From the NCBI RefSeq assembly GCF_001019715.1, contig NZ_BBXJ01000001.1:1674001-1738000 (forward strand): 64,000 nucleotides of DNA. The letters run 5' to 3'. The notes below the pieces were generated by a model that worked only from the letters and a program-made list of their open reading frames with translations, did not search any database and had not been told where the DNA came from. Origin of the DNA: Rodentibacter caecimuris. GTDB taxonomy: Bacteria; Pseudomonadota; Gammaproteobacteria; Enterobacterales; Pasteurellaceae. Numbering within the stretch: position 1 is the stretch's first letter; each line of letters starts with the position of its first letter. A program made the position numbers and the translations under genes. Shown one piece after another: positions 1 through 64,000 of this stretch.

Positions 1-1252
1 GCTTTCATTGGGTTTAGGGGCATTTTTATTGTGCTTATTAGTGTTGATTCCGATCATTTTCTATCGTTTAGGAAAACAGTTTGGCGAACCTTTAATCCGT
101 ACACGAGCCAATTACCGCACACAATTTTTGGAATTTATTCAGGCACAAGCCGAACTTTTATTATTTAATGCGGAAAAACAAGTCAAAGAAAAAATGGCGG
201 CAACCGAGAGAAATTGGCAAGCGGAGCAAGCAAAAGAAGCAAAATTAAGCGGATTTTCCACCGCACTTGTCCTCTTCCTAAATGGTTTGCTCATTTGTGT
301 CATGTTGTGGTTTAGCAGCCAAGCGGATTTTGGTACAGACAAATATCGTGCCGCCTTTATTGCCCTTTTCACCTTTGCGGCGTTGGCTGCTTTTGAAATT
401 ATTATGCCATTGGGTACGGCATTTTTGCATATCGGTCAAGTCATTGCCGCGGCAGAACGGGTGACCGATATTATTGAACAACAACCCTTAGTTGAGTTTC
501 AGGGCAACGCCGAATTTAAACTGCAAGAGCGGTTAATTTCTGCGAAGAATTTGAGTTTTACCTATCCTGAAAGAGAAAATCTTGCACTGGATAACCTCAC
601 GCTTGATTTGGAACAAGGGCAAAAAATTGCGATTCTTGGTAAAACGGGTAGCGGTAAATCAACATTATTGCAATTATTGGTACGTAACTATGATGCCGAT
701 CAGGGGGAACTTTTACTCGCCGGTAAAGCGGTTTCACTCTATTCCGAACAAACGTTGCGCGAACAATTTTGCTTTTTAACTCAGCGGGTACACGTGTTTA
801 GCGATAGCCTACGTCAAAATTTACAGTTTGCCGCCCACCAAAAAATCGCCGAAGAGAGAATGATCGAGGTACTCAATCAAGTGGGATTGGGCAAATTATT
901 AGAGCAAGCACAAGGATTAAATATATGGCTTGGTGACGGCGGCCGCCCTCTCTCCGGCGGCGAGCAGCGTCGTCTGGGAATTGCACGCATATTATTAAAT
1001 AATGCACCGATTTTATTATTAGATGAACCCACAGAGGGGCTTGATCGTGATACAGAACGCCAAATTTTACGTTTAATTTTACAACATGCGGAAAACAAAA
1101 CCCTGATCATGGTGACCCACCGTTTAACCGCAATTGAACAATTCGACACAATTTGTGTAATAGATGAAGGGAAACTTATTGAAAAAGGCAATTACGACAG
1201 TCTAATCAAAAAAGAAAACGGATTTTTCAAACGATTAGTGGAACGGATATAA
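1..1252 (+). CDS. cydC: Heme/thiol exporter ABC subunit CydC, 3' part
   Basis: C-terminal three quarters of an ABC exporter half-transporter; the reading frame is already open at the window edge, so the start lies upstream. It keeps the last membrane helices and a complete nucleotide-binding domain: Walker A GKTGSGKST near base 638, signature LSGGEQRRLGIAR near 949, Walker B LLLDEPTEGLD near 1013 and the switch histidine in MVTHRL. The CydDC heterodimer of the inner membrane is needed for cytochrome bd assembly and moves thiols or heme. The identification as CydC rather than another type I exporter rests on sequence resemblance and on nrdG lying downstream, as in H. influenzae. CydD is presumably just outside the window. 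Confidence 0.88.
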   Translation, partial: LSLGLGAFLLCLLVLIPIIFYRLGKQFGEPLIRTRANYRTQFLEFIQAQAELLLFNAEKQVKEKMAATERNWQAEQAKEAKLSGFSTALVLFLNGLLICVMLWFSSQADFGTDKYRAAFIALFTFAALAAFEIIMPLGTAFLHIGQVIAAAERVTDIIEQQPLVEFQGNAEFKLQERLISAKNLSFTYPERENLALDNLTLDLEQGQKIAILGKTGSGKSTLLQLLVRNYDADQGELLLAGKAVSLYSEQTLREQFCFLTQRVHVFSDSLRQNLQFAAHQKIAEERMIEVLNQVGLGKLLEQAQGLNIWLGDGGRPLSGGEQRRLGIARILLNNAPILLLDEPTEGLDRDTERQILRLILQHAENKTLIMVTHRLTAIEQFDTICVIDEGKLIEKGNYDSLIKKENGFFKRLVERI

Positions 1253-1271
1253 GAAAAAGGAGAAGTTGGGC

Positions 1272-1381
1272 GGAAACCTTCCCAGCTTCTTCTCGGCACA
1301 CAGAAATTCCGACTTTGGCTGCTTTCTTCCGAACCTGACCGGGTAAACCGGACACCGTTGCGAGAGACCGAGAAGGTTTCC
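1272..1381 (-). ncRNA. ffs: 4.5S signal recognition particle RNA
   Basis: Read on the minus strand, the segment contains the SRP core GGTCAGGTTCGGAAGAAAGC followed by AGCC, which matches the conserved 4.5S RNA asymmetric loop and apical region. The two ends (GGAAACCTTC and GAAGGTTTCC) are perfectly complementary and close one long hairpin of 110 nt; E. coli 4.5S RNA is 114 nt. The RNA binds Ffh and targets inner-membrane proteins co-translationally. A promoter and a short 5' leader precede it. It lies opposite to the flanking cydC and nrdG. No protein is encoded here. Confidence 0.93.
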
Positions 1382-1408
1382 ATTGATATCGCAATGCGAT
1401 TGCGCACT

Positions 1409-1437
1409 ATTATGCAAGAATTAAATGGCCATTGCAA
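1409..1437 (-). promoter_or_regulatory. Promoter of ffs
   Basis: On the minus strand TTGCAA and CATAAT are separated by 17 bases, close to the sigma70 consensus. Transcription would begin about 20 nt before the mature 4.5S RNA. A leader of that size fits the RNase P-processed leader known for E. coli ffs. Confidence 0.6.
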
Positions 1438-1502
1438 AGATTAATTGCACACAATGGTGAATTTGACGAGAATTTAAACCGCACTTTTCAGGAATTGGCA
1501 AA

Positions 1503-1973
1503 ATGAACTATTTACAATATTACCCTGTTGATGTAGTGAATGGCGAAGGGACACGCTGTACTCTTTTTGTGAGTGGCTGTACCCATGGCTGCAAGGGTTG
1601 CTACAACCAAAAAAGTTGGTCGTTCAATGCCGGCGTAGTATTTGACGAGGCGATGGAACAACAGATTATCAATGATTTAAAGGATAGCCGTATCAAACGC
1701 CAAGGTTTGACACTGTCCGGAGGCGACCCATTACATCCTCGTAACATAGAAACGCTTTTGCCTTTCGTACAACGGGTAAAACATGAATGCCCCGACAAAG
1801 ATATTTGGGTATGGACAGGTTACAAATTAGACGAATTGGACGAAAATCAGCGTGCTATGTTGTCCTATATTGATGTCCTCATTGATGGAAAATTTGAACA
1901 AGAAAAAGCCGACCCCAGCCTGCTCTGGCGGGGATCGGCGAATCAGATTATTTATCACTTTAAGGATTTATAA
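1503..1973 (+). CDS. nrdG: Anaerobic ribonucleotide reductase activating protein (radical SAM)
   Basis: A 156-residue radical SAM enzyme with the cluster motif CTHGCKGC (C26, C30, C33) near the N terminus, the family's usual place and size. NrdG uses S-adenosylmethionine and a 4Fe-4S cluster to make the glycyl radical on NrdD, allowing dNTP synthesis without oxygen. The motif LTLSGGDPL further on is the SAM-binding GGE/GGD region. NrdD is not in the window. The stop codon lies inside a TTATAA palindrome that also holds the stop of the converging glycosyltransferase gene, so the two genes overlap by six bases and no terminator separates them. Confidence 0.95.
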   Translation: MNYLQYYPVDVVNGEGTRCTLFVSGCTHGCKGCYNQKSWSFNAGVVFDEAMEQQIINDLKDSRIKRQGLTLSGGDPLHPRNIETLLPFVQRVKHECPDKDIWVWTGYKLDELDENQRAMLSYIDVLIDGKFEQEKADPSLLWRGSANQIIYHFKDL

Positions 1974-3224
1974 TTTCACCTCAAAAGGAAGCCATTTTTT
2001 CATCAATTGTAATACTTCTTCTGTGAAATAATGATAGGCTTCAGCTTTCAATTCCGGTGAATACTGTGAATATTGATAACGATAAGCTATACTAAAGTTA
2101 ACCGCTCTAATTCTTTCTAAATTGACAAACATTCGTTTTGCTTCGTCATTAACATTTTTAATGTCATTTTGGCGTTGTTCATAAAGTTTTATTAAATATT
2201 TATCAAGTTCAAATAGATGAACAAGTTTTGATATATCGTTTTTTGTTGTGGTGAGACTATTTGGTCTTAAACGATAGTGATAAAATACACGCCCTACCTC
2301 AATCACTGTAACATCTGAGAGAGAAAGAATTTCTGCAATAAACAGCAAATCTTCCCCAATATTTAAGGCTTCATTAAGCCAAAGATTATTTTGGCGCAAA
2401 AAGTTTGTTCTAAAAAAACCAAAACAGCAACTTGGAAGCCAATCCCATTTGAGCATATCATTCAAATGTTGATAACTACTCATAACCTCATATTGATTTG
2501 ATTTTATTCGGGAGGACTCAAACCTACGTGAACAAGGTCCTCTTGAATCGCATTCATAACTATTTTCTATGGTGCCTTTTAGCACATCGGCTTGATGTCT
2601 GTCAGCAATCTCAACCATGCTGCCTAAATGAGTTTCAACAATCCAATCATCTGGATCGACAAAATAGACATAACGTCCTTTCGCTTGCCTCAAGCCGGCA
2701 TTACGGGCAGAAGCAACCCCTTGATTATGTTGATTGATGAGGGTAATGAAGGGATAACGAGAGAAATACTGCTCGGCAACGGCTAGACTACCATCCGTTG
2801 AACCATCATTGACAATGATGATTTCTTTACTCACGGACTGTGAAACAAGACTATCCAAACACTGAGCAAGATATTTTTCGACATTGTAAACAGGAACAAC
2901 AAAACTTAGACTAATCTCTGACTGACTGACTGACTGACTGACTGACTGACTGACTGACTGACTGACTGACTGACTGACTGACTGACTGACTGACTGACTG
3001 ACTGACTGACTGACTGACTGACTGACTGACTGACTGACTGACTGACTGACTGACTGACTGACTGACTGACTGACTGACTGACTGACTGACTGACTGACTG
3101 ACTGACTGACTGACTGACTGACTGACTGACTGACTGACTGACTGACTGACTGACTGACTGACTGACTGACTGACTGACTGACTGACTGACTGACTGACTG
3201 ACTGACAAAATGATATTTCTCCAT
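1968..3224 (-). CDS. Phase-variable family 2 glycosyltransferase
   Basis: The protein (418 residues from the ATG at 3224) starts MEKYHFV, continues as about 24 copies of SQSV encoded by a tetranucleotide tract, then enters a GT-A glycosyltransferase domain near residue 105: FVVPVYNVEKYLAQCLDSL, VNDGSTDGS, and the DPDDW metal/nucleotide-sugar motif. Family 2 enzymes transfer a sugar from a nucleotide sugar, here probably onto lipooligosaccharide or another surface glycan; acceptor and donor cannot be read from sequence. I prefer the ATG over an upstream in-frame GTG at 3233; neither has a strong ribosome binding site. In this sequence the frame is open (phase ON); gain or loss of one repeat would shift it. 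Last gene of a possible operon with the three genes above it. Confidence 0.88.
   Translation of the reverse strand: MEKYHFVSQSVSQSVSQSVSQSVSQSVSQSVSQSVSQSVSQSVSQSVSQSVSQSVSQSVSQSVSQSVSQSVSQSVSQSVSQSVSQSVSQSVSQSVSQSVSQSEISLSFVVPVYNVEKYLAQCLDSLVSQSVSKEIIIVNDGSTDGSLAVAEQYFSRYPFITLINQHNQGVASARNAGLRQAKGRYVYFVDPDDWIVETHLGSMVEIADRHQADVLKGTIENSYECDSRGPCSRRFESSRIKSNQYEVMSSYQHLNDMLKWDWLPSCCFGFFRTNFLRQNNLWLNEALNIGEDLLFIAEILSLSDVTVIEVGRVFYHYRLRPNSLTTTKNDISKLVHLFELDKYLIKLYEQRQNDIKNVNDEAKRMFVNLERIRAVNFSIAYRYQYSQYSPELKAEAYHYFTEEVLQLMKKWLPFEVKL
2918..3206 (-). repeat. AGTC tetranucleotide tract, about 72 copies
   Basis: An uninterrupted period-4 run (CTGA on the plus strand, read as AGTC/TCAG on the minus strand) of 289 bases, about 72 units, with no variant unit seen. 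It lies six codons after the ATG of the glycosyltransferase. Because 4 is not a multiple of 3, slipped-strand mispairing moves the gene in and out of frame. AGTC repeats are known from the phase-variable type III methyltransferase gene mod of H. influenzae. True copy number may be affected by assembly. Confidence 0.97.
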
Positions 3225-3270
3225 AGTGTACACTGCAATGAAACTATTTTATTACATATAATACATTTTC

Positions 3271-3624
3271 CTATGTCGATTTTAACCAATGGTTTATATA
3301 GAACTCAATATCATCATCACTATAACCAAGTAATTTCCCGATTTTTCTTTCTAAATCAGGATTAAATTTACAAAAATTTTGCCGTAGTATTGAGGCTAAC
3401 CTCTCTGCGTTTGCTACATTTTCCAATCTATAAATTAAATAATAGCTAAAATCACCCAATAATTTGTCTTTTAGCTTAATTTCTTTCAGTTCAAAAGTTT
3501 TATTCTCTAAATAAGGAAAAAAATCCTCGGGCACTTCACTGTCCGTGTAAAACAATGCAATCTCTTTTTGATGATTGAGCATTAATTCTAATTCTCTCCC
3601 TTCATGCGGTCCTAAAACGCCCAT
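3271..3624 (-). CDS. Unrecognised 117-residue protein
   Basis: I do not recognise the family. The ATG at 3624 is chosen over a TTG at 3639 because GGGAG stands eight bases before it. The product is soluble-looking and charged, with no signal peptide or membrane segment. A C-terminal stretch GKLLGYSDDDIEFYINHWL looks helical. It starts four bases before the stop of the YjjV gene, which suggests translational coupling, and ends 46 bases before the glycosyltransferase start. The position gives no clear function; a small accessory or immunity-like protein is possible but not supported. Confidence 0.7.
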   Translation of the reverse strand: MGVLGPHEGRELELMLNHQKEIALFYTDSEVPEDFFPYLENKTFELKEIKLKDKLLGDFSYYLIYRLENVANAERLASILRQNFCKFNPDLERKIGKLLGYSDDDIEFYINHWLKST

Positions 3625-3628
3625 CTTA

Positions 3629-4420
3629 TTATCTCCCAAATAATTTATTACTATTACACCAAATAACCTCTTTTATTTGATCGGATTCCTCATTCCTTAG
3701 CTCACATAAGGAATGAAATACCTGAATAATCCGCTCAGGACGATTTGGCTGCCCCTGGAAACCAAACACCGGCATATCGGGGGAATCCGTTTCTAACACC
3801 AAGGCATCCAAAGGCAATTTTGCAATGGCTTGGCGGGTTTTGTTCGCCCGTTGATAAGTAATGGTGCCACCGACACCGATTTTATAACCAAGATCCACAA
3901 ACCGTTTGGCTTGATCATAACTACCGGCAAAACCATGTATCACGCCATATTTAGGCAATGAAATACGTTTTAAAAAAGTAAACACTTGATCATGAGATTT
4001 TCGACTATGAATATTTACGGGTAAGTCAAATTGTTTCGCTAAATAAAGCTGACTTTCAAAAAAATGACATTGTTTTTGCCAAAGTTTGTCCGTCAATAAA
4101 TCGGGAATCGCTCGTTCTAAACCAATTTCCGCCAGCGCCGTACCATTTTTATCACGCTGCCCTAACGCTTGTTCCAACACGGATAAATCCTTTTCCGAAT
4201 GTTCTTTAATATAAAGCGGGTGCAAACCTAGCCCGTAATATAAACTTTCCGGATAAAGTGCGGTCATTTTTTGAATTGTTTTGAAATCCCGTTCAAGCAC
4301 TGCAACAATCAGAATTTTCTCTACATCGGCTTGCTTAGCATTTTCCACTAGTTGTGAAAGGGAGTCGCCGGTAAACCGCTGTAAATAATCAAGGTGGGTA
4401 TGAGTATCGAAAAAAGGCAT
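3629..4420 (-). CDS. yjjV: TatD-family metal-dependent hydrolase YjjV
   Basis: Amidohydrolase-fold nuclease-like protein of about 263 residues. The metal ligands are visible in order: FFDTHTHLDYL at the N terminus, EIGLER, HSRK, HGFAGS and ETDSPDMP. The block GYKIGVGGTITYQRANKTRQ and the following FQGQPNRPE closely resemble E. coli YjjV rather than TatD itself. Members are cytoplasmic and often have DNase activity; the physiological substrate of YjjV is unsettled. The ATG at 4420 is preferred over a TTG six codons upstream because the family starts just before the THTH motif. It overlaps nothing upstream and is coupled to the small gene downstream. Confidence 0.9.
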   Translation of the reverse strand: MPFFDTHTHLDYLQRFTGDSLSQLVENAKQADVEKILIVAVLERDFKTIQKMTALYPESLYYGLGLHPLYIKEHSEKDLSVLEQALGQRDKNGTALAEIGLERAIPDLLTDKLWQKQCHFFESQLYLAKQFDLPVNIHSRKSHDQVFTFLKRISLPKYGVIHGFAGSYDQAKRFVDLGYKIGVGGTITYQRANKTRQAIAKLPLDALVLETDSPDMPVFGFQGQPNRPERIIQVFHSLCELRNEESDQIKEVIWCNSNKLFGR

Positions 4421-4449
4421 AATATTTAATTTAGTCAAACCTTATTATT

Positions 4450-5004
4450 CTATTCTTGATCTTCCTGCTCAATCAACTGCCAATCAATTTCATCGCTGAT
4501 ATATCCTTCTTCATGTAACCCATTTATGAAACGGGAATGACAATAATCACTATCCAATTCTGATAATGCCCAATTAGGTTCTCCTGCACGAGGGTTCCCC
4601 TCATCTAATAAAGAAATAAATTGCTCAGTAACCGTTTGTGTATAGAGTTGCAAATACCTTCCTAACTCTTCAGGAGAAAGGTATTGTTTTACCTTTTTAT
4701 GTAATGCCATAAATTCATCGCTTTCCTCCGCATATTCTTGGGTATAGTAAATATGCTTGCTCACCTCACGATTAATTTTTTCCAATTCTCTTAAAACAGC
4801 AAATCGAGCAAATTGAGGGAGATTTTCTTTAATCTCACTGATTGCCCAAGAAAACGGTTTTTTTGAACCTGCTTTTCTCATTTTATTTATCAAAGCAAGT
4901 AGATTATTTCGTTCTTGTTCCGTGAGAGAATGAATTGTATTAAGGTAATATTCTCTTTGATAATCCTCATACTCTGCTTCAACAATTTTAATCAGTTCTT
5001 CCAT
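4450..5004 (-). CDS. Unrecognised acidic 184-residue protein
   Basis: I do not recognise this protein. The ATG at 5004 has GGGGA about eight bases upstream; a second in-frame ATG at 5019 lies before that site, so the shorter start is preferred. The product is acidic, rich in Glu, Gln and Leu, probably helical, without signal peptide or membrane helix, and ends in the acidic tail QLIEQEDQE. It sits 29 bases upstream of yjjV on the same strand and could be its operon partner. The base composition is like that of the neighbours. Confidence 0.7.
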   Translation of the reverse strand: MEELIKIVEAEYEDYQREYYLNTIHSLTEQERNNLLALINKMRKAGSKKPFSWAISEIKENLPQFARFAVLRELEKINREVSKHIYYTQEYAEESDEFMALHKKVKQYLSPEELGRYLQLYTQTVTEQFISLLDEGNPRAGEPNWALSELDSDYCHSRFINGLHEEGYISDEIDWQLIEQEDQE

Positions 5005-5033
5005 TAATATTGTCCCCATTGGTTATTTTAAGT

Positions 5034-5062
5034 AAAAAACCTGAGACAAGGCTCAGGTTTCT
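5034..5062 (-). terminator. Terminator of ppiB
   Basis: A hairpin with stem AAACCTGAG/CTCAGGTTT and a six-base loop, followed on the minus strand by a run of T. It lies just after the ppiB stop codon and has T's on the other side too, so it may work in both directions. Confidence 0.8.
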
Positions 5063-5066
5063 TTCA

Positions 5067-5576
5067 TTATTCTACGCTAACGGAATTAATTACCACATCC
5101 TCTTTCGGTACGTCTTGGTGGAAGCCTTTACTACCGGTTTTCACGCCCTTAATTTTATCCACAACGTCCATACCTTCAACCACTTCACCGAACACGGCGT
5201 AGCCCCATTCTTGTACCACAGTTTTGCCAAACATTTCTTTAGAACGATGATCTAAAAAAGTGTTATCCGCCACATTAATAAAAAATTGTGCCGTTGCCGA
5301 ATGCGGATCAGAGGTACGCGCCATCGCAATAGTGCCTCGTTTATTGCTTAATCCGTTTGCCGCTTCATTTTGAATTGGGGCATTTGTATTTTTCTCTTTC
5401 ATTCCGCTTTCCATACCGCCACCTTGAATCATAAATCCATCAATTACGCGGTGGAAAATTGTGTTATTATAAAAACCCTCTTTACAGTAATTTAAGAAAT
5501 TTTCTGCCGTAACAGGGGCTTTATCAAAATCTAATTTAATTTTAATATCGCCAAAGTTTGTGTGTAACGTAACCAT
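5067..5576 (-). CDS. ppiB: Peptidyl-prolyl cis-trans isomerase B (cyclophilin)
   Basis: A 169-residue single-domain cyclophilin with the catalytic block [14 protein letters not shown] near residue 41, then [19 protein letters not shown] and the [12 protein letters not shown] segment. It lacks a signal peptide, so it is the cytoplasmic PpiB type, which speeds proline isomerisation during folding. The ATG at 5576 has AAGGAAA just upstream. It is transcribed away from cysS, with about 100 bases between the two genes, and ends at its own terminator. Confidence 0.95.
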
Positions 5577-5677
5577 TTTGTTTTCCTTATGAAAAATTGA
5601 GGGCTACATTATTCCACAATCAAGCTAAAAGTGCTATAAAGTGCGGTCAGTTTTTACCATATTCTACGAGCTTAACC

Positions 5678-7057
5678 ATGCTAAAAATCTTCAATACCCT
5701 AACCCGAGAAAAAGAAATTTTTAAACCTATTCACAAAAATAACGTGGGTATGTATGTGTGCGGTGTCACAGTTTATGACCTATGCCATATCGGTCACGGA
5801 CGAACTTTTGTTTCCTTTGATGTGATCGCCCGTTATTTACGTTATTTAGGCTACAATTTAACCTATGTACGCAATATTACCGATGTAGATGACAAAATCA
5901 TTAAACGAGCACTAGAAAACCAAGAAACCTGCGAACAATTAGTTGATCGCATGGTTACTGAGATGTACAAGGATTTCGATGCCTTGAATATTTTACATCC
6001 GGATTTTGAACCGCGCGCCACCCATCATATTCCTGAAATTATTGAAATCGTTGAAAAATTAATTCAGCGAGGACACGCCTATGTCGCACAAAACGGGGAT
6101 GTCATGTTTGATGTAGAAAGTTTCAAAGAATACGGTCAATTATCCCGTCAAGATTTAGAGCAATTACAAGCCGGCGCACGGGTTGATGTATCTGACGTGA
6201 AGAAAAATCCGATGGATTTCGTGCTATGGAAAATGTCAAAAGAGAATGAACCGAGTTGGGCTTCACCTTGGGGAGCCGGTCGACCTGGCTGGCATATTGA
6301 ATGCTCAGCGATGAACAGTAAACAACTCGGCAATCATTTTGATATCCACGGCGGCGGTTCCGATTTAATGTTTCCCCACCATGAAAACGAAATTGCCCAA
6401 TCCTGCTGTGCTCACGACGGAGAATATGTCAATTACTGGATTCACTCCGGCATGATTATGGTAGATAAGGAAAAAATGTCGAAATCTCTCGGCAATTTCT
6501 TCACTATTCGTGATGTACTGAGTCATTATGATGCCGAAAGCGTACGTTATTTTCTGTTATCCGCCCACTATCGTAGCCAACTAAATTATAGTGAAGAAAA
6601 TTTAAATCTTGCCCATAGTGCCCTAGAGCGGTTATATACTGCATTGCGGGGAACGGATCAAAGTGCGGCTGCTTTTGGCGGAGAAAATTTTGTGGCAGCG
6701 TTCCGTGATGCGATGGATGATGATTTCAGCACGCCTAATGCAATTTCCGTTTTATTTGAAATGGCAAGAGAAATCAATAAATTAAAATCAGAAAATCAAG
6801 CGTTGGCGGACGGTTTGGCTGCCCGCTTACGTGAATTGGCAAATATTCTCGGATTACTTGAACAAGATCCCGAACAATTCTTACAGGCGGGTTCCAATAA
6901 TGAAGAAATCGCTAAGATAGAAAATTTGATCAAGCAACGTAATGATGCCAGAGCAGCCAAGAATTGGTCTGCTGCCGATGCGGCCCGCAATGAACTCAAT
7001 GCAATGGGTATTATTTTGGAAGACGGGCCAAACGGTACAATTTGGCGTAAACAATAA
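5678..7057 (+). CDS. cysS: Cysteine--tRNA ligase
   Basis: Class I aminoacyl-tRNA synthetase of 459 residues, the family length in H. influenzae. Visible signatures are [16 protein letters not shown] with the HIGH motif, the zinc-site segments WHIECSAMN and HHENEIAQS, and the KMSKS loop in [13 protein letters not shown]. It charges tRNA-Cys in the cytoplasm. The frame is open 27 codons further upstream, but the ATG at 5678 gives the conserved [13 protein letters not shown] start, and the extra part covers an uptake signal sequence at about 5638-5650. Confidence 0.97.
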
Positions 7058-7071
7058 TATTAAAAAACTAC

Positions 7072-7228
7072 GGCATTATGTAGCAAATGTACAATTTAAA
7101 GAAAATTTAGAGATGCCACGCTGGCGTCCGCATACAACCTTTTAAAATCATTGAATTTTTTCGGACGCCGGCATGGTGTCCCTAGCGATGAGATAAAATC
7201 TAAGTTTGTGCAACTGCTACATAATACC
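7072..7228. repeat. MITE-like element with long imperfect terminal inverted repeats
   Basis: The segment starts GGCATTATGTAGCA and ends TGCTACATAATACC; about 60 bases at each end are imperfect inverted copies, including ATGCCACGCTGGCGTCCG near 7113 against CGGACGCCGGCATGG near 7162. No transposase is encoded. It looks like a small non-autonomous element or its remnant, or a large RNA hairpin. I see no clear target-site duplication. It fills much of the 370-base gap after cysS. Confidence 0.5.
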
Positions 7229-7236
7229 GAAAAACT

Positions 7237-7269
7237 AAAAAAGTGCGGTCAAAATTGACGCACTTTTAT
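7237..7269 (+). terminator. Uptake-signal hairpin after cysS
   Basis: An uptake signal AAGTGCGGTCAA faces a near-perfect inverted copy TTGACGCACTT, separated by two bases and followed by TTTAT. Paired uptake signals used as intrinsic terminators are a known habit of Haemophilus. It would end cysS transcription. Confidence 0.65.
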
Positions 7270-7309
7270 CTACCTACTTTAGGTAATCATTCAATATATT
7301 TAAATAATT

Positions 7310-7328
7310 TTTATGATCAAAGTCACAA
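7310..7328. promoter_or_regulatory. Candidate CRP site upstream of lctP
   Basis: TATGATCAAAGTCACAA resembles the CRP consensus, with a good TCACA half and a weaker left half. It lies about 100 bases before the lctP start, a reasonable place for activation of lactate uptake by cAMP-CRP. The match is partial and FNR-like readings are possible. Confidence 0.4.
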
Positions 7329-7427
7329 TTTTTCAACATTTTACTTTATTTATCCAATAACTTATTTACAATTCATCACCAATTAACCTAACAATCTTAA
7401 AGAACCCCTAGTTATATAAGGAATCCT

Positions 7428-9023
7428 ATGGCTCTTTTTTTTAGTATCTTTCCAATTGTTTTACTGATTTATCTAATGGTAAAACGTAATGCACTTCCTT
7501 CTTATGTTGCTCTTCCTTGGATTGCCGTGGTGGTGCTGATTATTCAGCTTATTTATTTTGGTACCGATATTTCAACAGTCAGTGCCAATATCGCTTCTGC
7601 CATTATTGCGGTGCAAACGCCTATTACGGTTATTTTCGGAGCGATTTTATTTAATCGTTTTTCGGAAGCGTCCGGCGTAACCGATACCTTGCGTAAATGG
7701 TTAGGTGAAATCAACCCCAATCCGGTCGCACAAATAATGATTATCGGCTGGGCCTTTGCTTTTATGATTGAAGGCGCTAGTGGTTTTGGTACACCTGCAG
7801 CAATTGCCGCTCCTATTCTTGTCGGCTTAGGCTTTAACCCAATAAAAGTTGCCGTTTTAGCCTTAATTATGAACTCAGTTCCCGTTTCTTTTGGGGCGGT
7901 AGGTACACCAACTTGGTTCGGATTTGGCCCATTAAATTTAGCAGAGAGTCAAATACTTGAAATAGGTTCAATAACAGCAACCATTCATGCTTTTGCTGCA
8001 TTAGTCATTCCACTCATTGCGTTGCGTTTTATCGTGTCCGGAAAAGAAATCCGCCAAAATATCGTATTTATTTATATTAGTATTTTTGCGTGCGTTATCC
8101 CTTATTTCTTCCTTGCACAGATAAATTATGAATTCCCGTCTTTAGTCGGCGGTGCAATCGGTATGTTTATTTCCGTATTTGTAGCGAATAAAGGTATTGG
8201 CTTAGCGAAAGTAGAAAATACATTAGATAATACGGGAGTCAATGGCAAAGAAGTAGCTAAAGCATTATTACCAACAGGCTTACTGATTTTGTTTTTAATC
8301 GTAACCCGTATTCAACAACTACCATTCAAAGCCATGATGAACGATGCAACAACTTGGTTTGCAGTACAGCTTGGTTCTCTCGGACAATTTGAAATCAGTA
8401 AAGGTTTAATTTTCAGCTTAAAAGAAATTTTCGGCACTAATGTAAATGCCAGCTACAAATTACTTTATGTTCCGGCTTTAATTCCATTTATTATTACCGT
8501 TCTAATTTGCGTACCGTTGTTTACAATGAACGCTCAAAAAACCAAATCGATTTTTATCGGTAGTTTGAAACAATCCAGAAACCCATTTTATGCACTTGTC
8601 GGCGCATTAATCATGGTAAACTTAATGCTTGTTGGCGGTGATGCTTCAATGGTTAAAATTATTGGTAAAAGCTTTGCTCAAGCAACCGGAGAATATTGGA
8701 CAATCTTCGCTTCTTACTTAGGAGCGGTAGGCGCGTTCTTCTCAGGTTCTAATACCGTCTCAAATCTCACTTTCGGTAGTGTACAATTATCGACAGCAGA
8801 AATTACCGGGTTATCAGCAAGCCTCATTCTAGCACTACAATCTGTTGGGGGAGCGATGGGCAACATGGTTTGTATTAATAACATCGTTGCGGTAAACTCT
8901 GTTTTAAATATTCAAAACCAAGAAGGTGCAATTATTAAGAAAACTGTCATACCAATGTTTGTGTATGGTGTTATTGCAGCAGTAGTGGCATTAACTATTA
9001 TTCCAATGTTTTTCAATGTTTAA
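7428..9023 (+). CDS. lctP: L-lactate permease
   Basis: A 531-residue polytopic inner-membrane protein of the LctP/LldP family, hydrophobic throughout with roughly a dozen helices. The conserved blocks FMIEGASGFGTPAAIAAPIL and AVGTPTWFGFGPL near residues 115-170 and AFFSGSNTVSNLTFG near 445 are family hallmarks. It takes up lactate by proton symport. The ATG is preceded by AAGGAAT. It stands upstream of lutABC on the same strand but is separated from it by a strong hairpin, so the permease and oxidation genes are probably separate transcripts with shared purpose. Confidence 0.95.
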   Translation: MALFFSIFPIVLLIYLMVKRNALPSYVALPWIAVVVLIIQLIYFGTDISTVSANIASAIIAVQTPITVIFGAILFNRFSEASGVTDTLRKWLGEINPNPVAQIMIIGWAFAFMIEGASGFGTPAAIAAPILVGLGFNPIKVAVLALIMNSVPVSFGAVGTPTWFGFGPLNLAESQILEIGSITATIHAFAALVIPLIALRFIVSGKEIRQNIVFIYISIFACVIPYFFLAQINYEFPSLVGGAIGMFISVFVANKGIGLAKVENTLDNTGVNGKEVAKALLPTGLLILFLIVTRIQQLPFKAMMNDATTWFAVQLGSLGQFEISKGLIFSLKEIFGTNVNASYKLLYVPALIPFIITVLICVPLFTMNAQKTKSIFIGSLKQSRNPFYALVGALIMVNLMLVGGDASMVKIIGKSFAQATGEYWTIFASYLGAVGAFFSGSNTVSNLTFGSVQLSTAEITGLSASLILALQSVGGAMGNMVCINNIVAVNSVLNIQNQEGAIIKKTVIPMFVYGVIAAVVALTIIPMFFNV

Positions 9024-9064
9024 TATAGAGAAATAACACTACAAATTTATATTTTACTAAACCT

Positions 9065-9090
9065 AAAAGGAAGTATTTATACTTCCTTTT
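9065..9090 (+). terminator. Terminator of lctP
   Basis: A perfect 11-bp stem, AAAAGGAAGTA against TACTTCCTTTT, with a four-base loop TTTA, lying 42 bases after the lctP stop. The T-rich right arm makes an intrinsic terminator likely. Confidence 0.8.
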
Positions 9091-9151
9091 GTACTATAAC
9101 AGTAGTATAAATACGATTTTTTCTTATTCTTAATTTTAATAGGCATATCAA

Positions 9152-9886
9152 ATGAATGTAAATTTTTATGTGACCTGCATTGCAGATGTCGTGAAAGCCG
9201 GTGTTGCAAAAAACACCGTTCTCTTGCTCGAAAAGTTGGGGTGCAATGTCATTTTCCTAGAAAAACAAGGTTGTTGTGGGCAACCTGCGATAAATAGCGG
9301 TTATACGAAACAAGCCTTAGCCGGAATGAAAAATTTAGTTGAAACCTTTGAAGTAAACGATCATCCTATCGTCGCTCCGGCCGGTTCATGCGTTTCTGCA
9401 ATTAAATATTATCCAGAATATTTTAATCGATTTGGTGAAACCGAATGGGCAAAACGAGCAGAAAATATATCAAAACGCTTTTATGATCTTACCGATTTTA
9501 TCGTCAATGTTCTCGGAAAAACCGATATTGGAGCCACATTAACAGGCAAAGCTGTTTATCATCCTTCTTGTAGTTTAAGCCGTAAACTCGGTATCATCGA
9601 TGAGCCTCTCGCTTTGCTTCGCAACGTAAAAGGTTTAGAACTTCTTCCAATTCACAATCAACAAACCTGTTGCGGTTTTGGCGGAACATTTTCAGTTAAA
9701 ATGGCAGAAATTTCCGGAGAAATGGTTACAGAGAAAGTAAAAAATATTACCGAGGTTGAACCGGATTATTTAATTGGTGCAGATGTAAGCTGTTTAATTA
9801 ATATTGGCGGGCGTTTACAACGTGAAGGCAAAAAAGTAAAAGTTATGCATATTGCAGAAGTTCTAATGCAACAAGGAGAAGTTTAA
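9152..9886 (+). CDS. lutA: Lactate utilization protein A (LldE)
   Basis: A 244-residue protein with the two cysteine-rich CCG domains of the family, seen as GCCGQPAINSGY near residue 41 and CCGFGGTFSVK near 172, plus APAGSC and HPSCS motifs. LutA, LutB and LutC form a cytoplasmic, NAD-independent iron-sulfur complex that oxidises L-lactate to pyruvate and feeds electrons to the quinone pool. It is the first gene of lutABC; only one base separates its stop from the lutB ATG. The ribosome binding site is weak. Confidence 0.92.
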   Translation: MNVNFYVTCIADVVKAGVAKNTVLLLEKLGCNVIFLEKQGCCGQPAINSGYTKQALAGMKNLVETFEVNDHPIVAPAGSCVSAIKYYPEYFNRFGETEWAKRAENISKRFYDLTDFIVNVLGKTDIGATLTGKAVYHPSCSLSRKLGIIDEPLALLRNVKGLELLPIHNQQTCCGFGGTFSVKMAEISGEMVTEKVKNITEVEPDYLIGADVSCLINIGGRLQREGKKVKVMHIAEVLMQQGEV

Positions 9887-9887
9887 T

Positions 9888-11297
9888 ATGTCCCATTTAC
9901 AAACCAACAACCTTCCTTTTAAAGAACGTGTCGAACAGCAAATTCACAATGAAATCATGCGTAAAGCGGTAATCAAGGCTCAAGAAACCATTGGTGCAAA
10001 CCGCCAAAAAATGGTTGATGAATTAGGGCATTGGGAAGAATGGCGTGATCTTTCTAAACAATTCCGTAATCATGTTTTAGCTAATTTAGATGCCTACTTA
10101 TATCAATTAAGTGAAAAAGTCACCCAAAACGGGGGACACGTTTTTTTTGCCGAAACGGCTGAAGAAGCAAGCGATTATATCCGTAAAGTTGCCCTAGAGA
10201 AAAAAGCTAAAACTATTGTTAAATCAAAATCAATGGTAACGGAAGAGATCGGTTTAAATTCAGTTTTGGAAACCGAAGGAATAAAAGTCGTTGAAACGGA
10301 TCTAGGTGAATATTTACTCCAAATTGTTGGCGATAAGCCCTCTCATATTGTTGTACCGGCCATCCATAAAGATCGTCATCGTATTCGAAAAGAATTACAC
10401 GAAGTATTGGGCTATGAAGGTACTGAGCAACCGGAAGAAATGAATGCGTTTATCCGTAAAGTTTTACGAAAAGATTTCTTAAAGGCGGATATTGGAATTT
10501 CGGGCTGTAACTTTGCCGTACCTGAAACAGGTTCGGTTTGTTTAGTAACAAATGAAGGCAACTTACGGTTAGCCACAACTGTTCCGAAAACACATATCGC
10601 TGTAATGGGGATGGAACGTATCGCACCAACCTTTAAAGAAGTCGATGTACTAATTACAATGCTTTGTCGCAGTGCTGTAGGCGCAAAATTAACCGCCTAC
10701 AATACTTGGCTTACAGGCCCACGTCTAGAAAATGAAGCTGACGGCCCGGAGGATTTCCATTTAGTAATTGTTGATAATGGACGTTCAGCGATTTTAGAAA
10801 GTGAATTCAAGGAAGTTCTACGTTGTATTCGCTGTGGCGCATGTCTAAACACCTGCCCTGCTTATCGCCAAATCGGCGGACACGGCTATGGTTCCATCTA
10901 TCCAGGGCCAATCGGTGCTGTCATATCTCCTCTTCTAGGCGGTTACAAAGAATTTAAGGAATTACCTTATGCTTGTTCACTTTGTAACGCATGTAACAGT
11001 GTTTGCCCTGTTAAGATTCCACTTGCCCAACTCATTCTTAAACATCGTGAAAAAATGGTAGAACAAGGCATTACACCAAAAATCGAACAACTGGAAATTA
11101 AGGGCTTCACATTTGCCAATTCCCACCCTACTCTTTGGAATATGGGAGTTAAAGTCGGGGCAAAAGCGATAAGTAAATTTATCAAAAATGGAAAACCTGC
11201 AATTAAAATGGGGGCATTAGGTGAATGGACAAAAGCCCGTGATTTACCGAGCAGCGATGGCGAAAGCTTCCGTGAATGGTTTACGAAACGGAAATAA
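9888..11297 (+). CDS. lutB: Lactate utilization protein B, iron-sulfur subunit (LldF)
   Basis: A 469-residue protein with an N-terminal LUD domain and, in the C-terminal part, two ferredoxin-type 4Fe-4S motifs: CIRCGACLNTCP near residue 310 and CSLCNACNSVCP near 363. This is the standard layout of LutB, the electron-transfer subunit of the LutABC lactate dehydrogenase. The ribosome site AAGGAGAAG lies in the end of lutA, indicating coupled translation. The DUF3390-type tail after the second cluster is present, so the gene looks complete. Confidence 0.93.
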   Translation: MSHLQTNNLPFKERVEQQIHNEIMRKAVIKAQETIGANRQKMVDELGHWEEWRDLSKQFRNHVLANLDAYLYQLSEKVTQNGGHVFFAETAEEASDYIRKVALEKKAKTIVKSKSMVTEEIGLNSVLETEGIKVVETDLGEYLLQIVGDKPSHIVVPAIHKDRHRIRKELHEVLGYEGTEQPEEMNAFIRKVLRKDFLKADIGISGCNFAVPETGSVCLVTNEGNLRLATTVPKTHIAVMGMERIAPTFKEVDVLITMLCRSAVGAKLTAYNTWLTGPRLENEADGPEDFHLVIVDNGRSAILESEFKEVLRCIRCGACLNTCPAYRQIGGHGYGSIYPGPIGAVISPLLGGYKEFKELPYACSLCNACNSVCPVKIPLAQLILKHREKMVEQGITPKIEQLEIKGFTFANSHPTLWNMGVKVGAKAISKFIKNGKPAIKMGALGEWTKARDLPSSDGESFREWFTKRK

Positions 11298-11317
11298 TTC
11301 AGAAGGAATTAATAACA

Positions 11318-12019
11318 ATGAATTTAGAAAACAGAGAAAATTTCTTAAATAAACTTGCAAATAAAATGGGTAGAACACGCCAATTAGTGCCAACGCCCAT
11401 GGAAGAGCCATTAAATAACTATCCTTTGACTCGTTTAACACATTTATCTCAAAGCGAACTTTGTGATGAATTTATAAATTTCGCGAAAATTCTATTAGTA
11501 GATATTGTTGAAACGAAAGAAGAGAATGTCACAAAAGCGATTATAGATGTCTGCGAAAAATATGGTGGCGGTAGCATCGTACTTAACCATGATTCCCGCC
11601 TTGAAGAGCTTGGTATTATTGATGCGGTAAAAAATACATTCGACAGTTACGTGTGGGATTACGATAATGGTGACGAAAACATCATAAAATCAGCCAAAGC
11701 GAATATTGGCATCGTACACGGTGAATACGGGCTTGCGGAATCAGGAGGCGTTGTTTTATTTTCCGCTAAGGAAAATGGTCGCTCAACAAGTTTATTACCT
11801 GAAAAATCAATTGTCGTCATTCGTAAAAGTGCGGTACTTCCGCGTGTTGCTCAATTAGCTCAAATTCTTCATGAAAAAGCCCTCGTTGGAGAACGTATGC
11901 CATCCTGCATTAATATTATTTCCGGCCCAAGTGCTACCGCAGATATTGAGCTAATTAAAGTTGTCGGTGTCCACGGCCCCGTTTCTCAAATTTATGTTCT
12001 CATTGACGATTTGAACTAA
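11318..12019 (+). CDS. lutC: Lactate utilization protein C (LldG)
   Basis: A 233-residue LUD-domain protein, third gene of lutABC. The ATG at 11318 is preferred over an in-frame upstream start inside lutB, because AGAAGGA stands at a proper distance and the family begins with a short helical segment such as MNLENRENFLNKLANKMG. The motifs YGLAESGGVVLF and ISGPSATADIEL near the C terminus are typical of the family. An uptake signal lies inside the gene near 11828. A strong terminator follows. Confidence 0.92.
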   Translation: MNLENRENFLNKLANKMGRTRQLVPTPMEEPLNNYPLTRLTHLSQSELCDEFINFAKILLVDIVETKEENVTKAIIDVCEKYGGGSIVLNHDSRLEELGIIDAVKNTFDSYVWDYDNGDENIIKSAKANIGIVHGEYGLAESGGVVLFSAKENGRSTSLLPEKSIVVIRKSAVLPRVAQLAQILHEKALVGERMPSCINIISGPSATADIELIKVVGVHGPVSQIYVLIDDLN

Positions 12020-12032
12020 CCCTTCTAAACCA

Positions 12033-12060
12033 ATAAAACCAGCTTAATAGCTGGTTTTAT
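12033..12060 (+). terminator. Terminator of lutABC
   Basis: A perfect 12-bp stem, ATAAAACCAGCT against AGCTGGTTTTAT, with the four-base loop TAAT, placed 13 bases after the lutC stop. It should end the lut operon and, with its A-rich left arm, could work in both directions. Confidence 0.85.
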
Positions 12061-12204
12061 ATTTATCAGTATAGACTTCCCCTCACGTTGTCACAGCTTA
12101 AACCGGCCTAGAAATATAGTCTTTCAGATCATACGTATAGAATTATTCAATATTCTTATAAGCAAAGAAAGTTGTTCCCCATTTTCCCTAAAGTAACCGC
12201 ACTT

Positions 12205-12233
12205 TTGGTGAATACCTTATTTTTTGCTATACT
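12205..12233 (+). promoter_or_regulatory. Promoter of yjdM
   Basis: TTGGTG and TATACT are separated by 17 bases, about 40 bases before the yjdM ATG. It overlaps the end of an uptake signal sequence. It is the best sigma70-like match in the 250-base gap after lutC. Confidence 0.5.
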
Positions 12234-12271
12234 CATGCGTTCATCATAATTGAATAAAAAAGGAATAACCT

Positions 12272-12598
12272 ATGGAACAAATGCCTGCTTGCCCAAAATG
12301 CCAGAGTGAATATGTCTATCACGATTCGGTAAACTTCGTTTGTCCGGACTGTGCTTATGAATGGAACGGCACTGAGCCGGTTGAGTCAGATGACGATCAA
12401 CTTATTGTGAAAGACAGTAATGGCAACCTACTTGCAGATGGGGATGATGTACTTTTAATTAAGGATCTAAAATTGAAAGGTTCATCTGAAGTCTTAAAAA
12501 AAGGCATAAAATTTAAAAATATTCGTTTAGCCAAGGGCGATCATAATGTTGATTGTGGCAAAATCATGTTGAAATCTGAATTTTTAAAAAAAGCATAG
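12272..12598 (+). CDS. yjdM: YjdM/PhnA-family zinc-ribbon protein
   Basis: A small 108-residue cytoplasmic protein. The N terminus carries a zinc ribbon with CPKC near residue 7 and CPDC near 24; the C-terminal part, with [14 protein letters not shown] and [11 protein letters not shown], is the PhnA-type beta domain. Despite the old PhnA name it is not part of a phosphonate pathway and its role is unknown. The ATG has AAGGAA upstream. It is a single-gene unit closed by a paired uptake-signal terminator. Confidence 0.9.
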
Positions 12599-12602
12599 TG
12601 AC

Positions 12603-12648
12603 AAAAGTGCGGTCAAAAAACAATAATTTTTATGACCGCACTTTTTTT
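12603..12648 (+). terminator. Paired uptake signals forming the yjdM terminator
   Basis: AAAAGTGCGGTCA and its exact inverse TGACCGCACTTTT, 17 bases apart, followed by more T residues. Both arms are full uptake signal sequences. It lies right after the yjdM stop. Confidence 0.8.
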
Positions 12649-12659
12649 AGTCTTTTATT

Positions 12660-12932
12660 TTATCCCGCTAAATCAACCACGTCTTTGACTAAACGCCCCA
12701 TTGAATCCCAGTTTTTTGACCGGAGCTGTTGTTTCACCACAAACCACTACATTAGGAATTTGTGAACTTAAGTTATCCGTACCGGCAGAAAACATAATGA
12801 ACCCTGAATATCATTTGGAAAGCTATTTAGGCTCAGATAAGTGGCTGAATTTAATCTATCGCCAGCATAACTTTGCCATATTTCACCAAATGACTTACCA
12901 TTCCGTTCAATCATATATTTACCGATAAATGT
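12660..12932 (-). pseudogene. Fused remnants of eda (3' end) and kdgK (5' end)
   Basis: Read on the minus strand, 12932-12761 resembles the first 65 or so codons of the intact kdgK at 22297-23241: FIGKYMIERNGKSFGE, then IWQSYAGDRLNSATYLS, then PNDIQ. After the join near 12758, 12757-12660 resembles the last 40 codons of eda at 19378-20016, down to the stop. Several small indels break the frame in both parts and the ATG of kdgK is gone. The middle of both genes, and anything that lay between them, is deleted. This is the scar of a second eda-kdgK segment that once belonged to the neighbouring TRAP/uxuRA cluster. Confidence 0.85.
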
Positions 12933-12974
12933 AATATTGTTCACTATTAAATTAACAATAATATTGCTACTTCA

Positions 12975-14246
12975 TTAAGATAACCAATTCATTGGAACAA
13001 TGACGATATCAGGAAAAAATACCATTAATAGCATAATAATTGCGTATATTAGTAAGAATGGAGAAATACCTTTAGATAACTTTCCAATGCCTAATTTAGA
13101 TATTCCGGAACCAACATATAATACCGTTCCAACCGGTGGAGTGATTAGTCCAATAGATAAATTAATTACCATCATGATGCCGAAATAAGCAATATCAATA
13201 TTATATGCTCTTAATAGAGGTAATAATACCGGTACAAAGATTAATACAGCCGGAATTAAATCCATAACACATCCTACTAATAATAAAAATAGCATAATAA
13301 TTAGCATGAGAATTGTTGGACTATCAGTTAATCCTTTAATTGTTTGAACTAATTCGGTTGGAATTTGAGCAACTGTTATTGCAAAAGCTGAGATCATTGC
13401 CGCCGCTGCAACAAACATTACCATTGAGGTTGTTTTAATTGTTCCGATAAAAACTTCTCTTAATTTAGCTAATGTTAATTCTTTATAAGCTGCACTAACT
13501 AATCCGGCATAAATGGCTGCCACAACTCCCGCTTCCGTTGGTGTAAAAATTCCTCCTCTTAAGCCAACAATAATGATTACAGGTAGGAGTAACGGCCAGA
13601 ATGCTTTTTTGAATGCACTCCATATTTCTTTTCCACTTTGTTTTCTCTCTAAACTTGAATCATTATTCCGATAAAGCATTTTCCAGACAAACCATAATCC
13701 TATAACCATTAACAAGCCGGGAACTGTTCCTCCCATAAATAGTTTAGTTATAGAAGCACCTGCAGTAATGCCATAAATAATCATAGGAATACTAGGAGGG
13801 ATAACGACAGAGATAATACCTGCTGCACAAATAAGTCCGGTGGAACGAGCTGCATCATATTTTTTTGATACCATCATTGGAATAAGTATTGCACCCAATG
13901 CAGCAGTATCTGCAACGGCAGATCCGGATAATCCAGCAAAGATTAATCCCGAAATGATTGCAACATAACCTAATCCACCTTTAATATGCCCTACCATACT
14001 TGTGGCGAAGTTAATAATTCTCTCTGATATTCCACCGTGTTTCATAATTTCCCCTGTAAGCATAAAAAATGGAATAGCCATTAGAGGAAAGTTATTAGTT
14101 CCCATTACAAAATTTTCTGTAATTAATTGAGTGTCAAACATATCAAGATGATATAGCATAATGCTTGCACTTAATAACATTGATAAAGCAACGGGAACGC
14201 CAAGGAATAATAAGAAAAATAAACTACCTAAAAATAATAGTAACAT
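12975..14246 (-). CDS. TRAP transporter large membrane subunit (DctM type), cluster 1
   Basis: A 423-residue polytopic protein of the DctM family, with about 12 helices. Typical blocks are FFLLFLGVPVALSMLLS at the N terminus, IFAGLSGSAVADTAALG near residue 105, PPSIPMIIYG and TPTEAGVVAAIYAGL. The large subunit carries the sodium-driven transport path and works with the small subunit and a periplasmic binding protein, all three encoded here in one operon on the minus strand. Its place beside uxuR-uxuA and a sugar-acid dehydrogenase suggests a hexuronate or similar sugar acid as substrate; that is inference from context. Confidence 0.92.
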   Translation of the reverse strand: MLLLFLGSLFFLLFLGVPVALSMLLSASIMLYHLDMFDTQLITENFVMGTNNFPLMAIPFFMLTGEIMKHGGISERIINFATSMVGHIKGGLGYVAIISGLIFAGLSGSAVADTAALGAILIPMMVSKKYDAARSTGLICAAGIISVVIPPSIPMIIYGITAGASITKLFMGGTVPGLLMVIGLWFVWKMLYRNNDSSLERKQSGKEIWSAFKKAFWPLLLPVIIIVGLRGGIFTPTEAGVVAAIYAGLVSAAYKELTLAKLREVFIGTIKTTSMVMFVAAAAMISAFAITVAQIPTELVQTIKGLTDSPTILMLIIMLFLLLVGCVMDLIPAVLIFVPVLLPLLRAYNIDIAYFGIMMVINLSIGLITPPVGTVLYVGSGISKLGIGKLSKGISPFLLIYAIIMLLMVFFPDIVIVPMNWLS

Positions 14247-14255
14247 TTTAATCTC

Positions 14256-14726
14256 CTATTTATCCAAAGAATTTTTATTATCTTTGATTACACTAAATAT
14301 GATAATAAAGAAATATGAGACTGATGAGATAACCGCTGCAAGATATAAAAAAGATGAAGATATTCCTGTTGCAGGCATTTTTTGTGTATATGTTAAAGCC
14401 ATTAATTGCAATGCGCCAAAAGCAATGAATATCATTGAAACCAAAACACATAAATTAGAAATAAGTGATACTATTTTTTTATATTTTTCAGGTAAGGATG
14501 AAATAACAATATCAACTGTCAAATGAGCTTTATCTTTAGCAACTAAAATTATTCCTAAGAAAATCATATATACAAAGCAAATCCTAGAAAACTCCTCCGA
14601 AAAAGCAATACCGGAATCAAAAAAGTACCTTAATAATGAATTGAAAAAGACAAGTGAAATCATAATAATTAAGGCTAACATAGAAATATATTCTAATATT
14701 TTATCCAAATACTTTACTATTTTCAT
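14256..14726 (-). CDS. TRAP transporter small membrane subunit (DctQ type), cluster 1
   Basis: A 156-residue protein with four predicted membrane helices, the DctQ pattern. The motif FSEEFSRICFVYMIFLGI and the following KDKAHLTVDIV are typical of the family. It ends nine bases before the large subunit gene, on the same strand. It is required for function of the sodium-dependent importer at the inner membrane. Local base composition is more AT-rich than the dcw cluster, as is the rest of cluster 1. Confidence 0.9.
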   Translation of the reverse strand: MKIVKYLDKILEYISMLALIIMISLVFFNSLLRYFFDSGIAFSEEFSRICFVYMIFLGIILVAKDKAHLTVDIVISSLPEKYKKIVSLISNLCVLVSMIFIAFGALQLMALTYTQKMPATGISSSFLYLAAVISSVSYFFIIIFSVIKDNKNSLDK

Positions 14727-14746
14727 AAGATTATTTCCTTATTCCC

Positions 14747-14769
14747 CCACTTTAATAGAATTAAAGTGG
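14747..14769 (-). other. Intercistronic hairpin after the cluster 1 binding protein gene
   Basis: A perfect 9-bp stem, CCACTTTAA and TTAAAGTGG with a five-base loop, between the binding-protein gene and the small permease gene. There is no long T-run, so it may be a partial terminator or an mRNA-stabilising hairpin that keeps binding-protein expression above that of the permeases. Confidence 0.5.
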
Positions 14770-14788
14770 AGGCTATACTCATATTTTA

Positions 14789-15772
14789 TTATTTAGCATC
14801 ATTAATTTTCTGTACAATCTCTTTAGCCCAATCATACTTCTTATAAAAATCATCATATAAAGATTTTGAAGCACTTATCATGTCAGTCTTGAATGATTCA
14901 TTAGGAACAATAATTTCATTTCCATGCTTAGCAAGATAGTCTTTAACTTCAGACTCTTTCTCTATTGCTAATTCCCATTCTTTCTCTTGGTATAATTTAG
15001 CTGCTTTTTGGAAAATAGCTTGATCTTCTTTAGGAATTTTATTCCATGTTTTTAAACTAATTTGTAATAAACCGGGAGAGAAAATATGATTAGTCTGAAT
15101 AATATATTTTTGCACTTCGTATAAACCGGAATCTTTAATTAGCATATAAGGGTTTTCTTGACCATCAATAACTTTTTGTTCTAATGCGGTAAACACCTCG
15201 CTAAGTGGCATACTTTGCGAGTTAATACTCATTGCTTTTGCCCAATCAACAAATAATGAGTTTAATGGAACTCTTAAACGCAACCCCTTGAAGTCATCAA
15301 ATTTTTCTAATTTTTTATTTGATGAAATAACACGAAATCCATTCATACCATAAGCAAGTAATTTAATACCATATGTTTCCATTTTTTGACCAATTTCATT
15401 GGCAACGGGAGACTCCAACACTTTTTTCGCTTCTTGATTGTCTTTAAAGAGATAAGGCCACTCCCATACACCAAAAATAGGATCAACATTTTGTAATAAT
15501 AAACCTGTAATACCGGCTTCAATAGTGCCGTTACGTAAACCATTTAAAATTTGATCTTCCCCACCTAATTGGTTATTAGGATAAATTCTAATTTCGTAGC
15601 GATGATCCGTTTCATTTTCAACTGTTTTCTTAAAATATTCTTGTAATGCTATATGAGACGGATGCATATCAGAATTATAATGGCCTAACTTAATAATTGT
15701 TTTTGCAAAAACACTGCCACTAAATAGTATGCTAGAAACAAGTAATAATTTACTCAATGTATTTTTTCTCAT
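14789..15772 (-). CDS. TRAP transporter periplasmic solute-binding protein (DctP type), cluster 1
   Basis: A 327-residue exported protein: a Lys-rich start, a hydrophobic core and an AlaXAla-like cleavage site in GSVFAKT near residue 23. The mature part has the DctP landmarks KLGHYNSDMHPSHIA, YPNNQLGGEDQ, LRLRVPLNS and FTALEQKVIDGQENP, where the Arg of RVP is the usual carboxylate-binding residue of TRAP binding proteins. It captures an organic acid in the periplasm for the two membrane subunits downstream. It is only distantly similar to the cluster 2 binding protein, so the two may prefer different acids. Confidence 0.9.
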   Translation of the reverse strand: MRKNTLSKLLLVSSILFSGSVFAKTIIKLGHYNSDMHPSHIALQEYFKKTVENETDHRYEIRIYPNNQLGGEDQILNGLRNGTIEAGITGLLLQNVDPIFGVWEWPYLFKDNQEAKKVLESPVANEIGQKMETYGIKLLAYGMNGFRVISSNKKLEKFDDFKGLRLRVPLNSLFVDWAKAMSINSQSMPLSEVFTALEQKVIDGQENPYMLIKDSGLYEVQKYIIQTNHIFSPGLLQISLKTWNKIPKEDQAIFQKAAKLYQEKEWELAIEKESEVKDYLAKHGNEIIVPNESFKTDMISASKSLYDDFYKKYDWAKEIVQKINDAK

Positions 15773-15785
15773 GATTTTATCCTCA

Positions 15786-16829
15786 TTATTGATTATTCAT
15801 CTGGAAAACAGCATTAATTTTTAAATAATTCTCTGGGTTATTTGATAATTCAGAAATAAAATTAGGGATTTCCTCAAAATTTATGCTTTTGGTAATAATA
15901 TTAGATGCATCAATTTTATGTGTAGAAAGCATGTTTAATGCTTCTTCAAATTCACCTTTACTTGTTCTAGAACCATAGATATTTAGTTCTTTGAATGTTA
16001 TTAAATTAGTTGGTAACGGTGTTTCTGCCTTTGGCCATCCAGTTAGCGCAATACGTCCTGCAAAAGATGCATAATGCAGCGTGTTTTTTATTGAACTGTT
16101 TGCGCCTGAAGCTTCCATTACGACTTCAGCCATACGGCTATTTGTGATTTCTTTGATTCTGTTAATATCATCTTCTTTTTGAGGATTGATGATATGTTCT
16201 ATTCCTAAAGATTGGGCATACTCAAGTCGTTTATCCAAAATATCGACTAAAATAGGGACTGCGCCGTATTGAATAGCGACTAATGCAGCCATTAATCCGA
16301 TAGCGCCCGCACCGATAATAATAATGTGTTCGTTCTCTTTTAAATTTGCTCTATGCAAAGCATGTAAAGCAATCGTTAAAGGCTCTGCCAGAGGTAGTTG
16401 GTTGATTGGTAAATTATCGGGTACTTTCGTTATAAGATGAGCAGGATGCCTAATGACCTCTTGCATCCCCCCATCAATATGTACACCAATAACCTTTAAG
16501 GATTCACAACAATTTGTTCTACCAATTGAGCAAGGATAGCACTTACCACAGTACACATAGGGATCTACTATAACTCGATCGCCAACTTTTACATTTTCAG
16601 GCATACCAATTCCACTTTCTATAATTCTGCCTACAATCTCATGACCTAGTATTCTTGGATAGGTTACTAATGGATTTGTACCTCTATATGCCCCAATATC
16701 CGACCCACAGATTCCCATTGATTCAACTTGGATAAGTACGTCATTGTTGCCTTTTTGAGGGTACACCACTTCTTTTACCGATACCTTATTAGGCTCTTCC
16801 AAGCATATAGCTCTAATTAACTTTGTCAT
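15786..16829 (-). CDS. Zinc-dependent MDR-family dehydrogenase
   Basis: A 347-residue medium-chain dehydrogenase. Catalytic zinc ligands are in MGICGSD and GHEIVGR; the structural zinc lobe is CGKCYPCSIGRTNCCES; the Rossmann motif is GAGAIGLMAA. It resembles the E. coli RspB/L-galactonate oxidoreductase branch and the gene in the same place in H. influenzae. With UxuA next door it probably oxidises a sugar acid such as L-gulonate, L-galactonate or a related mannonate precursor; this is inference. The ATG at 16829 follows GGGGAG; a TTG two codons earlier is less likely. It heads the minus-strand operon with the TRAP genes and diverges from uxuR. Confidence 0.85.
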   Translation of the reverse strand: MTKLIRAICLEEPNKVSVKEVVYPQKGNNDVLIQVESMGICGSDIGAYRGTNPLVTYPRILGHEIVGRIIESGIGMPENVKVGDRVIVDPYVYCGKCYPCSIGRTNCCESLKVIGVHIDGGMQEVIRHPAHLITKVPDNLPINQLPLAEPLTIALHALHRANLKENEHIIIIGAGAIGLMAALVAIQYGAVPILVDILDKRLEYAQSLGIEHIINPQKEDDINRIKEITNSRMAEVVMEASGANSSIKNTLHYASFAGRIALTGWPKAETPLPTNLITFKELNIYGSRTSKGEFEEALNMLSTHKIDASNIITKSINFEEIPNFISELSNNPENYLKINAVFQMNNQ

Positions 16830-16911
16830 ATTCAAACTCCCCGTGTTTTCTTAATGGAATAAAATTACTTGCTGTAATTAACTATGATATGATTATGAGA
16901 CATTAAAAATC

Positions 16912-16980
16912 ATTTTGGAATACCAAAATATTATTTTTGTGACCAAAATCACAAAATTTAAAAATTGGAGTACCAATTTT
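16912..16980. promoter_or_regulatory. Divergent control region: two UxuR-type palindromes flanking a CRP site
   Basis: Three elements lie between the divergent dehydrogenase and uxuR genes. A palindrome ATTTTGGAATACCAAAAT at 16912-16929 and another AAAATTGGAGTACCAATTTT at 16961-16980 share TTGG-N4-CCAA, the UxuR/ExuR operator type. Between them TGTGACCAAAATCACA at 16938-16953 has a perfect CRP core. The layout fits substrate induction through UxuR together with catabolite control. The right palindrome would block uxuR itself. Confidence 0.7.
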
Positions 16981-16989
16981 GGAGAAAAT

Positions 16990-17742
16990 ATGGAAAATAT
17001 CACTAATAGAACATATACCCGAATTGGGGAATATCTTAAACGAGACATATCTCAAGGCATTTATGCTGTTGGAGATAAGCTACCGACTGAACGAGAAATT
17101 TCTGAAAAATTTGGAGTCAGTCGAACGATTGTTCGTGAAGCAATGGTCATGCTGGAAGTTGAAAAATTAGTAGAAGTTAAGAAGGGTTCAGGGGTTTACG
17201 TTGTTAGGATACCCACAGCTCATTCCGATATAGAAAATACTAGTTTGCCTGATGTTGGCCCTTTTGAATTATTACAAGCTCGCCAGTTATTAGAAAGTAG
17301 TATTGCCGAATTTGCGGCAGTGCAAGCAACAAAGAAAGATATTTTAAATTTAAAGCAAATTTTACATCGAGAAAAAGAATTACTCGCTCTAAATCAAGAT
17401 GACTACAGCGCAGACAAAGATTTCCATATTGCATTAGCAGAGATCACGCAAAATGATGTACTGGTAAAATTACAAGAACAGTTATGGCAATATCGTTTTA
17501 ACAGTGCAATGTGGGCTCAGTTACATAGTAGAATTTTACAAAAAGATTATCACCATTTATGGATAGAAGATCATCACACAATTTTACTGGCAATTCAGAA
17601 GAAAAACGCGAATGCAGCCAGAAAAGCAATGTGGCAGCACTTAGAAAATGTAAAAGTGAAATTGTTTGAGTTATCTGATGTAGAAGATCCACATTTTGAC
17701 GGATACCTATTCAATACAAATCCGGTTGTTGTAGGTATCTAA
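16990..17742 (+). CDS. uxuR: FadR-type GntR regulator UxuR, copy 1
   Basis: A 250-residue repressor with an N-terminal winged helix (IYAVGDKLPTEREI, FGVSRTIVREAMVMLE, KGSGVYVV) in residues 10-75 and a C-terminal FCD ligand domain with LLQARQLLESSIAEFAA. It matches H. influenzae and E. coli UxuR, repressors of hexuronate genes relieved by fructuronate. The ATG at 16990 is preceded by GGAG; a longer frame upstream runs through the operators and is unlikely. It is followed by uxuA after 28 bases. It differs at a large minority of positions from the second UxuR at 28725. Confidence 0.92.
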   Translation: MENITNRTYTRIGEYLKRDISQGIYAVGDKLPTEREISEKFGVSRTIVREAMVMLEVEKLVEVKKGSGVYVVRIPTAHSDIENTSLPDVGPFELLQARQLLESSIAEFAAVQATKKDILNLKQILHREKELLALNQDDYSADKDFHIALAEITQNDVLVKLQEQLWQYRFNSAMWAQLHSRILQKDYHHLWIEDHHTILLAIQKKNANAARKAMWQHLENVKVKLFELSDVEDPHFDGYLFNTNPVVVGI

Positions 17743-17770
17743 CGACTTACAATAACATAGGAGTTTAAAA

Positions 17771-18955
17771 ATGGAACAAACATGGCGTTGGTATGGCCCC
17801 AAAGATCCGGTTTCTTTATCCGATATTCGTCAGTCCGGGGCGACCGGTATTGTTACCGCTCTTCACCATATTCCCAACGGAGAGGTGTGGTGTATTGAAG
17901 AAATTGAAAAGCGGAAAGCCGAAGTGGAAAATGCCGGCCTCACGTGGTCTGTCGTGGAGAGTGTGCCGGTTCATGAAGAAATTAAAACACAAACCGGCAA
18001 TTATCAAAAATGGATTGATAACTACAAACAAACGCTGCGCAACTTGGCACAATGCGGTATTGACACCGTTTGCTACAATTTTATGCCCGTTTTAGACTGG
18101 ACCCGCACCGATTTAGCCTATGAATTGCCCGACGGTTCTAAAGCATTGCGTTTTGATCATATCGCTTTTGCCGCCTTTGAACTTCATATTTTAAAACGCC
18201 CGGGCGCAGAACAAATTTATAATCAAGAAGAACAAGCAGCTGCGAAACGCTATTATGACAAGATGTCTGCACAAGATATCGAGCAATTAACACGTAATAT
18301 TATCGCCGGCTTACCGGGTGCGGAAGAAGGCTATACACTTGATGAATTTCAAGCTCAATTAGATCGTTATAACGCGATTTCACCGGAAAAATTCCGTACC
18401 CATTTGGCTTATTTCTTAAATGAAATTGTGCCGGTTGCACAAGAAGTCGGCATTAAAATGGCCATTCATCCTGACGATCCGCCACGCCCGATTTTAGGGT
18501 TACCGCGTATTGTCTCGACCATTGAAGATATGCAGTGGTTTGTGGAAACCCAACCGTTACCGGCAAACGGGTTTACCATGTGTACCGGCTCTTATGGCGT
18601 GCGCTCTGACAATGATTTAGTAAAAATGACCGAGCAATTTGCCAATAGAATTTACTTCACGCACTTACGCTCTACCCAACGTGAGAACAACCCTTTTAGT
18701 TTCCATGAAGCGGCGCACTTAGAAGGCGATGTAGATATGTTTAATGTGGTAAAAGCATTACTCACTGAAGAATATCGCCGCTTAAATCATGGTGAAACCC
18801 GTTTAATTCCAATGCGCCCAGATCACGGCCATCAGATGTTGGATGATTTACATAAAAAAACCAACCCGGGGTATTCCGCCATTGGACGATTAAAAGGTTT
18901 AGCCGAATTTCGCGGGTTAGAAATGGCGTTAAAGAAAGTGTATTTTAGTCAATAA
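17771..18955 (+). CDS. uxuA: Mannonate dehydratase, copy 1
   Basis: A 394-residue TIM-barrel metalloenzyme that dehydrates D-mannonate to 2-keto-3-deoxygluconate in the cytoplasm. Family features include [19 protein letters not shown] at the start, the [16 protein letters not shown] metal/substrate segment, [12 protein letters not shown] and [12 protein letters not shown] near the end. It is preceded by GGAGTTTAAAA and cotranscribed with uxuR. It differs from the second copy at only eight residues, much less than the adjoining regulators differ. Confidence 0.95.
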
Positions 18956-18965
18956 CTAACTCATC

Positions 18966-18995
18966 AAAGGGAGATGGTTTTTCCATTTCCCTTAT
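18966..18995 (+). terminator. Terminator of uxuR-uxuA copy 1
   Basis: An 11-bp stem AAGGGAGATGG against CCATTTCCCTT (one G-T pair), loop of T's, followed by ATTAATAT. It lies 11 bases after the uxuA stop. Confidence 0.65.
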
Positions 18996-19377
18996 TAATA
19001 TCTGCTATGCTAAAAATGCCGAACAATTTTTTAGACAGCTGTTAGAAAAATGAACAGACTAAAGGCTTCACTATCGCCGAAATTACGCAACGAATTTTTG
19101 TTTTTGATATTGAGCAACATTCTGATACACCATCCAAAAACAGTTAAACTAACTCCGCCAAAGAGGCAGGATTACACGAAAACAAATCAGCTTGAAGTAC
19201 ATTGATAACGAAAATAAGCGGTATCTCTACCGCTATTTTATCTCTATGCTAAAGACTTTAGCGCCATCATCCCATCTATTGAGCCTTTGTCCACTAATGA
19301 CTTGTCTCTAAATAATTTAATGAAACTGCTCAATAATATCGATTTTTATGACCGCACTTTTCCTGTAGCCTCTCATT
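18996..19377 (+). pseudogene. Possible decayed coding sequence between uxuA and eda
   Basis: This 380-base gap has no intact gene but short stretches that read like protein in shifting plus-strand frames: YAKNAEQFFRQLLEK near 19006, TKGFTIAEITQRIFVFDIEQ near 19060, KYIDNENKRYLYRYF near 19197, and YAKDFSAIIPSIEPLSTND followed by LLNNIDFYDRTFPVASHF near 19245-19378. Stops and frame changes separate them. I do not recognise the protein. The last part overlaps an uptake signal at about 19350. It may equally be non-coding. Confidence 0.35.
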
Positions 19378-20016
19378 TTATCTCGTGAAATCAACTACTT
19401 CTTTGACTAAACGCCCTATCTCATCCCAGTTTTGTGAACGAATTAATTGTTTCTCCACAAACCAAGAACCACCACAAACCACCACATTAGGAATAGCAAG
19501 ATAATCTTTAATATTATGCAACCCGATACCGCCGGTCGGCATAATTTGTAATTGCCCATAAGGCCCAAGTAAGGCTTTGATCATTTTAATGCCGCCCGAC
19601 GCTTCTGCCGGAAAAAATTTCACTGCAGAAATTCCCAATTCTAGCGCCGCCTCAATTGACATCGGATTATTCACCCCCGGTGTAATCGGGAAATCGAGGT
19701 CTTGACATAATGTCACAATTTTCGGGTTAAAACCCGGTGTAACAACAAAATCCGCCCCACTATTTTTGGCTAAAACCACTTGCTCCGCCGTTAAAACCGT
19801 TCCTGCCGCAATCAAGAAATCCGGACGTGCCGAACGCAACAGACGAATCGCCTCCGCCGCAGCCTCCGAACGAAATGTAATTTCCGCCACCGGTAAACCA
19901 TTTTTAGCCAAGCTATCTGCTAACGGTAAAATATCTTCCGCATTGTCTAATGCAATCACCGGAACAACTTTAAACCGACGGAGTTTTTCGATGATTTGAT
20001 TGGTTGTATATGACAT
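19378..20016 (-). CDS. eda: KDPG/KHG aldolase
   Basis: A 212-residue class I aldolase that splits 2-keto-3-deoxy-6-phosphogluconate into pyruvate and glyceraldehyde 3-phosphate, the last step of hexuronate breakdown. The Schiff-base lysine is K133 in VKFFPAE, and E45 with R49 in AEITFRS are the other active-site residues, the same numbers as in the E. coli enzyme. GTVLTAEQV and PTGGIG are phosphate-site motifs. It is the last gene of the minus-strand operon of cluster 2, ten bases after uxaC. A broken 3' copy is present at 12660-12757. Confidence 0.96.
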   Translation of the reverse strand: MSYTTNQIIEKLRRFKVVPVIALDNAEDILPLADSLAKNGLPVAEITFRSEAAAEAIRLLRSARPDFLIAAGTVLTAEQVVLAKNSGADFVVTPGFNPKIVTLCQDLDFPITPGVNNPMSIEAALELGISAVKFFPAEASGGIKMIKALLGPYGQLQIMPTGGIGLHNIKDYLAIPNVVVCGGSWFVEKQLIRSQNWDEIGRLVKEVVDFTR

Positions 20017-20025
20017 AGTTTTTCC

Positions 20026-21429
20026 CTATTTAAAATAATGTTTAGCATTGTTAAAGCAGATATTTTCAATCATTTTGCTTAACAGAGGCATATCATTTGG
20101 CGCTTCACCGTTCTCGACCCATTTCCCAACCATTTCACATAGAATACGTCGGAAATACTCGTGACGGGTATAAGATAAGAAACTCCGAGAGTCAGTTAGC
20201 ATACCGACAAATTGGCTTAATAAACCTAATTGTGAGAGTTGCTGTAACTGACGTTCCATCCCATCTTTTTGATCATTGAACCACCACCCCGAACCAAATT
20301 GGATTTTGCCTGCAATTCCGCCGGTTTGAAAATTACCAATCATGCTGGCAATCATTTCGTTATCACGCGGATTTAAGCAATATAAAATAGTTTTAGGCAG
20401 TTGATTCTGGCGATCCATTGCATCCAATAAATGGGAAAGTGATTCTGCATACATACGATCACCAATAGAATCAAATCCACTATCTGCACCAAGTAAAGCA
20501 AACATTCTGCTGTTATTATTACGGATTGCGCCAATATGCATTTGCATCACCCACTGACGTTTACAATATTCAGCGGCTAACCATACCAAAATAGCAGTAC
20601 TAAATTGGGCAATTTCTTCTTCAAAGAGCGGTTGATTTTGCAAGCGTTTTTGAAGAATCTCGTTAAGTACCAATTCATCAGGAATGGGCGCAAAACGTAC
20701 AATTTCCATACCATGATCAGCTGATTTGCAACCATGTGCATCAAAATGATCTAATCGTTTTAGCAGTGCTTTTTGTAGATCCGCAAAGGTTTGAATATCC
20801 ACATCGGCAACTTCGCTTAATTGAACCAAATACTCATTAAATTGTGGCAATTCAATTTTAAAAATTTTATCCGGTCGCCAGCTTGGTACAACATCAATAT
20901 CAAAACTGTCATCATCTTTTATGGCTTGATGATATTCTAATGAATCAATGGGATCATCTGTTGTACCTGCCAATTTCACATTCATTTGCTGCATAATGCC
21001 ACGGGCTGAAAATTCCGGTTGTTGCAACATTTCATTACATTGATGCCAAATTTTATCTGCATTTTGCGGATTAAACAGTATATTTGTGATACTGAAAGGA
21101 CGACGTAACTCTAAATGTGTCCAGTGGTAAATCGGATTACCAATACAAAACGGAACAGTTTTTGCCCAAGCTAAATATTTTTGGTAATTGTCCGCTTTGC
21201 CTGTAATCAATTCTTCTGAAATGCCAGCAGTTCGCAATGTACGCCATTTATAGTGATCCCCTTCTAACCAAATTTCAGCTAAGTCTTTAAATTGGCGATT
21301 CTCAGCGACCTCTTTTGGGTTTAGATGACAGTGATAATCAAAAATAGGCTGATGTTTGGCATAGTCATGATAGAGTGTTTTTGCCGTATTTGTTGAAAGC
21401 AAAAAATCTTCGTCCATAAATTGTTTCAT
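20026..21429 (-). CDS. uxaC: Glucuronate (uronate) isomerase
   Basis: A 467-residue amidohydrolase-superfamily isomerase that converts D-glucuronate to D-fructuronate and D-galacturonate to D-tagaturonate. It follows E. coli UxaC closely: [35 protein letters not shown] with the HxH metal site, [24 protein letters not shown] and [19 protein letters not shown]. The length is normal. It is translated from an ATG nine bases after the SDR gene. This is the only uronate isomerase in the window, so both clusters would depend on it. Confidence 0.97.
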
Positions 21430-21438
21430 TTGATTCCC

Positions 21439-22284
21439 CTATACACCGCTATAAGCCGAGAAACCACCGTCAACAGGGACTACAACACCATTCACAAAGC
21501 TGGAATAATTATCATCAATTAAGAATAATAAGGCGCCGAGCAATTCTTCCGGTTCACCAAAACGTTCCATTGGGGTATTAGTCAAAATTTTGTTTGCACG
21601 TGCAGTGGGGTTTCCTTCCGCATCAAATAATAAGCCTCGATTTTGATTGCTGATCAAAAAACCCGGTGCGATAGCATTACAGCGAATACCCACTTTTGAA
21701 AAATATACCGCAAGCCATTGGGTAAAATTACTAATTGCCGCTTTGGCGCCTGAATATGCAGGGATTTTTGTAAGCGGTGTAAAGGCATTCATACTGGAAA
21801 TATTGATAATATTTGCGCCTTTTTTACCAAGCATATCTTTGGCAAAAACTTGAGTTGGCAATAAGGTTCCCAAATAATTGAGATTAAAGACAAACTCAAT
21901 ACCGGATTTATCTAAATCAAAGAAAGTTTTAGTGCTTTCATTTAAATCAAACTGATGAAATTCATTATCTGTTGTCGCTTTTGGATTATTGCCACCCGCA
22001 CCGTTAATTAAAATGTCACAAGTACCGAAATCAGCCGCAATTTGCTCTCGTACTTCTTTAATACTTTCAAGCTCCAATACATTTGTTTTATAGGCTTTAG
22101 CATTACCTCCCCTTTGGTTAATTTCTTGTGCAACTTTATCAGCAGCTTCAAAATTAATATCAAGTAGGGCAATACTTGCTTTAGTATGAGCCAGTTGCTT
22201 TGCTAGAAAGGCACACAATATGCCTCCGGCACCGGTGATGACAATAACTTTATTTTCCAGATGATGGTTAGCTGCAATATTCAT
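21439..22284 (-). CDS. SDR-family oxidoreductase, probable D-mannonate oxidoreductase
   Basis: A 281-residue short-chain dehydrogenase: cofactor site VITGAGGILCAF near residue 15, LINGAGG, catalytic NISSMNAFTPLTKIPAYSGA with the YxxxK in AYSGAKAAI, and APGFLISN. Between uxaC and kdgK the missing step is reduction of fructuronate to mannonate; a classical UxuB (mannitol dehydrogenase family) is absent, and SDR enzymes do this step in Bacillus (YjmF). I therefore infer fructuronate reductase activity. The H. influenzae uronate cluster has a similar gene in this place. The window has no second copy. Confidence 0.85.
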   Translation of the reverse strand: MNIAANHHLENKVIVITGAGGILCAFLAKQLAHTKASIALLDINFEAADKVAQEINQRGGNAKAYKTNVLELESIKEVREQIAADFGTCDILINGAGGNNPKATTDNEFHQFDLNESTKTFFDLDKSGIEFVFNLNYLGTLLPTQVFAKDMLGKKGANIINISSMNAFTPLTKIPAYSGAKAAISNFTQWLAVYFSKVGIRCNAIAPGFLISNQNRGLLFDAEGNPTARANKILTNTPMERFGEPEELLGALLFLIDDNYSSFVNGVVVPVDGGFSAYSGV

Positions 22285-22296
22285 ATTAATACTCCG

Positions 22297-23241
22297 TTAA
22301 TTAAATTCAGATAGAAGATGGGATGTGGCGTGCTTGTCTATAATCGCGCCTTTGTGTTGAATCACGATACCGGCAACACGATTGCCTTGATAGCAACAAA
22401 TATTGAGCGGTTTATCGCGTAAGTAACCGTTTAAAAATCCGGCGTTGAAGGAATCTCCCGCCGATGTTGTATCAACAACATTCTGTATCGGTTCAGGTAT
22501 GACCTGCCCATATTGGTGTGATTGAGAATCTGAAAAACAAGCACCATTTTGACCGCACTTTACAATCACTGTTGGTATGCCTATTCGATGTAATCGTGTT
22601 CGCGTGGCTTGCTCGTTTTCATCTCCCCATAATAATTGTTCATCATCAAAGGTGACTAATGCCAAGCGAACATGAGGTAATAGCTGTAAATAACAATCTT
22701 GAGCCTCTTTCAATGAATCCCATAATTTAGGGCGAAAATTGCTATCAAATGCAATTTCTACACCTAATTTAGTTAATGATATTAACTGTTCAATTAAAAA
22801 AGAGCGGTCATTTTTAGATAAGATTGCAAGTGAAATACCGCTTAAATAAATCATATCCACTTGTTGAAGTCCGGTTAAAACCAAATGAAAATCAGGATGC
22901 CGTACCATATAGTGCGCGGCGGATTGGTTACGCCAATAAAGAAAGGTACGCTCGCCTTGCTCATCAAGTTGGATAAGATATAGACCCGGTTGATGGGTTT
23001 CATCTTTTAATACCCAATCCGTGTGAATGAGGTCTGCTTGCCAATGAGTACGCATTTGTGAACTTAAATTATCCGTACCTAATGCAGAAACATAATGAAC
23101 CTGAATATCATTTGGAGAACTAATTCGACTCAGATAAGTAGCCGAATTTAATGTATCGCCACCATAACTTTGCCACATTTCGCTAAATGGCTTACCATTC
23201 AGTTCAATCATACATTCGCCGATAAATGCAATTTTTTTCAT
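22297..23241 (-). CDS. kdgK: 2-keto-3-deoxygluconate kinase
   Basis: A 314-residue PfkB-family sugar kinase. It begins KKIAFIGECMIELNGKPF, continues with SYGGDTLNSATYLSR, and has the catalytic signature TTSAGDSFNAGFLNG near the C terminus. It phosphorylates KDG made by UxuA to KDPG for Eda. The gene lies between the binding protein gene and the SDR gene on the minus strand. An uptake signal is inside it near 22551. A 5' fragment of a second, broken copy is at 12761-12932. Confidence 0.96.
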   Translation of the reverse strand: MKKIAFIGECMIELNGKPFSEMWQSYGGDTLNSATYLSRISSPNDIQVHYVSALGTDNLSSQMRTHWQADLIHTDWVLKDETHQPGLYLIQLDEQGERTFLYWRNQSAAHYMVRHPDFHLVLTGLQQVDMIYLSGISLAILSKNDRSFLIEQLISLTKLGVEIAFDSNFRPKLWDSLKEAQDCYLQLLPHVRLALVTFDDEQLLWGDENEQATRTRLHRIGIPTVIVKCGQNGACFSDSQSHQYGQVIPEPIQNVVDTTSAGDSFNAGFLNGYLRDKPLNICCYQGNRVAGIVIQHKGAIIDKHATSHLLSEFN

Positions 23242-23256
23242 ATTTATCCCAAAAGG

Positions 23257-23282
23257 AAAGGATACGATAGGAGGTATCCTTT
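23257..23282 (-). other. Intercistronic hairpin after the cluster 2 binding protein gene
   Basis: A 9-bp perfect stem AAAGGATAC/GTATCCTTT with an eight-base loop lies between the dctP-like gene and kdgK. It may lower readthrough into the enzyme genes or protect the upstream message. Cluster 1 has a similar hairpin after its binding protein gene. Confidence 0.5.
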
Positions 23283-23289
23283 ATCTTTA

Positions 23290-24282
23290 TTATTTGTTGA
23301 TTAAGCTATCAATACGTTCTACATAATCTTTAAGTAAAGGATTTGCTTTGGCAGTGTCGTGCATACTCTTCGTTGCATCAATAAATGGTTGTTTATCTAC
23401 TTTTACAAATTCCACACCCAATTTATCTTTCGCTTCTTGAGTTGTTTCAGCAATCATTTTTTGCCATAAGTCTTTGTGATACATCATGGAATCATCCGCC
23501 GCTTTTTTGAGTGCCTTTTGCTGTTCCAGCGTTAATTTATCCCAAGATTTTTGACCGATAACAAGAACATCCGGAATCATGGTATGTTCATCTTCACTAA
23601 AGAATTTTGCCACTTCACCATGACGGGCTAATGTTAAAGCGGTTTGATTATTCTCAGCCCCATCTACCACTTTTTGTTGCAAAGCGGTATAGAGTTCACC
23701 ATAGGCTAAAGGCGTTGGTGAAGCGCCCATCAATTTCATCATTTCAACTGCGGTCGGGCTCGGTTGAACACGAACTTTCATCCCCTTAAGATCGGCAGGA
23801 GATTTGATGGGCTTATCCGCATAAAAACTGCGAGCACCACCATCATAATAGGTTAAACCAATAAATCCTTTGCCTTTTGATGAATCAAGAATTTTTTGTC
23901 CGACTTCAGGATCAAGGAGAGCTCGATAGTAGTGATCTACATTATGGAAAAGATAGGGAATGTTATAGGCACCGTAAGAGCCTTCAAAGGCTTCCAATTC
24001 ACTCGCATTCGATTTTGCCATATCAAGCGAACCGGATTGTAATAGCTCCATTGATTCACGCTGTGTTCCAAGCTGACTATTCGGATAAATACGGACGACG
24101 ACCTCACCATTAGTCAATTTCTTTACCTCATCCGCCATATATTGCATTGAGATATGTACAGGATGAGTTTTGTCATTGTTATGGCTTAATTTCAATACTG
24201 TTTTTGCTGAGGCTGAAAACGACATTCCGGCAGACAGTGCCAAAACTAACGCATAAGAAAGAATATTTTTTTTGATTCGCAT
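23290..24282 (-). CDS. TRAP transporter periplasmic solute-binding protein (DctP type), cluster 2
   Basis: A 330-residue exported binding protein. The signal peptide runs MRIKKNILSYALVLALSAG to the cleavage site in SASAKT near residue 26. The mature protein has LKLSHNNDKTHPVH, YPNSQLGTQRESMELL, the RVQPS segment with the carboxylate-binding Arg, and YTALQQKVVDGAENN. It belongs to the sugar-acid branch that includes uronate and gluconate binders. The ATG at 24282 has GGGAGAAG before it; an upstream in-frame start at 24327 lacks this and would bury the signal peptide. It heads the minus operon, while its membrane subunits are on the other strand. Confidence 0.92.
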   Translation of the reverse strand: MRIKKNILSYALVLALSAGMSFSASAKTVLKLSHNNDKTHPVHISMQYMADEVKKLTNGEVVVRIYPNSQLGTQRESMELLQSGSLDMAKSNASELEAFEGSYGAYNIPYLFHNVDHYYRALLDPEVGQKILDSSKGKGFIGLTYYDGGARSFYADKPIKSPADLKGMKVRVQPSPTAVEMMKLMGASPTPLAYGELYTALQQKVVDGAENNQTALTLARHGEVAKFFSEDEHTMIPDVLVIGQKSWDKLTLEQQKALKKAADDSMMYHKDLWQKMIAETTQEAKDKLGVEFVKVDKQPFIDATKSMHDTAKANPLLKDYVERIDSLINK

Positions 24283-24385
24283 AATGCTTCTCCCATAGTA
24301 GATAAATTGAAGAGCACCCGCTAACAACTCGGATGTTGAAAAGATGATAGACCAAAAAAAATAAAGTGGTCAATCCAATTATTTT

Positions 24386-24465
24386 AAATTGGTGATCCAG
24401 ATCACAAATTTAAATAAAAAAACTTTTCAGAAAAACGGTTTTAACCCATAATTGGTCCACCAATT
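24386..24465. promoter_or_regulatory. Divergent control region of cluster 2: UxuR-type and CRP-type sites
   Basis: AATTGGTCCACCAATT at 24450-24465 is a perfect palindrome of the UxuR/ExuR type (TTGG-N4-CCAA). A weaker copy, AAATTGGTGATCCAGATC at 24386-24403, overlaps GGTGATCCAGATCACA at 24391-24406, which closely matches the CRP consensus. The region lies between dctP (minus) and dctQ (plus) and could control both operons. The palindrome ends 28 bases before the dctQ ATG. Confidence 0.7.
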
Positions 24466-24492
24466 TAAAATTAACGACAGAAGGAGTCATTG

Positions 24493-25011
24493 ATGAGTAA
24501 GTTTATTTCCATCATAAATTGGGTTTTATCAACACTTTGCGTTGTATTAAGTTCATTCCTTGTGTGTTGTGTAGTTTGGCAGGTTCTATCTCGCTATCTA
24601 TTAAACGCACCAAGTACCTATACAGACGAAATCGCACGATTTCTCTTTATTTGGGTAGGTTTAATGGGTGCCGCTTATGCGCTTGGTCAGAAAAAACATT
24701 TAGCCATTGATTTACTGATGAGTAAATTTGAACACTCTCCGATTCATCAACATCGCTTACAACTTATCATTAATTTAATCAGTGCAACTTTTGCCTCAGT
24801 AATTATGTGCTACGGCGGATTTAACCTAGTGATGGAGACAGTAAATAATGGACAAATTTCGCCTGTACTAGGTATTCAAATGGGGCTGGTTTATCTCGCA
24901 ATTCCTTTAAGCGGCAGCTTTATGTTGATTTATCTTTTAAGAGATATTGTCGATAACATTCATACTATGAATGGAAAATCGCGACTTGCTTCAGCTCATC
25001 AAGGAGAATAA
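24493..25011 (+). CDS. TRAP transporter small membrane subunit (DctQ type), cluster 2
   Basis: A 172-residue protein with four membrane helices and the family motif TYTDEIARFLFIWVGLMGAA followed by KKHLAIDLL. AAGGAG stands six bases before the ATG at 24493, so the TTG one codon earlier is rejected. It ends two bases before the large subunit gene. Together with the divergently encoded binding protein it should form a sodium-driven importer for a uronate or uronate-containing compound. Confidence 0.9.
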   Translation: MSKFISIINWVLSTLCVVLSSFLVCCVVWQVLSRYLLNAPSTYTDEIARFLFIWVGLMGAAYALGQKKHLAIDLLMSKFEHSPIHQHRLQLIINLISATFASVIMCYGGFNLVMETVNNGQISPVLGIQMGLVYLAIPLSGSFMLIYLLRDIVDNIHTMNGKSRLASAHQGE

Positions 25012-25013
25012 AA

Positions 25014-26315
25014 ATGGAATGGTCTAATATTATCGTACTCTGTTCAAGTTTCTTTGTGCTACTCTTCATTGGCGTACCTATTTCATTTTCAATTGGGATC
25101 GCATCACTTCTCACAATCATGCTTTCAATCCCATTTGATGCCGCCATTGCGGTAATTTCACAAAAAATGGCTTCAGGATTGGATAGCTTCTCATTACTTG
25201 CCATTCCCTTCTTTATTTTAGCCGGTAACATTATGAACCGTGGCGGTATCGCCATGCGCTTGATTGAATTTGCTAAAGTTATTGGCGGGCGTTTACCGGG
25301 TTCTTTAGCGCATGTAAACGTGTTAGCGAATATGATGTTCGGTTCTATTTCCGGTTCCGCAGTTGCCTCCGGTGCGGCAATGGGCGGAATTATGTCTCCG
25401 TTACAAAAGAAAGAAGGTTATGATCCTACCTTTTCCGCTGCGGTCAATATTGCCTCTTGTCCTACCGGATTACTTATCCCACCAAGCAATACGTTTATCG
25501 TTTATTCCTTAATTTCAGGCGGTACATCAATTGGCGCATTATTCCTTGCAGGTTATATTCCGGGAATTTTAATGGGCTTATCCATTATGCTGATTGTTGC
25601 TGTTATTGCAAAAAGAAGAAAATATCCTGTTTCCCCAAAGCCAACTCGTTCCGAAGCAGTAAAGAAAACGCTTGATGCCTTACCAAGTCTTGGCTTAATC
25701 ATCGTAATTATGGGTGGTATTATCGGCGGTATTTTTACTGCAACCGAAGCTTCTGCTTTTGCCGTGGTCTATACCTTAATTCTTGCGGTAGTGTTCTATC
25801 GTGAAGTCACTATTAAAGAATTACCAAAAATTATTTTAGATTCGGTTGTCACCACTGCAATTGTATTACTCTTGATTGGTACATCAATGGGGATGTCTTG
25901 GGCAATGGCGAACGCAGATATTCCTTACACCATTAGCGATGCCTTATTAAATATCTCCGATAACCCAATTATCATTCTGTTAATCATCAATATTATTCTT
26001 TTGATTGTGGGTGTATTTATGGATATGACGCCAGCACTACTTATCTTTACACCAATTTTTTTACCCATTGTGACTGAATTAGGCATGGATCCGGTTCATT
26101 TTGGTATCTTGATGGCATTCAATCTTTCCATTGGTATTTGTACACCACCGGTTGGTAGTGCTTTATTTATCGGATGTTCTGTCGGTGGTGTGAAAATTAA
26201 TCAAGTCATTAAACCATTACTTCCATTCTATATTGCTTTAATTTTTACACTCTTGTTGGTCACTTACGTTCCATCATTGAGTTTAGCATTACCAAAAATG
26301 TTATTAGGTTATTAA
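25014..26315 (+). CDS. TRAP transporter large membrane subunit (DctM type), cluster 2
   Basis: A 433-residue polytopic inner-membrane protein. Family blocks: FVLLFIGVPISFSIGIA at the start, MFGSISGSAVASGAAMG near residue 105, PPSNTFIVYSLISGGTS and TATEASAFAVVYTLIL. It is the transport subunit of the second TRAP system and is translationally close to dctQ (two-base gap). It is clearly paralogous to, but much diverged from, the DctM protein at 12975-14246. The GH31 gene follows after 21 bases. Confidence 0.93.
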   Translation: MEWSNIIVLCSSFFVLLFIGVPISFSIGIASLLTIMLSIPFDAAIAVISQKMASGLDSFSLLAIPFFILAGNIMNRGGIAMRLIEFAKVIGGRLPGSLAHVNVLANMMFGSISGSAVASGAAMGGIMSPLQKKEGYDPTFSAAVNIASCPTGLLIPPSNTFIVYSLISGGTSIGALFLAGYIPGILMGLSIMLIVAVIAKRRKYPVSPKPTRSEAVKKTLDALPSLGLIIVIMGGIIGGIFTATEASAFAVVYTLILAVVFYREVTIKELPKIILDSVVTTAIVLLLIGTSMGMSWAMANADIPYTISDALLNISDNPIIILLIINIILLIVGVFMDMTPALLIFTPIFLPIVTELGMDPVHFGILMAFNLSIGICTPPVGSALFIGCSVGGVKINQVIKPLLPFYIALIFTLLLVTYVPSLSLALPKMLLGY

Positions 26316-26336
26316 TTCATAGATGAGGAAAATAAG

Positions 26337-28709
26337 ATGAAAGCGGTTAAAAATTGGCAGTTTGTGGAAAATCATCATCGGATTGATATTGCCTGCGATC
26401 ATGGTTATCAGATGCATATTTTTGTATTAGAAAATGATCTGCTACGTGTTGCATTCACTAAAAATAATACTTTTACGGTACCTCACACTTGGGCAATTAC
26501 CCCTAATCAAGCCGATGTTGCTTGGCAAGGCAGAGACAAGTGGTCATTAGATGGTTTTTCTTGCCCTGATTATGAGATTAAGCAAACAGAAAAAACACTC
26601 GAAATTTCAACCGCACTTTTAAAAGTAACGGTGCACTACCCTCTTTATTTGGAATGGCAATATAAACAAGATGGGGAATGGAAACCACTATTTAGCGATA
26701 GAAAAACCGGCGCTTATTTAATGGGGATTTCAAATACTGAAGTTTCTCATTATTTACAACGCGATATGCGAGAGCATTATTATGGACTTGGTGAAAAAAC
26801 CGGTAATTTAAATCGTCATGGCCGTCGCTTTGAAATGCGTAATATTGATGCAATGGGCTATAACGCAGAATATACGGATCCGCTTTATAAGCATATTCCA
26901 TTCTATATCACACATGCACCGGAAGTCAGTTATGGCCTGTATTACGATAGCCTTGCACCTTGCTGGTTTATCTTAGGCAGTGAAATTGACAATTACCATA
27001 GTTACTATCGTCACTATAAAGCTGAAGATGGAGATCTAGATTACTACGTCATTCTTGGCCCCAAAGTACTTGATGTGACTAAAAAATATTGCAAGCTGAC
27101 AGGCGGTACTATCTTTGGCCCGAAATGGAGCTTAGGCTACAGTGGTTCAACGATGCACTATACCGATGCACCGAATGCACAAGAGCAACTCAAAAAGTTT
27201 GTGGATTTATGTGATGATCATGATATTCCTTGCGACTCATTCCAGCTATCTTCTGGCTACACATCCATTAATGGAAAACGTTATGTTTTCAACTGGAATT
27301 ATGACAAAGTTCCAACCCCAAAAGAAATGACAAAACATTTCCATGATGCGGGTATGAAATTAGCAGCCAATATTAAACCTTGTTTACTACAAGATCATCC
27401 GCGTTATCAAGAAGTCGAAAAACTTGGCTTATTCATTAAAGATTCTGAATCAGATACCCCTGAAAGATCGATGTTTTGGGATGACGAAGGATCTCATCTC
27501 GATTTTACAAATATGGATACCGTAAATTGGTGGAAAGCGAATGTAAAGCAACAATTATTGGATTACGGCATTAATTCTACGTGGAATGACAATAATGAAT
27601 TTGAAGTGTGGGATAACTACGCTAAGTGTCATTATTTTGGTACAGGTATGCCAATAAAATTGTTACGCCCGTTACAACCACTCTTGATGATGAAATCATC
27701 TTACGAAGCTCAATTAGAACATGCGCCAAATAAACGCCCTTATTTAATATCCCGTTCCGGCTCACCGGGAATGAACCGTTACGTTCAAACATGGTCAGGT
27801 GATAACCGCACAAATTGGAATACGCTGCGTTATAACATAAAAATGGGACTGGGAATGAGTCTTTCCGGTCTTTATAACATAGGACATGACGTGGGCGGTT
27901 TCTCCGGTAATAAGCCGGATCCTGAATTATTTGTTCGTTGGGTTCAAAATGGTGTAATGCATCCAAGATTTACGATTCACTCTTGGAATGATGATAAAAC
28001 GGTGAATGAACCATGGATGTATCCTGAAATGACAAATATCATTCGTGATGCTATCCAATTACGTTATTCTTTAATGCCTTATTTGTACAATGCGTTGTGG
28101 AAAGCACATCATGATTATGAACCAATGTTACGTCCAACATTTCTTGACCATGAGCATGATATAAATACCTTTGAAGAAAATGATGATTATCTGTTTGATG
28201 AAGATTTATTAGTTGCGTCTGTCGTTGAACCGAATCAAAGAAAACGCGATGTTTATCTTCCACAAAATTTTACCGGCTGGTATGACTTTTACACATACAA
28301 ATGGTTTAATGGCGGCGAAAAGATCACAGTTGATGCGCCATTAGAAAAAATCCCATTATTTTTAAGAGCGGGAAGTATTATTCCAATGGCAAGAAAAGGG
28401 CACAAAAATACATTATCCGATGATTATCGAGAATTATTAATTATGCCTTTTATTAATCAAGGAGAGAGAAATATCACCCTTTTTGATGATGATGGTGAAA
28501 GTTTCGATTATTTACAAGGTAAATTCTTGAAACTGGATATTCATCTAAAATGTACTAGCCAAACAATAGAACTCACTGTAGAGAAATGCGGCGATTATTT
28601 ACCACAATATCATGAGATTAATTTTCGTCTTCCTGAAAAAGAAAATCGAAAACTCATCATTAATGGTAAGGTAATCAATCCAAACTACAAATTGAGTTTA
28701 TTAAATTAA
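26337..28709 (+). CDS. Glycoside hydrolase family 31 enzyme
   Basis: A 790-residue cytoplasmic retaining alpha-glycosidase; no signal peptide. The beta-sandwich N domain is followed by the barrel, with the nucleophile D418 in STWNDNNEFE and the acid/base D489 in WSGDNRTNW. The segments ISRSGSPGMNRY, GHDVGGFSG and PRFTIHSWN are GH31 hallmarks. Family members hydrolyse alpha-glucosides, alpha-xylosides, sulfoquinovosides and others, so the substrate cannot be fixed. Because it lies between TRAP permease genes and uxuR-uxuA, I infer that it releases a uronate, or a sugar joined to one, from an imported glycoside. The next gene starts 15 bases later. Confidence 0.9.
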   Translation: MKAVKNWQFVENHHRIDIACDHGYQMHIFVLENDLLRVAFTKNNTFTVPHTWAITPNQADVAWQGRDKWSLDGFSCPDYEIKQTEKTLEISTALLKVTVHYPLYLEWQYKQDGEWKPLFSDRKTGAYLMGISNTEVSHYLQRDMREHYYGLGEKTGNLNRHGRRFEMRNIDAMGYNAEYTDPLYKHIPFYITHAPEVSYGLYYDSLAPCWFILGSEIDNYHSYYRHYKAEDGDLDYYVILGPKVLDVTKKYCKLTGGTIFGPKWSLGYSGSTMHYTDAPNAQEQLKKFVDLCDDHDIPCDSFQLSSGYTSINGKRYVFNWNYDKVPTPKEMTKHFHDAGMKLAANIKPCLLQDHPRYQEVEKLGLFIKDSESDTPERSMFWDDEGSHLDFTNMDTVNWWKANVKQQLLDYGINSTWNDNNEFEVWDNYAKCHYFGTGMPIKLLRPLQPLLMMKSSYEAQLEHAPNKRPYLISRSGSPGMNRYVQTWSGDNRTNWNTLRYNIKMGLGMSLSGLYNIGHDVGGFSGNKPDPELFVRWVQNGVMHPRFTIHSWNDDKTVNEPWMYPEMTNIIRDAIQLRYSLMPYLYNALWKAHHDYEPMLRPTFLDHEHDINTFEENDDYLFDEDLLVASVVEPNQRKRDVYLPQNFTGWYDFYTYKWFNGGEKITVDAPLEKIPLFLRAGSIIPMARKGHKNTLSDDYRELLIMPFINQGERNITLFDDDGESFDYLQGKFLKLDIHLKCTSQTIELTVEKCGDYLPQYHEINFRLPEKENRKLIINGKVINPNYKLSLLN

Positions 28710-28724
28710 TATTAGGAAAAAATC

Positions 28725-29480
28725 ATGAACATCAATGACTTACGCTCCTATAAAAAAATAGGCAATGAACTGAAAGAACAGCTAAATAATCACCAGTATC
28801 AAATCGGCGATAAATTACCTGCCGAACGTGATTTAGCCGATTATTTTGATGTAAGCCGCACAGTTATTCGAGAAGCCATCATTATGCTTGAGTTAGAGAA
28901 TCTTGTTGAAGTTCGTAAAGGTTCCGGTGTCTATGTGATTGCCTTGCCACAACGAACAGCAAGCAATGATGACTTTTTAGATAAGGTTGATGTCGGGCCT
29001 TTTGAACTTTTACAAGCCCGCCAGTTATTAGAAAGTAGTATTGCCGAATTTGCCGCATTACAAGTGACACGAGCCGATATTACTAAACTAAAAGATATTC
29101 TAGCGAGAGAACGAAGCACCCTTGAAAAGGGGGATGAAGATTATGTCGCAGACGAAGATTTTCATCGCACCATCGCAGAAATTACGCAAAATGAAGTCAT
29201 CTTACAAATGCAAAAAGCATTATGGGACCTTCGTACCAATAGCCAAATGTGGAAAGGACTTCATCTTCACATTCCAAATCAAAGCTATCGTCATCTTTGG
29301 TTGCAAGATCACGAAAATATTATTACCGCTTTGCAGAGAAAAGATCCTGCAATGGCAAAAAAAGCAATGTGGCAACATTTAGAAAACGTTAAACAAAAAC
29401 TTTTTGAGTTATCGGATGTCGATGACCCGAATTTTGACGGTTATTTATTTAATATGAGTCCGATTGTTGTCGATCGTTAA
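28725..29480 (+). CDS. uxuR: FadR-type GntR regulator UxuR, copy 2
   Basis: A 251-residue paralogue of the regulator at 16990. The winged helix (YQIGDKLPAERDLADYFDVS, RTVIREAIIMLELE, KGSGVYVI) covers residues 10-75 and the FCD domain carries the same LLQARQLLESSIAEFAA core, while linker and effector-domain residues differ widely. Conservation of the recognition region fits the shared operator type in the two control regions. It is the fourth gene of the dctQ-dctM-GH31-uxuR-uxuA operon, so it would be produced with the enzymes it controls. Confidence 0.92.
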   Translation: MNINDLRSYKKIGNELKEQLNNHQYQIGDKLPAERDLADYFDVSRTVIREAIIMLELENLVEVRKGSGVYVIALPQRTASNDDFLDKVDVGPFELLQARQLLESSIAEFAALQVTRADITKLKDILARERSTLEKGDEDYVADEDFHRTIAEITQNEVILQMQKALWDLRTNSQMWKGLHLHIPNQSYRHLWLQDHENIITALQRKDPAMAKKAMWQHLENVKQKLFELSDVDDPNFDGYLFNMSPIVVDR

Positions 29481-29501
29481 AAATATAAGAGGAGTTTAAA
29501 A

Positions 29502-30686
29502 ATGGAACAAACATGGCGTTGGTATGGCCCCAAAGATCCGGTTTCTTTATCCGATATTCGTCAGGCCGGGGCGACCGGTATTGTGACCGCTCTTCACCAT
29601 ATTCCCAACGGAGAGGTGTGGTGTATTGAAGAAATTGAAAAGCGGAAAGCCGAAGTGGAAAATGCCGGCCTCACTTGGTCTGTCGTGGAGAGTGTGCCGG
29701 TTCATGAAGAAATTAAAACACAAACCGGCAATTATCAAAAATGGATTGATAACTACAAACAAACGCTGCGCAACTTAGCACAATGCGGTATTGACACTGT
29801 TTGCTACAATTTTATGCCCGTTTTAGACTGGACACGCACCGATTTAGCCTATGAATTGCCAGACGGTTCTAAAGCATTACGTTTTGATCATATTGCTTTC
29901 GCCGCATTTGAACTTCATATTTTAAAACGCCCGGGCGCAGAACAAATTTATAATCAAGAAGAACAAGCGGCTGCGAAACGCTATTATGACAAGATGTCTG
30001 CGCAAGATATCGAGCAATTAACACGTAATATTATCGCCGGCTTACCGGGTGCGGAAGAAGGCTATACGCTTGATGAATTTCAAGCTCAATTAGATCGTTA
30101 TAACGCGATTTCACCTGAAACGTTCCGCACCCATTTGGCTTATTTCTTAAATGAAATTATGCCGGTTGCACAAGAGGTCGGCATTAAAATGGCCATTCAT
30201 CCTGACGATCCGCCACGCCCGATTTTAGGGTTACCGCGTATTGTCTCGACCATTGAAGATATGCAGTGGTTTGTGGAAACCCAACCGTTACCGGCAAACG
30301 GGTTTACCATGTGTACCGGCTCTTATGGCGTGCGATCTGACAATGATTTAGTAAAAATGACCGAGCAATTTGCCGATAGAATTTACTTCGCCCATTTACG
30401 TTCAACCCAACGTGAAGACAATCCTTTTAGTTTCCATGAAGCGGCGCACTTAGAAGGCGATGTGGATATGTTTAATGTGGTAAAAGCATTACTCACTGAA
30501 GAATATCGCCGCTTAAATCATGGTGAAACCCGTTTAATCCCAATGCGTCCGGATCACGGCCATCAGATGTTAGATGATTTACATAAAAAAACCAACCCGG
30601 GGTATTCCGCCATTGGACGATTAAAAGGTTTAGCCGAATTTCGTGGGTTAGAAATGGCGTTAAAGAAAGTGTATTTTAATAAATAG
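29502..30686 (+). CDS. uxuA: Mannonate dehydratase, copy 2
   Basis: A 394-residue UxuA with the same active-site segments as copy 1 ([40 protein letters not shown]). It differs from copy 1 at eight residues: S22A, a Lys/Thr, a Val/Met, two Asn/Asp, a Thr/Ala and the last two positions. The high identity begins at the shared ribosome site GGAGTTTAAAA and ends at the stop codon. It is the last gene of the cluster 2 plus-strand operon. Either copy should suffice for the pathway. Confidence 0.95.
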
Positions 30687-30710
30687 CACTTTTCTATTAA
30701 GGAATAACCA

Positions 30711-30797
30711 ATGAAAAGCGTTGATCATTCTAACATTATTACCTTTCACTTTTTTCAAAAAGACATAATAAAAGATAACTATGCTTCTAATGTTTGA
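30711..30797 (+). CDS. Possible 28-residue ORF or gene remnant after uxuA copy 2
   Basis: An ATG preceded by AAGGAATAACC opens a frame that starts MKSVDHSNIITFHFFQKD and stops after 28 codons. The good ribosome site suggests the start of a former gene, now truncated, rather than chance, but I recognise no family. Confidence 0.3.
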   Translation: MKSVDHSNIITFHFFQKDIIKDNYASNV

Positions 30798-30829
30798 ACA
30801 ATTCTAATTTATGGGTCTAAATAAAAAGG

Positions 30830-30860
30830 AAATCAGCACTTCAATCAAGTGCTGATTTAT
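30830..30860 (+). terminator. Hairpin between uxuA copy 2 and the DMT permease
   Basis: A perfect 12-bp stem AAATCAGCACTT/AAGTGCTGATTT with a five-base loop, placed ten bases before the next ATG. It probably ends the uxu operon; the short T stretch is weak, so it could also be a leader hairpin of the next gene. Confidence 0.55.
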
Positions 30861-30868
30861 CTAGTGAG

Positions 30869-31732
30869 ATGAAAAAATACACTGGCGAAATGCTTCTCTT
30901 GATTGTGACATTTATTGCTGCATCAGGTTGGTTCTTTTCTAAATATTCTTTAGAAGATATGCCAACAATGGGATTTATTGGTTTAAGATTTAGCTTAGCG
31001 GCTCTCATCTTTCTTCCTTTTTCCTTTCACGCAATAAAATCTCTTGGAAGATCACAACAATTAAAAGCGAGTTCTGTTGGACTTGCTTATATCGTCACGA
31101 TGATTTTATGGATTAGTGGATTAATTTATAGCGAAGACTTAGGTGAAAGTGCATTTATTTATAGCTTGTCAATGCTTATAGCACCGCTAACCTCTTGGCT
31201 TTTATTTAAACATCAGCCTAAAATAACATTTTGGTTTGCTTTACCTATAGCTACATTAGGATTATATTTCTTATCAATTAAACAAGGATTTATACATTTC
31301 TCCCTGAGCAATATCTTGTTTTTATTTAGTTCGATAAGTGCGGCACTTTATTTTGTATTAAATAATCAATATGCGAAAGAAGTTGATTCGCTGCCTCTCA
31401 CAACAATACAACTAGGTATTGTAGGCATATCTGCCAGTATTTATTCTTTATTATTTGAACAATGGCTTCCCCCTCCAACTGAAACATGGTTTTGGTTCTT
31501 AGCTAGCGTTCTAGTCGCTACAAATATTCGCGTACTATTACAAACAGTTGCTCAAAGAAGATGTCATGTCAATACTGCTGCAATTATTATGTTATTAGAA
31601 CCAGTATGGACATTGATATTAGGTTGGCTAGTATTAAAAGAAAATATTTTCCCCACAAAAATAATCGGATGTTTATTAATTTTTTCTGCGATATTTATTT
31701 ACAGATTTAATGCTAAAAAAGAGCGGTCATAA
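30869..31732 (+). CDS. DMT-superfamily (EamA) permease
   Basis: A 287-residue inner-membrane protein with ten predicted helices arranged as two EamA repeats, for example GFIGLRFSLAALIFLPFSF in the first and LEPVWTLILGWLVLKENIFP in the second. Such proteins export or import metabolites; the substrate cannot be told from sequence. The start is the ATG at 30869, with only a weak GTGAG before it. The stop codon lies inside the terminator it shares with pheA. The gene follows the uronate operon but has no visible functional link to it. Confidence 0.85.
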   Translation: MKKYTGEMLLLIVTFIAASGWFFSKYSLEDMPTMGFIGLRFSLAALIFLPFSFHAIKSLGRSQQLKASSVGLAYIVTMILWISGLIYSEDLGESAFIYSLSMLIAPLTSWLLFKHQPKITFWFALPIATLGLYFLSIKQGFIHFSLSNILFLFSSISAALYFVLNNQYAKEVDSLPLTTIQLGIVGISASIYSLLFEQWLPPPTETWFWFLASVLVATNIRVLLQTVAQRRCHVNTAAIIMLLEPVWTLILGWLVLKENIFPTKIIGCLLIFSAIFIYRFNAKKERS

Positions 31733-31761
31733 AAACACTGATTTTTACGACCGCTCTTTTT
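31717..31761. terminator. Bidirectional terminator between the DMT permease gene and pheA
   Basis: AAAAGAGCGGTC and its exact inverse GACCGCTCTTTT lie 20 bases apart, with T-runs on both strands. The arms are variants of the uptake signal (GAGCGGT). It serves two convergent genes and overlaps the end of the permease gene. Confidence 0.8.
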
Positions 31762-31762
31762 G

Positions 31763-32920
31763 TTAGATATTGGCAGGTTTTACAATCTCACTTGGATAGC
31801 AACCTAAAATTTTTAAGTAATTACTATGTTTTTTCAACTCTTCCAAAGCTTCTTGAGTATCCGGATGATGAATATTCGCTTCAATTTCCAAATAAAACAT
31901 TTCTTCCCAAGGTTTACCGTAAATAGGGCGAGACTCAAGCTTCGTCATATTAATTTGATATTTTTTAAATATCAAAAGTGCATCAGCCAAAGAACCGGCT
32001 TGTTGTGGTGTGGTCATCAACAATAAAGTTTTAGTGTGAATTTGCGGGGAAACTTTATGCGCCTCTCTTGATACTACAATAAAACGGGTAATGTTGTTTT
32101 CTTGATTCGCAACATTCGTTTTTAATACGCTTAAGCCATATAGTTTTCCACCATCTTCATTACCTAATGCAGCAATATTTGGCTTATTCAAACTTGATAC
32201 CAACTGCATAGCATGTGAACTGCTTTCACAATATTCAATATGAACTCGATCTAAGCTATGAATAAATTGGCTGCATTGCTGAATCACTTGCGGATGGCTA
32301 TATAAAGTATCAATTTGGCTCAAATTCGTCGTCTCACTAACTAAAACACAGTGTTTAATCGGGTAAGCAAGCTCGCCAACGAGGAATAAATCCGTATGTT
32401 GAAGCAAATCATAGACCTCATTGATAGCTCCTGAGGTCGTATTTTCTAAGGGAAGAATACCAACATCCGCTTCGCCATTTTTCACTTTTTCAAATACTTG
32501 CTCAAAGGATTGGCAACCGAGTTCGATAAACTGCTTTTGATAACGTGCAGCATAATTACGTGCGGCTAAATTAGAATAAGATCCCCGTTTCCCCAAAAAA
32601 GCGATATGCAAATTTTGGCTACGTTGCTCATTCAATCTATTTTGTAAATAGACTTGCTGAGTTAATACGGAATCCTCAATAATCTTTTGGAAAATTGAGG
32701 TGATATATTGTGGTTCAAGCTGATAATTTCCATTCTCTGCAAATTGTATAAGCTCTTGTAAAAGCTGTTGCTCCCGTTCCTCATCACGCAAAGCTTTTTG
32801 GCTTATTTCCTTACTTCTTGCCACATCAAAAGCCAAACGATGACGTTCGGAAAGCAACTTCAAAAGATTTCGATCTATTTGTGTAATTTGCTGTCTTATT
32901 TCAGACAATTCTAAAGCCAT
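31763..32920 (-). CDS. pheA: Bifunctional chorismate mutase/prephenate dehydratase
   Basis: A 385-residue P-protein of phenylalanine synthesis. Residues 1-90 are the AroQ chorismate mutase ([33 protein letters not shown]); the prephenate dehydratase domain follows from [17 protein letters not shown] through [17 protein letters not shown]; the C-terminal ACT domain includes [15 protein letters not shown], the Phe feedback site. The domain order and length match E. coli. It starts eight bases after ushA on the same strand, so no leader peptide attenuator can be placed directly in front of it. lpxC lies beyond ushA, reminiscent of the H. influenzae lpxC-pheA order. Confidence 0.96.
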
Positions 32921-32928
32921 AATTATCC

Positions 32929-34578
32929 CTATTTAAAAATCACTGCGTCTTTTGGATCATATTTTGATGCATCAAGTGGAATTTTTTGTGAATTTTTCCA
33001 AATATATTTAGCGAGCACTTCAGCATCAATAAACCCCGTATTTAAGAAAGTAGGATTTTTAGTAACAACAGGATAACCATCGCCGCCTGCTGCATTATAA
33101 CTAGGTAAAGAAACCCGATAAATTTTCGATAAATCCAGTGATTTACCTTGAATTTTCACGTTTTCCACTTTTTGAGCAGCTTTATTTACCACCATAGAAA
33201 TACCGGAATATTGTGCATAAGCGCCGGAATCAACCTCTTTTAATGCAACTACATTTAAATAATCAAGTAATTCCTTACCAGTTAAATCCACATAACTTAC
33301 AATATTACCAAACGGATGCACTTTTAAAATATCACGATAAGTGACTTTACCCGCTTGGATAGAATCTCGGATACCGCCTGAATTCATAATGCCAATATCT
33401 GCACCAGCACGTTCTCTCTGTGCTTCTGCAATTAAATGACCAAGGTTAGTTTGTTTAAAACGAATAACATTACGATCCCCTTCTAATTTGCCTTTTAACT
33501 CCCCAAGCTCGCGTCCTAGTAATTCATCCCCTTTATTTTGATAGCTTTTTAACAATTTTTCTATTTCAGGATCTTGAGGAATGACTTCACCATAATTAAT
33601 GTATTCGGTTTTGCCATCTTCTTTTGTTACTTTCTTCTTCAAATTCACCGGAATTAATTCATAATTGGCAAGTTTTAATTCACCATTTTTAAACTCAAAA
33701 TCCGCACGTCCGACATATTTACCCCATTCATAAGCTTGCATAATCCAAGTACCGTTTTGATAATCCGGTTTGCAAGATTGTGTTGGTTTATAATCCTTAA
33801 TCCATACGCCTTTTTCATCCACACAAACAGGATCGTGGCTATGTCCGCCAACTATCATATCAAATGCACCTTTATCTAAATTACGTGCAAGCGATACATC
33901 ACCCGGTGCATTCGATCCGTGTTGTGCATCGTAATAATAGCCCATGTGGGTGAGTGCAATTTTTACATCCGGTTTTTCATTTTCAGTCAGTGTTTTTAAG
34001 GTTTCTTTTGCCGTTTCTGTCGGATCTTTAAAGATAACATTGCCGGTATATTCAGGATTACCGAGTTTTGCCGTATCTTCTGTGGTTAAACCAACAACGG
34101 CAACTTTTAATCCCAGTTTGTCTAAAACGATATAAGGTTTAACAAGCGGTTGATTCGTTTTCTTGTTGAACACATTTGCAGATAAGAAAGGGAAAGTTGC
34201 CCAAGATTCTTGCATTGCAAGCATTTGCAATGGATTGTCAAACTCGTGATTGCCCAATACCGTTGCTTCATAGCCCATTGCATTCATTGCTTGGATATCC
34301 GGTTCGGCATTTTGCATATCCGATTCAGGCACACCGGTATTAAAATCACCCGCATTTAATAAAATAACCGAACCACCTTTTTTCTCTACCTCAGCTTTCA
34401 CTCGATTAATAATTGTTTTTTGTGCAGGAAAACCATATTCGCCTTTATTATTCGGCCAAAAATGCCCATGGGTATCATTAGTGTGAAGAAGTGTGAAGTG
34501 GTAGGTTTTATCCTGCTCGTATGCCATTACAGCAGACGTTGCAAGAGCTAAAGGCAAAACTGTGAATAACTTTTTCAT
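32929..34578 (-). CDS. ushA: Periplasmic 5'-nucleotidase/UDP-sugar hydrolase
   Basis: A 549-residue exported enzyme, one residue shorter than E. coli UshA and closely similar along its whole length. The signal peptide ends at VMAYEQ near residue 19. The two-metal phosphoesterase domain has [31 protein letters not shown] and [10 protein letters not shown]; the C-terminal nucleotide-binding domain has NSGGIRDS and NAAGGDGYP. It dephosphorylates external nucleotides and UDP-sugars so nucleosides can be taken up. It is not the NadN form, judged by the length and the UshA-like sequence. Confidence 0.95.
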
Positions 34579-34624
34579 GAAAACTCATCCTAAATTAACC
34601 GCTCTTTCTAGAGCGAATAAAATA

Positions 34625-34661
34625 AAAAAGCTATACTTCTTTTAGGGAAATATAGCTTTTT
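34625..34661 (-). terminator. Terminator of the dcw-lpxC cluster
   Basis: A perfect 11-bp stem, AAAAAGCTATA against TATAGCTTTTT, with a 15-base loop, followed on the minus strand by T's. It lies 12 bases after the lpxC stop and ends the long minus-strand cluster. Confidence 0.85.
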
Positions 34662-34673
34662 AACCAACAATAA

Positions 34674-35591
34674 TTAAATCAGCACTTGGGCTGGTGTAAC
34701 ATACCCGTGTGGCGCCTGTTCCTTATCTTCAAAGGTAACAAATTCCCACGCTTCCTGATTTGCAATAACCGCCCGAAGCAACTTGTTATTTAGACCATGA
34801 CCCGATTTATAGGCTTTGAAATCGCCGATAATGTTGTAACCCGCCATATAAAGATCCCCAATGGCATCCAACATTTTATGACGAACCAACTCATCTTTAA
34901 AACGCAATCCTTCTTCATTCAAAATACGGTAATCATCCAATACAATCGCATTGTCTAAACTACCGCCAAGCGCTAGACCTCGGGATTGAAGATATTCTAT
35001 ATCTTTCATAAAACCAAAGGTTCTTGCGCGACTGATCTGGTGAACAAATGCTTGGGCTGAAAAATCCATCACATAGTTACGCACATTTTTACCAATGGCA
35101 GGATGTTCAAAATCAATAGTGAAATCTAAACGGAAACCATTGCAAGGAGTAAACTCCGCCCATTTATCTCCATCTTCTACCCGCACTTTTTGTTTGATAC
35201 GAATAAATTTCTTCGCTGCGTTTTGCTCTTCAATACCGGCATCTAACAACAAGTAAATAAACGGACTTGAACTACCATCCATAATCGGAATTTCAGGTGC
35301 ATCTACTTCAATAATAATATTATCAATACCGAGACCCGCTAATGCCGCGTTTAAATGTTCAACAGTTGAAACACGAACGCCTTGTTCATTGACAAGTGCG
35401 GTACAAAGCATCGTATCTCTCACAGAATCCGCATTCGCCGGGAATGTTACCGGCGGATTTAAATCGGTACGACAGTAAATCACACCGGTATTTGGCATTG
35501 CCGGACGTAATGTTAAGGTCACCTTTTTGCCGCTATGCAAACCGATACCGGTTACTTTAACACTTTGTTTTAATGTTCTTTGTTTAATCAT
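34674..35591 (-). CDS. lpxC: UDP-3-O-acyl-N-acetylglucosamine deacetylase
   Basis: A 305-residue zinc enzyme, the committed step of lipid A synthesis in the cytoplasm. Zinc-site segments are visible: TVEHLNAAL (H79 equivalent) and [14 protein letters not shown] (His and Asp ligands), with [15 protein letters not shown] and [11 protein letters not shown] as further hallmarks. The size equals that of the E. coli enzyme. It is the last gene of the division and wall cluster, 41 bases after ftsZ. The sequence offers no obvious FtsH degradation tail information. Confidence 0.97.
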
Positions 35592-35632
35592 GATTCTCTT
35601 TACCTTATTGTTTCACAACAAGATTTTATTTA

Positions 35633-36931
35633 TTACTTATCATTTTGATCTATTGCGTTTGGATCAAATTTTTTAAAAGAAGACAAACGTTCAGTGATTG
35701 GTCTTTCCAAGCCACTACGATAATCTGTCGGCTGTGGGTTTCTCTCCGGAGAACGTATCGGCTCAGGCTGTCTAAATGTTGTAATAGGTTGTTGCTCCTG
35801 CGTTCTTAACGGAATCGAGTGTGAACTCCCCTCTACCGGTTGGTGAAGCGGTGATAACGATTGAGCCGTTTTTTGTACCTGAATGGTCTCATTTGGCGTA
35901 ATTTCACCTAAACCTGTTGCAACGATAGTGACGCGGATTTCATCACTCATTTCCGGTATTAAGGTTGTCCCTACAACAATTGTTGCATCTTCCGAAGCAA
36001 AACTATGAATAGTATCACCTACTACATTAAACTCATCAAATGCAATATCAAAACCGCCAGTGATATTAATCAAAATCCCCTTAGCATTGGTTAAATCAAC
36101 TTTTTCCAATAAATCATTGCGTACAGCAATTCTTGCCGCTTCCTCTGCACGACCTTCACCTGGTGCACCATGAGCGGAACCAAAGCCAATCATCGCCTGT
36201 CCCATCTCCGACATAACAGTTCTCACATCGGCAAAGTCAACATTAATCATGCCCGGTGAAGTAATCATATCAGAAATACCCATCACAGAGTTACGCAGTA
36301 CATCATTCGCAGCAGCAAATGCATCAATCAACGTTGCATTTTTAGGGAGAACTTTTTGAATTTGCTGATTAGGAATAATGATCATTGAGTCAACATATTG
36401 AGCAAGATCCTTAATCCCTAATTCGGCGAATTGCATACGCTTTTTACCTTCAAAAGCGAATGGTTTGGTGACAACCGCAACAGTTAAAATACCCAATTCT
36501 TTTGCTACTTTAGCAACAATAGGTGCAGCACCGGTACCGGTACCACCGCCCATACCGGCGGCAATAAAGACCATATCGGCACCTTCAAGCATTTTACGGA
36601 TTTCTTCTTGATCATCTTCCGCTGCTTTACGCCCCACATTAGGATTTGCCCCAGCGCCAAGACCTTTCGTTGTCGCACCACCAATTTGCACAGTTTGCTG
36701 AACTTGACTTTTCCGTAATGCTTGTGCATCGGTATTCACTGCATAGAAAATAATTTTTCCATGCTCTTCGCTATCAAGAGTATTTTCGCCAAGAAAAGTA
36801 CCGCCAATGTCTTGTTTAATCATATTGGCAACCATATGGTTTACGGCATTACCGCCGCCGCCGCCAACACCGACAACCTTAATCAGTGCGCCTGATTGTT
36901 CTTCAAAATCACCATAATCTGGGTATAACAT
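35633..36931 (-). CDS. ftsZ: Cell division GTPase FtsZ
   Basis: A 432-residue tubulin homologue that forms the Z ring. It has [15 protein letters not shown], the tubulin signature [24 protein letters not shown] and [11 protein letters not shown]. Compared with E. coli there is an insertion of roughly 15 residues after [10 protein letters not shown] (segment [17 protein letters not shown]) before [10 protein letters not shown] recall a similar stretch in H. influenzae. The C-terminal linker is Pro/Gln rich and the final peptide ends [14 protein letters not shown], unlike the usual LRKQAD end, so the ZipA/FtsA-binding tail is atypical. Confidence 0.97.
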
Positions 36932-37014
36932 TTGCGTTCTCCGTTCTGCTAATACTCTGCTAGCATTCTAATAAAGTTAAACTGTTTGGTATTGTAGATG
37001 AAAATTCAAAATAA

Positions 37015-38289
37015 TCAAAATTCTGACCGCACTTTATTTGCGATTTTTTTAATGCCTGACCAAATTGTGCCGAAAATATTCCCTTCCGAATCGTCATCGC
37101 TACCGATAAGATCATCACTATTGCTGTGGCTATACTGTAACAACCCTATTACAGTTGAATATTGCGGACGGTTTACATAATCAGTTAAACCAGTAATATT
37201 TAACGGACTACCGATTCGCACTTGGCAACCAAATACATCCATCGCACACTCTTTTAAATCTTTAATTTGGGCACCACCACCGGTAATGACAACTCCAGCA
37301 ATCAATTCAAATTTAATATGGTTGCTTTCTAAATCCGCTTTTAGCTTATCTAATTCGTCCTTCACAACACCAAGAAGTTCCGTATAACGTGCTGAAGTGA
37401 TTAAAGATAAATCACTTGTGGTTAAAGAGCGGGGGGCTCGACCGCCGATACTGGCAACCTCAATCTTTTTATCGCCATGTAACCGTGCCGGATATACCGC
37501 ACTTGCATAGTTCACCTTAACCCGTTCTGCTTCTGCACGCGAAATAGTACAAGCATGGGCAATATCATTAGTCACTATATTACCGGCGTAGGGAATAACT
37601 TTACTAAAACGTAAAGCGCCATTCGTGAAAACCATCACATTCATTGTACCCGCACCGAAATCAATCAAACAAACGCCAAGGTCCTTTTCATCTTCAGTTA
37701 AAACCGAATGGGTTGCAGCAAAACCTGAGAATACAACTTTATCCACTTGTAATCCGCAGCGCTCCACGGCTTTTTTTAAATTATTTTGCCAATCTTGATG
37801 ACAAGCGATTAAGTGTACGTGCGCATTCAAACGAACGCCTTGTAAACCAAGGGGGTTTTTAATATTTAATTGACGATCCACCGCATATTCTTGTGGGATG
37901 ACGTGTAATAAAGAAACACCTTCCGGCAATTTAATTGTGCTTGCATTATGCAAAGCAGAATCGATTTCATCTTGCGTCACTTCACTCTCACCAATCGGAA
38001 CAAATCCATTTTCATTTAAACTTTGAATATGTTCTCCGGTAATTGCCAAAGTTACACTCATAATCTGGCAATCCGCCATTGACTCGGCAGATTCAATAGC
38101 ACGTTGAATAGAACTCACAACCGCATCTAAATCCGTAATACTTCCGCTATCAATTCCCTTTGAAGGACAGCTACCAACGCCCAATACGTTCACTACGCCA
38201 TCAGGTAATACTTCACCAACGACAGCAACGACTTTTGATGTACCGACTTCAAGTCCAACAATTGCCTTTGTTTCAACCACTTTTGCCAT
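37015..38289 (-). CDS. ftsA: Cell division protein FtsA
   Basis: A 424-residue actin-fold ATPase that ties FtsZ to the membrane. Motifs: [17 protein letters not shown] for the phosphate 1 site, [15 protein letters not shown] for phosphate 2, [11 protein letters not shown] for the adenosine site, and the C-terminal amphipathic helix [16 protein letters not shown] that binds the inner membrane. It lies between ftsQ and ftsZ, the standard dcw order. An uptake signal at about 37025 is inside its 3' end. Confidence 0.97.
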
Positions 38290-38311
38290 ATTTTATTACA
38301 CCCACTAAATC

Positions 38312-39076
38312 TTATTTATCCGTCATTCCGACTGCTGCACCCGATGTATATCGTAAATCGACATAATCAATTCGCTTGCCTTCTTCAACTTCAATTTGTG
38401 GATAAATTGTCACAAAACGTTCGAGTTTTGATTTCCATTCTCCACGCCCTAATTTCAGTACTATATCATTATCAAGTGTAACTTGCCACGCACCACGCGC
38501 ATCAATAGTGACACCTTTTACGTTTAAATTTTTCGCCTTAAAATCGGCATAAATCTGATTCCATACCTCAAGCACTTTTGGGCTCTGATAATCCGGGCCA
38601 CCTAAATAAGGCAACACTTTATTTTTTAAACGCTCCAGCGGCAATTGGAAGACGGTTCCCTCTTTTGTGACAAACTCTGTCTTATTCCAAATCGCGACCG
38701 GAATATATTCCGTCAGCCAAATACTTAAACGATTTGGCCAAACTTTACGAACAACCGCACCTTTTATCCAAGGTAAGGTTTCAATCTGTTCTTGAATAAC
38801 CTTAACATCTTGTCCCCAAAAGCCTTTTAATGTCCCCATTTTAAGCAAAACATCCTGAATATCCGCATAATCGGTAAATTCTGTTTTACCGACGAGCGCA
38901 TAAGCACTAATTGGTTTAGAATCAAGACTCTCCAACCAATTTTGCCAATTTGAATAAACAAAATACCCAAATCCGATACATAATATGGCAATCAAGAGAC
39001 GAAGTTGTAAAAAATATTTGAACCTTGGTTCACCATATCGAGTATTTGGCGTGCTTTTACGTTTCAGCACATTCAT
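38312..39076 (-). CDS. ftsQ: Cell division protein FtsQ
   Basis: A 254-residue bitopic protein: short cytoplasmic tail, one membrane helix ([18 protein letters not shown], about residues 29-46), then the periplasmic POTRA domain with [19 protein letters not shown] and the beta domain ending in [11 protein letters not shown]. It scaffolds FtsL and FtsB in the divisome. Its ATG overlaps the ddl stop (four-base overlap), indicating coupling. ftsA follows after 22 bases. Confidence 0.95.
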
Positions 39077-39996
39077 TGCGCGCTCAACTCCAGAATATTC
39101 ACAACAAGTTGCTCAAAAGAAATGCCCGCTGTGGCAGCCGATTTTGGGAATAAACTATGACTGGTCATTCCCGGATTAGTATTAACCTCCACCAAACGGA
39201 AATCGCCCTTCGCATCACACATCACATCAATACGGCTCCAACCACGGCAGCCTACGGCATCATAAGCCTGCTTGACTAGTATTGCCAATGCTTGTTCACG
39301 TTCTGCGGTTAATCCTGCCGGACAAAAATATTTCGTGTTATCGGAAATATATTTTGCCTCATAATCATAAAATTCACCTTCCGGTACGATACGAACTGCG
39401 GGTAATACCCGACCGTCTAACACCGGCACCGTTAATTCATCACCGGCAAGCCATTCTTCAATCAAAATTGTGTTATCAAATTTAAGTGCAAATTCAACCG
39501 CACTTTTTAAGTTTTCTACGCTTTTAACCTTTGTTAAACCTACGCTAGAACCTTCTAAAGAAGGTTTAACCATTAATGGTAAGCCCAATCTTTCCACAAC
39601 TGCTTGCGGATCTAATTGAGCTAAATTATCACGTGTAACTACTTCCATCTCGGCAACAGGTAAACCAAAGGCTTTCCACAGCATTTTGGTACGCATCTTA
39701 TCCATCGTCAAAGCGGATGCCATTACGCCACAGCCGGTATAAGGTAAACCGATTTGCTCTAATAAGCCTTGCATAGTTCCGTCTTCACCGCCACGACCAT
39801 GTAAAATATTAAATACCCGATCAAAACCGTCTTTTTTAAGATTTACAACATCATATTCTTTTGGATCTATGGGATGGGCGTTATAACCTTGACTGACAAA
39901 AGCGTCCAAAACCGCTTTACCGGAATTTAAAGAAACTTCACGTTCAGCGGATGTACCACCTAGTAACACGGCAATTTTTTCTTGTCTTAAATTCAT
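39073..39996 (-). CDS. ddl: D-alanine--D-alanine ligase
   Basis: A 307-residue ATP-grasp ligase of the DdlB type. Motifs: [17 protein letters not shown] at the N terminus, [15 protein letters not shown] near residue 64, [14 protein letters not shown] in the ATP site, and [15 protein letters not shown] at the C-terminal metal site. It makes the D-Ala-D-Ala dipeptide used by MurF. It lies between murC and ftsQ as in other gammaproteobacteria; an uptake signal is inside near 39498. Confidence 0.96.
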
Positions 39997-40060
39997 TTTA
40001 TATCCTATTCATTATGATTGATTTTCATATTTTTGTAGGCTTAGACTTTTGTATCCTACA

Positions 40061-41488
40061 CTAATTTTTCCAAGAATCTGCCAAACCACGAGAAATTTTA
40101 CTCACGCTACCGGCCCCTTGCGCTAAAATTAAATCACCGTCTTGAATAATTTGATCAAGCACTTCGCCTAATTGCACTGTATCCGATACCAAAATAGGAT
40201 CTACTTTACCCAAATTACGGATTGAACGGCAAAGTGCTTTACTGTCAGCCCCCACAATTGGTGTTTCACCGGCAGCATAAACATCCAGCATAACCAGCGC
40301 ATCCACTTGTGAAAGCACTTGAACAAAATCATCAAATAAATCACGGGTTCGTGAATAACGATGCGGTTGGAAAATCATCACAATGCGCTTATTTCCCCAA
40401 CCTTCGCGTGCCGCTTTAATCGTTACCCCAACTTCGGTTGGATGATGACCATAATCATCCACTAAACGTACTTTTCCATTTGGACGAATAAATTCACCAA
40501 GCTGATCAAAACGACGCCCTGCACCTTGGAAATCCGCAAGCGCCGCTAAAATCGCTTCATTATTAATTCCTTCTTCTTTAGCAACCGCCAACGCCGCTGT
40601 AGCATTTAGCGCATTATGTTTGCCCGGTACATTTAGCAGCATATTAAGACATTCCCCATTCGGACAAACCACTCTATAATGCCCCTGAAAACCGATTTGC
40701 TCGTAGTCTTCAATACGATAATCCGCCTTTTCACTAAAACCGTAAGTAATAACCTGACGTCCCACTTTCGGAGCCAGCTCCATTAAAACAGGGTCGTCCG
40801 CACACATCATTGCTAAGCCGTAGAAAGGGAGATTGTGAAGAAATTTCACATAAGTGGCTTTCATTTTCTCAAAATCGCCTTCATAAGTATCCATATGATC
40901 CGGTTCAATATTCGTTACCACAGAAACCATCGGCTGTAAATGTAAGAAAGAAGCATCGCTTTCATCCGCTTCCGCGATTAAATAACGGCTCACACCAAGG
41001 TGGGCATTTTTTCCGGCAGATTTTACTAATCCGCCATTCACAAAGGTAGGATCTAATTTTGCTTGTGTATAAATCATCGACAGCATTGCCGTTGTAGTGG
41101 TTTTACCGTGCGTTCCCGCCACAGCAATACCATGACGAAAACGCATAATTTCCGCTAACATTTGCGCACGTTGGATCACCGGAATACGATTTTGTTTTGC
41201 GGCAACCAACTCCGGATTATCTTCGTGAATCGCACTTGATACAACAACAACACTCGCACCATCAATATTTTCAGCTTTATGACCAATAAAAACGTTTGCC
41301 CCAGCCTGTGCAAGACGTTGGGTAACCGCACCGTCTGCGATATCCGAACCTGAAATCCGATAGCCTTCATTCAGAAGAATTTCAGCAATCCCACTCATAC
41401 CGGCACCACCGATACCAATAAAATGAATTTGCTGAACCCGGCGCATTTCAGGGATAATTTTTCTAATTTCTTCGTGAGAATGTTTCAT
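40061..41488 (-). CDS. murC: UDP-N-acetylmuramate--L-alanine ligase
   Basis: A 475-residue Mur ligase that adds L-Ala to UDP-MurNAc. It has [15 protein letters not shown] near residue 24, the ATP loop [13 protein letters not shown], and the Mur-family [10 protein letters not shown] followed by FQPHRYSRT. The ATG at 41488 with AAGGA in front is chosen over an upstream in-frame start at 41581, which would overlap the murG end and an uptake signal; the resulting length equals the family's. Confidence 0.97.
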
Positions 41489-41564
41489 CTTATTTCCTTC
41501 TCTCTTTCGGAAAATATTTGACCGATGAAAAAGTGCGGTCAAAATCCCAAAGATTTTTATATTA

Positions 41565-42623
41565 TTATTTTGCGTTCTCAATAATTACATTAGCGACATG
41601 CTGAGCCGCCAATGGTGCAGACATAGATTTTGCTTTTATCGCCATCTGTAAAAGTTCATCACGCGTAAAATTCTGCAAATAATTAACCAAAATATCCGGC
41701 GTTAGATCACTTTGTTCTACAATTTTGGCCGCCCCAACATCGGCTAAATATTTTGCATTAAGATATTGTTGTCGATCTTTATGTTGGAACGGAACAAAAA
41801 TTGCCGGCGTACCGACAGCGGCAAGTTCGCATACCGTCAATGCCCCGGAACGACAAATCACCACATCCGCCCACGCATAGGCTTCAGCCATATCATCAAT
41901 AAACTCTGTAATTTTGATTTTCGAGGCATTTTCGCCATAAAATCCGGCTACATCTTCAACTGCGCCTTTTCCTACTTGATGATGAACCTCTAATCTATCC
42001 ACAAGTTGTGAGACAACTTTTGGCAGCGTTTGATTCAACACCCGAGCCCCCTGGCTCCCGCCAACCACAAATACGCGTAACTTTTCACCATGATGGGAAA
42101 AACGTTCCTCCGGTGACGGCATTTGGAATAAACGTTGGCGTACAGGGTTCCCGACAACTTCCGCATTCGGAAACGCATTTGGAAAAGCTTGTAATACACG
42201 GGTTGCCATTTTTGCCAGCCATTTATTGGTTAATCCGGCAACGGCATTTTGCTCGTGTAGAATAATCGGTACACCACACAATTTTGCCGCTACACCGCCG
42301 GGCCCGGAAACATAACCTCCCATCCCTAATACGGCATTTGGCTTTTCTTCTTGGATAATTTTTTTCGCTTGAAATATTGCACGTAAAATAGCAAAAGGTG
42401 CACTTAATAAGGCTTTAATGCCTTTTCCCCGCAAACCGGAAATTTGAATAAAACGAATCGGAATACCATGTTCCGGTACTAGTTTGGCCTCCATACGATC
42501 TTTTGTACCAAGCCAGCAAATTTCCCATCCTTGTTGCTGTAAGGTTTGAGCAACCGCGATAGCCGGAAAAACATGACCGCCCGTTCCTCCCGCCATGACT
42601 AATAATTTTTTGGATTTATTCAT
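41565..42623 (-). CDS. murG: UDP-GlcNAc--lipid I GlcNAc transferase
   Basis: A 352-residue GT28 enzyme at the inner face of the membrane that converts lipid I to lipid II. Motifs: [41 protein letters not shown] and [19 protein letters not shown], covering acceptor and donor sites. The ATG at 42623 follows ftsW after eight bases. The stop lies in a 76-base gap before murC that carries an uptake signal. Confidence 0.97.
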
Positions 42624-42631
42624 TTTTATTC

Positions 42632-43816
42632 CTAATCATCACGCAAACGCGCTTGCCCGCCCCGCTGTAAACGGTTTTCATGGTCAATACGCAATAAAAT
42701 ACCAATCGTTGCCGACATAATAATAATACTTGAACCGCCGTAGCTCACTAACGGGAAAGTTAGACCTTTTGTTGGCAGCATACCCAGCGCCATCCCTAAA
42801 TTAACAAAGCCTTGAAAGAAAATCCAAAAGCTGATACCGAAAGCAAAGAAGCCACGGAAACGTTGTTCTAATTGGAGTGATTCACGCCCAATTTTTAATG
42901 CGCGGAAAACCAACAATCCTAACAAAATAACGACCACAAAAATACCGATAAATCCGAATTCTTCACCAATAATCGCCATAATGAAGTCGGTATGTGCTTC
43001 CGGTAAATAATCTAATTTTTGAATAGAATTACCTAAACCTTCCCCCGTTATTTCCCCCCGTCCGAATGCCATCAGTGAGTTAGTCAGCTGAAATCCCGTA
43101 CCATAAGGATCTTTAAACGGTTCTAGGAAACCGGTAAAACGTTTTAAACGATAAGAGGCGGAAAGCACTAGCCAGACAAACAATAATATGCCGGTCACAA
43201 CTAAACCGACAAATTGCCAGAAGTTTGCTCCAACAATAAAAAGCATACCAAAGGTAATAACGAATAATACGACCGTACTCCCCAAATCCGGCTGAGCCAA
43301 TAAAAATCCGCCCATTATTCCCATAACAATGAAGGGTTTAAAAGCACTCAATTTATTTGACCGCACTTCATCGTAACGGCGGGTAAAATAGCTCGCTAAG
43401 AAACAGGCAAGCGCCAATTTAGCAAATTCTGCCGGTTGAAAATTAAGTACACCAAGAGAAATCCAACGTTTTGCACCATTGACGGAAGAACCAATAACAA
43501 GTACAGCAAATAGTAATGCAATGGCTAAGAAAAAAATTTTAACATGCCATTTTTCCCATTGTTGGGTCGAAATTTGCATGCTGAAATAACAGGTTAAAAG
43601 CGAGAGAAACACATAAAATGCATCACGTTTGGCAAAATAAAATGCATCATTAAATAATCTTGAGCTATACGGAATAGAGGCTGACGTTACCGCAATCAAA
43701 CCTATGAGCAATAAAATCACAAAAAGCCAAAACAACGCCCGATCATATAATAATCCCTGTGGCGTAATTCTAGTCCAACTATCAAGGTTCTGTTTAATTT
43801 TTTGAATAAATTCCAT
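42632..43816 (-). CDS. ftsW: Lipid II polymerase FtsW
   Basis: A 394-residue SEDS-family protein with about ten helices. The family signature is seen in [51 protein letters not shown] and the C-terminal [12 protein letters not shown]. It polymerises septal glycan with its partner FtsI, encoded upstream. It starts 11 bases after murD. A short N-terminal cytoplasmic segment precedes the first helix. Confidence 0.96.
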
Positions 43817-43827
43817 TGCTCTATTAA

Positions 43828-45138
43828 TTAATTTAATTGTGCTAAACGAGTAAATTCTTCACCACGCTTTTCAAAAGAAGCGAATTGATCAAGACTTGCG
43901 CAAGCCGGTGATAATAGAACCATATCGCCTACTTGCAATGTCGGTCGCAAGAACTCAATCGCTTGCGCCATCGTTTCAAATAAATAGCTTTGCGGAGAAA
44001 GTTTTGCCAGTTCCGCCCCGTCACGCCCAAAACAATAACAAATAATATGAGGTTGATTAATCAGCTCGGCTAATTCGGAAAAATCAGCGCCTTTTCCATC
44101 ACCACCTAATAATAAGTGTAATTTACCTTCGACAAATAAACCTGTCAGTGCGGCCACGGTACTTCCCACATTGGTTGCCTTAGAATCATTAATCCAACGC
44201 ACACCATTTGCCTGATAGGCTAATTGAAAACGGTGATCCAGTCCTCTAAATTGTCGAAGTGCGGTACGAACTGCCTCTAAATTTACCCCAACGGCTTGCG
44301 CTAATGCCGCTGCTGCAAGGGCATTCATATAATTATGACGACCAACCAGCATAATTTCATCACAAGGTAAAATCACCTCATCTTTCACCATTAAACACGG
44401 TTTGCCATTCTCGGTTTTAATATCATAATCCGCATTATGTTCGGCAAAAGAAACAACCTTTTTCCCTTGATTGTTACCCCCACCTAAAGTCAATTTGTCT
44501 TCGTTATTCACCACTGCGCTTTCAGCCTGATGATAAATACGCAACTTAGCCTGACGATAATCCTCTAAATCCACATAACGATCCATATGATCTTCCGTCA
44601 CATTCAAAACAGTCGCTGCGGTAGCTTTTAAACTGTATGTTGTTTCCAATTGAAAACTGGATAATTCCAATACGTAAAGATCATAATCCTGATTCAGTAA
44701 AGAAAGTGCCGGAATACCAATATTCCCCCCCATTCCTACTTTCAGCCCCGCTGCTTTCGCCATCTCGTAAACTAGCGTAGTCACTGTACTTTTTCCATTT
44801 GAGCCCGTTATCGCCACAATGGGTTTTGTAGCTGCACGACAAAATAATTCAATATCGCCCACCAGTTCTACACCTAATGAAAGTGCGGTCTGAATTTCCG
44901 GCGTTTTTACCGCAAGCCCCGGACTGATGACGATCATATCGCTTTCATTCAACCAGTGTTGATTTAAGCTTCCGGTATGAAGCGGAATATTTTTAGGAAG
45001 TTTATCCGCACCGACGGGGTTTTCTCGCGTATCAATTACACGGATATTTGCCTGTTGAGCGTTAAGATAATCAACACAGGACAAACCTGTTTTACCCAAT
45101 CCAATAATAGTAACGGTTTTATTTTGGTAACTGTTCAT
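43828..45138 (-). CDS. murD: UDP-MurNAc-L-alanine--D-glutamate ligase
   Basis: A 436-residue Mur ligase adding D-Glu. It has [14 protein letters not shown] at the N terminus, ATP loop [35 protein letters not shown] and the lid [16 protein letters not shown]. The ATG at 45138 is in the family position. Three uptake signals lie in and near the gene (about 44257, 44881 and 45234). A 199-base gap separates it from mraY, the widest break inside the cluster between ftsL and lpxC. Confidence 0.97.
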
Positions 45139-45308
45139 TTTTTACTTCTTACTATTTCATTCTGTTTTTTATATCGGCTTTCATTTGATGAGAAATCGAC
45201 TTTCTTATTGGATAAAATTACGCTCAAATTTAACCGCACTTTTTAAATAACGTTTAACCAAACGTGTTTTTCGGGATCGTATTCTTCAACAAGCAAAGAA
45301 AATGAATG

Positions 45309-45331
45309 CGCTCTTTCAAAAAGAAAGAGCG
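45309..45331 (-). other. Hairpin between mraY and murD
   Basis: A perfect 9-bp stem CGCTCTTTC/GAAAGAGCG with loop AAAAA lies just after the mraY stop. There is no T-run on the minus strand, so it is more likely a pause, RNA-processing or stability element than a full terminator. The 199-base gap also holds an uptake signal. Confidence 0.45.
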
Positions 45332-45337
45332 AATCGA

Positions 45338-46420
45338 TTATCTCAATTTAAGCGTGACTAATCCCATCAACACTAACATTAACGAAATAATCCAAAACCG
45401 AATAATCACTCTCGGCTCAGGCCAGCCTTTTAATTCAAAATGATGATGAATCGGCGCCATCCTGAAAATTCGTTGTTTGCGTAATTTGTAAGACCCAACC
45501 TGTAAAATGACTGAAAGTGCTTCGACGACAAACACCCCTCCCATAATCACAAGTAAAAATTCTTGCCTGACTAAAATAGCAACCACGCCCAATGCACCGC
45601 CTAATGCAAGTGAACCGACATCCCCCATAAATACTTGTGCAGGATAAGTATTGAACCATAAGAAACCCAATCCGGCGCCTACAATCGCCGTACAAAATAC
45701 GACCACTTCAGAACTGTGTTTGATATAAGGAATATGTAAATATTCAGCAAAATTAACGTTACCCGTGGCCCATGCAATCAAGGCAAAAGCACCGGCAACC
45801 AATGCAGTAGGCATAATAGCGAGTCCGTCTAATCCATCGGTTAAATTAACCGCATTACCTGTTCCCACTATCACAAAATAAGACAACACAATATAAAATA
45901 AGCCTAACTGCGGCATAATATCTTTGAAAAACGGCACCACTAATCGGGTTGCATCCGTATCATGTCCCAACCAATACAGCCAAATAATCGCTGCCAGTGC
46001 AACAACGGACATCCAGAAATATTTCCAACGTGCAATTAAACCGTCTGTGTTTTTACGTGTGATCTTGCGGTAATCATCAATAAAACCGATTGCACCGTAA
46101 CCAAATAGCACAAATAAACAAATCCAGATATAAGGATTGGCTAAATTTGCCCATAACACTGTACTAATGCCAATTGCAAAAAGAATCATCACACCGCCCA
46201 TAGTTGGCGTGCCTTTTTTCGCAAAATGGCTTTCCGGTCCATCATTACGCACTTCTTGGCCAAATTTCAATATTTGCAAACGCTTAATGACCTTCGGCCC
46301 AATCCAAAGGGAAATAAAAAGTGCGGTCAATAATGCAAGAATTGCACGCACAGTAATATATGAAATTGCATTAAATGCGGTTTCATAACGAACAAGGAAT
46401 TCAGCAAGCCAAACTAACAT
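45338..46420 (-). CDS. mraY: Phospho-MurNAc-pentapeptide transferase
   Basis: A 360-residue polytopic enzyme, the length of E. coli MraY. It joins phospho-MurNAc-pentapeptide to undecaprenyl phosphate to make lipid I. Conserved segments: [22 protein letters not shown] with the Asp pair, [14 protein letters not shown] and [15 protein letters not shown]. Its ATG overlaps the end of murF by seven bases. Confidence 0.97.
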
Positions 46421-47787
46421 TTAATTTTATCCTTTAATGAATAAATCACATCTTCCATTTTCATTGAGCGAGAGCCTTTGCCAAGCACAACGATATGTCG
46501 ATTTTGTTTTAATTGTTTCTCAATAAGATCAACTAAAAAATCCACCATTTCCACTTTATCGGTAAAATGTTTGCCTAAAACCGCCTCAGAAATGACCGCA
46601 CTTTCACAACCAAAAGAGCAGATTAAATCAAGCTGAGCCGTTTTTGCATATTGCCCTACTTGACGATGAATTTCGAGGGAATTTTCCCCTAACTCTTTCA
46701 TGTCCCCCACGCATAAAATGCGAAAGGCTTTATAGGATTTCAAAACATCAATTGCCGCACAAAGGGAATCTTGATTGGCATTGTAGGTATCGTCTAATAA
46801 TAATAAATTCTCATTAACCCGAATCGGGAATAAACGCCCTTTCACTTGAGAGCGCTGCTCTAACCCGTTTTTAACATCCGGTAACGTAGCCCCGATATTC
46901 ATTGAAAGTGCGGCTGCCGCCAACGCATTCTTGACATTATGTTCGCCTAAATACGGAAGATGGATTTCAATTTCACCTTGTGGAGAAACTAATGTAAAAA
47001 TTGAACCTTGCTCATTATGTTGAATATTTTTAGCAAAATAATCTTTGCCATTGAAATATTGAATGGGATGATCACCGATTTCTTTTTGCCAAAGTTCAAG
47101 ATAATTATGTTCACCATTAATAATTGCAACACCATTTGCCGTTAAACCACGATAAATCTCGCCCTTAGCTTGTGCCACACCCTTTAAAGATCCAAACCCC
47201 TCTAAATGTGCTGCGGCAACATTATTGACTAACGCCACATCCGGTTGGGCAAGAGCGGTCGTGTAATCAATTTCACCTTGATGGTTTGCTCCCAGCTCAA
47301 TCACAGCAAAACGATGTTTTTCTTCCAAACGTAATAATGTGAGCGGAACACCAATGTCATTATTGAAATTCCCTTGGGTAAAAAGTACGGCATCCGGATT
47401 TCCTGCCGTTTGTTGCAAAATACTCGCCGTCATTTCTTTTACTGTGGTTTTTCCGGAAGAGCCCGTCATCGCCACAACTTTAGGATTAATTTTTTCTCTC
47501 AACCATTTGGCTAATTGACCTACAGCTAAACGCGTATTTTCTACGACAAGTTGTGGGATAGAAATATGAGGATCGGCGTGTTGAACAACTAAAGCAACCG
47601 CCCCTTGTTCGATTGCTTGATGAAGATATTGATGAGCATCAAATGTTTCCCCTTTTAGCGCAAAAAACAAATGATTAGGAATAGGATGACGTGTATCCGT
47701 ATTGATGTTTTCAATGATAACCTGCTCACTCCCTATTAATTTTCCATTGAGAATTTGAGCAAGTTGCTGTGTCGTTAAATTAATCAT
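46414..47787 (-). CDS. murF: UDP-MurNAc-tripeptide--D-Ala-D-Ala ligase
   Basis: A 457-residue Mur ligase that adds the D-Ala-D-Ala made by Ddl. Motifs: ATP loop [39 protein letters not shown] and [12 protein letters not shown]. The order murE-murF-mraY and the overlap with mraY are typical. Two uptake-signal copies lie inside or near its 3' half, one exact (46594). Confidence 0.97.
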
Positions 47788-47804
47788 GAATTAATTAGAT
47801 AAAT

Positions 47805-49274
47805 TTATTGGGTTAAATAAAACTCAGCCGTTTCTTGATCGGAAAAATGCAAGATTTCATTCCCTACAATTTGATAATCCTCGTGGCCTTTTCCCGCAAT
47901 CAAAATGAGGTCATTTTTCTGCGCCCCTTGAATAGCGAATTCAATTGCTTGTGCACGATCAGAAATTAACCCGACGTTATCCATATTACTAAAACCGGAA
48001 ACAATATCCGCTTCAATTTGATCAGGCTCTTCGGTACGCGGATTATCTGTGGTTACAATCACCATATCAGCAAATTGCTCGGCAACTTTTGCCATTAACG
48101 GACGTTTACCTCTATCACGATCGCCACCACAGCCAAAAATGCACCATAGTTTGCCATTGCAATGTTCACGAGCGGCAACAAGCGCTTTTTCCAAAGCGTC
48201 CGGCGTATGGGCATAATCGACAATAACTGCCGATTTTTCCTCAACTTTGATCATTTCCATTCTGCCGCGAACACCTTGTAACGTTGAAACGCTATTGATT
48301 AAACTCTCCAATGAGTATCCTAATGCAAGCAATGTCGCCATGGCTAATAGTAAATTACTCACATTAAATGCACCAATTAACGGGCTGTTCAGAGTGCCAT
48401 TTCCCCAACTGGATGTAAAATCAATAATCGTCCCCTCGTGAGTAAAACGGGCTGAGACGGCTTTTAGCCATTGTTTGGAATTTGGTTGGAAATTTGCTTC
48501 ACAACTGACCGCAATGCCATTTGGTAATGATTTTAGCCATTCCGCACCTACCGGATCATCTGCATTTAGAATTTGCAAATCGGGAGATAAGTCAAAGAAA
48601 AAACGTTTTTTCGCTTGTGTGTAATCTTCCATCGTGCCGTGATAGTCTAAATGATCACGGCTTAAATTTGTAAAAATTGCAACGTTAAAATCTAACGCCT
48701 CTACCCGATGTTGAACTAAACCGTGAGAAGAAACCTCAATCGCTACAAAATCCGCACTGGCATTAATAAAAGAAGCAAGTGAAGATTGAATTTCGATCGG
48801 TGAACCCGTAGTATTTTTTGCTTCAACAACCTGTCCTAATAAGCCGTTTCCAATCGTCCCCATTACAGCCGACTTATGCCCTAAGTGCCTAACCCACTGC
48901 GCTAATAGTTGAGAGACGGTTGTTTTCCCATTTGTGCCGGTAACACCGACAAGGGTGAGTTTTTTAGACGGCGAATCATAAAATTTATCTGCAATCTCGG
49001 ATAAATTTGACGACAAATTATAGTAATAAATCACTGGTTTTTGCTGCTGATATACTACGCTTAAATGCATATCGACCGAGCCGGTTTCAGCGACAATCGC
49101 ACTTGCACCGGCTAAAATCGCCTGTTCAATAAAACAGGTTGCATCAACTTGATGTCCTTTTATTGCAACAAACAGATCACCGGTTTTCACTTTTCTACTA
49201 TCTAAAACCAGTTCATTAATTTCAATATCTTGGGGAAGTGAAGGCAAATTAAAAAGTGCGGTTAGTTTTTTCAT
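47805..49274 (-). CDS. murE: UDP-MurNAc-tripeptide synthetase (meso-DAP adding)
   Basis: A 489-residue Mur ligase. It has [18 protein letters not shown] loop [27 protein letters not shown], and [13 protein letters not shown]; the motif [10 protein letters not shown] carries the DNPR sequence that selects meso-diaminopimelate over lysine, as expected for a Gram-negative wall. The ATG at 49274 lies nine bases after ftsI. An uptake signal sits at its 5' end. Confidence 0.97.
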
Positions 49275-49283
49275 TGTTTTTCC

Positions 49284-51125
49284 TTAATTTGCCTGTTTCA
49301 CATTATCTTGTTCTGTTTTACGTGAAGTAAGACGAACCGTGCGTTTTGCCGTTTTATCTAGTGGTTCGGCATCAGGTGCAATACCATTGGTACGCAAAGC
49401 ATATCCCATAATGCTGGAGAACACAGGCGCAGATACCGCACCACCGTAATATTGACCGGCTTTCGGATCATTAATCAAAATAATAAGTGCATAACGCGGA
49501 TCACTAATTGGCGCAATCCCAGCCGTAAATGCCACATATTTATTCACATAGCGTCCATTTTCAATTTTACGCGCAGTACCGGTTTTCACTCCGACCCGAT
49601 AGCCTTCGACCATCGCACGCTTATTTTTAATCGCTACTTTTTCTAACATATTCACAATTTCTTTTGTGGTTTTCTCAGAAAAAACACGTTGACCAATCAC
49701 AGGAGGATCAACTTTAGTAATAGAAAGCGGACGATAAATACCAAAACTTCCTAAAGTCGCATAAGCACGCGCCATTTGTAGCGGTGTTGCGGTGATACCA
49801 TAGCCATAAGCTACCGTTGCCCGATCAATATCCGCCCAACGTTTGCGATTTGCATTTAACACACCAGCTTGTTCGCCAACCAAGCCTAAATCGGTAGCTT
49901 TACCTAGCCCTGCCGCCTGATAGGTATCCATTAATGCACTTGGCGGCATACGTAATGCAAGACGACTGACTCCACGGTTACTCGAATTAATCAGAATTTC
50001 ATCTAAAGTTTGTTGAGGACGAGGTGCGACATCCACAATTTCTTTCCCACTCACGGTAAAAGAGCCTGTATTGATCACTTCATTACGTTGTGCCGCACCA
50101 CGCTGAAGTGCGGTCAAAACAACAAAAGGTTTTACCGTTGAACCGGGCTCGAAAACATCAGTAATCGCACGGTTTCGCATAAGCTCCGCTTTCACACCGA
50201 CACGATTATTCGGGTTATAAGAAGGCGCATTAGCCATTGCAAGCACCTCACCGGTACGCACATCAACAAGTACTGCCGTACCTGATTCCGCCTTGTTTTC
50301 CGTTACCGCTTTTTTGATTTCACGATATACCATCGATTGTAATTTTTCATCAATGCTGAGTGTCACATCTTGTGCATCGTATTTTTTCTGGTCGGCAATA
50401 TGTTCAACCACGTTTCCTCGTTTATCTTTTCGTACTAAACGGGAACCGTCTTTCCCCACCAGCATTGTATTAAAACTTTTCTCAATCCCTTCAATACCAT
50501 TACCGTCAATATCGGTATAACCGATTAAATGTGCGGTTTCTTCTACTCGCGGATAGAAACGACGCGGCTCGCTTTCTAGGCTGATTCCTTTAATTTTCAA
50601 TTCTTTGACATATTGTGCTTTTCCAGCTTCAACCTGGCGTGCTAAATATAAAAAACCTGATTTTGGATTTTTCTCAATTTTTTTGACAAGTTCGTTATAG
50701 CTCAAACCTAAGACATCCGCGAGAGCTTTGATTCTCTCTTTGTCATCAAGCGAACCTTCTTTAAGAATACGTTTAGGTTCTGCGATTACCGCACTCATTG
50801 GCACACTTACAGATAATAACTGACCGTTACGATCTAAAATTGAACCGCGAACCGAAAGAATTTCATCTTTACGTAAAGAACGTTTATCCGCTTCACCGGA
50901 AAGAATATCCGAATTGATCGCTTGAACATAGGCAGCCCGAGCAACTAAAGCGCCTAATCCGAAGAAAATAAGCCCTGTGGCAATTAAATAACGCCAGCGT
51001 ATAAAGCATCTTTCAAACACCATTTTAGGCTTATTGGGTTTAATCGCCGTTGTTGTAGACACGGCGAGTTTTCTAATTGTTTTCTTAGATTTATTTGATT
51101 TTTTTGATGAATTAAATCTAACCAT
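49284..51125 (-). CDS. ftsI: Septal transpeptidase FtsI (PBP3)
   Basis: A 613-residue class B penicillin-binding protein: basic cytoplasmic tail, membrane helix near residues 45-65 ([20 protein letters not shown]), pedestal domain with [13 protein letters not shown], and transpeptidase with STVK in [13 protein letters not shown] in INSSNRG and KTG in GVKTGTARK. It crosslinks septal wall with FtsW. By alignment from memory with H. influenzae PBP3, the positions linked to beta-lactam insensitivity keep Arg after KTGTA and Asn in YVNKY, so no BLNAR-type change is seen there. Confidence 0.97.
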
Positions 51126-51147
51126 TTACTCAACCCTGACTTACTTT

Positions 51148-51468
51148 TTATTCCAAAATAACCACTTCTTGGTCGCTATCTATTCTTTTCATTTTTAACG
51201 TACCAATCGCAATAAATTCCACTCTTGTGCTATCGCCCTCAGTCGCTTCTTGCAACTGCAAATTGCGATATTCATCTTGCAATGCTTGATGTTGCAAAAC
51301 CAACTGACCATTTTCAGAGATTAGCCCGCGCGTTTGGTGCGTTAACCAAATTGTTGCCATAGCAGAAATCAAAATTAATAACAATAATAATGAAACCAAT
51401 TTATTTGCTGAAAATAAATCTTCTACCAAAAGATTCTGCAAAGGATAACGTTCATTATTCTCTAACAT
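51148..51468 (-). CDS. ftsL: Cell division protein FtsL
   Basis: A 106-residue bitopic protein with one membrane helix ([18 protein letters not shown], about residues 26-43) and a periplasmic coiled coil ([20 protein letters not shown]). It forms a complex with FtsB and FtsQ and activates FtsWI. It lies between rsmH and ftsI, the usual place, with gaps of 8 and 22 bases. Identification rests on position and topology as much as on sequence. Confidence 0.92.
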
Positions 51469-51476
51469 TTTTTACC

Positions 51477-52439
51477 CTAACCGATTTTTTCCGCAATGCG
51501 TAATATTGCGCTTCTTGAACGTGGATTTGCCTGAATTTCTGCTTCTGACGGCTGAACTGCTTTGCCAATAGCTTTTAATTTTTGGTGACGTTGAATTTGA
51601 TCTTCACGTAATGGCAACCCTTTTGGAATCGGCTCTCCTTTACTTTGTTTTTTGATAAAGTGTTTAACCATTCTATCTTCTAAAGAATGGAAACTAATGA
51701 TCGACAAACGCCCTCCAGTTGCTAACATCTCTAATGCCGAATGTAATACACTTTCCAATTCATCCAGTTCAGAATTAATGAAAATTCGAATTGCTTGAAA
51801 ACTACGGGTTGCCGGATGTTTGTTCTTATCCTTAAAAGGCACTGCCTGGGAAATGAGTTCAGCCAGTTGGAGTGTTCGTGATAAACCTTTTTCGCCATTT
51901 TTGACCGCACTTTTGTTGTATTCAACAATGGCTGTCGCAATACGTTTTGCAAACCGTTCTTCACCGAAGGTTTTCAATACCCAAGTTAAATCCTCTACAG
52001 AAACCTGTTTTAACCATTCTGCCGCAGATAAACCTTGTTTTGTATTCATACGCATGTCGAGCGGGCCGTCTTTCATAAAACTAAAACCGCGTTCCGCCTC
52101 ATCCAACTGCGGAGATGACACGCCGAGATCAAGCAAAATACCATCAATCTTGCCAACCAAATCTAATTTTTCACAAATTTCAGGGATTTGGGAAAAGCTA
52201 TTATGTTCAATTTGAAAACGTTGGTCTTGAATTTTTTTCGCTTCCGCGATGGCATAAGGATCTCGGTCAATACCAATCAAACGACCGTTTTGAGAGAGTT
52301 TGGAAAGAATTAAACGAGAATGACCTCCCCGTCCAAAAGTGCCATCAATATAAATTCCATTTTCTTTCAATGCCAAGCCGTCCACAGCTTCATGGAGTAA
52401 AACCGTAATATGTTCAGTCGAAGAAAAGGAATTTTGCAT
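51477..52439 (-). CDS. rsmH: 16S rRNA (cytosine(1402)-N4)-methyltransferase
   Basis: A 320-residue SAM-dependent methyltransferase (former MraW). Motifs: [18 protein letters not shown] for SAM binding, [35 protein letters not shown] and [17 protein letters not shown] near the C terminus. It methylates C1402 in the decoding centre. It is the second gene of the cluster, but a terminator-like hairpin stands between it and mraZ. Confidence 0.96.
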
Positions 52440-52470
52440 ATTCGTAAGCGTTAATAAAATAAGTTTGAAA

Positions 52471-52501
52471 AAAGATAATGCGGTGCAAGCACCGCTTATC
52501 T
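52471..52501 (-). terminator. Terminator-like hairpin between mraZ and rsmH
   Basis: On the minus strand GATAAGCGGTGC and GCACCGCATTATC form a long stem with a two-base loop and one bulge, followed at once by CTTTTTTC. It has the full look of an intrinsic terminator, 34 bases before the rsmH ATG. It may attenuate transcription from the mraZ promoter into the cell wall genes. Confidence 0.7.
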
Positions 52502-52531
52502 TGCTAGTGCTGCTGTTCTTTTCTAAGTTTA

Positions 52532-52990
52532 TTAGAATGACAGCATATTTAAATTCGTATCCGTTGCAAATTCGGCAGTTCCTGCCACAGCAATATCTTC
52601 ATCAATTTGTGCGATCCACTCCGTATCACTCCAAATTTCAAATTTGTTTAATTGCCCTACCAACATTAAACCTTTTTCTAATTTTGCATGTTGACGTAAT
52701 GGCCCGCTCAGTAAAATACGCCCCTGAGCATCCATTTCACATTCGGTAGCATAACCAAGCATTACTCGCTGTAAACGGCGTTGGTTAGGATCAAAATTAG
52801 ATAATGAAAGTAGTTTCTGCTCAATTTTTTCCCATTCATCTAAGGGATAAAGCAATAGGCAAGGCTGACGAATATCTACCGTACAAACCATTTGCCCTTG
52901 ATTTTTTTCAATAATTTCTGCGCGATAGCGAGTCGGGATCGCAATTCTTCCCTTTGAATCTAAATTTACCGCTACAGCACCACGAAACAT
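52532..52990 (-). CDS. mraZ: Transcriptional regulator MraZ
   Basis: A 152-residue protein of two AbrB-like half-domains, each with a DSKGR- or DAQGR-type turn: [20 protein letters not shown] at the start and [17 protein letters not shown] in the second half. MraZ forms a ring and represses its own dcw promoter through TGG-type repeats, which are present upstream here. The ATG at 52990, with AAAGGA before it, gives the family start; an upstream in-frame start at 53044 is rejected because it would include the operator. Confidence 0.95.
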
Positions 52991-53027
52991 TGATTCTGAT
53001 CCTTTAAGATTAAAATTCTGGTAAAAA

Positions 53028-53055
53028 TCACCACAAAAAACCACTTTTCACCACT
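53028..53055 (-). promoter_or_regulatory. MraZ-type operator repeats
   Basis: On the minus strand GTGG occurs three times exactly ten bases apart (53034-53031, 53044-53041, 53054-53051 read in reverse), as GTGGTGAAAA, GTGGTTTTTT, GTGGTGATTT. The spacing and TGG cores mirror the repeats bound by E. coli MraZ. They lie 40-65 bases before the mraZ ATG, just downstream of a promoter. Confidence 0.7.
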
Positions 53056-53073
53056 TAACTGCCAAGTCTATCG

Positions 53074-53103
53074 GTTATAAAGCAAACTTGCAAGCGATTC
53101 CAA
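53074..53103 (-). promoter_or_regulatory. Probable promoter of the dcw cluster
   Basis: On the minus strand TTGGAA and TATAAC are separated by 18 bases and lie directly upstream of the MraZ-type repeats. Only the position and moderate consensus match support it. Confidence 0.45.
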
Positions 53104-53127
53104 TATATAAATGCGATAAATTTCAGA

Positions 53128-53162
53128 TAAAAAAACCGCTCAAGCATTCACTTGAACGGTTT
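53128..53162 (-). terminator. Terminator of cstA
   Basis: A 12-bp stem AAACCGTTCAAG/CTTGAGCGGTTT (minus strand, one G-T type mismatch) with a six-base loop followed by T's. cstA ends 22 bases before the hairpin. It insulates the dcw promoter from cstA transcription. Confidence 0.75.
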
Positions 53163-53183
53163 GATTTTATAACGCGTTGAAAA

Positions 53184-54779
53184 TTATACGTTTGTCGTAT
53201 TTACATAGGCTTCTTCATCACGATCACCTAATGGTTTTAATAGGACGAAGAATAAAACAATACATAAAATTGTTGTTGCAAAGCCTAAGTATACCGATAA
53301 TTGATAATCTAAGCTGAAACCGATTTTATTGTAATACAAGTAAGTAGAACATACGGTAGTAATAAACCAAGCAGGGATAGAAGCAACCCAGTGGAATTTA
53401 TGATATCGATATAAATACGCTGCGGCAGTCCATAACATCACCATTGCCGTCATTTGGTTTGCCCAAGTGAAGTAACGCCATAAAATACTAAAATCGATCG
53501 TTGAAACATAATACCCTAATACAAACAATGGAATCGCAATCACTAAACGTTTGGAAAGAGAACGTTGATCAATATTGAAGATTTCCGCTAATTGCAAACG
53601 TGCGGCACGGAATGCCGTATCACCTGATGTAATCGGAAGCACTACAACACCTAGCACGGCAAAAATACCACCAATGAATCCTAAGAAGTGTAATGAACTG
53701 TCATACACCACTTTAGACGGAGAACCGGCCGAAATTGCATCTTGCAATGCTTGTGGATTTTCATAGAACGCAAGCCCTACCATACACCATACTAATGCAA
53801 TAATTCCTTCGGTAATCATTGCACCATAGAAAATGAAACGACCTTCACTCTCATTTTCTGCACAACGTGCCATTAGTGGCGTTTGTGTCGCATGAAAACC
53901 TGACAATGCTCCACAAGAAATAGTTAAGAATAACAATGGCCAAATTGGAACATCACCTTTTACTTGGAAGTTTTGTGTGAATTTCTCCCATGTTAATCCT
54001 TGTCCATCTGCATTCACGGTGCGAAAAAATTCAATTGGATCTACCACACTGAAGTGCGCCGACACCAAACCATATACCATTCCCACAGACATAAAGAGCA
54101 ATAAGGCCCCAAAGAGCGGATAAATTCGACCAATAATTTTATCGATAGGTAATAAAGTAGCAAGAATATAATAAGCGAAAATAATCACTGTCCATAGTGC
54201 AACAATGGTGGCTTTATCCATGCCCCATACTTTAAGACCACCGGCTTCCACCACCTGATGAACCGCTTCGGCATCACCCAATTGTAATGCACCTTGAGAA
54301 GCACCGAAGATATCCATGGTAATCGTACCCATTAATTGTGCCGGGCTTGCAACAAATACCACACCAACCAATAACAACAACACTAATGCGAGAAGATTGA
54401 TAAATACTTTTACAGGACGACCTAAAAACTTACCCGCCAAATAAGGCATTGTCGCACCACCATGACGGATACTTAACATACCGCAAAAATAGTCATGTAC
54501 CGCCCCGGCAAAAATACATCCGATAACAATCCAAAGCATGGCAACCGGTCCGTATAGCGCCCCGAGAATAGGTCCAAAAATTGGCCCGGTACCCGCAATA
54601 TTTAATAATTGAATCAACCAAATTTTGGTTTTAGACATTGGCATATAATCCACACCATCATTGATTTGATAAGCGGGAGTTTGACGTTTAGGATTAATGA
54701 CAAAAATTTTTTCAATAATTTTTCCGTAAATAAAATAGCCAAGAGTCAAAATGGCTATACAGAAGAAAAACCACAACAT
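53184..54779 (-). CDS. cstA: CstA-family carbon starvation protein (peptide/pyruvate transporter)
   Basis: A 531-residue polytopic protein of the short CstA branch (E. coli CstA is about 700 residues). Family blocks: LNIAGTGPIFGPILGALYGP near residue 58, HDYFCGMLSIRHGGATMP, SCGALSGFHATQTPLMARC and VVLPITSGDTAFRAARL. E. coli CstA and its relative BtsT take up peptides or pyruvate under carbon limitation; the exact substrate here is open. A CRP site lies about 115 bases upstream. It is monocistronic. Confidence 0.88.
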   Translation of the reverse strand: MLWFFFCIAILTLGYFIYGKIIEKIFVINPKRQTPAYQINDGVDYMPMSKTKIWLIQLLNIAGTGPIFGPILGALYGPVAMLWIVIGCIFAGAVHDYFCGMLSIRHGGATMPYLAGKFLGRPVKVFINLLALVLLLLVGVVFVASPAQLMGTITMDIFGASQGALQLGDAEAVHQVVEAGGLKVWGMDKATIVALWTVIIFAYYILATLLPIDKIIGRIYPLFGALLLFMSVGMVYGLVSAHFSVVDPIEFFRTVNADGQGLTWEKFTQNFQVKGDVPIWPLLFLTISCGALSGFHATQTPLMARCAENESEGRFIFYGAMITEGIIALVWCMVGLAFYENPQALQDAISAGSPSKVVYDSSLHFLGFIGGIFAVLGVVVLPITSGDTAFRAARLQLAEIFNIDQRSLSKRLVIAIPLFVLGYYVSTIDFSILWRYFTWANQMTAMVMLWTAAAYLYRYHKFHWVASIPAWFITTVCSTYLYYNKIGFSLDYQLSVYLGFATTILCIVLFFVLLKPLGDRDEEAYVNTTNV

Positions 54780-55209
54780 AAAAGCACCTCAAAAATAATC
54801 ACTATGTTACTGAAATCATGCTCTAAATAAGCGCATCGTATTTTATGATAAATTTAAATAAACAAAAAATTTAATTTACAAAAACCTCATAATTTTGTGA
54901 TGAATATCACATTTAACATTCAAATTTTAAACACAGTAAAAAAATACGGTGTAATTCATCAATAAGCACCATAGAGTATCTTGTTACTTTATCTGACGTT
55001 TCATTTTATATTCCCCATACCTGGTCATATTTCAGTTATAAGGTTAGCAACAAGACTATTCTATTATTGCACAAGCAATAGCTTATCCTGTTTGGTAATT
55101 TTACCGTTCACTGATAGACTACAGAGTGACTTGTTGTTTTATTAATTCAGCAATCTAACTGACAAAGTACGAAATCAAAATCTACCGTTTAAGTTAATAA
55201 GGAATAGAA
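54780..55209. other. 430-base intergenic region upstream of cstA
   Basis: The stretch separates the divergent cstA and zinc-ribbon genes. Apart from the CRP site at 54896-54911 and AT-rich promoter-like sequence near it, I see no gene, RNA or repeat. Short plus-strand frames are broken by stops. The half nearest 55209 could hold the promoter of the zinc-ribbon gene, but no strong match stands out. Confidence 0.6.
54896..54911. promoter_or_regulatory. CRP site upstream of cstA
   Basis: TGTGATGAATATCACA has a perfect TGTGA-N6-TCACA core. It lies about 117 bases before the cstA ATG. Carbon-starvation gene cstA is cAMP-CRP activated in E. coli, so the site makes functional sense. Confidence 0.7.
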
Positions 55210-55440
55210 ATGGCTCTTATCCGCTGTCTGGAATGTCGCCAAAAAATCAGCGAACACGCTACAAACTGCCCACACTGTGGCTTTTCTTTCAAACAAGATC
55301 TCATCATCTATAAACAAAAGTTGGAAGAAAGACGCTTGAAAAATGCGGAAATTAACCGAAAAAGCACAAAATTGCACTTAGTTTGGTTTTGCATCTTTGC
55401 CTTGTTTATTATCATTGCAAGTCTCATTAGCCAATCATAA
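55210..55440 (+). CDS. Small zinc-ribbon membrane protein
   Basis: A 76-residue protein with an N-terminal zinc ribbon CLEC-(N11)-CPHCGF (residues 6-23), a charged helical middle and a C-terminal membrane helix LVWFCIFALFIIIASLI. It would sit in the inner membrane with the zinc ribbon in the cytoplasm. The function is unknown; such ribbon-plus-anchor proteins are common and poorly studied. The ATG is preceded by AAGGAATAG. A small hairpin follows the stop. Confidence 0.75.
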   Translation: MALIRCLECRQKISEHATNCPHCGFSFKQDLIIYKQKLEERRLKNAEINRKSTKLHLVWFCIFALFIIIASLISQS

Positions 55441-55444
55441 AAAA

Positions 55445-55463
55445 TGGGTTGCAACGCAACCCA
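55445..55463 (+). terminator. Small hairpin after the zinc-ribbon gene
   Basis: TGGGTTGC and GCAACCCA form an 8-bp stem with a three-base loop, five bases after the stop. The T-run after it is poor, so it is a weak terminator at best. It stands between convergent genes. Confidence 0.5.
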
Positions 55464-55491
55464 CTCATTCTCTTAAAATATTGACCGCACT

Positions 55492-56175
55492 TTACGCTTT
55501 TTTCACATCTAAACGCTCAAAAACAAGTACTTTATTTTCTAACTTACGTAATAATAGCGTTGCAATCCCTGTAATAACTAAATAGATACCGCCGGCAATG
55601 CCATAAATTGTCAACGCGTCATATTCGGTACCGTAAAGTTGACGGGCATAGCCCATAATATCCATAATCGTAATCGTTGATGCCAATGCCGTTCCTTTAA
55701 ATACCAAAATAATTTCATTACTATAAGACGGCAACGCCCGTTTTAATGCGTAAGGAATCAAAATTTTTAATGTTTGTAAGCGGCTTAGCCCCAGTGCGGC
55801 ACAACCTTCCCACTGTCCTTTTGGAATCGCTTTCACCGCACCATAAAATAATTGGGTTGAATAGGCCGCACTGTTTAATGCCAATGCCAATGCCGCACAG
55901 AACCATGCATTTGATAAAAGATGCCAAAGCGGGCTATTCACAATCCATTCAAATTGACCTGGGCCGGCATAAATTAAGAAAAACTGCACAAGTAGTGGTG
56001 TACCGGTAAATAAAACAAGGTAAAAATTGACCGCTCTTTTTACCCAGCTATTTCCCATAGCAAGCAACACTGTCAGAATTAAGGCTAATAAAAAAGCAAC
56101 CAACAACGAAACCAAGGTCAATAATAAGCTCGTCGGAATCCCCTGTGCGATCACGGATAAATATTCTTGGAACAT
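55492..56175 (-). CDS. artM: Arginine ABC transporter permease ArtM
   Basis: A 227-residue inner-membrane permease of the HisM/ArtM type with five or so helices. The EAA loop is seen in [20 protein letters not shown] near residue 115. It is the last gene of artP-I-Q-M. The ATG at 56175 shares its last base with the artQ stop. The protein should pair with ArtQ and be energised by ArtP; assignment of M versus Q follows gene order in H. influenzae. Confidence 0.92.
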   Translation of the reverse strand: MFQEYLSVIAQGIPTSLLLTLVSLLVAFLLALILTVLLAMGNSWVKRAVNFYLVLFTGTPLLVQFFLIYAGPGQFEWIVNSPLWHLLSNAWFCAALALALNSAAYSTQLFYGAVKAIPKGQWEGCAALGLSRLQTLKILIPYALKRALPSYSNEIILVFKGTALASTITIMDIMGYARQLYGTEYDALTIYGIAGGIYLVITGIATLLLRKLENKVLVFERLDVKKA

Positions 56176-56840
56176 TATTTCACCTCTCTTTCAAAACGCG
56201 TAAAACGGAGTTCTAAACGGCGAATACCGACTTGACTGATTAATGTTATAGCAAGATAAATTAATGCCGCAATGCCATACCAAGTGAACGGTTGATGTGT
56301 GTTGGTATTAATTAATTGCGCTTGGCGCATTAAATCATCTCCGCCAATAAGTGAAATTAATGCCGTATCTTTTAACAACACTAACCACTGATTACTCAAC
56401 CCCGGCAAAGCGTGACGCCAAATTTGCGGCACAACAATGTGTATAAACGTATAACCTTTACTTAATCCCAACGCCGCGCCTGATTCCCATTGTCCTTTTG
56501 GGATAGCTTGAATTGCGCCGCGTAAGGTTTGCGATGCATAAGCCGCAAAAATAAGTGATAAGGCAAAAACACCACATCCGAATGTACTGAATTCAATGTA
56601 TTCGCCGGTCAGTATTTCTACAAGCTCTGTTGAACCAAAATACACCAGCAAAACAACCAGAATTTCCGGTAATCCCCGTAGCAATGCCACAAAAATAGCC
56701 ATAGGTTTACCAACAAAGCGATTTGCTTCCAATAAAGCAAATATCACGCTAAACAGCAAACCGATAACTAAGGAGCATACAGCAAGCCCTAATGTCATTA
56801 GGGCTGCCGTAAACATTAAAGAAAGAAAATCAGCAAACAT
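56175..56840 (-). CDS. artQ: Arginine ABC transporter permease ArtQ
   Basis: A 221-residue permease, partner of ArtM. The EAA loop is [20 protein letters not shown] near residue 110, almost the same as in ArtM, and [20 protein letters not shown] is typical of polar amino acid permeases. It begins three bases after artI and overlaps the artM start by one base, so the four genes are tightly coupled. Confidence 0.92.
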
Positions 56841-56843
56841 AAA

Positions 56844-57563
56844 TTATTTAATCATCCATTTATCATAGATCTTTTGGTATTCACCATTTGCTCTGATTGT
56901 CGCCAAACCTTTATTTAAATTTTCGGCTAATTCTTTGTTTGACTTATTCATTGCAATACCTAAACCGTTACCAAAGTATTTTTTATTCGTCACTTTTTCA
57001 GCAACGAATTGAATTTCAGGTTCTTTGCCGATCATATCCGCAAGTACAGCGGTATCACCGAAAATAATGTCAATACGACCATTTTTTAAGTCTAAAATAG
57101 CGTCTTGTAAACTCGTATAAGCTTTTGGTGAATATTGCTTCGTTTCAGTGACAGTATATTGTTGGAAAGTTGTGCCATTTTGCACACCAATGTTTTTAGC
57201 CGTTTCCAGAGTTGCTTTACCTTTCAATGCGACATAGCTTGCCGTGCTATCATAATAGGCCTCTGAAAATAACACCTGTTTTGAGCGCGCTTCGGTGATA
57301 TCCATGGCGGAAATTGCAGCATCAAAACGTTTTGCCTTTAAATTTGGAATTAATGCATCAAAAGATTCACCTTTAAACTTGCAGGTTGCTTGAATTTCTT
57401 TACAAATAGCATTCGCTACATCCACATCAAAACCAATGATCTCCCCTTTTTCATTGGTAAACTCAAACGGGGGATAACTCGGCTCCATCGCAAAAGTAAT
57501 TTCTTGTGCATTTACTATTGCTGCCGAACCTAATAATACTGCGCTTAAAAGTAATTTTTTCAT
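56844..57563 (-). CDS. artI: Arginine ABC transporter periplasmic binding protein ArtI
   Basis: A 239-residue exported binding protein. The signal peptide [20 protein letters not shown] is followed by [51 protein letters not shown] and LGIAMNKSN, the type 3 solute-binding fold of the Lys/Arg/Orn group. It captures a basic amino acid in the periplasm for ArtQM. It lies 17 bases after artP. Confidence 0.93.
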
Positions 57564-57580
57564 AATGTCTCCTTATTGTT

Positions 57581-58312
57581 TTAGTGAGAAAGATATTGTC
57601 TAAATTGCTCGGTTTTCGGATGTTCAAAACAATCAGCCGATCCCATTTCTACAATTTTTCCTTGCTCCATATACACAACTTTTGTTGCGACTTTTTGCGC
57701 CACATTAACTTCATGGGTCACAATCACTTGAGTAATGCCCGTTTCCTGCAATTCCTTAATAATATCCACTACTTGTGCGGTAATTTCCGGATCTAAGGCT
57801 GCTGTCGGTTCGTCAAATAGCAACACTTGCGGTTTCATCATTAACGCCCGTGCAATTGCCACCCGCTGTTGTTGCCCGCCCGATAAATGTAGAGGGAAAC
57901 GATCAACATATTCTTCCAAACGTAAACGTTTTAGTAACTCCATTGCTTCTGTTTTTGCCGTTGATTCATCTATGCCTAACACTTTCATTGGCGCTTCAAT
58001 TAAATTTTCAATCACTGTCAAATGCGGCCAAAGATTATACTGTTGAAAAACCATTCCCACATCTTGGCGTAACTGGCGAATCGCATTCGGATTGGCCGTT
58101 GCCTTTGATAAATCAAATTTATTATTGGCAATACTTAATTGACCGGTTGTTGGCACTTCCAATAAATTTAATGTGCGGATTAATGTACTTTTTCCCGCTC
58201 CGCTTGGACCCAGTAACACGACCGTATCCCCTTCTTCCGCTTCCAAATTAATATCAAATAATGCTTGGGAAGCACCATAGAAAAAATTTAAATTTTTAAC
58301 ACGAATAGCCAT
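57581..58312 (-). CDS. artP: Arginine ABC transporter ATP-binding protein ArtP
   Basis: A 243-residue ATPase with Walker [16 protein letters not shown] near residue 35, Q-loop [13 protein letters not shown], signature [15 protein letters not shown], Walker [15 protein letters not shown] and switch His in VTHEVNVA. It powers the ArtQM permease. It is the first gene of the operon; gmhA lies upstream on the same strand but is separated by a terminator. Confidence 0.95.
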
Positions 58313-58383
58313 TTCAATTCTCTTTACTTTATAGAATGCACAAATATTACGTTTTTATGCATATTTATGCAAGCATTTAGAAT

Positions 58384-58413
58384 AAAAAATCCCAAAAATA
58401 ATTTGGGATTTTA
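58384..58413 (-). terminator. Terminator of gmhA
   Basis: An 11-bp perfect stem AAAATCCCAAA/TTTGGGATTTT with a five-base loop and T's on the minus strand, in the 127-base gap between gmhA and artP. It suggests that artPIQM has its own promoter in the remaining 70 bases. Confidence 0.8.
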
Positions 58414-58439
58414 AAAATAGTTATGAAAACAACCGCACT

Positions 58440-59159
<720 letters not shown>

Positions 59160-59229
59160 TCAAAACACTTTGAAAAACTACCGCACTTTTTTAATCTTCA
59201 GCCAGTTTTGAACTATAAAAAGAAACCTG

Positions 59230-60054
59230 ATGAGCAACTTACTTCGCGCTATTTTTATATTATTTGTTAGCATAAAATCTTATGCCGATATTGATATAAT
59301 GCTTCTGAAAAACTATGACAACCAAAATATTGAAGGCTGGGTCATGTCTGAAAAACTTGATGGCGTACGTGGCTATTGGGATGGAACACAACTTTTGACA
59401 CGTCAAGGACAAAGACTGTTTCCACCGGCTTACTTCATAAAAGATTTTCCTCCTTTTGCTATTGACGGCGAATTGTTTAGTGAACGCAATCAGTTTGAAG
59501 AAATATCCTCCATAACTAAATCCTTCAAAAGTGAGCGTTGGAAAAAACTCAAGCTGTATGTATTTGATGTGCCGGATGCTGAAGGAAATTTATTTGAACG
59601 GCTTAATCTGTTAAAAACCTACCTTTCAACTCATCCAACTTCCTATATTCAAATCATTGAACAAATTCCCGTTCGAGACAAAAACCATTTGTACGAATTT
59701 CTAAAAGAAGTCGAAAGCCAACGAGGAGAGGGCGTGGTTGTAAGAAATCCTAATTCCCTCTACGAAAGGAAACGTAGTACGCAAATACTCAAATTAAAAA
59801 CCGCTCATGATGAAGAATGTACGGTAATCGCTCACCACAAAGGTAAGGGACAGTTTGAAAATGTGATGGGCTCATTAACCTGTAAAAATCATCGGGGAGA
59901 ATTTAAGATCGGTTCCGGATTTAATCTTAATGAACGTGAAAATCCACCACCAATAGGATCTTTCATCACCTATAAATATCGGGGATTAACAAACTCCGGT
60001 AAACCTAAATTTGCTACTTACTGGAGAGTAAGGGAAGCGCGTGAAATAAAATAA
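59230..60054 (+). CDS. Exported ATP-dependent DNA ligase
   Basis: A 274-residue minimal ATP-type DNA ligase. The N terminus LLRAIFILFVSIKSYADIDI reads as a signal peptide. The nucleotidyl-transferase motif I is EKLDGVRGYWDG with the adenylated Lys near residue 42; DGELFSE, EGVVVRNP and LKLKTAHDEE are motifs III, IV and V; an OB domain with IGSGFNLNERE follows. H. influenzae has a homologous small ATP-dependent ligase. A periplasmic location is inferred from the signal peptide; a role with incoming DNA in natural competence has been suggested for the family. Confidence 0.9.
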   Translation: MSNLLRAIFILFVSIKSYADIDIMLLKNYDNQNIEGWVMSEKLDGVRGYWDGTQLLTRQGQRLFPPAYFIKDFPPFAIDGELFSERNQFEEISSITKSFKSERWKKLKLYVFDVPDAEGNLFERLNLLKTYLSTHPTSYIQIIEQIPVRDKNHLYEFLKEVESQRGEGVVVRNPNSLYERKRSTQILKLKTAHDEECTVIAHHKGKGQFENVMGSLTCKNHRGEFKIGSGFNLNERENPPPIGSFITYKYRGLTNSGKPKFATYWRVREAREIK

Positions 60055-60082
60055 AGGCCGGAATAAAATCCAGCCTATTGAG

Positions 60083-61507
60083 TTATCCTTGATAGCGCAC
60101 CACACCTAATTCATCTTCTTTTCGTGTTCGGTTCATCACTTCTTGTGGTGATTGTGCAATACGCAATCCCATTTCCTCTTCAGTACGAACCACTTCGCCA
60201 CGCAAAGAATTGGTATAGACATCAGTGATTTTCACATCTACAAATTTCCCTATCATGTCAGGCGAGCCTTGGAAATTCACAATGCGGTTTGTTTCCGTTC
60301 TACCGGTGAGTTCCATAATGTCTTTTTTCGACGGCCCCTCAACCAATACTCGCTGTTCTGTTCCTAACATACGACGACTAAATTGTGCCGCCTGCTGATT
60401 AATCCGTTCTTGCAATACATATAAGCGTTGTTTTTTCTCGTCTTCCGTTACATCATCCGGCATATCCGCGGCCGGAGTTCCCGGACGGGCAGAATAGACA
60501 AAACTAAAACTCATATCAAAATTGACCTGTGCAATCAGATTCATGGTTTGCTCAAAATCTTCTGCGGTTTCCCCGGGGAAACCCACAATAAAGTCAGAAC
60601 TAATTTGAATATCAGGTCGGACTGCACGCAACTTACGAATAATGGATTTATATTCTAATGCGGTATGACTACGTTTCATCATGGTAAGAACGCGATCAGA
60701 ACCGGATTGAACAGGTAGATGTAAGAAACTCACAAGTTCAGGTGTATCACGATACACATCAATAATATCATCGGTGAATTCAATCGGATGGCTTGTGGTA
60801 AAACGTAAACGGTCGATTCCATCAATGGAAGCGACTAAACGAAGTAACTCGGCAAAACTACAAATGTCTCCATCATGGGTCGGGCCACGATAGGCATTAA
60901 CGTTTTGACCAAGTAAGTTTACTTCACGTACACCTTGTTCGGCTAACTGAGCAATTTCAAATAATACATCATCTACCGGACGGCTAACCTCTTCTCCTCT
61001 CGTATAAGGTACGACGCAGAAAGTACAGTATTTATTACAGCCTTCCATAATAGAAACAAATGCGGTAGGCCCTTCCGCACGCGGTTCAGGTAAACGGTCA
61101 AATTTTTCAATCTCAGGGAAACTAACATCTACTACCGAACTTTTGCCGCCACGGATTTGGTTAATCATCTCCGGCAAACGATGTAAGGTTTGCGGGCCAA
61201 AAATAATATCTACATAAGGCGCACGATGGCGAATATGCTCACCTTCCTGTGAGGCGACACAACCACCCACACCAATCACTAAATTTGGTTTCGTTTTCTT
61301 TAATTCTTTCCAACGCCCTAATTGATGAAATACTTTTTCTTGTGCTTTTTCACGAATGGAGCAGGTATTTAGTAGCAACACGTCCGCTTCTTCAGGAATA
61401 TCTGTCAATTCAAGTCCATGGGTGCTCAACAATAAATCCGCCATTTTTGATGAGTCATACTCATTCATTTGGCAGCCCCAAGTTTTAATATGTAATTTTT
61501 GCGTCAT
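60083..61507 (-). CDS. miaB: tRNA-2-methylthio-N6-isopentenyladenosine synthase
   Basis: A 474-residue radical SAM methylthiotransferase. The N-terminal UPF0004 domain holds cysteines in [24 protein letters not shown] and [11 protein letters not shown]; the radical SAM site is [15 protein letters not shown]; the C-terminal TRAM domain ends near [15 protein letters not shown]. It adds the methylthio group at A37 of tRNAs reading U-starting codons. The ATG at 61507 gives the family start [11 protein letters not shown]; an in-frame start nine codons earlier is rejected. Confidence 0.96.
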
Positions 61508-61612
61508 CTTTCTATTTCTATAATCATTAGTCAATCCAAAAAAACGGTTGGCTATTGTACAAATTTGTCCTCATTCTTACCAGCCCAAATTTATTTTTAC
61601 TAGTTTGGAAAT

Positions 61613-61644
61613 AAAAAGTGCGGTCGATATTGACCGCACTTTTT
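61613..61644 (-). terminator. Paired uptake signals downstream of the frameshifted membrane protein gene
   Basis: AAAAAGTGCGGTC and its exact inverse GACCGCACTTTTT form a 13-bp stem with a six-base loop, with T's on both strands. It lies six bases after the stop of the repaired frame at 61650, which fits termination of that minus-strand gene. Confidence 0.8.
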
Positions 61645-61649
61645 ATCTT

Positions 61650-61869
61650 TTATTCAAGTTTATAAAAATATGTTCCTACCACAATGACGACTATTATATC
61701 TGTAACAAGCGCATTGAGAAACGGGTAGATCAAACAACCTAAACCGCCGACTCCAAAGTCCAAAGCCATGACAACCAGCTACTCCTAATGCACCAAAAAA
61801 GTATAATAACGGTATATAAATTAAAACGCCAATCAACACAGATACAAATGAAGATATAAATATTCTCAT
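61650..61869 (-). pseudogene. Small membrane protein gene with a frameshift
   Basis: The ATG at 61869 opens MRIFISSFVSVLIGVLIYIP and LLYFFGALGVAG, a membrane helix, then runs out of hydrophobic coding sequence. From the same place another frame continues VVMALDFGVGGLGCLIYPFL and TDIIVVIVVGTYFYKLE to a stop at 61650. The total, 220 bases, is one base too long for a continuous frame, so a single inserted base near 61770 would explain it. The repaired protein would have about 72 residues and two helices. It starts five bases after cpdA. A sequencing error cannot be excluded. Confidence 0.6.
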
Positions 61870-61874
61870 TTTAT

Positions 61875-62699
61875 TTAATACCCTTCTTCCTGCATATTCG
61901 GTAGGAACATTGTCTGTTGGATTCGTTTCACTTGCGTAGTAATAGAACCATCAGGATATAACGCAATTTCTCGCCATCCAGGTTGTATCTTGTCTAAGGC
62001 AAAATACTGACTATCCGCTTTAAATTGAATGCAAGTTGAAGGTGTTGCCATCACTTGATAATCTTGCCACCGACTATCCACTTGTTGATGAATATGCCCA
62101 TATAAAATCGCCTTCACATTTTTAAACGGTGCAAGCACATCAAATAAATCATGGGAGTTACGTAAATTATGCTGATCAAGCCAAGCAGAATTTGTCGGTA
62201 CTAAATGATGGTGGAATACGATTAAAGTATAACGTTCGGGATATTGTTCCAATGTTGCTTTTAATAACCCTAGTTGATGCTGACTCAATTCACCATGAGG
62301 CACACCGTAAACTTGGCTGTCCAACAATAAAACCTGCCAATGCTCTCCCAATAAAATATGTTTTGCCTTTTCCATTGGCGGCTGATTTAAATTTTCTACC
62401 ATTTTAGGTTGAAAATCATGATTTCCGGGAATCCAAAAGACCGGTAATCCGAAAGGTTTTACCATTTTAACAAAACGCTGATACCCCTCATCACTGCTAT
62501 CTTGCACTAAATCACCGGTAGCCAATATGACATCAAACTCAGTATTGTCTTGTTGAATTTCTTTCAAAACCTGTGCAAAGCTAGCCTGTGTATTCACACC
62601 CAATAATTCATTTTTTTCATCTTTAAATAAGTGTGGATCGGTAATTTGTAATAATTTTACAATCGACTTTTCAGTCCGATAAACAAACGTATTTCTCAT
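61875..62699 (-). CDS. cpdA: 3',5'-cyclic-AMP phosphodiesterase
   Basis: A 274-residue class III phosphodiesterase with the two-metal metallophosphoesterase motifs LQITDPHLF, ATGDLVQDSSDEGY, IPGNHDFQP, FHHHLVP and YGHIHQQ. It hydrolyses cAMP in the cytoplasm; in H. influenzae its homologue (icc/cpdA) tunes competence and sugar control through CRP. Several CRP-type sites in this window are therefore indirectly under its influence. It begins 15 bases after nudF on the same strand. Confidence 0.95.
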   Translation of the reverse strand: MRNTFVYRTEKSIVKLLQITDPHLFKDEKNELLGVNTQASFAQVLKEIQQDNTEFDVILATGDLVQDSSDEGYQRFVKMVKPFGLPVFWIPGNHDFQPKMVENLNQPPMEKAKHILLGEHWQVLLLDSQVYGVPHGELSQHQLGLLKATLEQYPERYTLIVFHHHLVPTNSAWLDQHNLRNSHDLFDVLAPFKNVKAILYGHIHQQVDSRWQDYQVMATPSTCIQFKADSQYFALDKIQPGWREIALYPDGSITTQVKRIQQTMFLPNMQEEGY

Positions 62700-62714
62700 A
62701 GATGACTCCTAACG

Positions 62715-63341
62715 TCATTGCCAACGTTGTTGCAACTGAGCATAATTTAATTGAAGCCATTGCAAGCCCATCACTGCAATGCAATTATCTATTTTCCCTT
62801 CGCACATCCACTGATACGCTTGTTCGCGTTTCACAACATGTACTCGAATATCTTCATTTTCGCAAGCTAAGCCATGAATTCCTTTTGCTTTCGAACTATC
62901 CACTTCTCCCGCGAATAGATGAATTCTTTCCACTACACCACCGGGACTATCCCACACACTTAAACAATGAGTTAAGTTTTTCACCGTTACGCCGGCTTCT
63001 TCTTCACTCTCCCGTAACGCAACCTCTTCCGGTAATTCTCCTTCTTCCACCATACCGGCAATTAATTCCAGTAACCAAGGAGAGGAATTCGGTTCGGGAT
63101 AATAAGCGGCTCCAATACGAACCTGCTCCACCAACACTACGGCATCTTCTTTCGGATCATAGGCAATCACTGCCGAAGCCGCACCTTTGATAAGTAACTC
63201 CCGTGTGACAATATTGCTTTCACCACCGGCAAAAAGTTTATGTTTAAATTGAATTTTTTTGAGCGTGAAGAATCCGTTATATATCACTTCCTCATTAAGT
63301 ATTTTAATATCACGCTGTTCAAATTGTTGAATCTCAGACAT
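62715..63341 (-). CDS. nudF: ADP-ribose pyrophosphatase
   Basis: A 208-residue Nudix hydrolase. The Nudix box begins at GMVEEGELPEE and contains RESEEEAG, with the Glu residues that bind magnesium; the upstream YNGFFTLKKIQFKHKLFAGG is typical of the NudF branch. It cleaves ADP-ribose to AMP and ribose 5-phosphate. The ATG at 63341 follows GGAG; a TTG eight codons before is rejected. NudF directly followed by cpdA is a common enterobacterial and Pasteurellaceae arrangement. Confidence 0.94.
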   Translation of the reverse strand: MSEIQQFEQRDIKILNEEVIYNGFFTLKKIQFKHKLFAGGESNIVTRELLIKGAASAVIAYDPKEDAVVLVEQVRIGAAYYPEPNSSPWLLELIAGMVEEGELPEEVALRESEEEAGVTVKNLTHCLSVWDSPGGVVERIHLFAGEVDSSKAKGIHGLACENEDIRVHVVKREQAYQWMCEGKIDNCIAVMGLQWLQLNYAQLQQRWQ

Positions 63342-63445
63342 TTTTTTCTCCAAATACTGCGGCAAAAATCATACGCTTAAAAAACTATAAAACAAATAGA
63401 AGGTTTATACTTTTTGTTGAAACTTTGACATGGCTCACAAAAAAT

Positions 63446-63484
63446 AAAATGCCATGATCGTTTCTTCACCAATCATGGCATTTT
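63446..63484 (-). terminator. Terminator of the right-edge gene
   Basis: A perfect 13-bp stem AAAATGCCATGAT/ATCATGGCATTTT with a 13-base loop, followed on the minus strand by ATTTTTTG. It lies 22 bases after the stop of the partial gene at 63507. Confidence 0.8.
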
Positions 63485-63506
63485 TCTCAAATTAATAATA
63501 CTAATG

Positions 63507-64000
63507 CTATCCAGACCAAGGCTTCTGATTCCCGTGATACTCAATATTTACTTCACATAATTTTTTAATCAACGCTTCCCTCACTCCAGGCTGAGCCAAT
63601 AAAGACGCTAATTCCTCATCACCTTGTATCTTTATCATTTTCTCTAAATCAGCACTGTAGTTCACTGTATATTTTGCAGATCCTACTCCAACTTTACCCA
63701 ACTCTTGTAATTTTTTATAAACGTGTCGGTCATTGTATATACCCGAATACCAACTTCGTGAAAGTTCTATCGCTAAAGTTCGGGGAAATGCATAAGTATT
63801 CGTATCAATATGACACTCTTGGTTACTAAAATTAAAAACTAGAGGGTATGTTTTGTCAGCATAAATAATATTTAGCTTAACAGGTTTATTAAGCTTCCAA
63901 TAACCAAGTGATTCCCAGTCATCTGAACAAATAAATTGCCCATTTAAAGAATAAAAATCCCTTAATGAATATGCAAAATCAGCCCCTCTATCTAATACTT
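63507..64000 (-). CDS. Unrecognised protein, C-terminal part, cut by the window edge
   Basis: The minus-strand frame is open from the window edge to a stop at 63507, about 164 codons, so the start lies outside. The visible part includes FNFSNQECHIDTNTYAFPRT, IELSRSWYSGIYNDRHVYKK and the end VNIEYHGNQKPWSG. It looks soluble, with many aromatic and charged residues and no membrane helix. I recognise no family. A strong terminator follows. Confidence 0.65.
   Translation of the reverse strand, partial: VLDRGADFAYSLRDFYSLNGQFICSDDWESLGYWKLNKPVKLNIIYADKTYPLVFNFSNQECHIDTNTYAFPRTLAIELSRSWYSGIYNDRHVYKKLQELGKVGVGSAKYTVNYSADLEKMIKIQGDEELASLLAQPGVREALIKKLCEVNIEYHGNQKPWSG

Follow-up and report, generated by a model that had tools for sequence, protein, structure and literature searches.

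A tetranucleotide tract at the start of a glycosyltransferase gene

The window, that is the whole 64,000-nucleotide stretch of Rodentibacter caecimuris DNA analyzed here, carries near its beginning a glycosyltransferase (GT) gene convergent with nrdG. The gene order reads cydC, an SRP RNA gene, nrdG, the GT gene, a 122-aa open reading frame (ORF), tatD, a 189-aa ORF, and two genes that resemble ppiB and cysS. The features of this locus are the following:

1276-1374, minus strand: gene for the small SRP RNA of bacterial type, flanked by cydC and nrdG
1503-1973, plus strand: nrdG, convergent neighbor whose 3' end overlaps the GT stop codon; found in all 15 genomes of the genus
1968-3224, minus strand: GT2 glycosyltransferase ORF read from ATG 3224, 418 aa including the SQSV tail of about 96 aa; in the GT frame at 72 units
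1968-2918, minus strand: GT2 body, 316 aa; dN/dS 0.10-0.21 against five homologues
2918-3206, minus strand: (AGTC)72.25 simple sequence repeat, 289 bp, SQSV-encoding (Tandem Repeats Finder and our own count)
3206-3208, minus strand: TTG touching the tract, on balance the predicted native start; out of the GT frame at 72 units, 100-aa product; aligned with the TTG and GTG of two tract-less orthologues
3218-3222, minus strand: GGAGA, resembling a Shine-Dalgarno sequence and contributing to the strongest pairing (-6.4 kcal/mol) available to the TTG; shares one base with ATG 3224, the last of that codon
3222-3224, minus strand: ATG of the original prediction, from which the GT body is in frame at 72 units; upstream of it no Shine-Dalgarno pairing was found
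3271-3639, minus strand: 122-aa ORF upstream of the GT gene, without match in Pfam or NCBIfam profile searches
3629-4438, minus strand: flanking TatD-family DNase, by profile match

Tandem Repeats Finder reports the AGTC tract with a period of 4, 72.2 copies, 100% match and 0 indels, and direct counting gives 289 bp of perfect repeat, or 72.25 units. Its array score is 578, the runner-up in the window scoring 61, and a chance repeat as the origin of the tract was rejected on this result. Read on the minus strand, the unit is AGTC and the encoded peptide is a series of SQSV repeats. The tract lies inside a contig of 2.70 Mb, in a genome of two contigs (2.72 Mb), and a contig-end artefact is therefore excluded; the figure of 72.25 units is an assembly consensus, from one assembly of one strain. 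In these respects the original prediction is borne out: it had described a very long AGTC tract (about 72 units) inside a glycosyltransferase gene, six codons after the ATG (M-E-K-Y-H-F, counting from ATG 3224) and encoding SQSV repeats ahead of a GT2 domain. The exceptional length that it had claimed relative to mod also holds, at 72 against 32 units for mod of Haemophilus influenzae Rd (PMC2651432). The tract repeats a non-triplet (4-bp) unit 72.25 times and lies at the 5' end of the ORF; its length exceeds the threshold of more than 10 AGTC units for hypermutability in Table 1 of PMC4235727.

The GT gene abuts nrdG in five of the 15 genus genomes (that of the window, G000, and G009, G001, G004 and G005). 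The next tested gene after nrdG is tatD, or the 122-aa ORF followed by tatD, in nine, and the contig ends after nrdG in the remaining one (G003). Since it adjoins nrdG in only some genomes of the genus, the GT gene is an accessory gene at this site. On its far side lie tatD in G004, the 122-aa ORF and tatD in the window, and a contig end in both G009 and G005b, while no tatD was found beside the gene in the stretch examined of G001. The 122-aa ORF was seen in three of the 15 genomes (the window, G006 and G007), although some of the compared loci did not extend far enough to show it. Promoter-like sites at 3258-3308 of the minus strand come from a set of 12 predictions that hardly exceeds the shuffled background (mean 8.0, s.d. 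2.6).

The gene encodes a GT2-type glycosyltransferase

The 418-aa ORF is made up of six codons, the SQSV repeat and the 316-aa body. It matches PF00535 at residues 107-246 with 121.6 bits (gathering cut-off 23.3; E = 4.1e-35), which by profile score places it in GT2. The other Pfam results are of GT2-type families, with one weak, sub-threshold match to low complexity; the ORF holds no DNA methyltransferase domain and does not belong with the modA type III methyltransferases, and a mod-like identity of the gene was rejected on this evidence. Residues N37 D38 G39 S40 T41 D42, D88 D90 D91 and E189 D190 are invariant in all seven aligned rows, so that the ORF carries the GT-A signature (NDGSTD, D-x-DD), whose residues are typical of GT2 enzymes.

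Among NCBIfam profiles the top match is NF007482 (PRK10073), presumably YibD/WaaH of Escherichia coli, at 145.2 bits (E = 2.3e-42). This score is far under the curated cut-off of 423, and the ORF is accordingly not a member of the family; although PRK10073 is its best curated match, the substrate of that family is not transferable to it. A sequence search against solved structures returned 19 matches, named glycosyltransferases or polysaccharide-synthesis proteins (best 3bcv, 9.8e-26), among which there was no trustworthy substrate clue.

To assess selection on the body, dN/dS was computed for 14 of the 15 homologue pairs and ranged from 0.09 to 0.21. The five pairs that include the window gave 0.10-0.21, with 0.21 for the window against G009. 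These low values indicate that the GT body has been kept functional, and, as judged from codon substitutions, it is under purifying selection. Because dN/dS is taken between species, it is no proof that the window allele is expressed.

Tract states among homologues

Repeat number at the nrdG-adjacent gene varies across species: 72.25 units in the window, 14.75 (extended count) in G004 at 69% identity, and no tract in G001 at 88% identity. At the same site the contig of G009 (97% identity) starts inside AGTC repeats and that of G005b (68% identity) ends inside them. A further copy, G005a (84% identity), lies at another locus without a tract. Homologues elsewhere carry AGTC17 (G157, from another genus), 18 units of GCCA/CCAG (G013), CAAT (G008a) or CCAA (G016b), and those of G016a and G008b have none. 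As four contigs of the gene family end inside the repeat (G009, G005b, G008a and G016b), the comparison of lengths is biased short. A single GT2 family with tract-less, AGTC, CAAT, CCAA and GCCA versions side by side should help in work on the gain and loss of such switches.

In the protein tree the window and G009 form a supported pair within a supported group that also contains the tract-less G001 and G005a, other forks being partly weak. The tract label requires four changes on the drawn tree, of which the starred branches force two, and shuffled labels did as well in 79 of 500 trials; the tree therefore shows no clustering of tract carriers. G001 has GTCAGTCAGTC, amounting to 2.75 units, right at the gene start, which is a seed or a remnant of a tract.

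Two observations concern individual junctions and relatives. At the border between tract and body (window 2918 versus L165:20), the window and G009 differ by two bases, and these close relatives would therefore not share the same ON repeat class. The homologous GT2 gene of G013 (L159, tract 4428-4499, about 18 GCCA/CCAG units) has an ATG with a good Shine-Dalgarno sequence and is OFF by that ATG.

AGTC tracts in the genome and in the Pasteurellaceae

The window tract is the only AGTC tract of at least six units in its own genome, where no CAAT tract of at least five units was found. A degenerate search (C, A/C, A/G, any base; at least seven units) of the same genome yielded two tracts, the AGTC tract and a CAAA tract. 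An H. influenzae setting for the gene is not supported by the genome size of 2.72 Mb or by the number of tracts, two here against 12-21 tetranucleotide repeat loci per H. influenzae genome (PMC2651432). The CAAA tract, of 26 units, lies about 0.3 kb past the end of the window (G000:C1:1738312-1738415; L203:2313-2416), where a further GT2 ORF (303 aa, PF00535 2.3e-14) has its GTG start; this ORF is in frame in the assembly.

An exact search for at least seven AGTC units matched 11 of 140 Pasteurellaceae genomes and gave 14 tracts, a total that agrees with the per-genome counts. The window tract is the longest of them at 72.25 units, followed by one of 27.5. One tract (L174) runs into a contig end and another (G157) begins 14 bases from a contig start. 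A reversed-pattern control is uninformative for this unit, since reversing AGTC yields the very repeat that the opposite strand shows.

Host genes were assigned by the Pfam match of the frame after the tract (for G157 by profile search, for L174 from the frame before the tract). Six of the 14 tracts lie in glycosyltransferase genes (those of the window, G004 and G157, a PF04488 gene, a CgtA-like gene and a GT8 gene) and three in YadA-like adhesin genes. One each lies in a sulfatase-family gene (PF00884), which we take to be possibly a phosphoethanolamine transferase, in an FkbM-type methyltransferase gene, in an N6 DNA methyltransferase gene and in an ORF without match, and one is reached from an acyltransferase ORF at a contig end. 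Three of the 14 genes would be non-glycosyltransferase enzymes that could act on glycans. These counts show that AGTC is not specific to mod, and the idea that the unit points to mod finds no support when one tract lies in a DNA methyltransferase gene against six in glycosyltransferase genes. In Power et al., 2009 (PMC2651432), likewise, no repeat unit is restricted to one gene class.

One genome of the survey, G146, has two of the YadA-like adhesin genes (L175 and L176), with an identical 50-base leader and AGTC tracts of 18.75 and 23.5 units. The shared leader suggests duplicated switches.

Start codon and predicted expression state

As this locus shows, sequence-based calls of ON and OFF hinge on the correct choice of start codon. 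The GT frame is entered in the window from ATG 3224 and also from GTG 3233, and anti-Shine-Dalgarno pairing was looked for upstream of both and not found. Among the starts of the window that read through the tract, only TTG 3208 has a Shine-Dalgarno sequence (-6.4 kcal/mol, gap of about 9-10); its product is 100 aa long and lacks the GT. Depending on the frame, the locus thus encodes a full product (ATG frame, 418 aa) or a truncated one (TTG frame, 100 aa).

The tract-less orthologues start at the aligned position, G001 with TTG (-13.0) and G005a with GTG (-8.9), and the leaders can be aligned as GGAGAAAATACCATT-GTG in G005a and GGAGAAATATCATT-TTG in the window. The GTG abutting the CAAA tract likewise has Shine-Dalgarno pairing (-9.3). 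The pairing at the TTG, the aligned starts of the orthologues and the GTG of the CAAA gene together favor the TTG, and we therefore predict, on balance, that TTG 3208 is the native start. Two points speak against it: in G004 neither tract-adjacent start (ATG or GTG) has a Shine-Dalgarno sequence, and the frame of the ATG in the window stays open across the tract. The ATG start of the original prediction is accordingly disputed. If the TTG is native, the assembled 72-unit allele is OFF for this start, or weakly expressed, as ATG 3224 or GTG 3233 could give a weakly initiated full-length protein. With the TTG frame OFF and the ATG frame ON at 72 units, two of the three repeat classes may be translatable.

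A probable phase-variable glycosyltransferase gene

Taken together, the position, unit and length of the tract, its differing state among relatives, the conserved body it precedes and the second long tract at a GT2 start in the same genome make it very probable that this is a phase-variable (contingency) glycosyltransferase gene switched by the AGTC tract. Slipped-strand mispairing in the tract would add or remove 4-bp units at replication, each of which would change the phase in which the GT2 body is read from the start codon; translation would then yield the complete enzyme in one case and, in the other, a short SQSV peptide ending soon after the tract. Switching in the living cell and use of the TTG are what we infer, and the product may decorate a surface glycan, lipooligosaccharide (LOS) or similar.

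In PMC4235727, AGTC tracts of more than about 10 units are classed as hypermutable, with 1e-5 to 1e-2 mutations per division, and mutation is described as rising in proportion to the number of repeats; the AGTC rate classes cite work on modA. By extension, the 72-unit tract should sit at the fast end of mutation rates. Long reads of Histophilus somni showed mixtures of lengths within one culture for tracts of 79-250 bp (PMC6889271), and the same is therefore expected for the 72-unit tract.

How the switch would be read out depends on the starts. Some of the lic, lgtC and lex2 genes of H. influenzae have more than one start upstream. We tentatively consider that a Shine-Dalgarno-driven TTG and an upstream ATG or GTG in another frame could create three states, of strong, weak and no expression, and that at 72 units length changes would be so frequent that nearly every colony would mix all three. 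Were this so, the 72-unit tract would be a near-continuous generator of diversity and not a rare switch. The same switch might instead use ATG 3224 as its sole real start, with the assembled allele ON and one repeat class in three ON. This we find doubtful: ATG is the most usual start codon, and across the 72 units this one keeps the GT body in frame to give the 418-aa ORF, but it has no upstream Shine-Dalgarno pairing that we could find in the window, the GGAGA overlaps the ATG itself and is spaced for the TTG, and the leaders of the tract-less orthologues align with starts at the TTG/GTG position.

Other explanations question the switch or the length of the tract. It is unlikely, though worth weighing, that the exceptional length is an assembly error or an allele expanded in culture, with a natural tract of an ordinary 15-40 units: the 72.25 units are an assembly consensus, H. 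somni cultures hold mixed lengths (PMC6889271), and the homologue contigs that end inside the repeat bias short-read lengths downward; against this, the tract is perfect and internal to the 2.70 Mb contig, and a 250-bp tract of H. somni is backed by spanning reads, so that such lengths occur (PMC6889271). That the gene is a decaying accessory, permanently OFF, whose unselected tract has run away in length appears improbable. The allele is OFF by the TTG and the gene adjoins nrdG in only five of 15 genomes, yet its body is intact, with 97% identity and a dN/dS of 0.21 against G009, which has AGTC at the same place. Most improbable to us is a functional role for the SQSV tail, which the original prediction had allowed to be a real and length-variable part of the protein; it would then serve as a linker or in binding, and frame switching would be secondary. 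About one quarter of the protein (some 96 of 418 aa) would be tail, but orthologues at 84-88% identity lack it, which rules it out as an essential part; homologues have other units, and hence other peptides, at the same place; and with a 4-bp unit two in three length changes destroy the frame. Power et al., 2009 (PMC2651432) hold, moreover, that peptides of this kind are able to form loops outside the fold and have a lower chance of perturbing it. We thus retain the phase-variable reading, bearing in mind one point against a need for the switch, namely that the tract-less orthologues G001 and G005a keep the gene (dN/dS of 0.14 between them).

Relation to known switches

The gene is very probably an exceptionally long example of an already known type of switch, translational phase variation by strand slippage. 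The original prediction had suggested that the combination of AGTC with a GT2 gene may be undescribed, which is not the case: in H. influenzae R2846, a gene of the PF00535 family has 14 AGTC units directly behind its presumptive start (Power et al., 2009, PMC2651432), and the published gene means that the combination is not new. Like the window gene, this 'lpt3 region' gene is accessory and has its tract right after the presumptive start. The two differ in repeat number (10-14 units in three strains of the table versus 72), in location (an lpt3-type region versus nrdG) and, compared by description, in size and composition (294 aa with G+C below 30%, PMC2651432, versus a 316-aa body with G+C of 0.358 in the window). 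With modA of H. influenzae the gene shares the repeat unit (TGAC32 in Rd) and the frameshift principle (PMC2651432), whereas modA is a DNA methyltransferase gene with AGTC or AGCC tracts of under half the length of the window tract. The LOS genes lic, lgtC and lex2 of H. influenzae are glycan genes that likewise carry a tetranucleotide tract at the 5' end of the coding sequence; compared by description, their units are CAAT, GACA or CAAG/GCAA (PMC2651432).

As to length, the longest H. influenzae tracts in the accessible part of Table 5 reach 51 units, in licA, and 32 in mod of Rd (PMC2651432). In H. somni, also of the Pasteurellaceae, ACTG-class tracts measure 107 and 147 bp, and an AACC tract reaches 250 bp; the latter, in a choline-kinase-like ORF, compares with 289 bp in the window and, among perfect tetranucleotide tracts, is the longest that one group reports from its closed genomes of respiratory bacteria (PMC6889271). 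Because it exceeds both this published length and, with the short-read bias noted, the other AGTC tracts of the 140 Pasteurellaceae genomes, the window tract offers a good natural test of whether ever longer tracts go on switching faster, and of what protects long ones from contraction. Searches of the open-access literature, made without the species name and with subscription journals mostly outside their coverage, found no report of this particular gene, and no open-access paper was found that links SQSV repeats to phase variation.

Elsewhere in the data, the second contig of the genome (G000:C2, L153; 19,236 bases) has a KilA-N domain region similar to two plasmid records of Pasteurella multocida, with each match spanning 2% of the contig, and no other near matches were found among plasmid records. 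Six distant GT2s were matched on viral contigs, and a broad-pattern scan of a collection of genome contigs gave distant GT2s in at least 80 loci, none bearing a Pasteurellaceae name among the titles listed.
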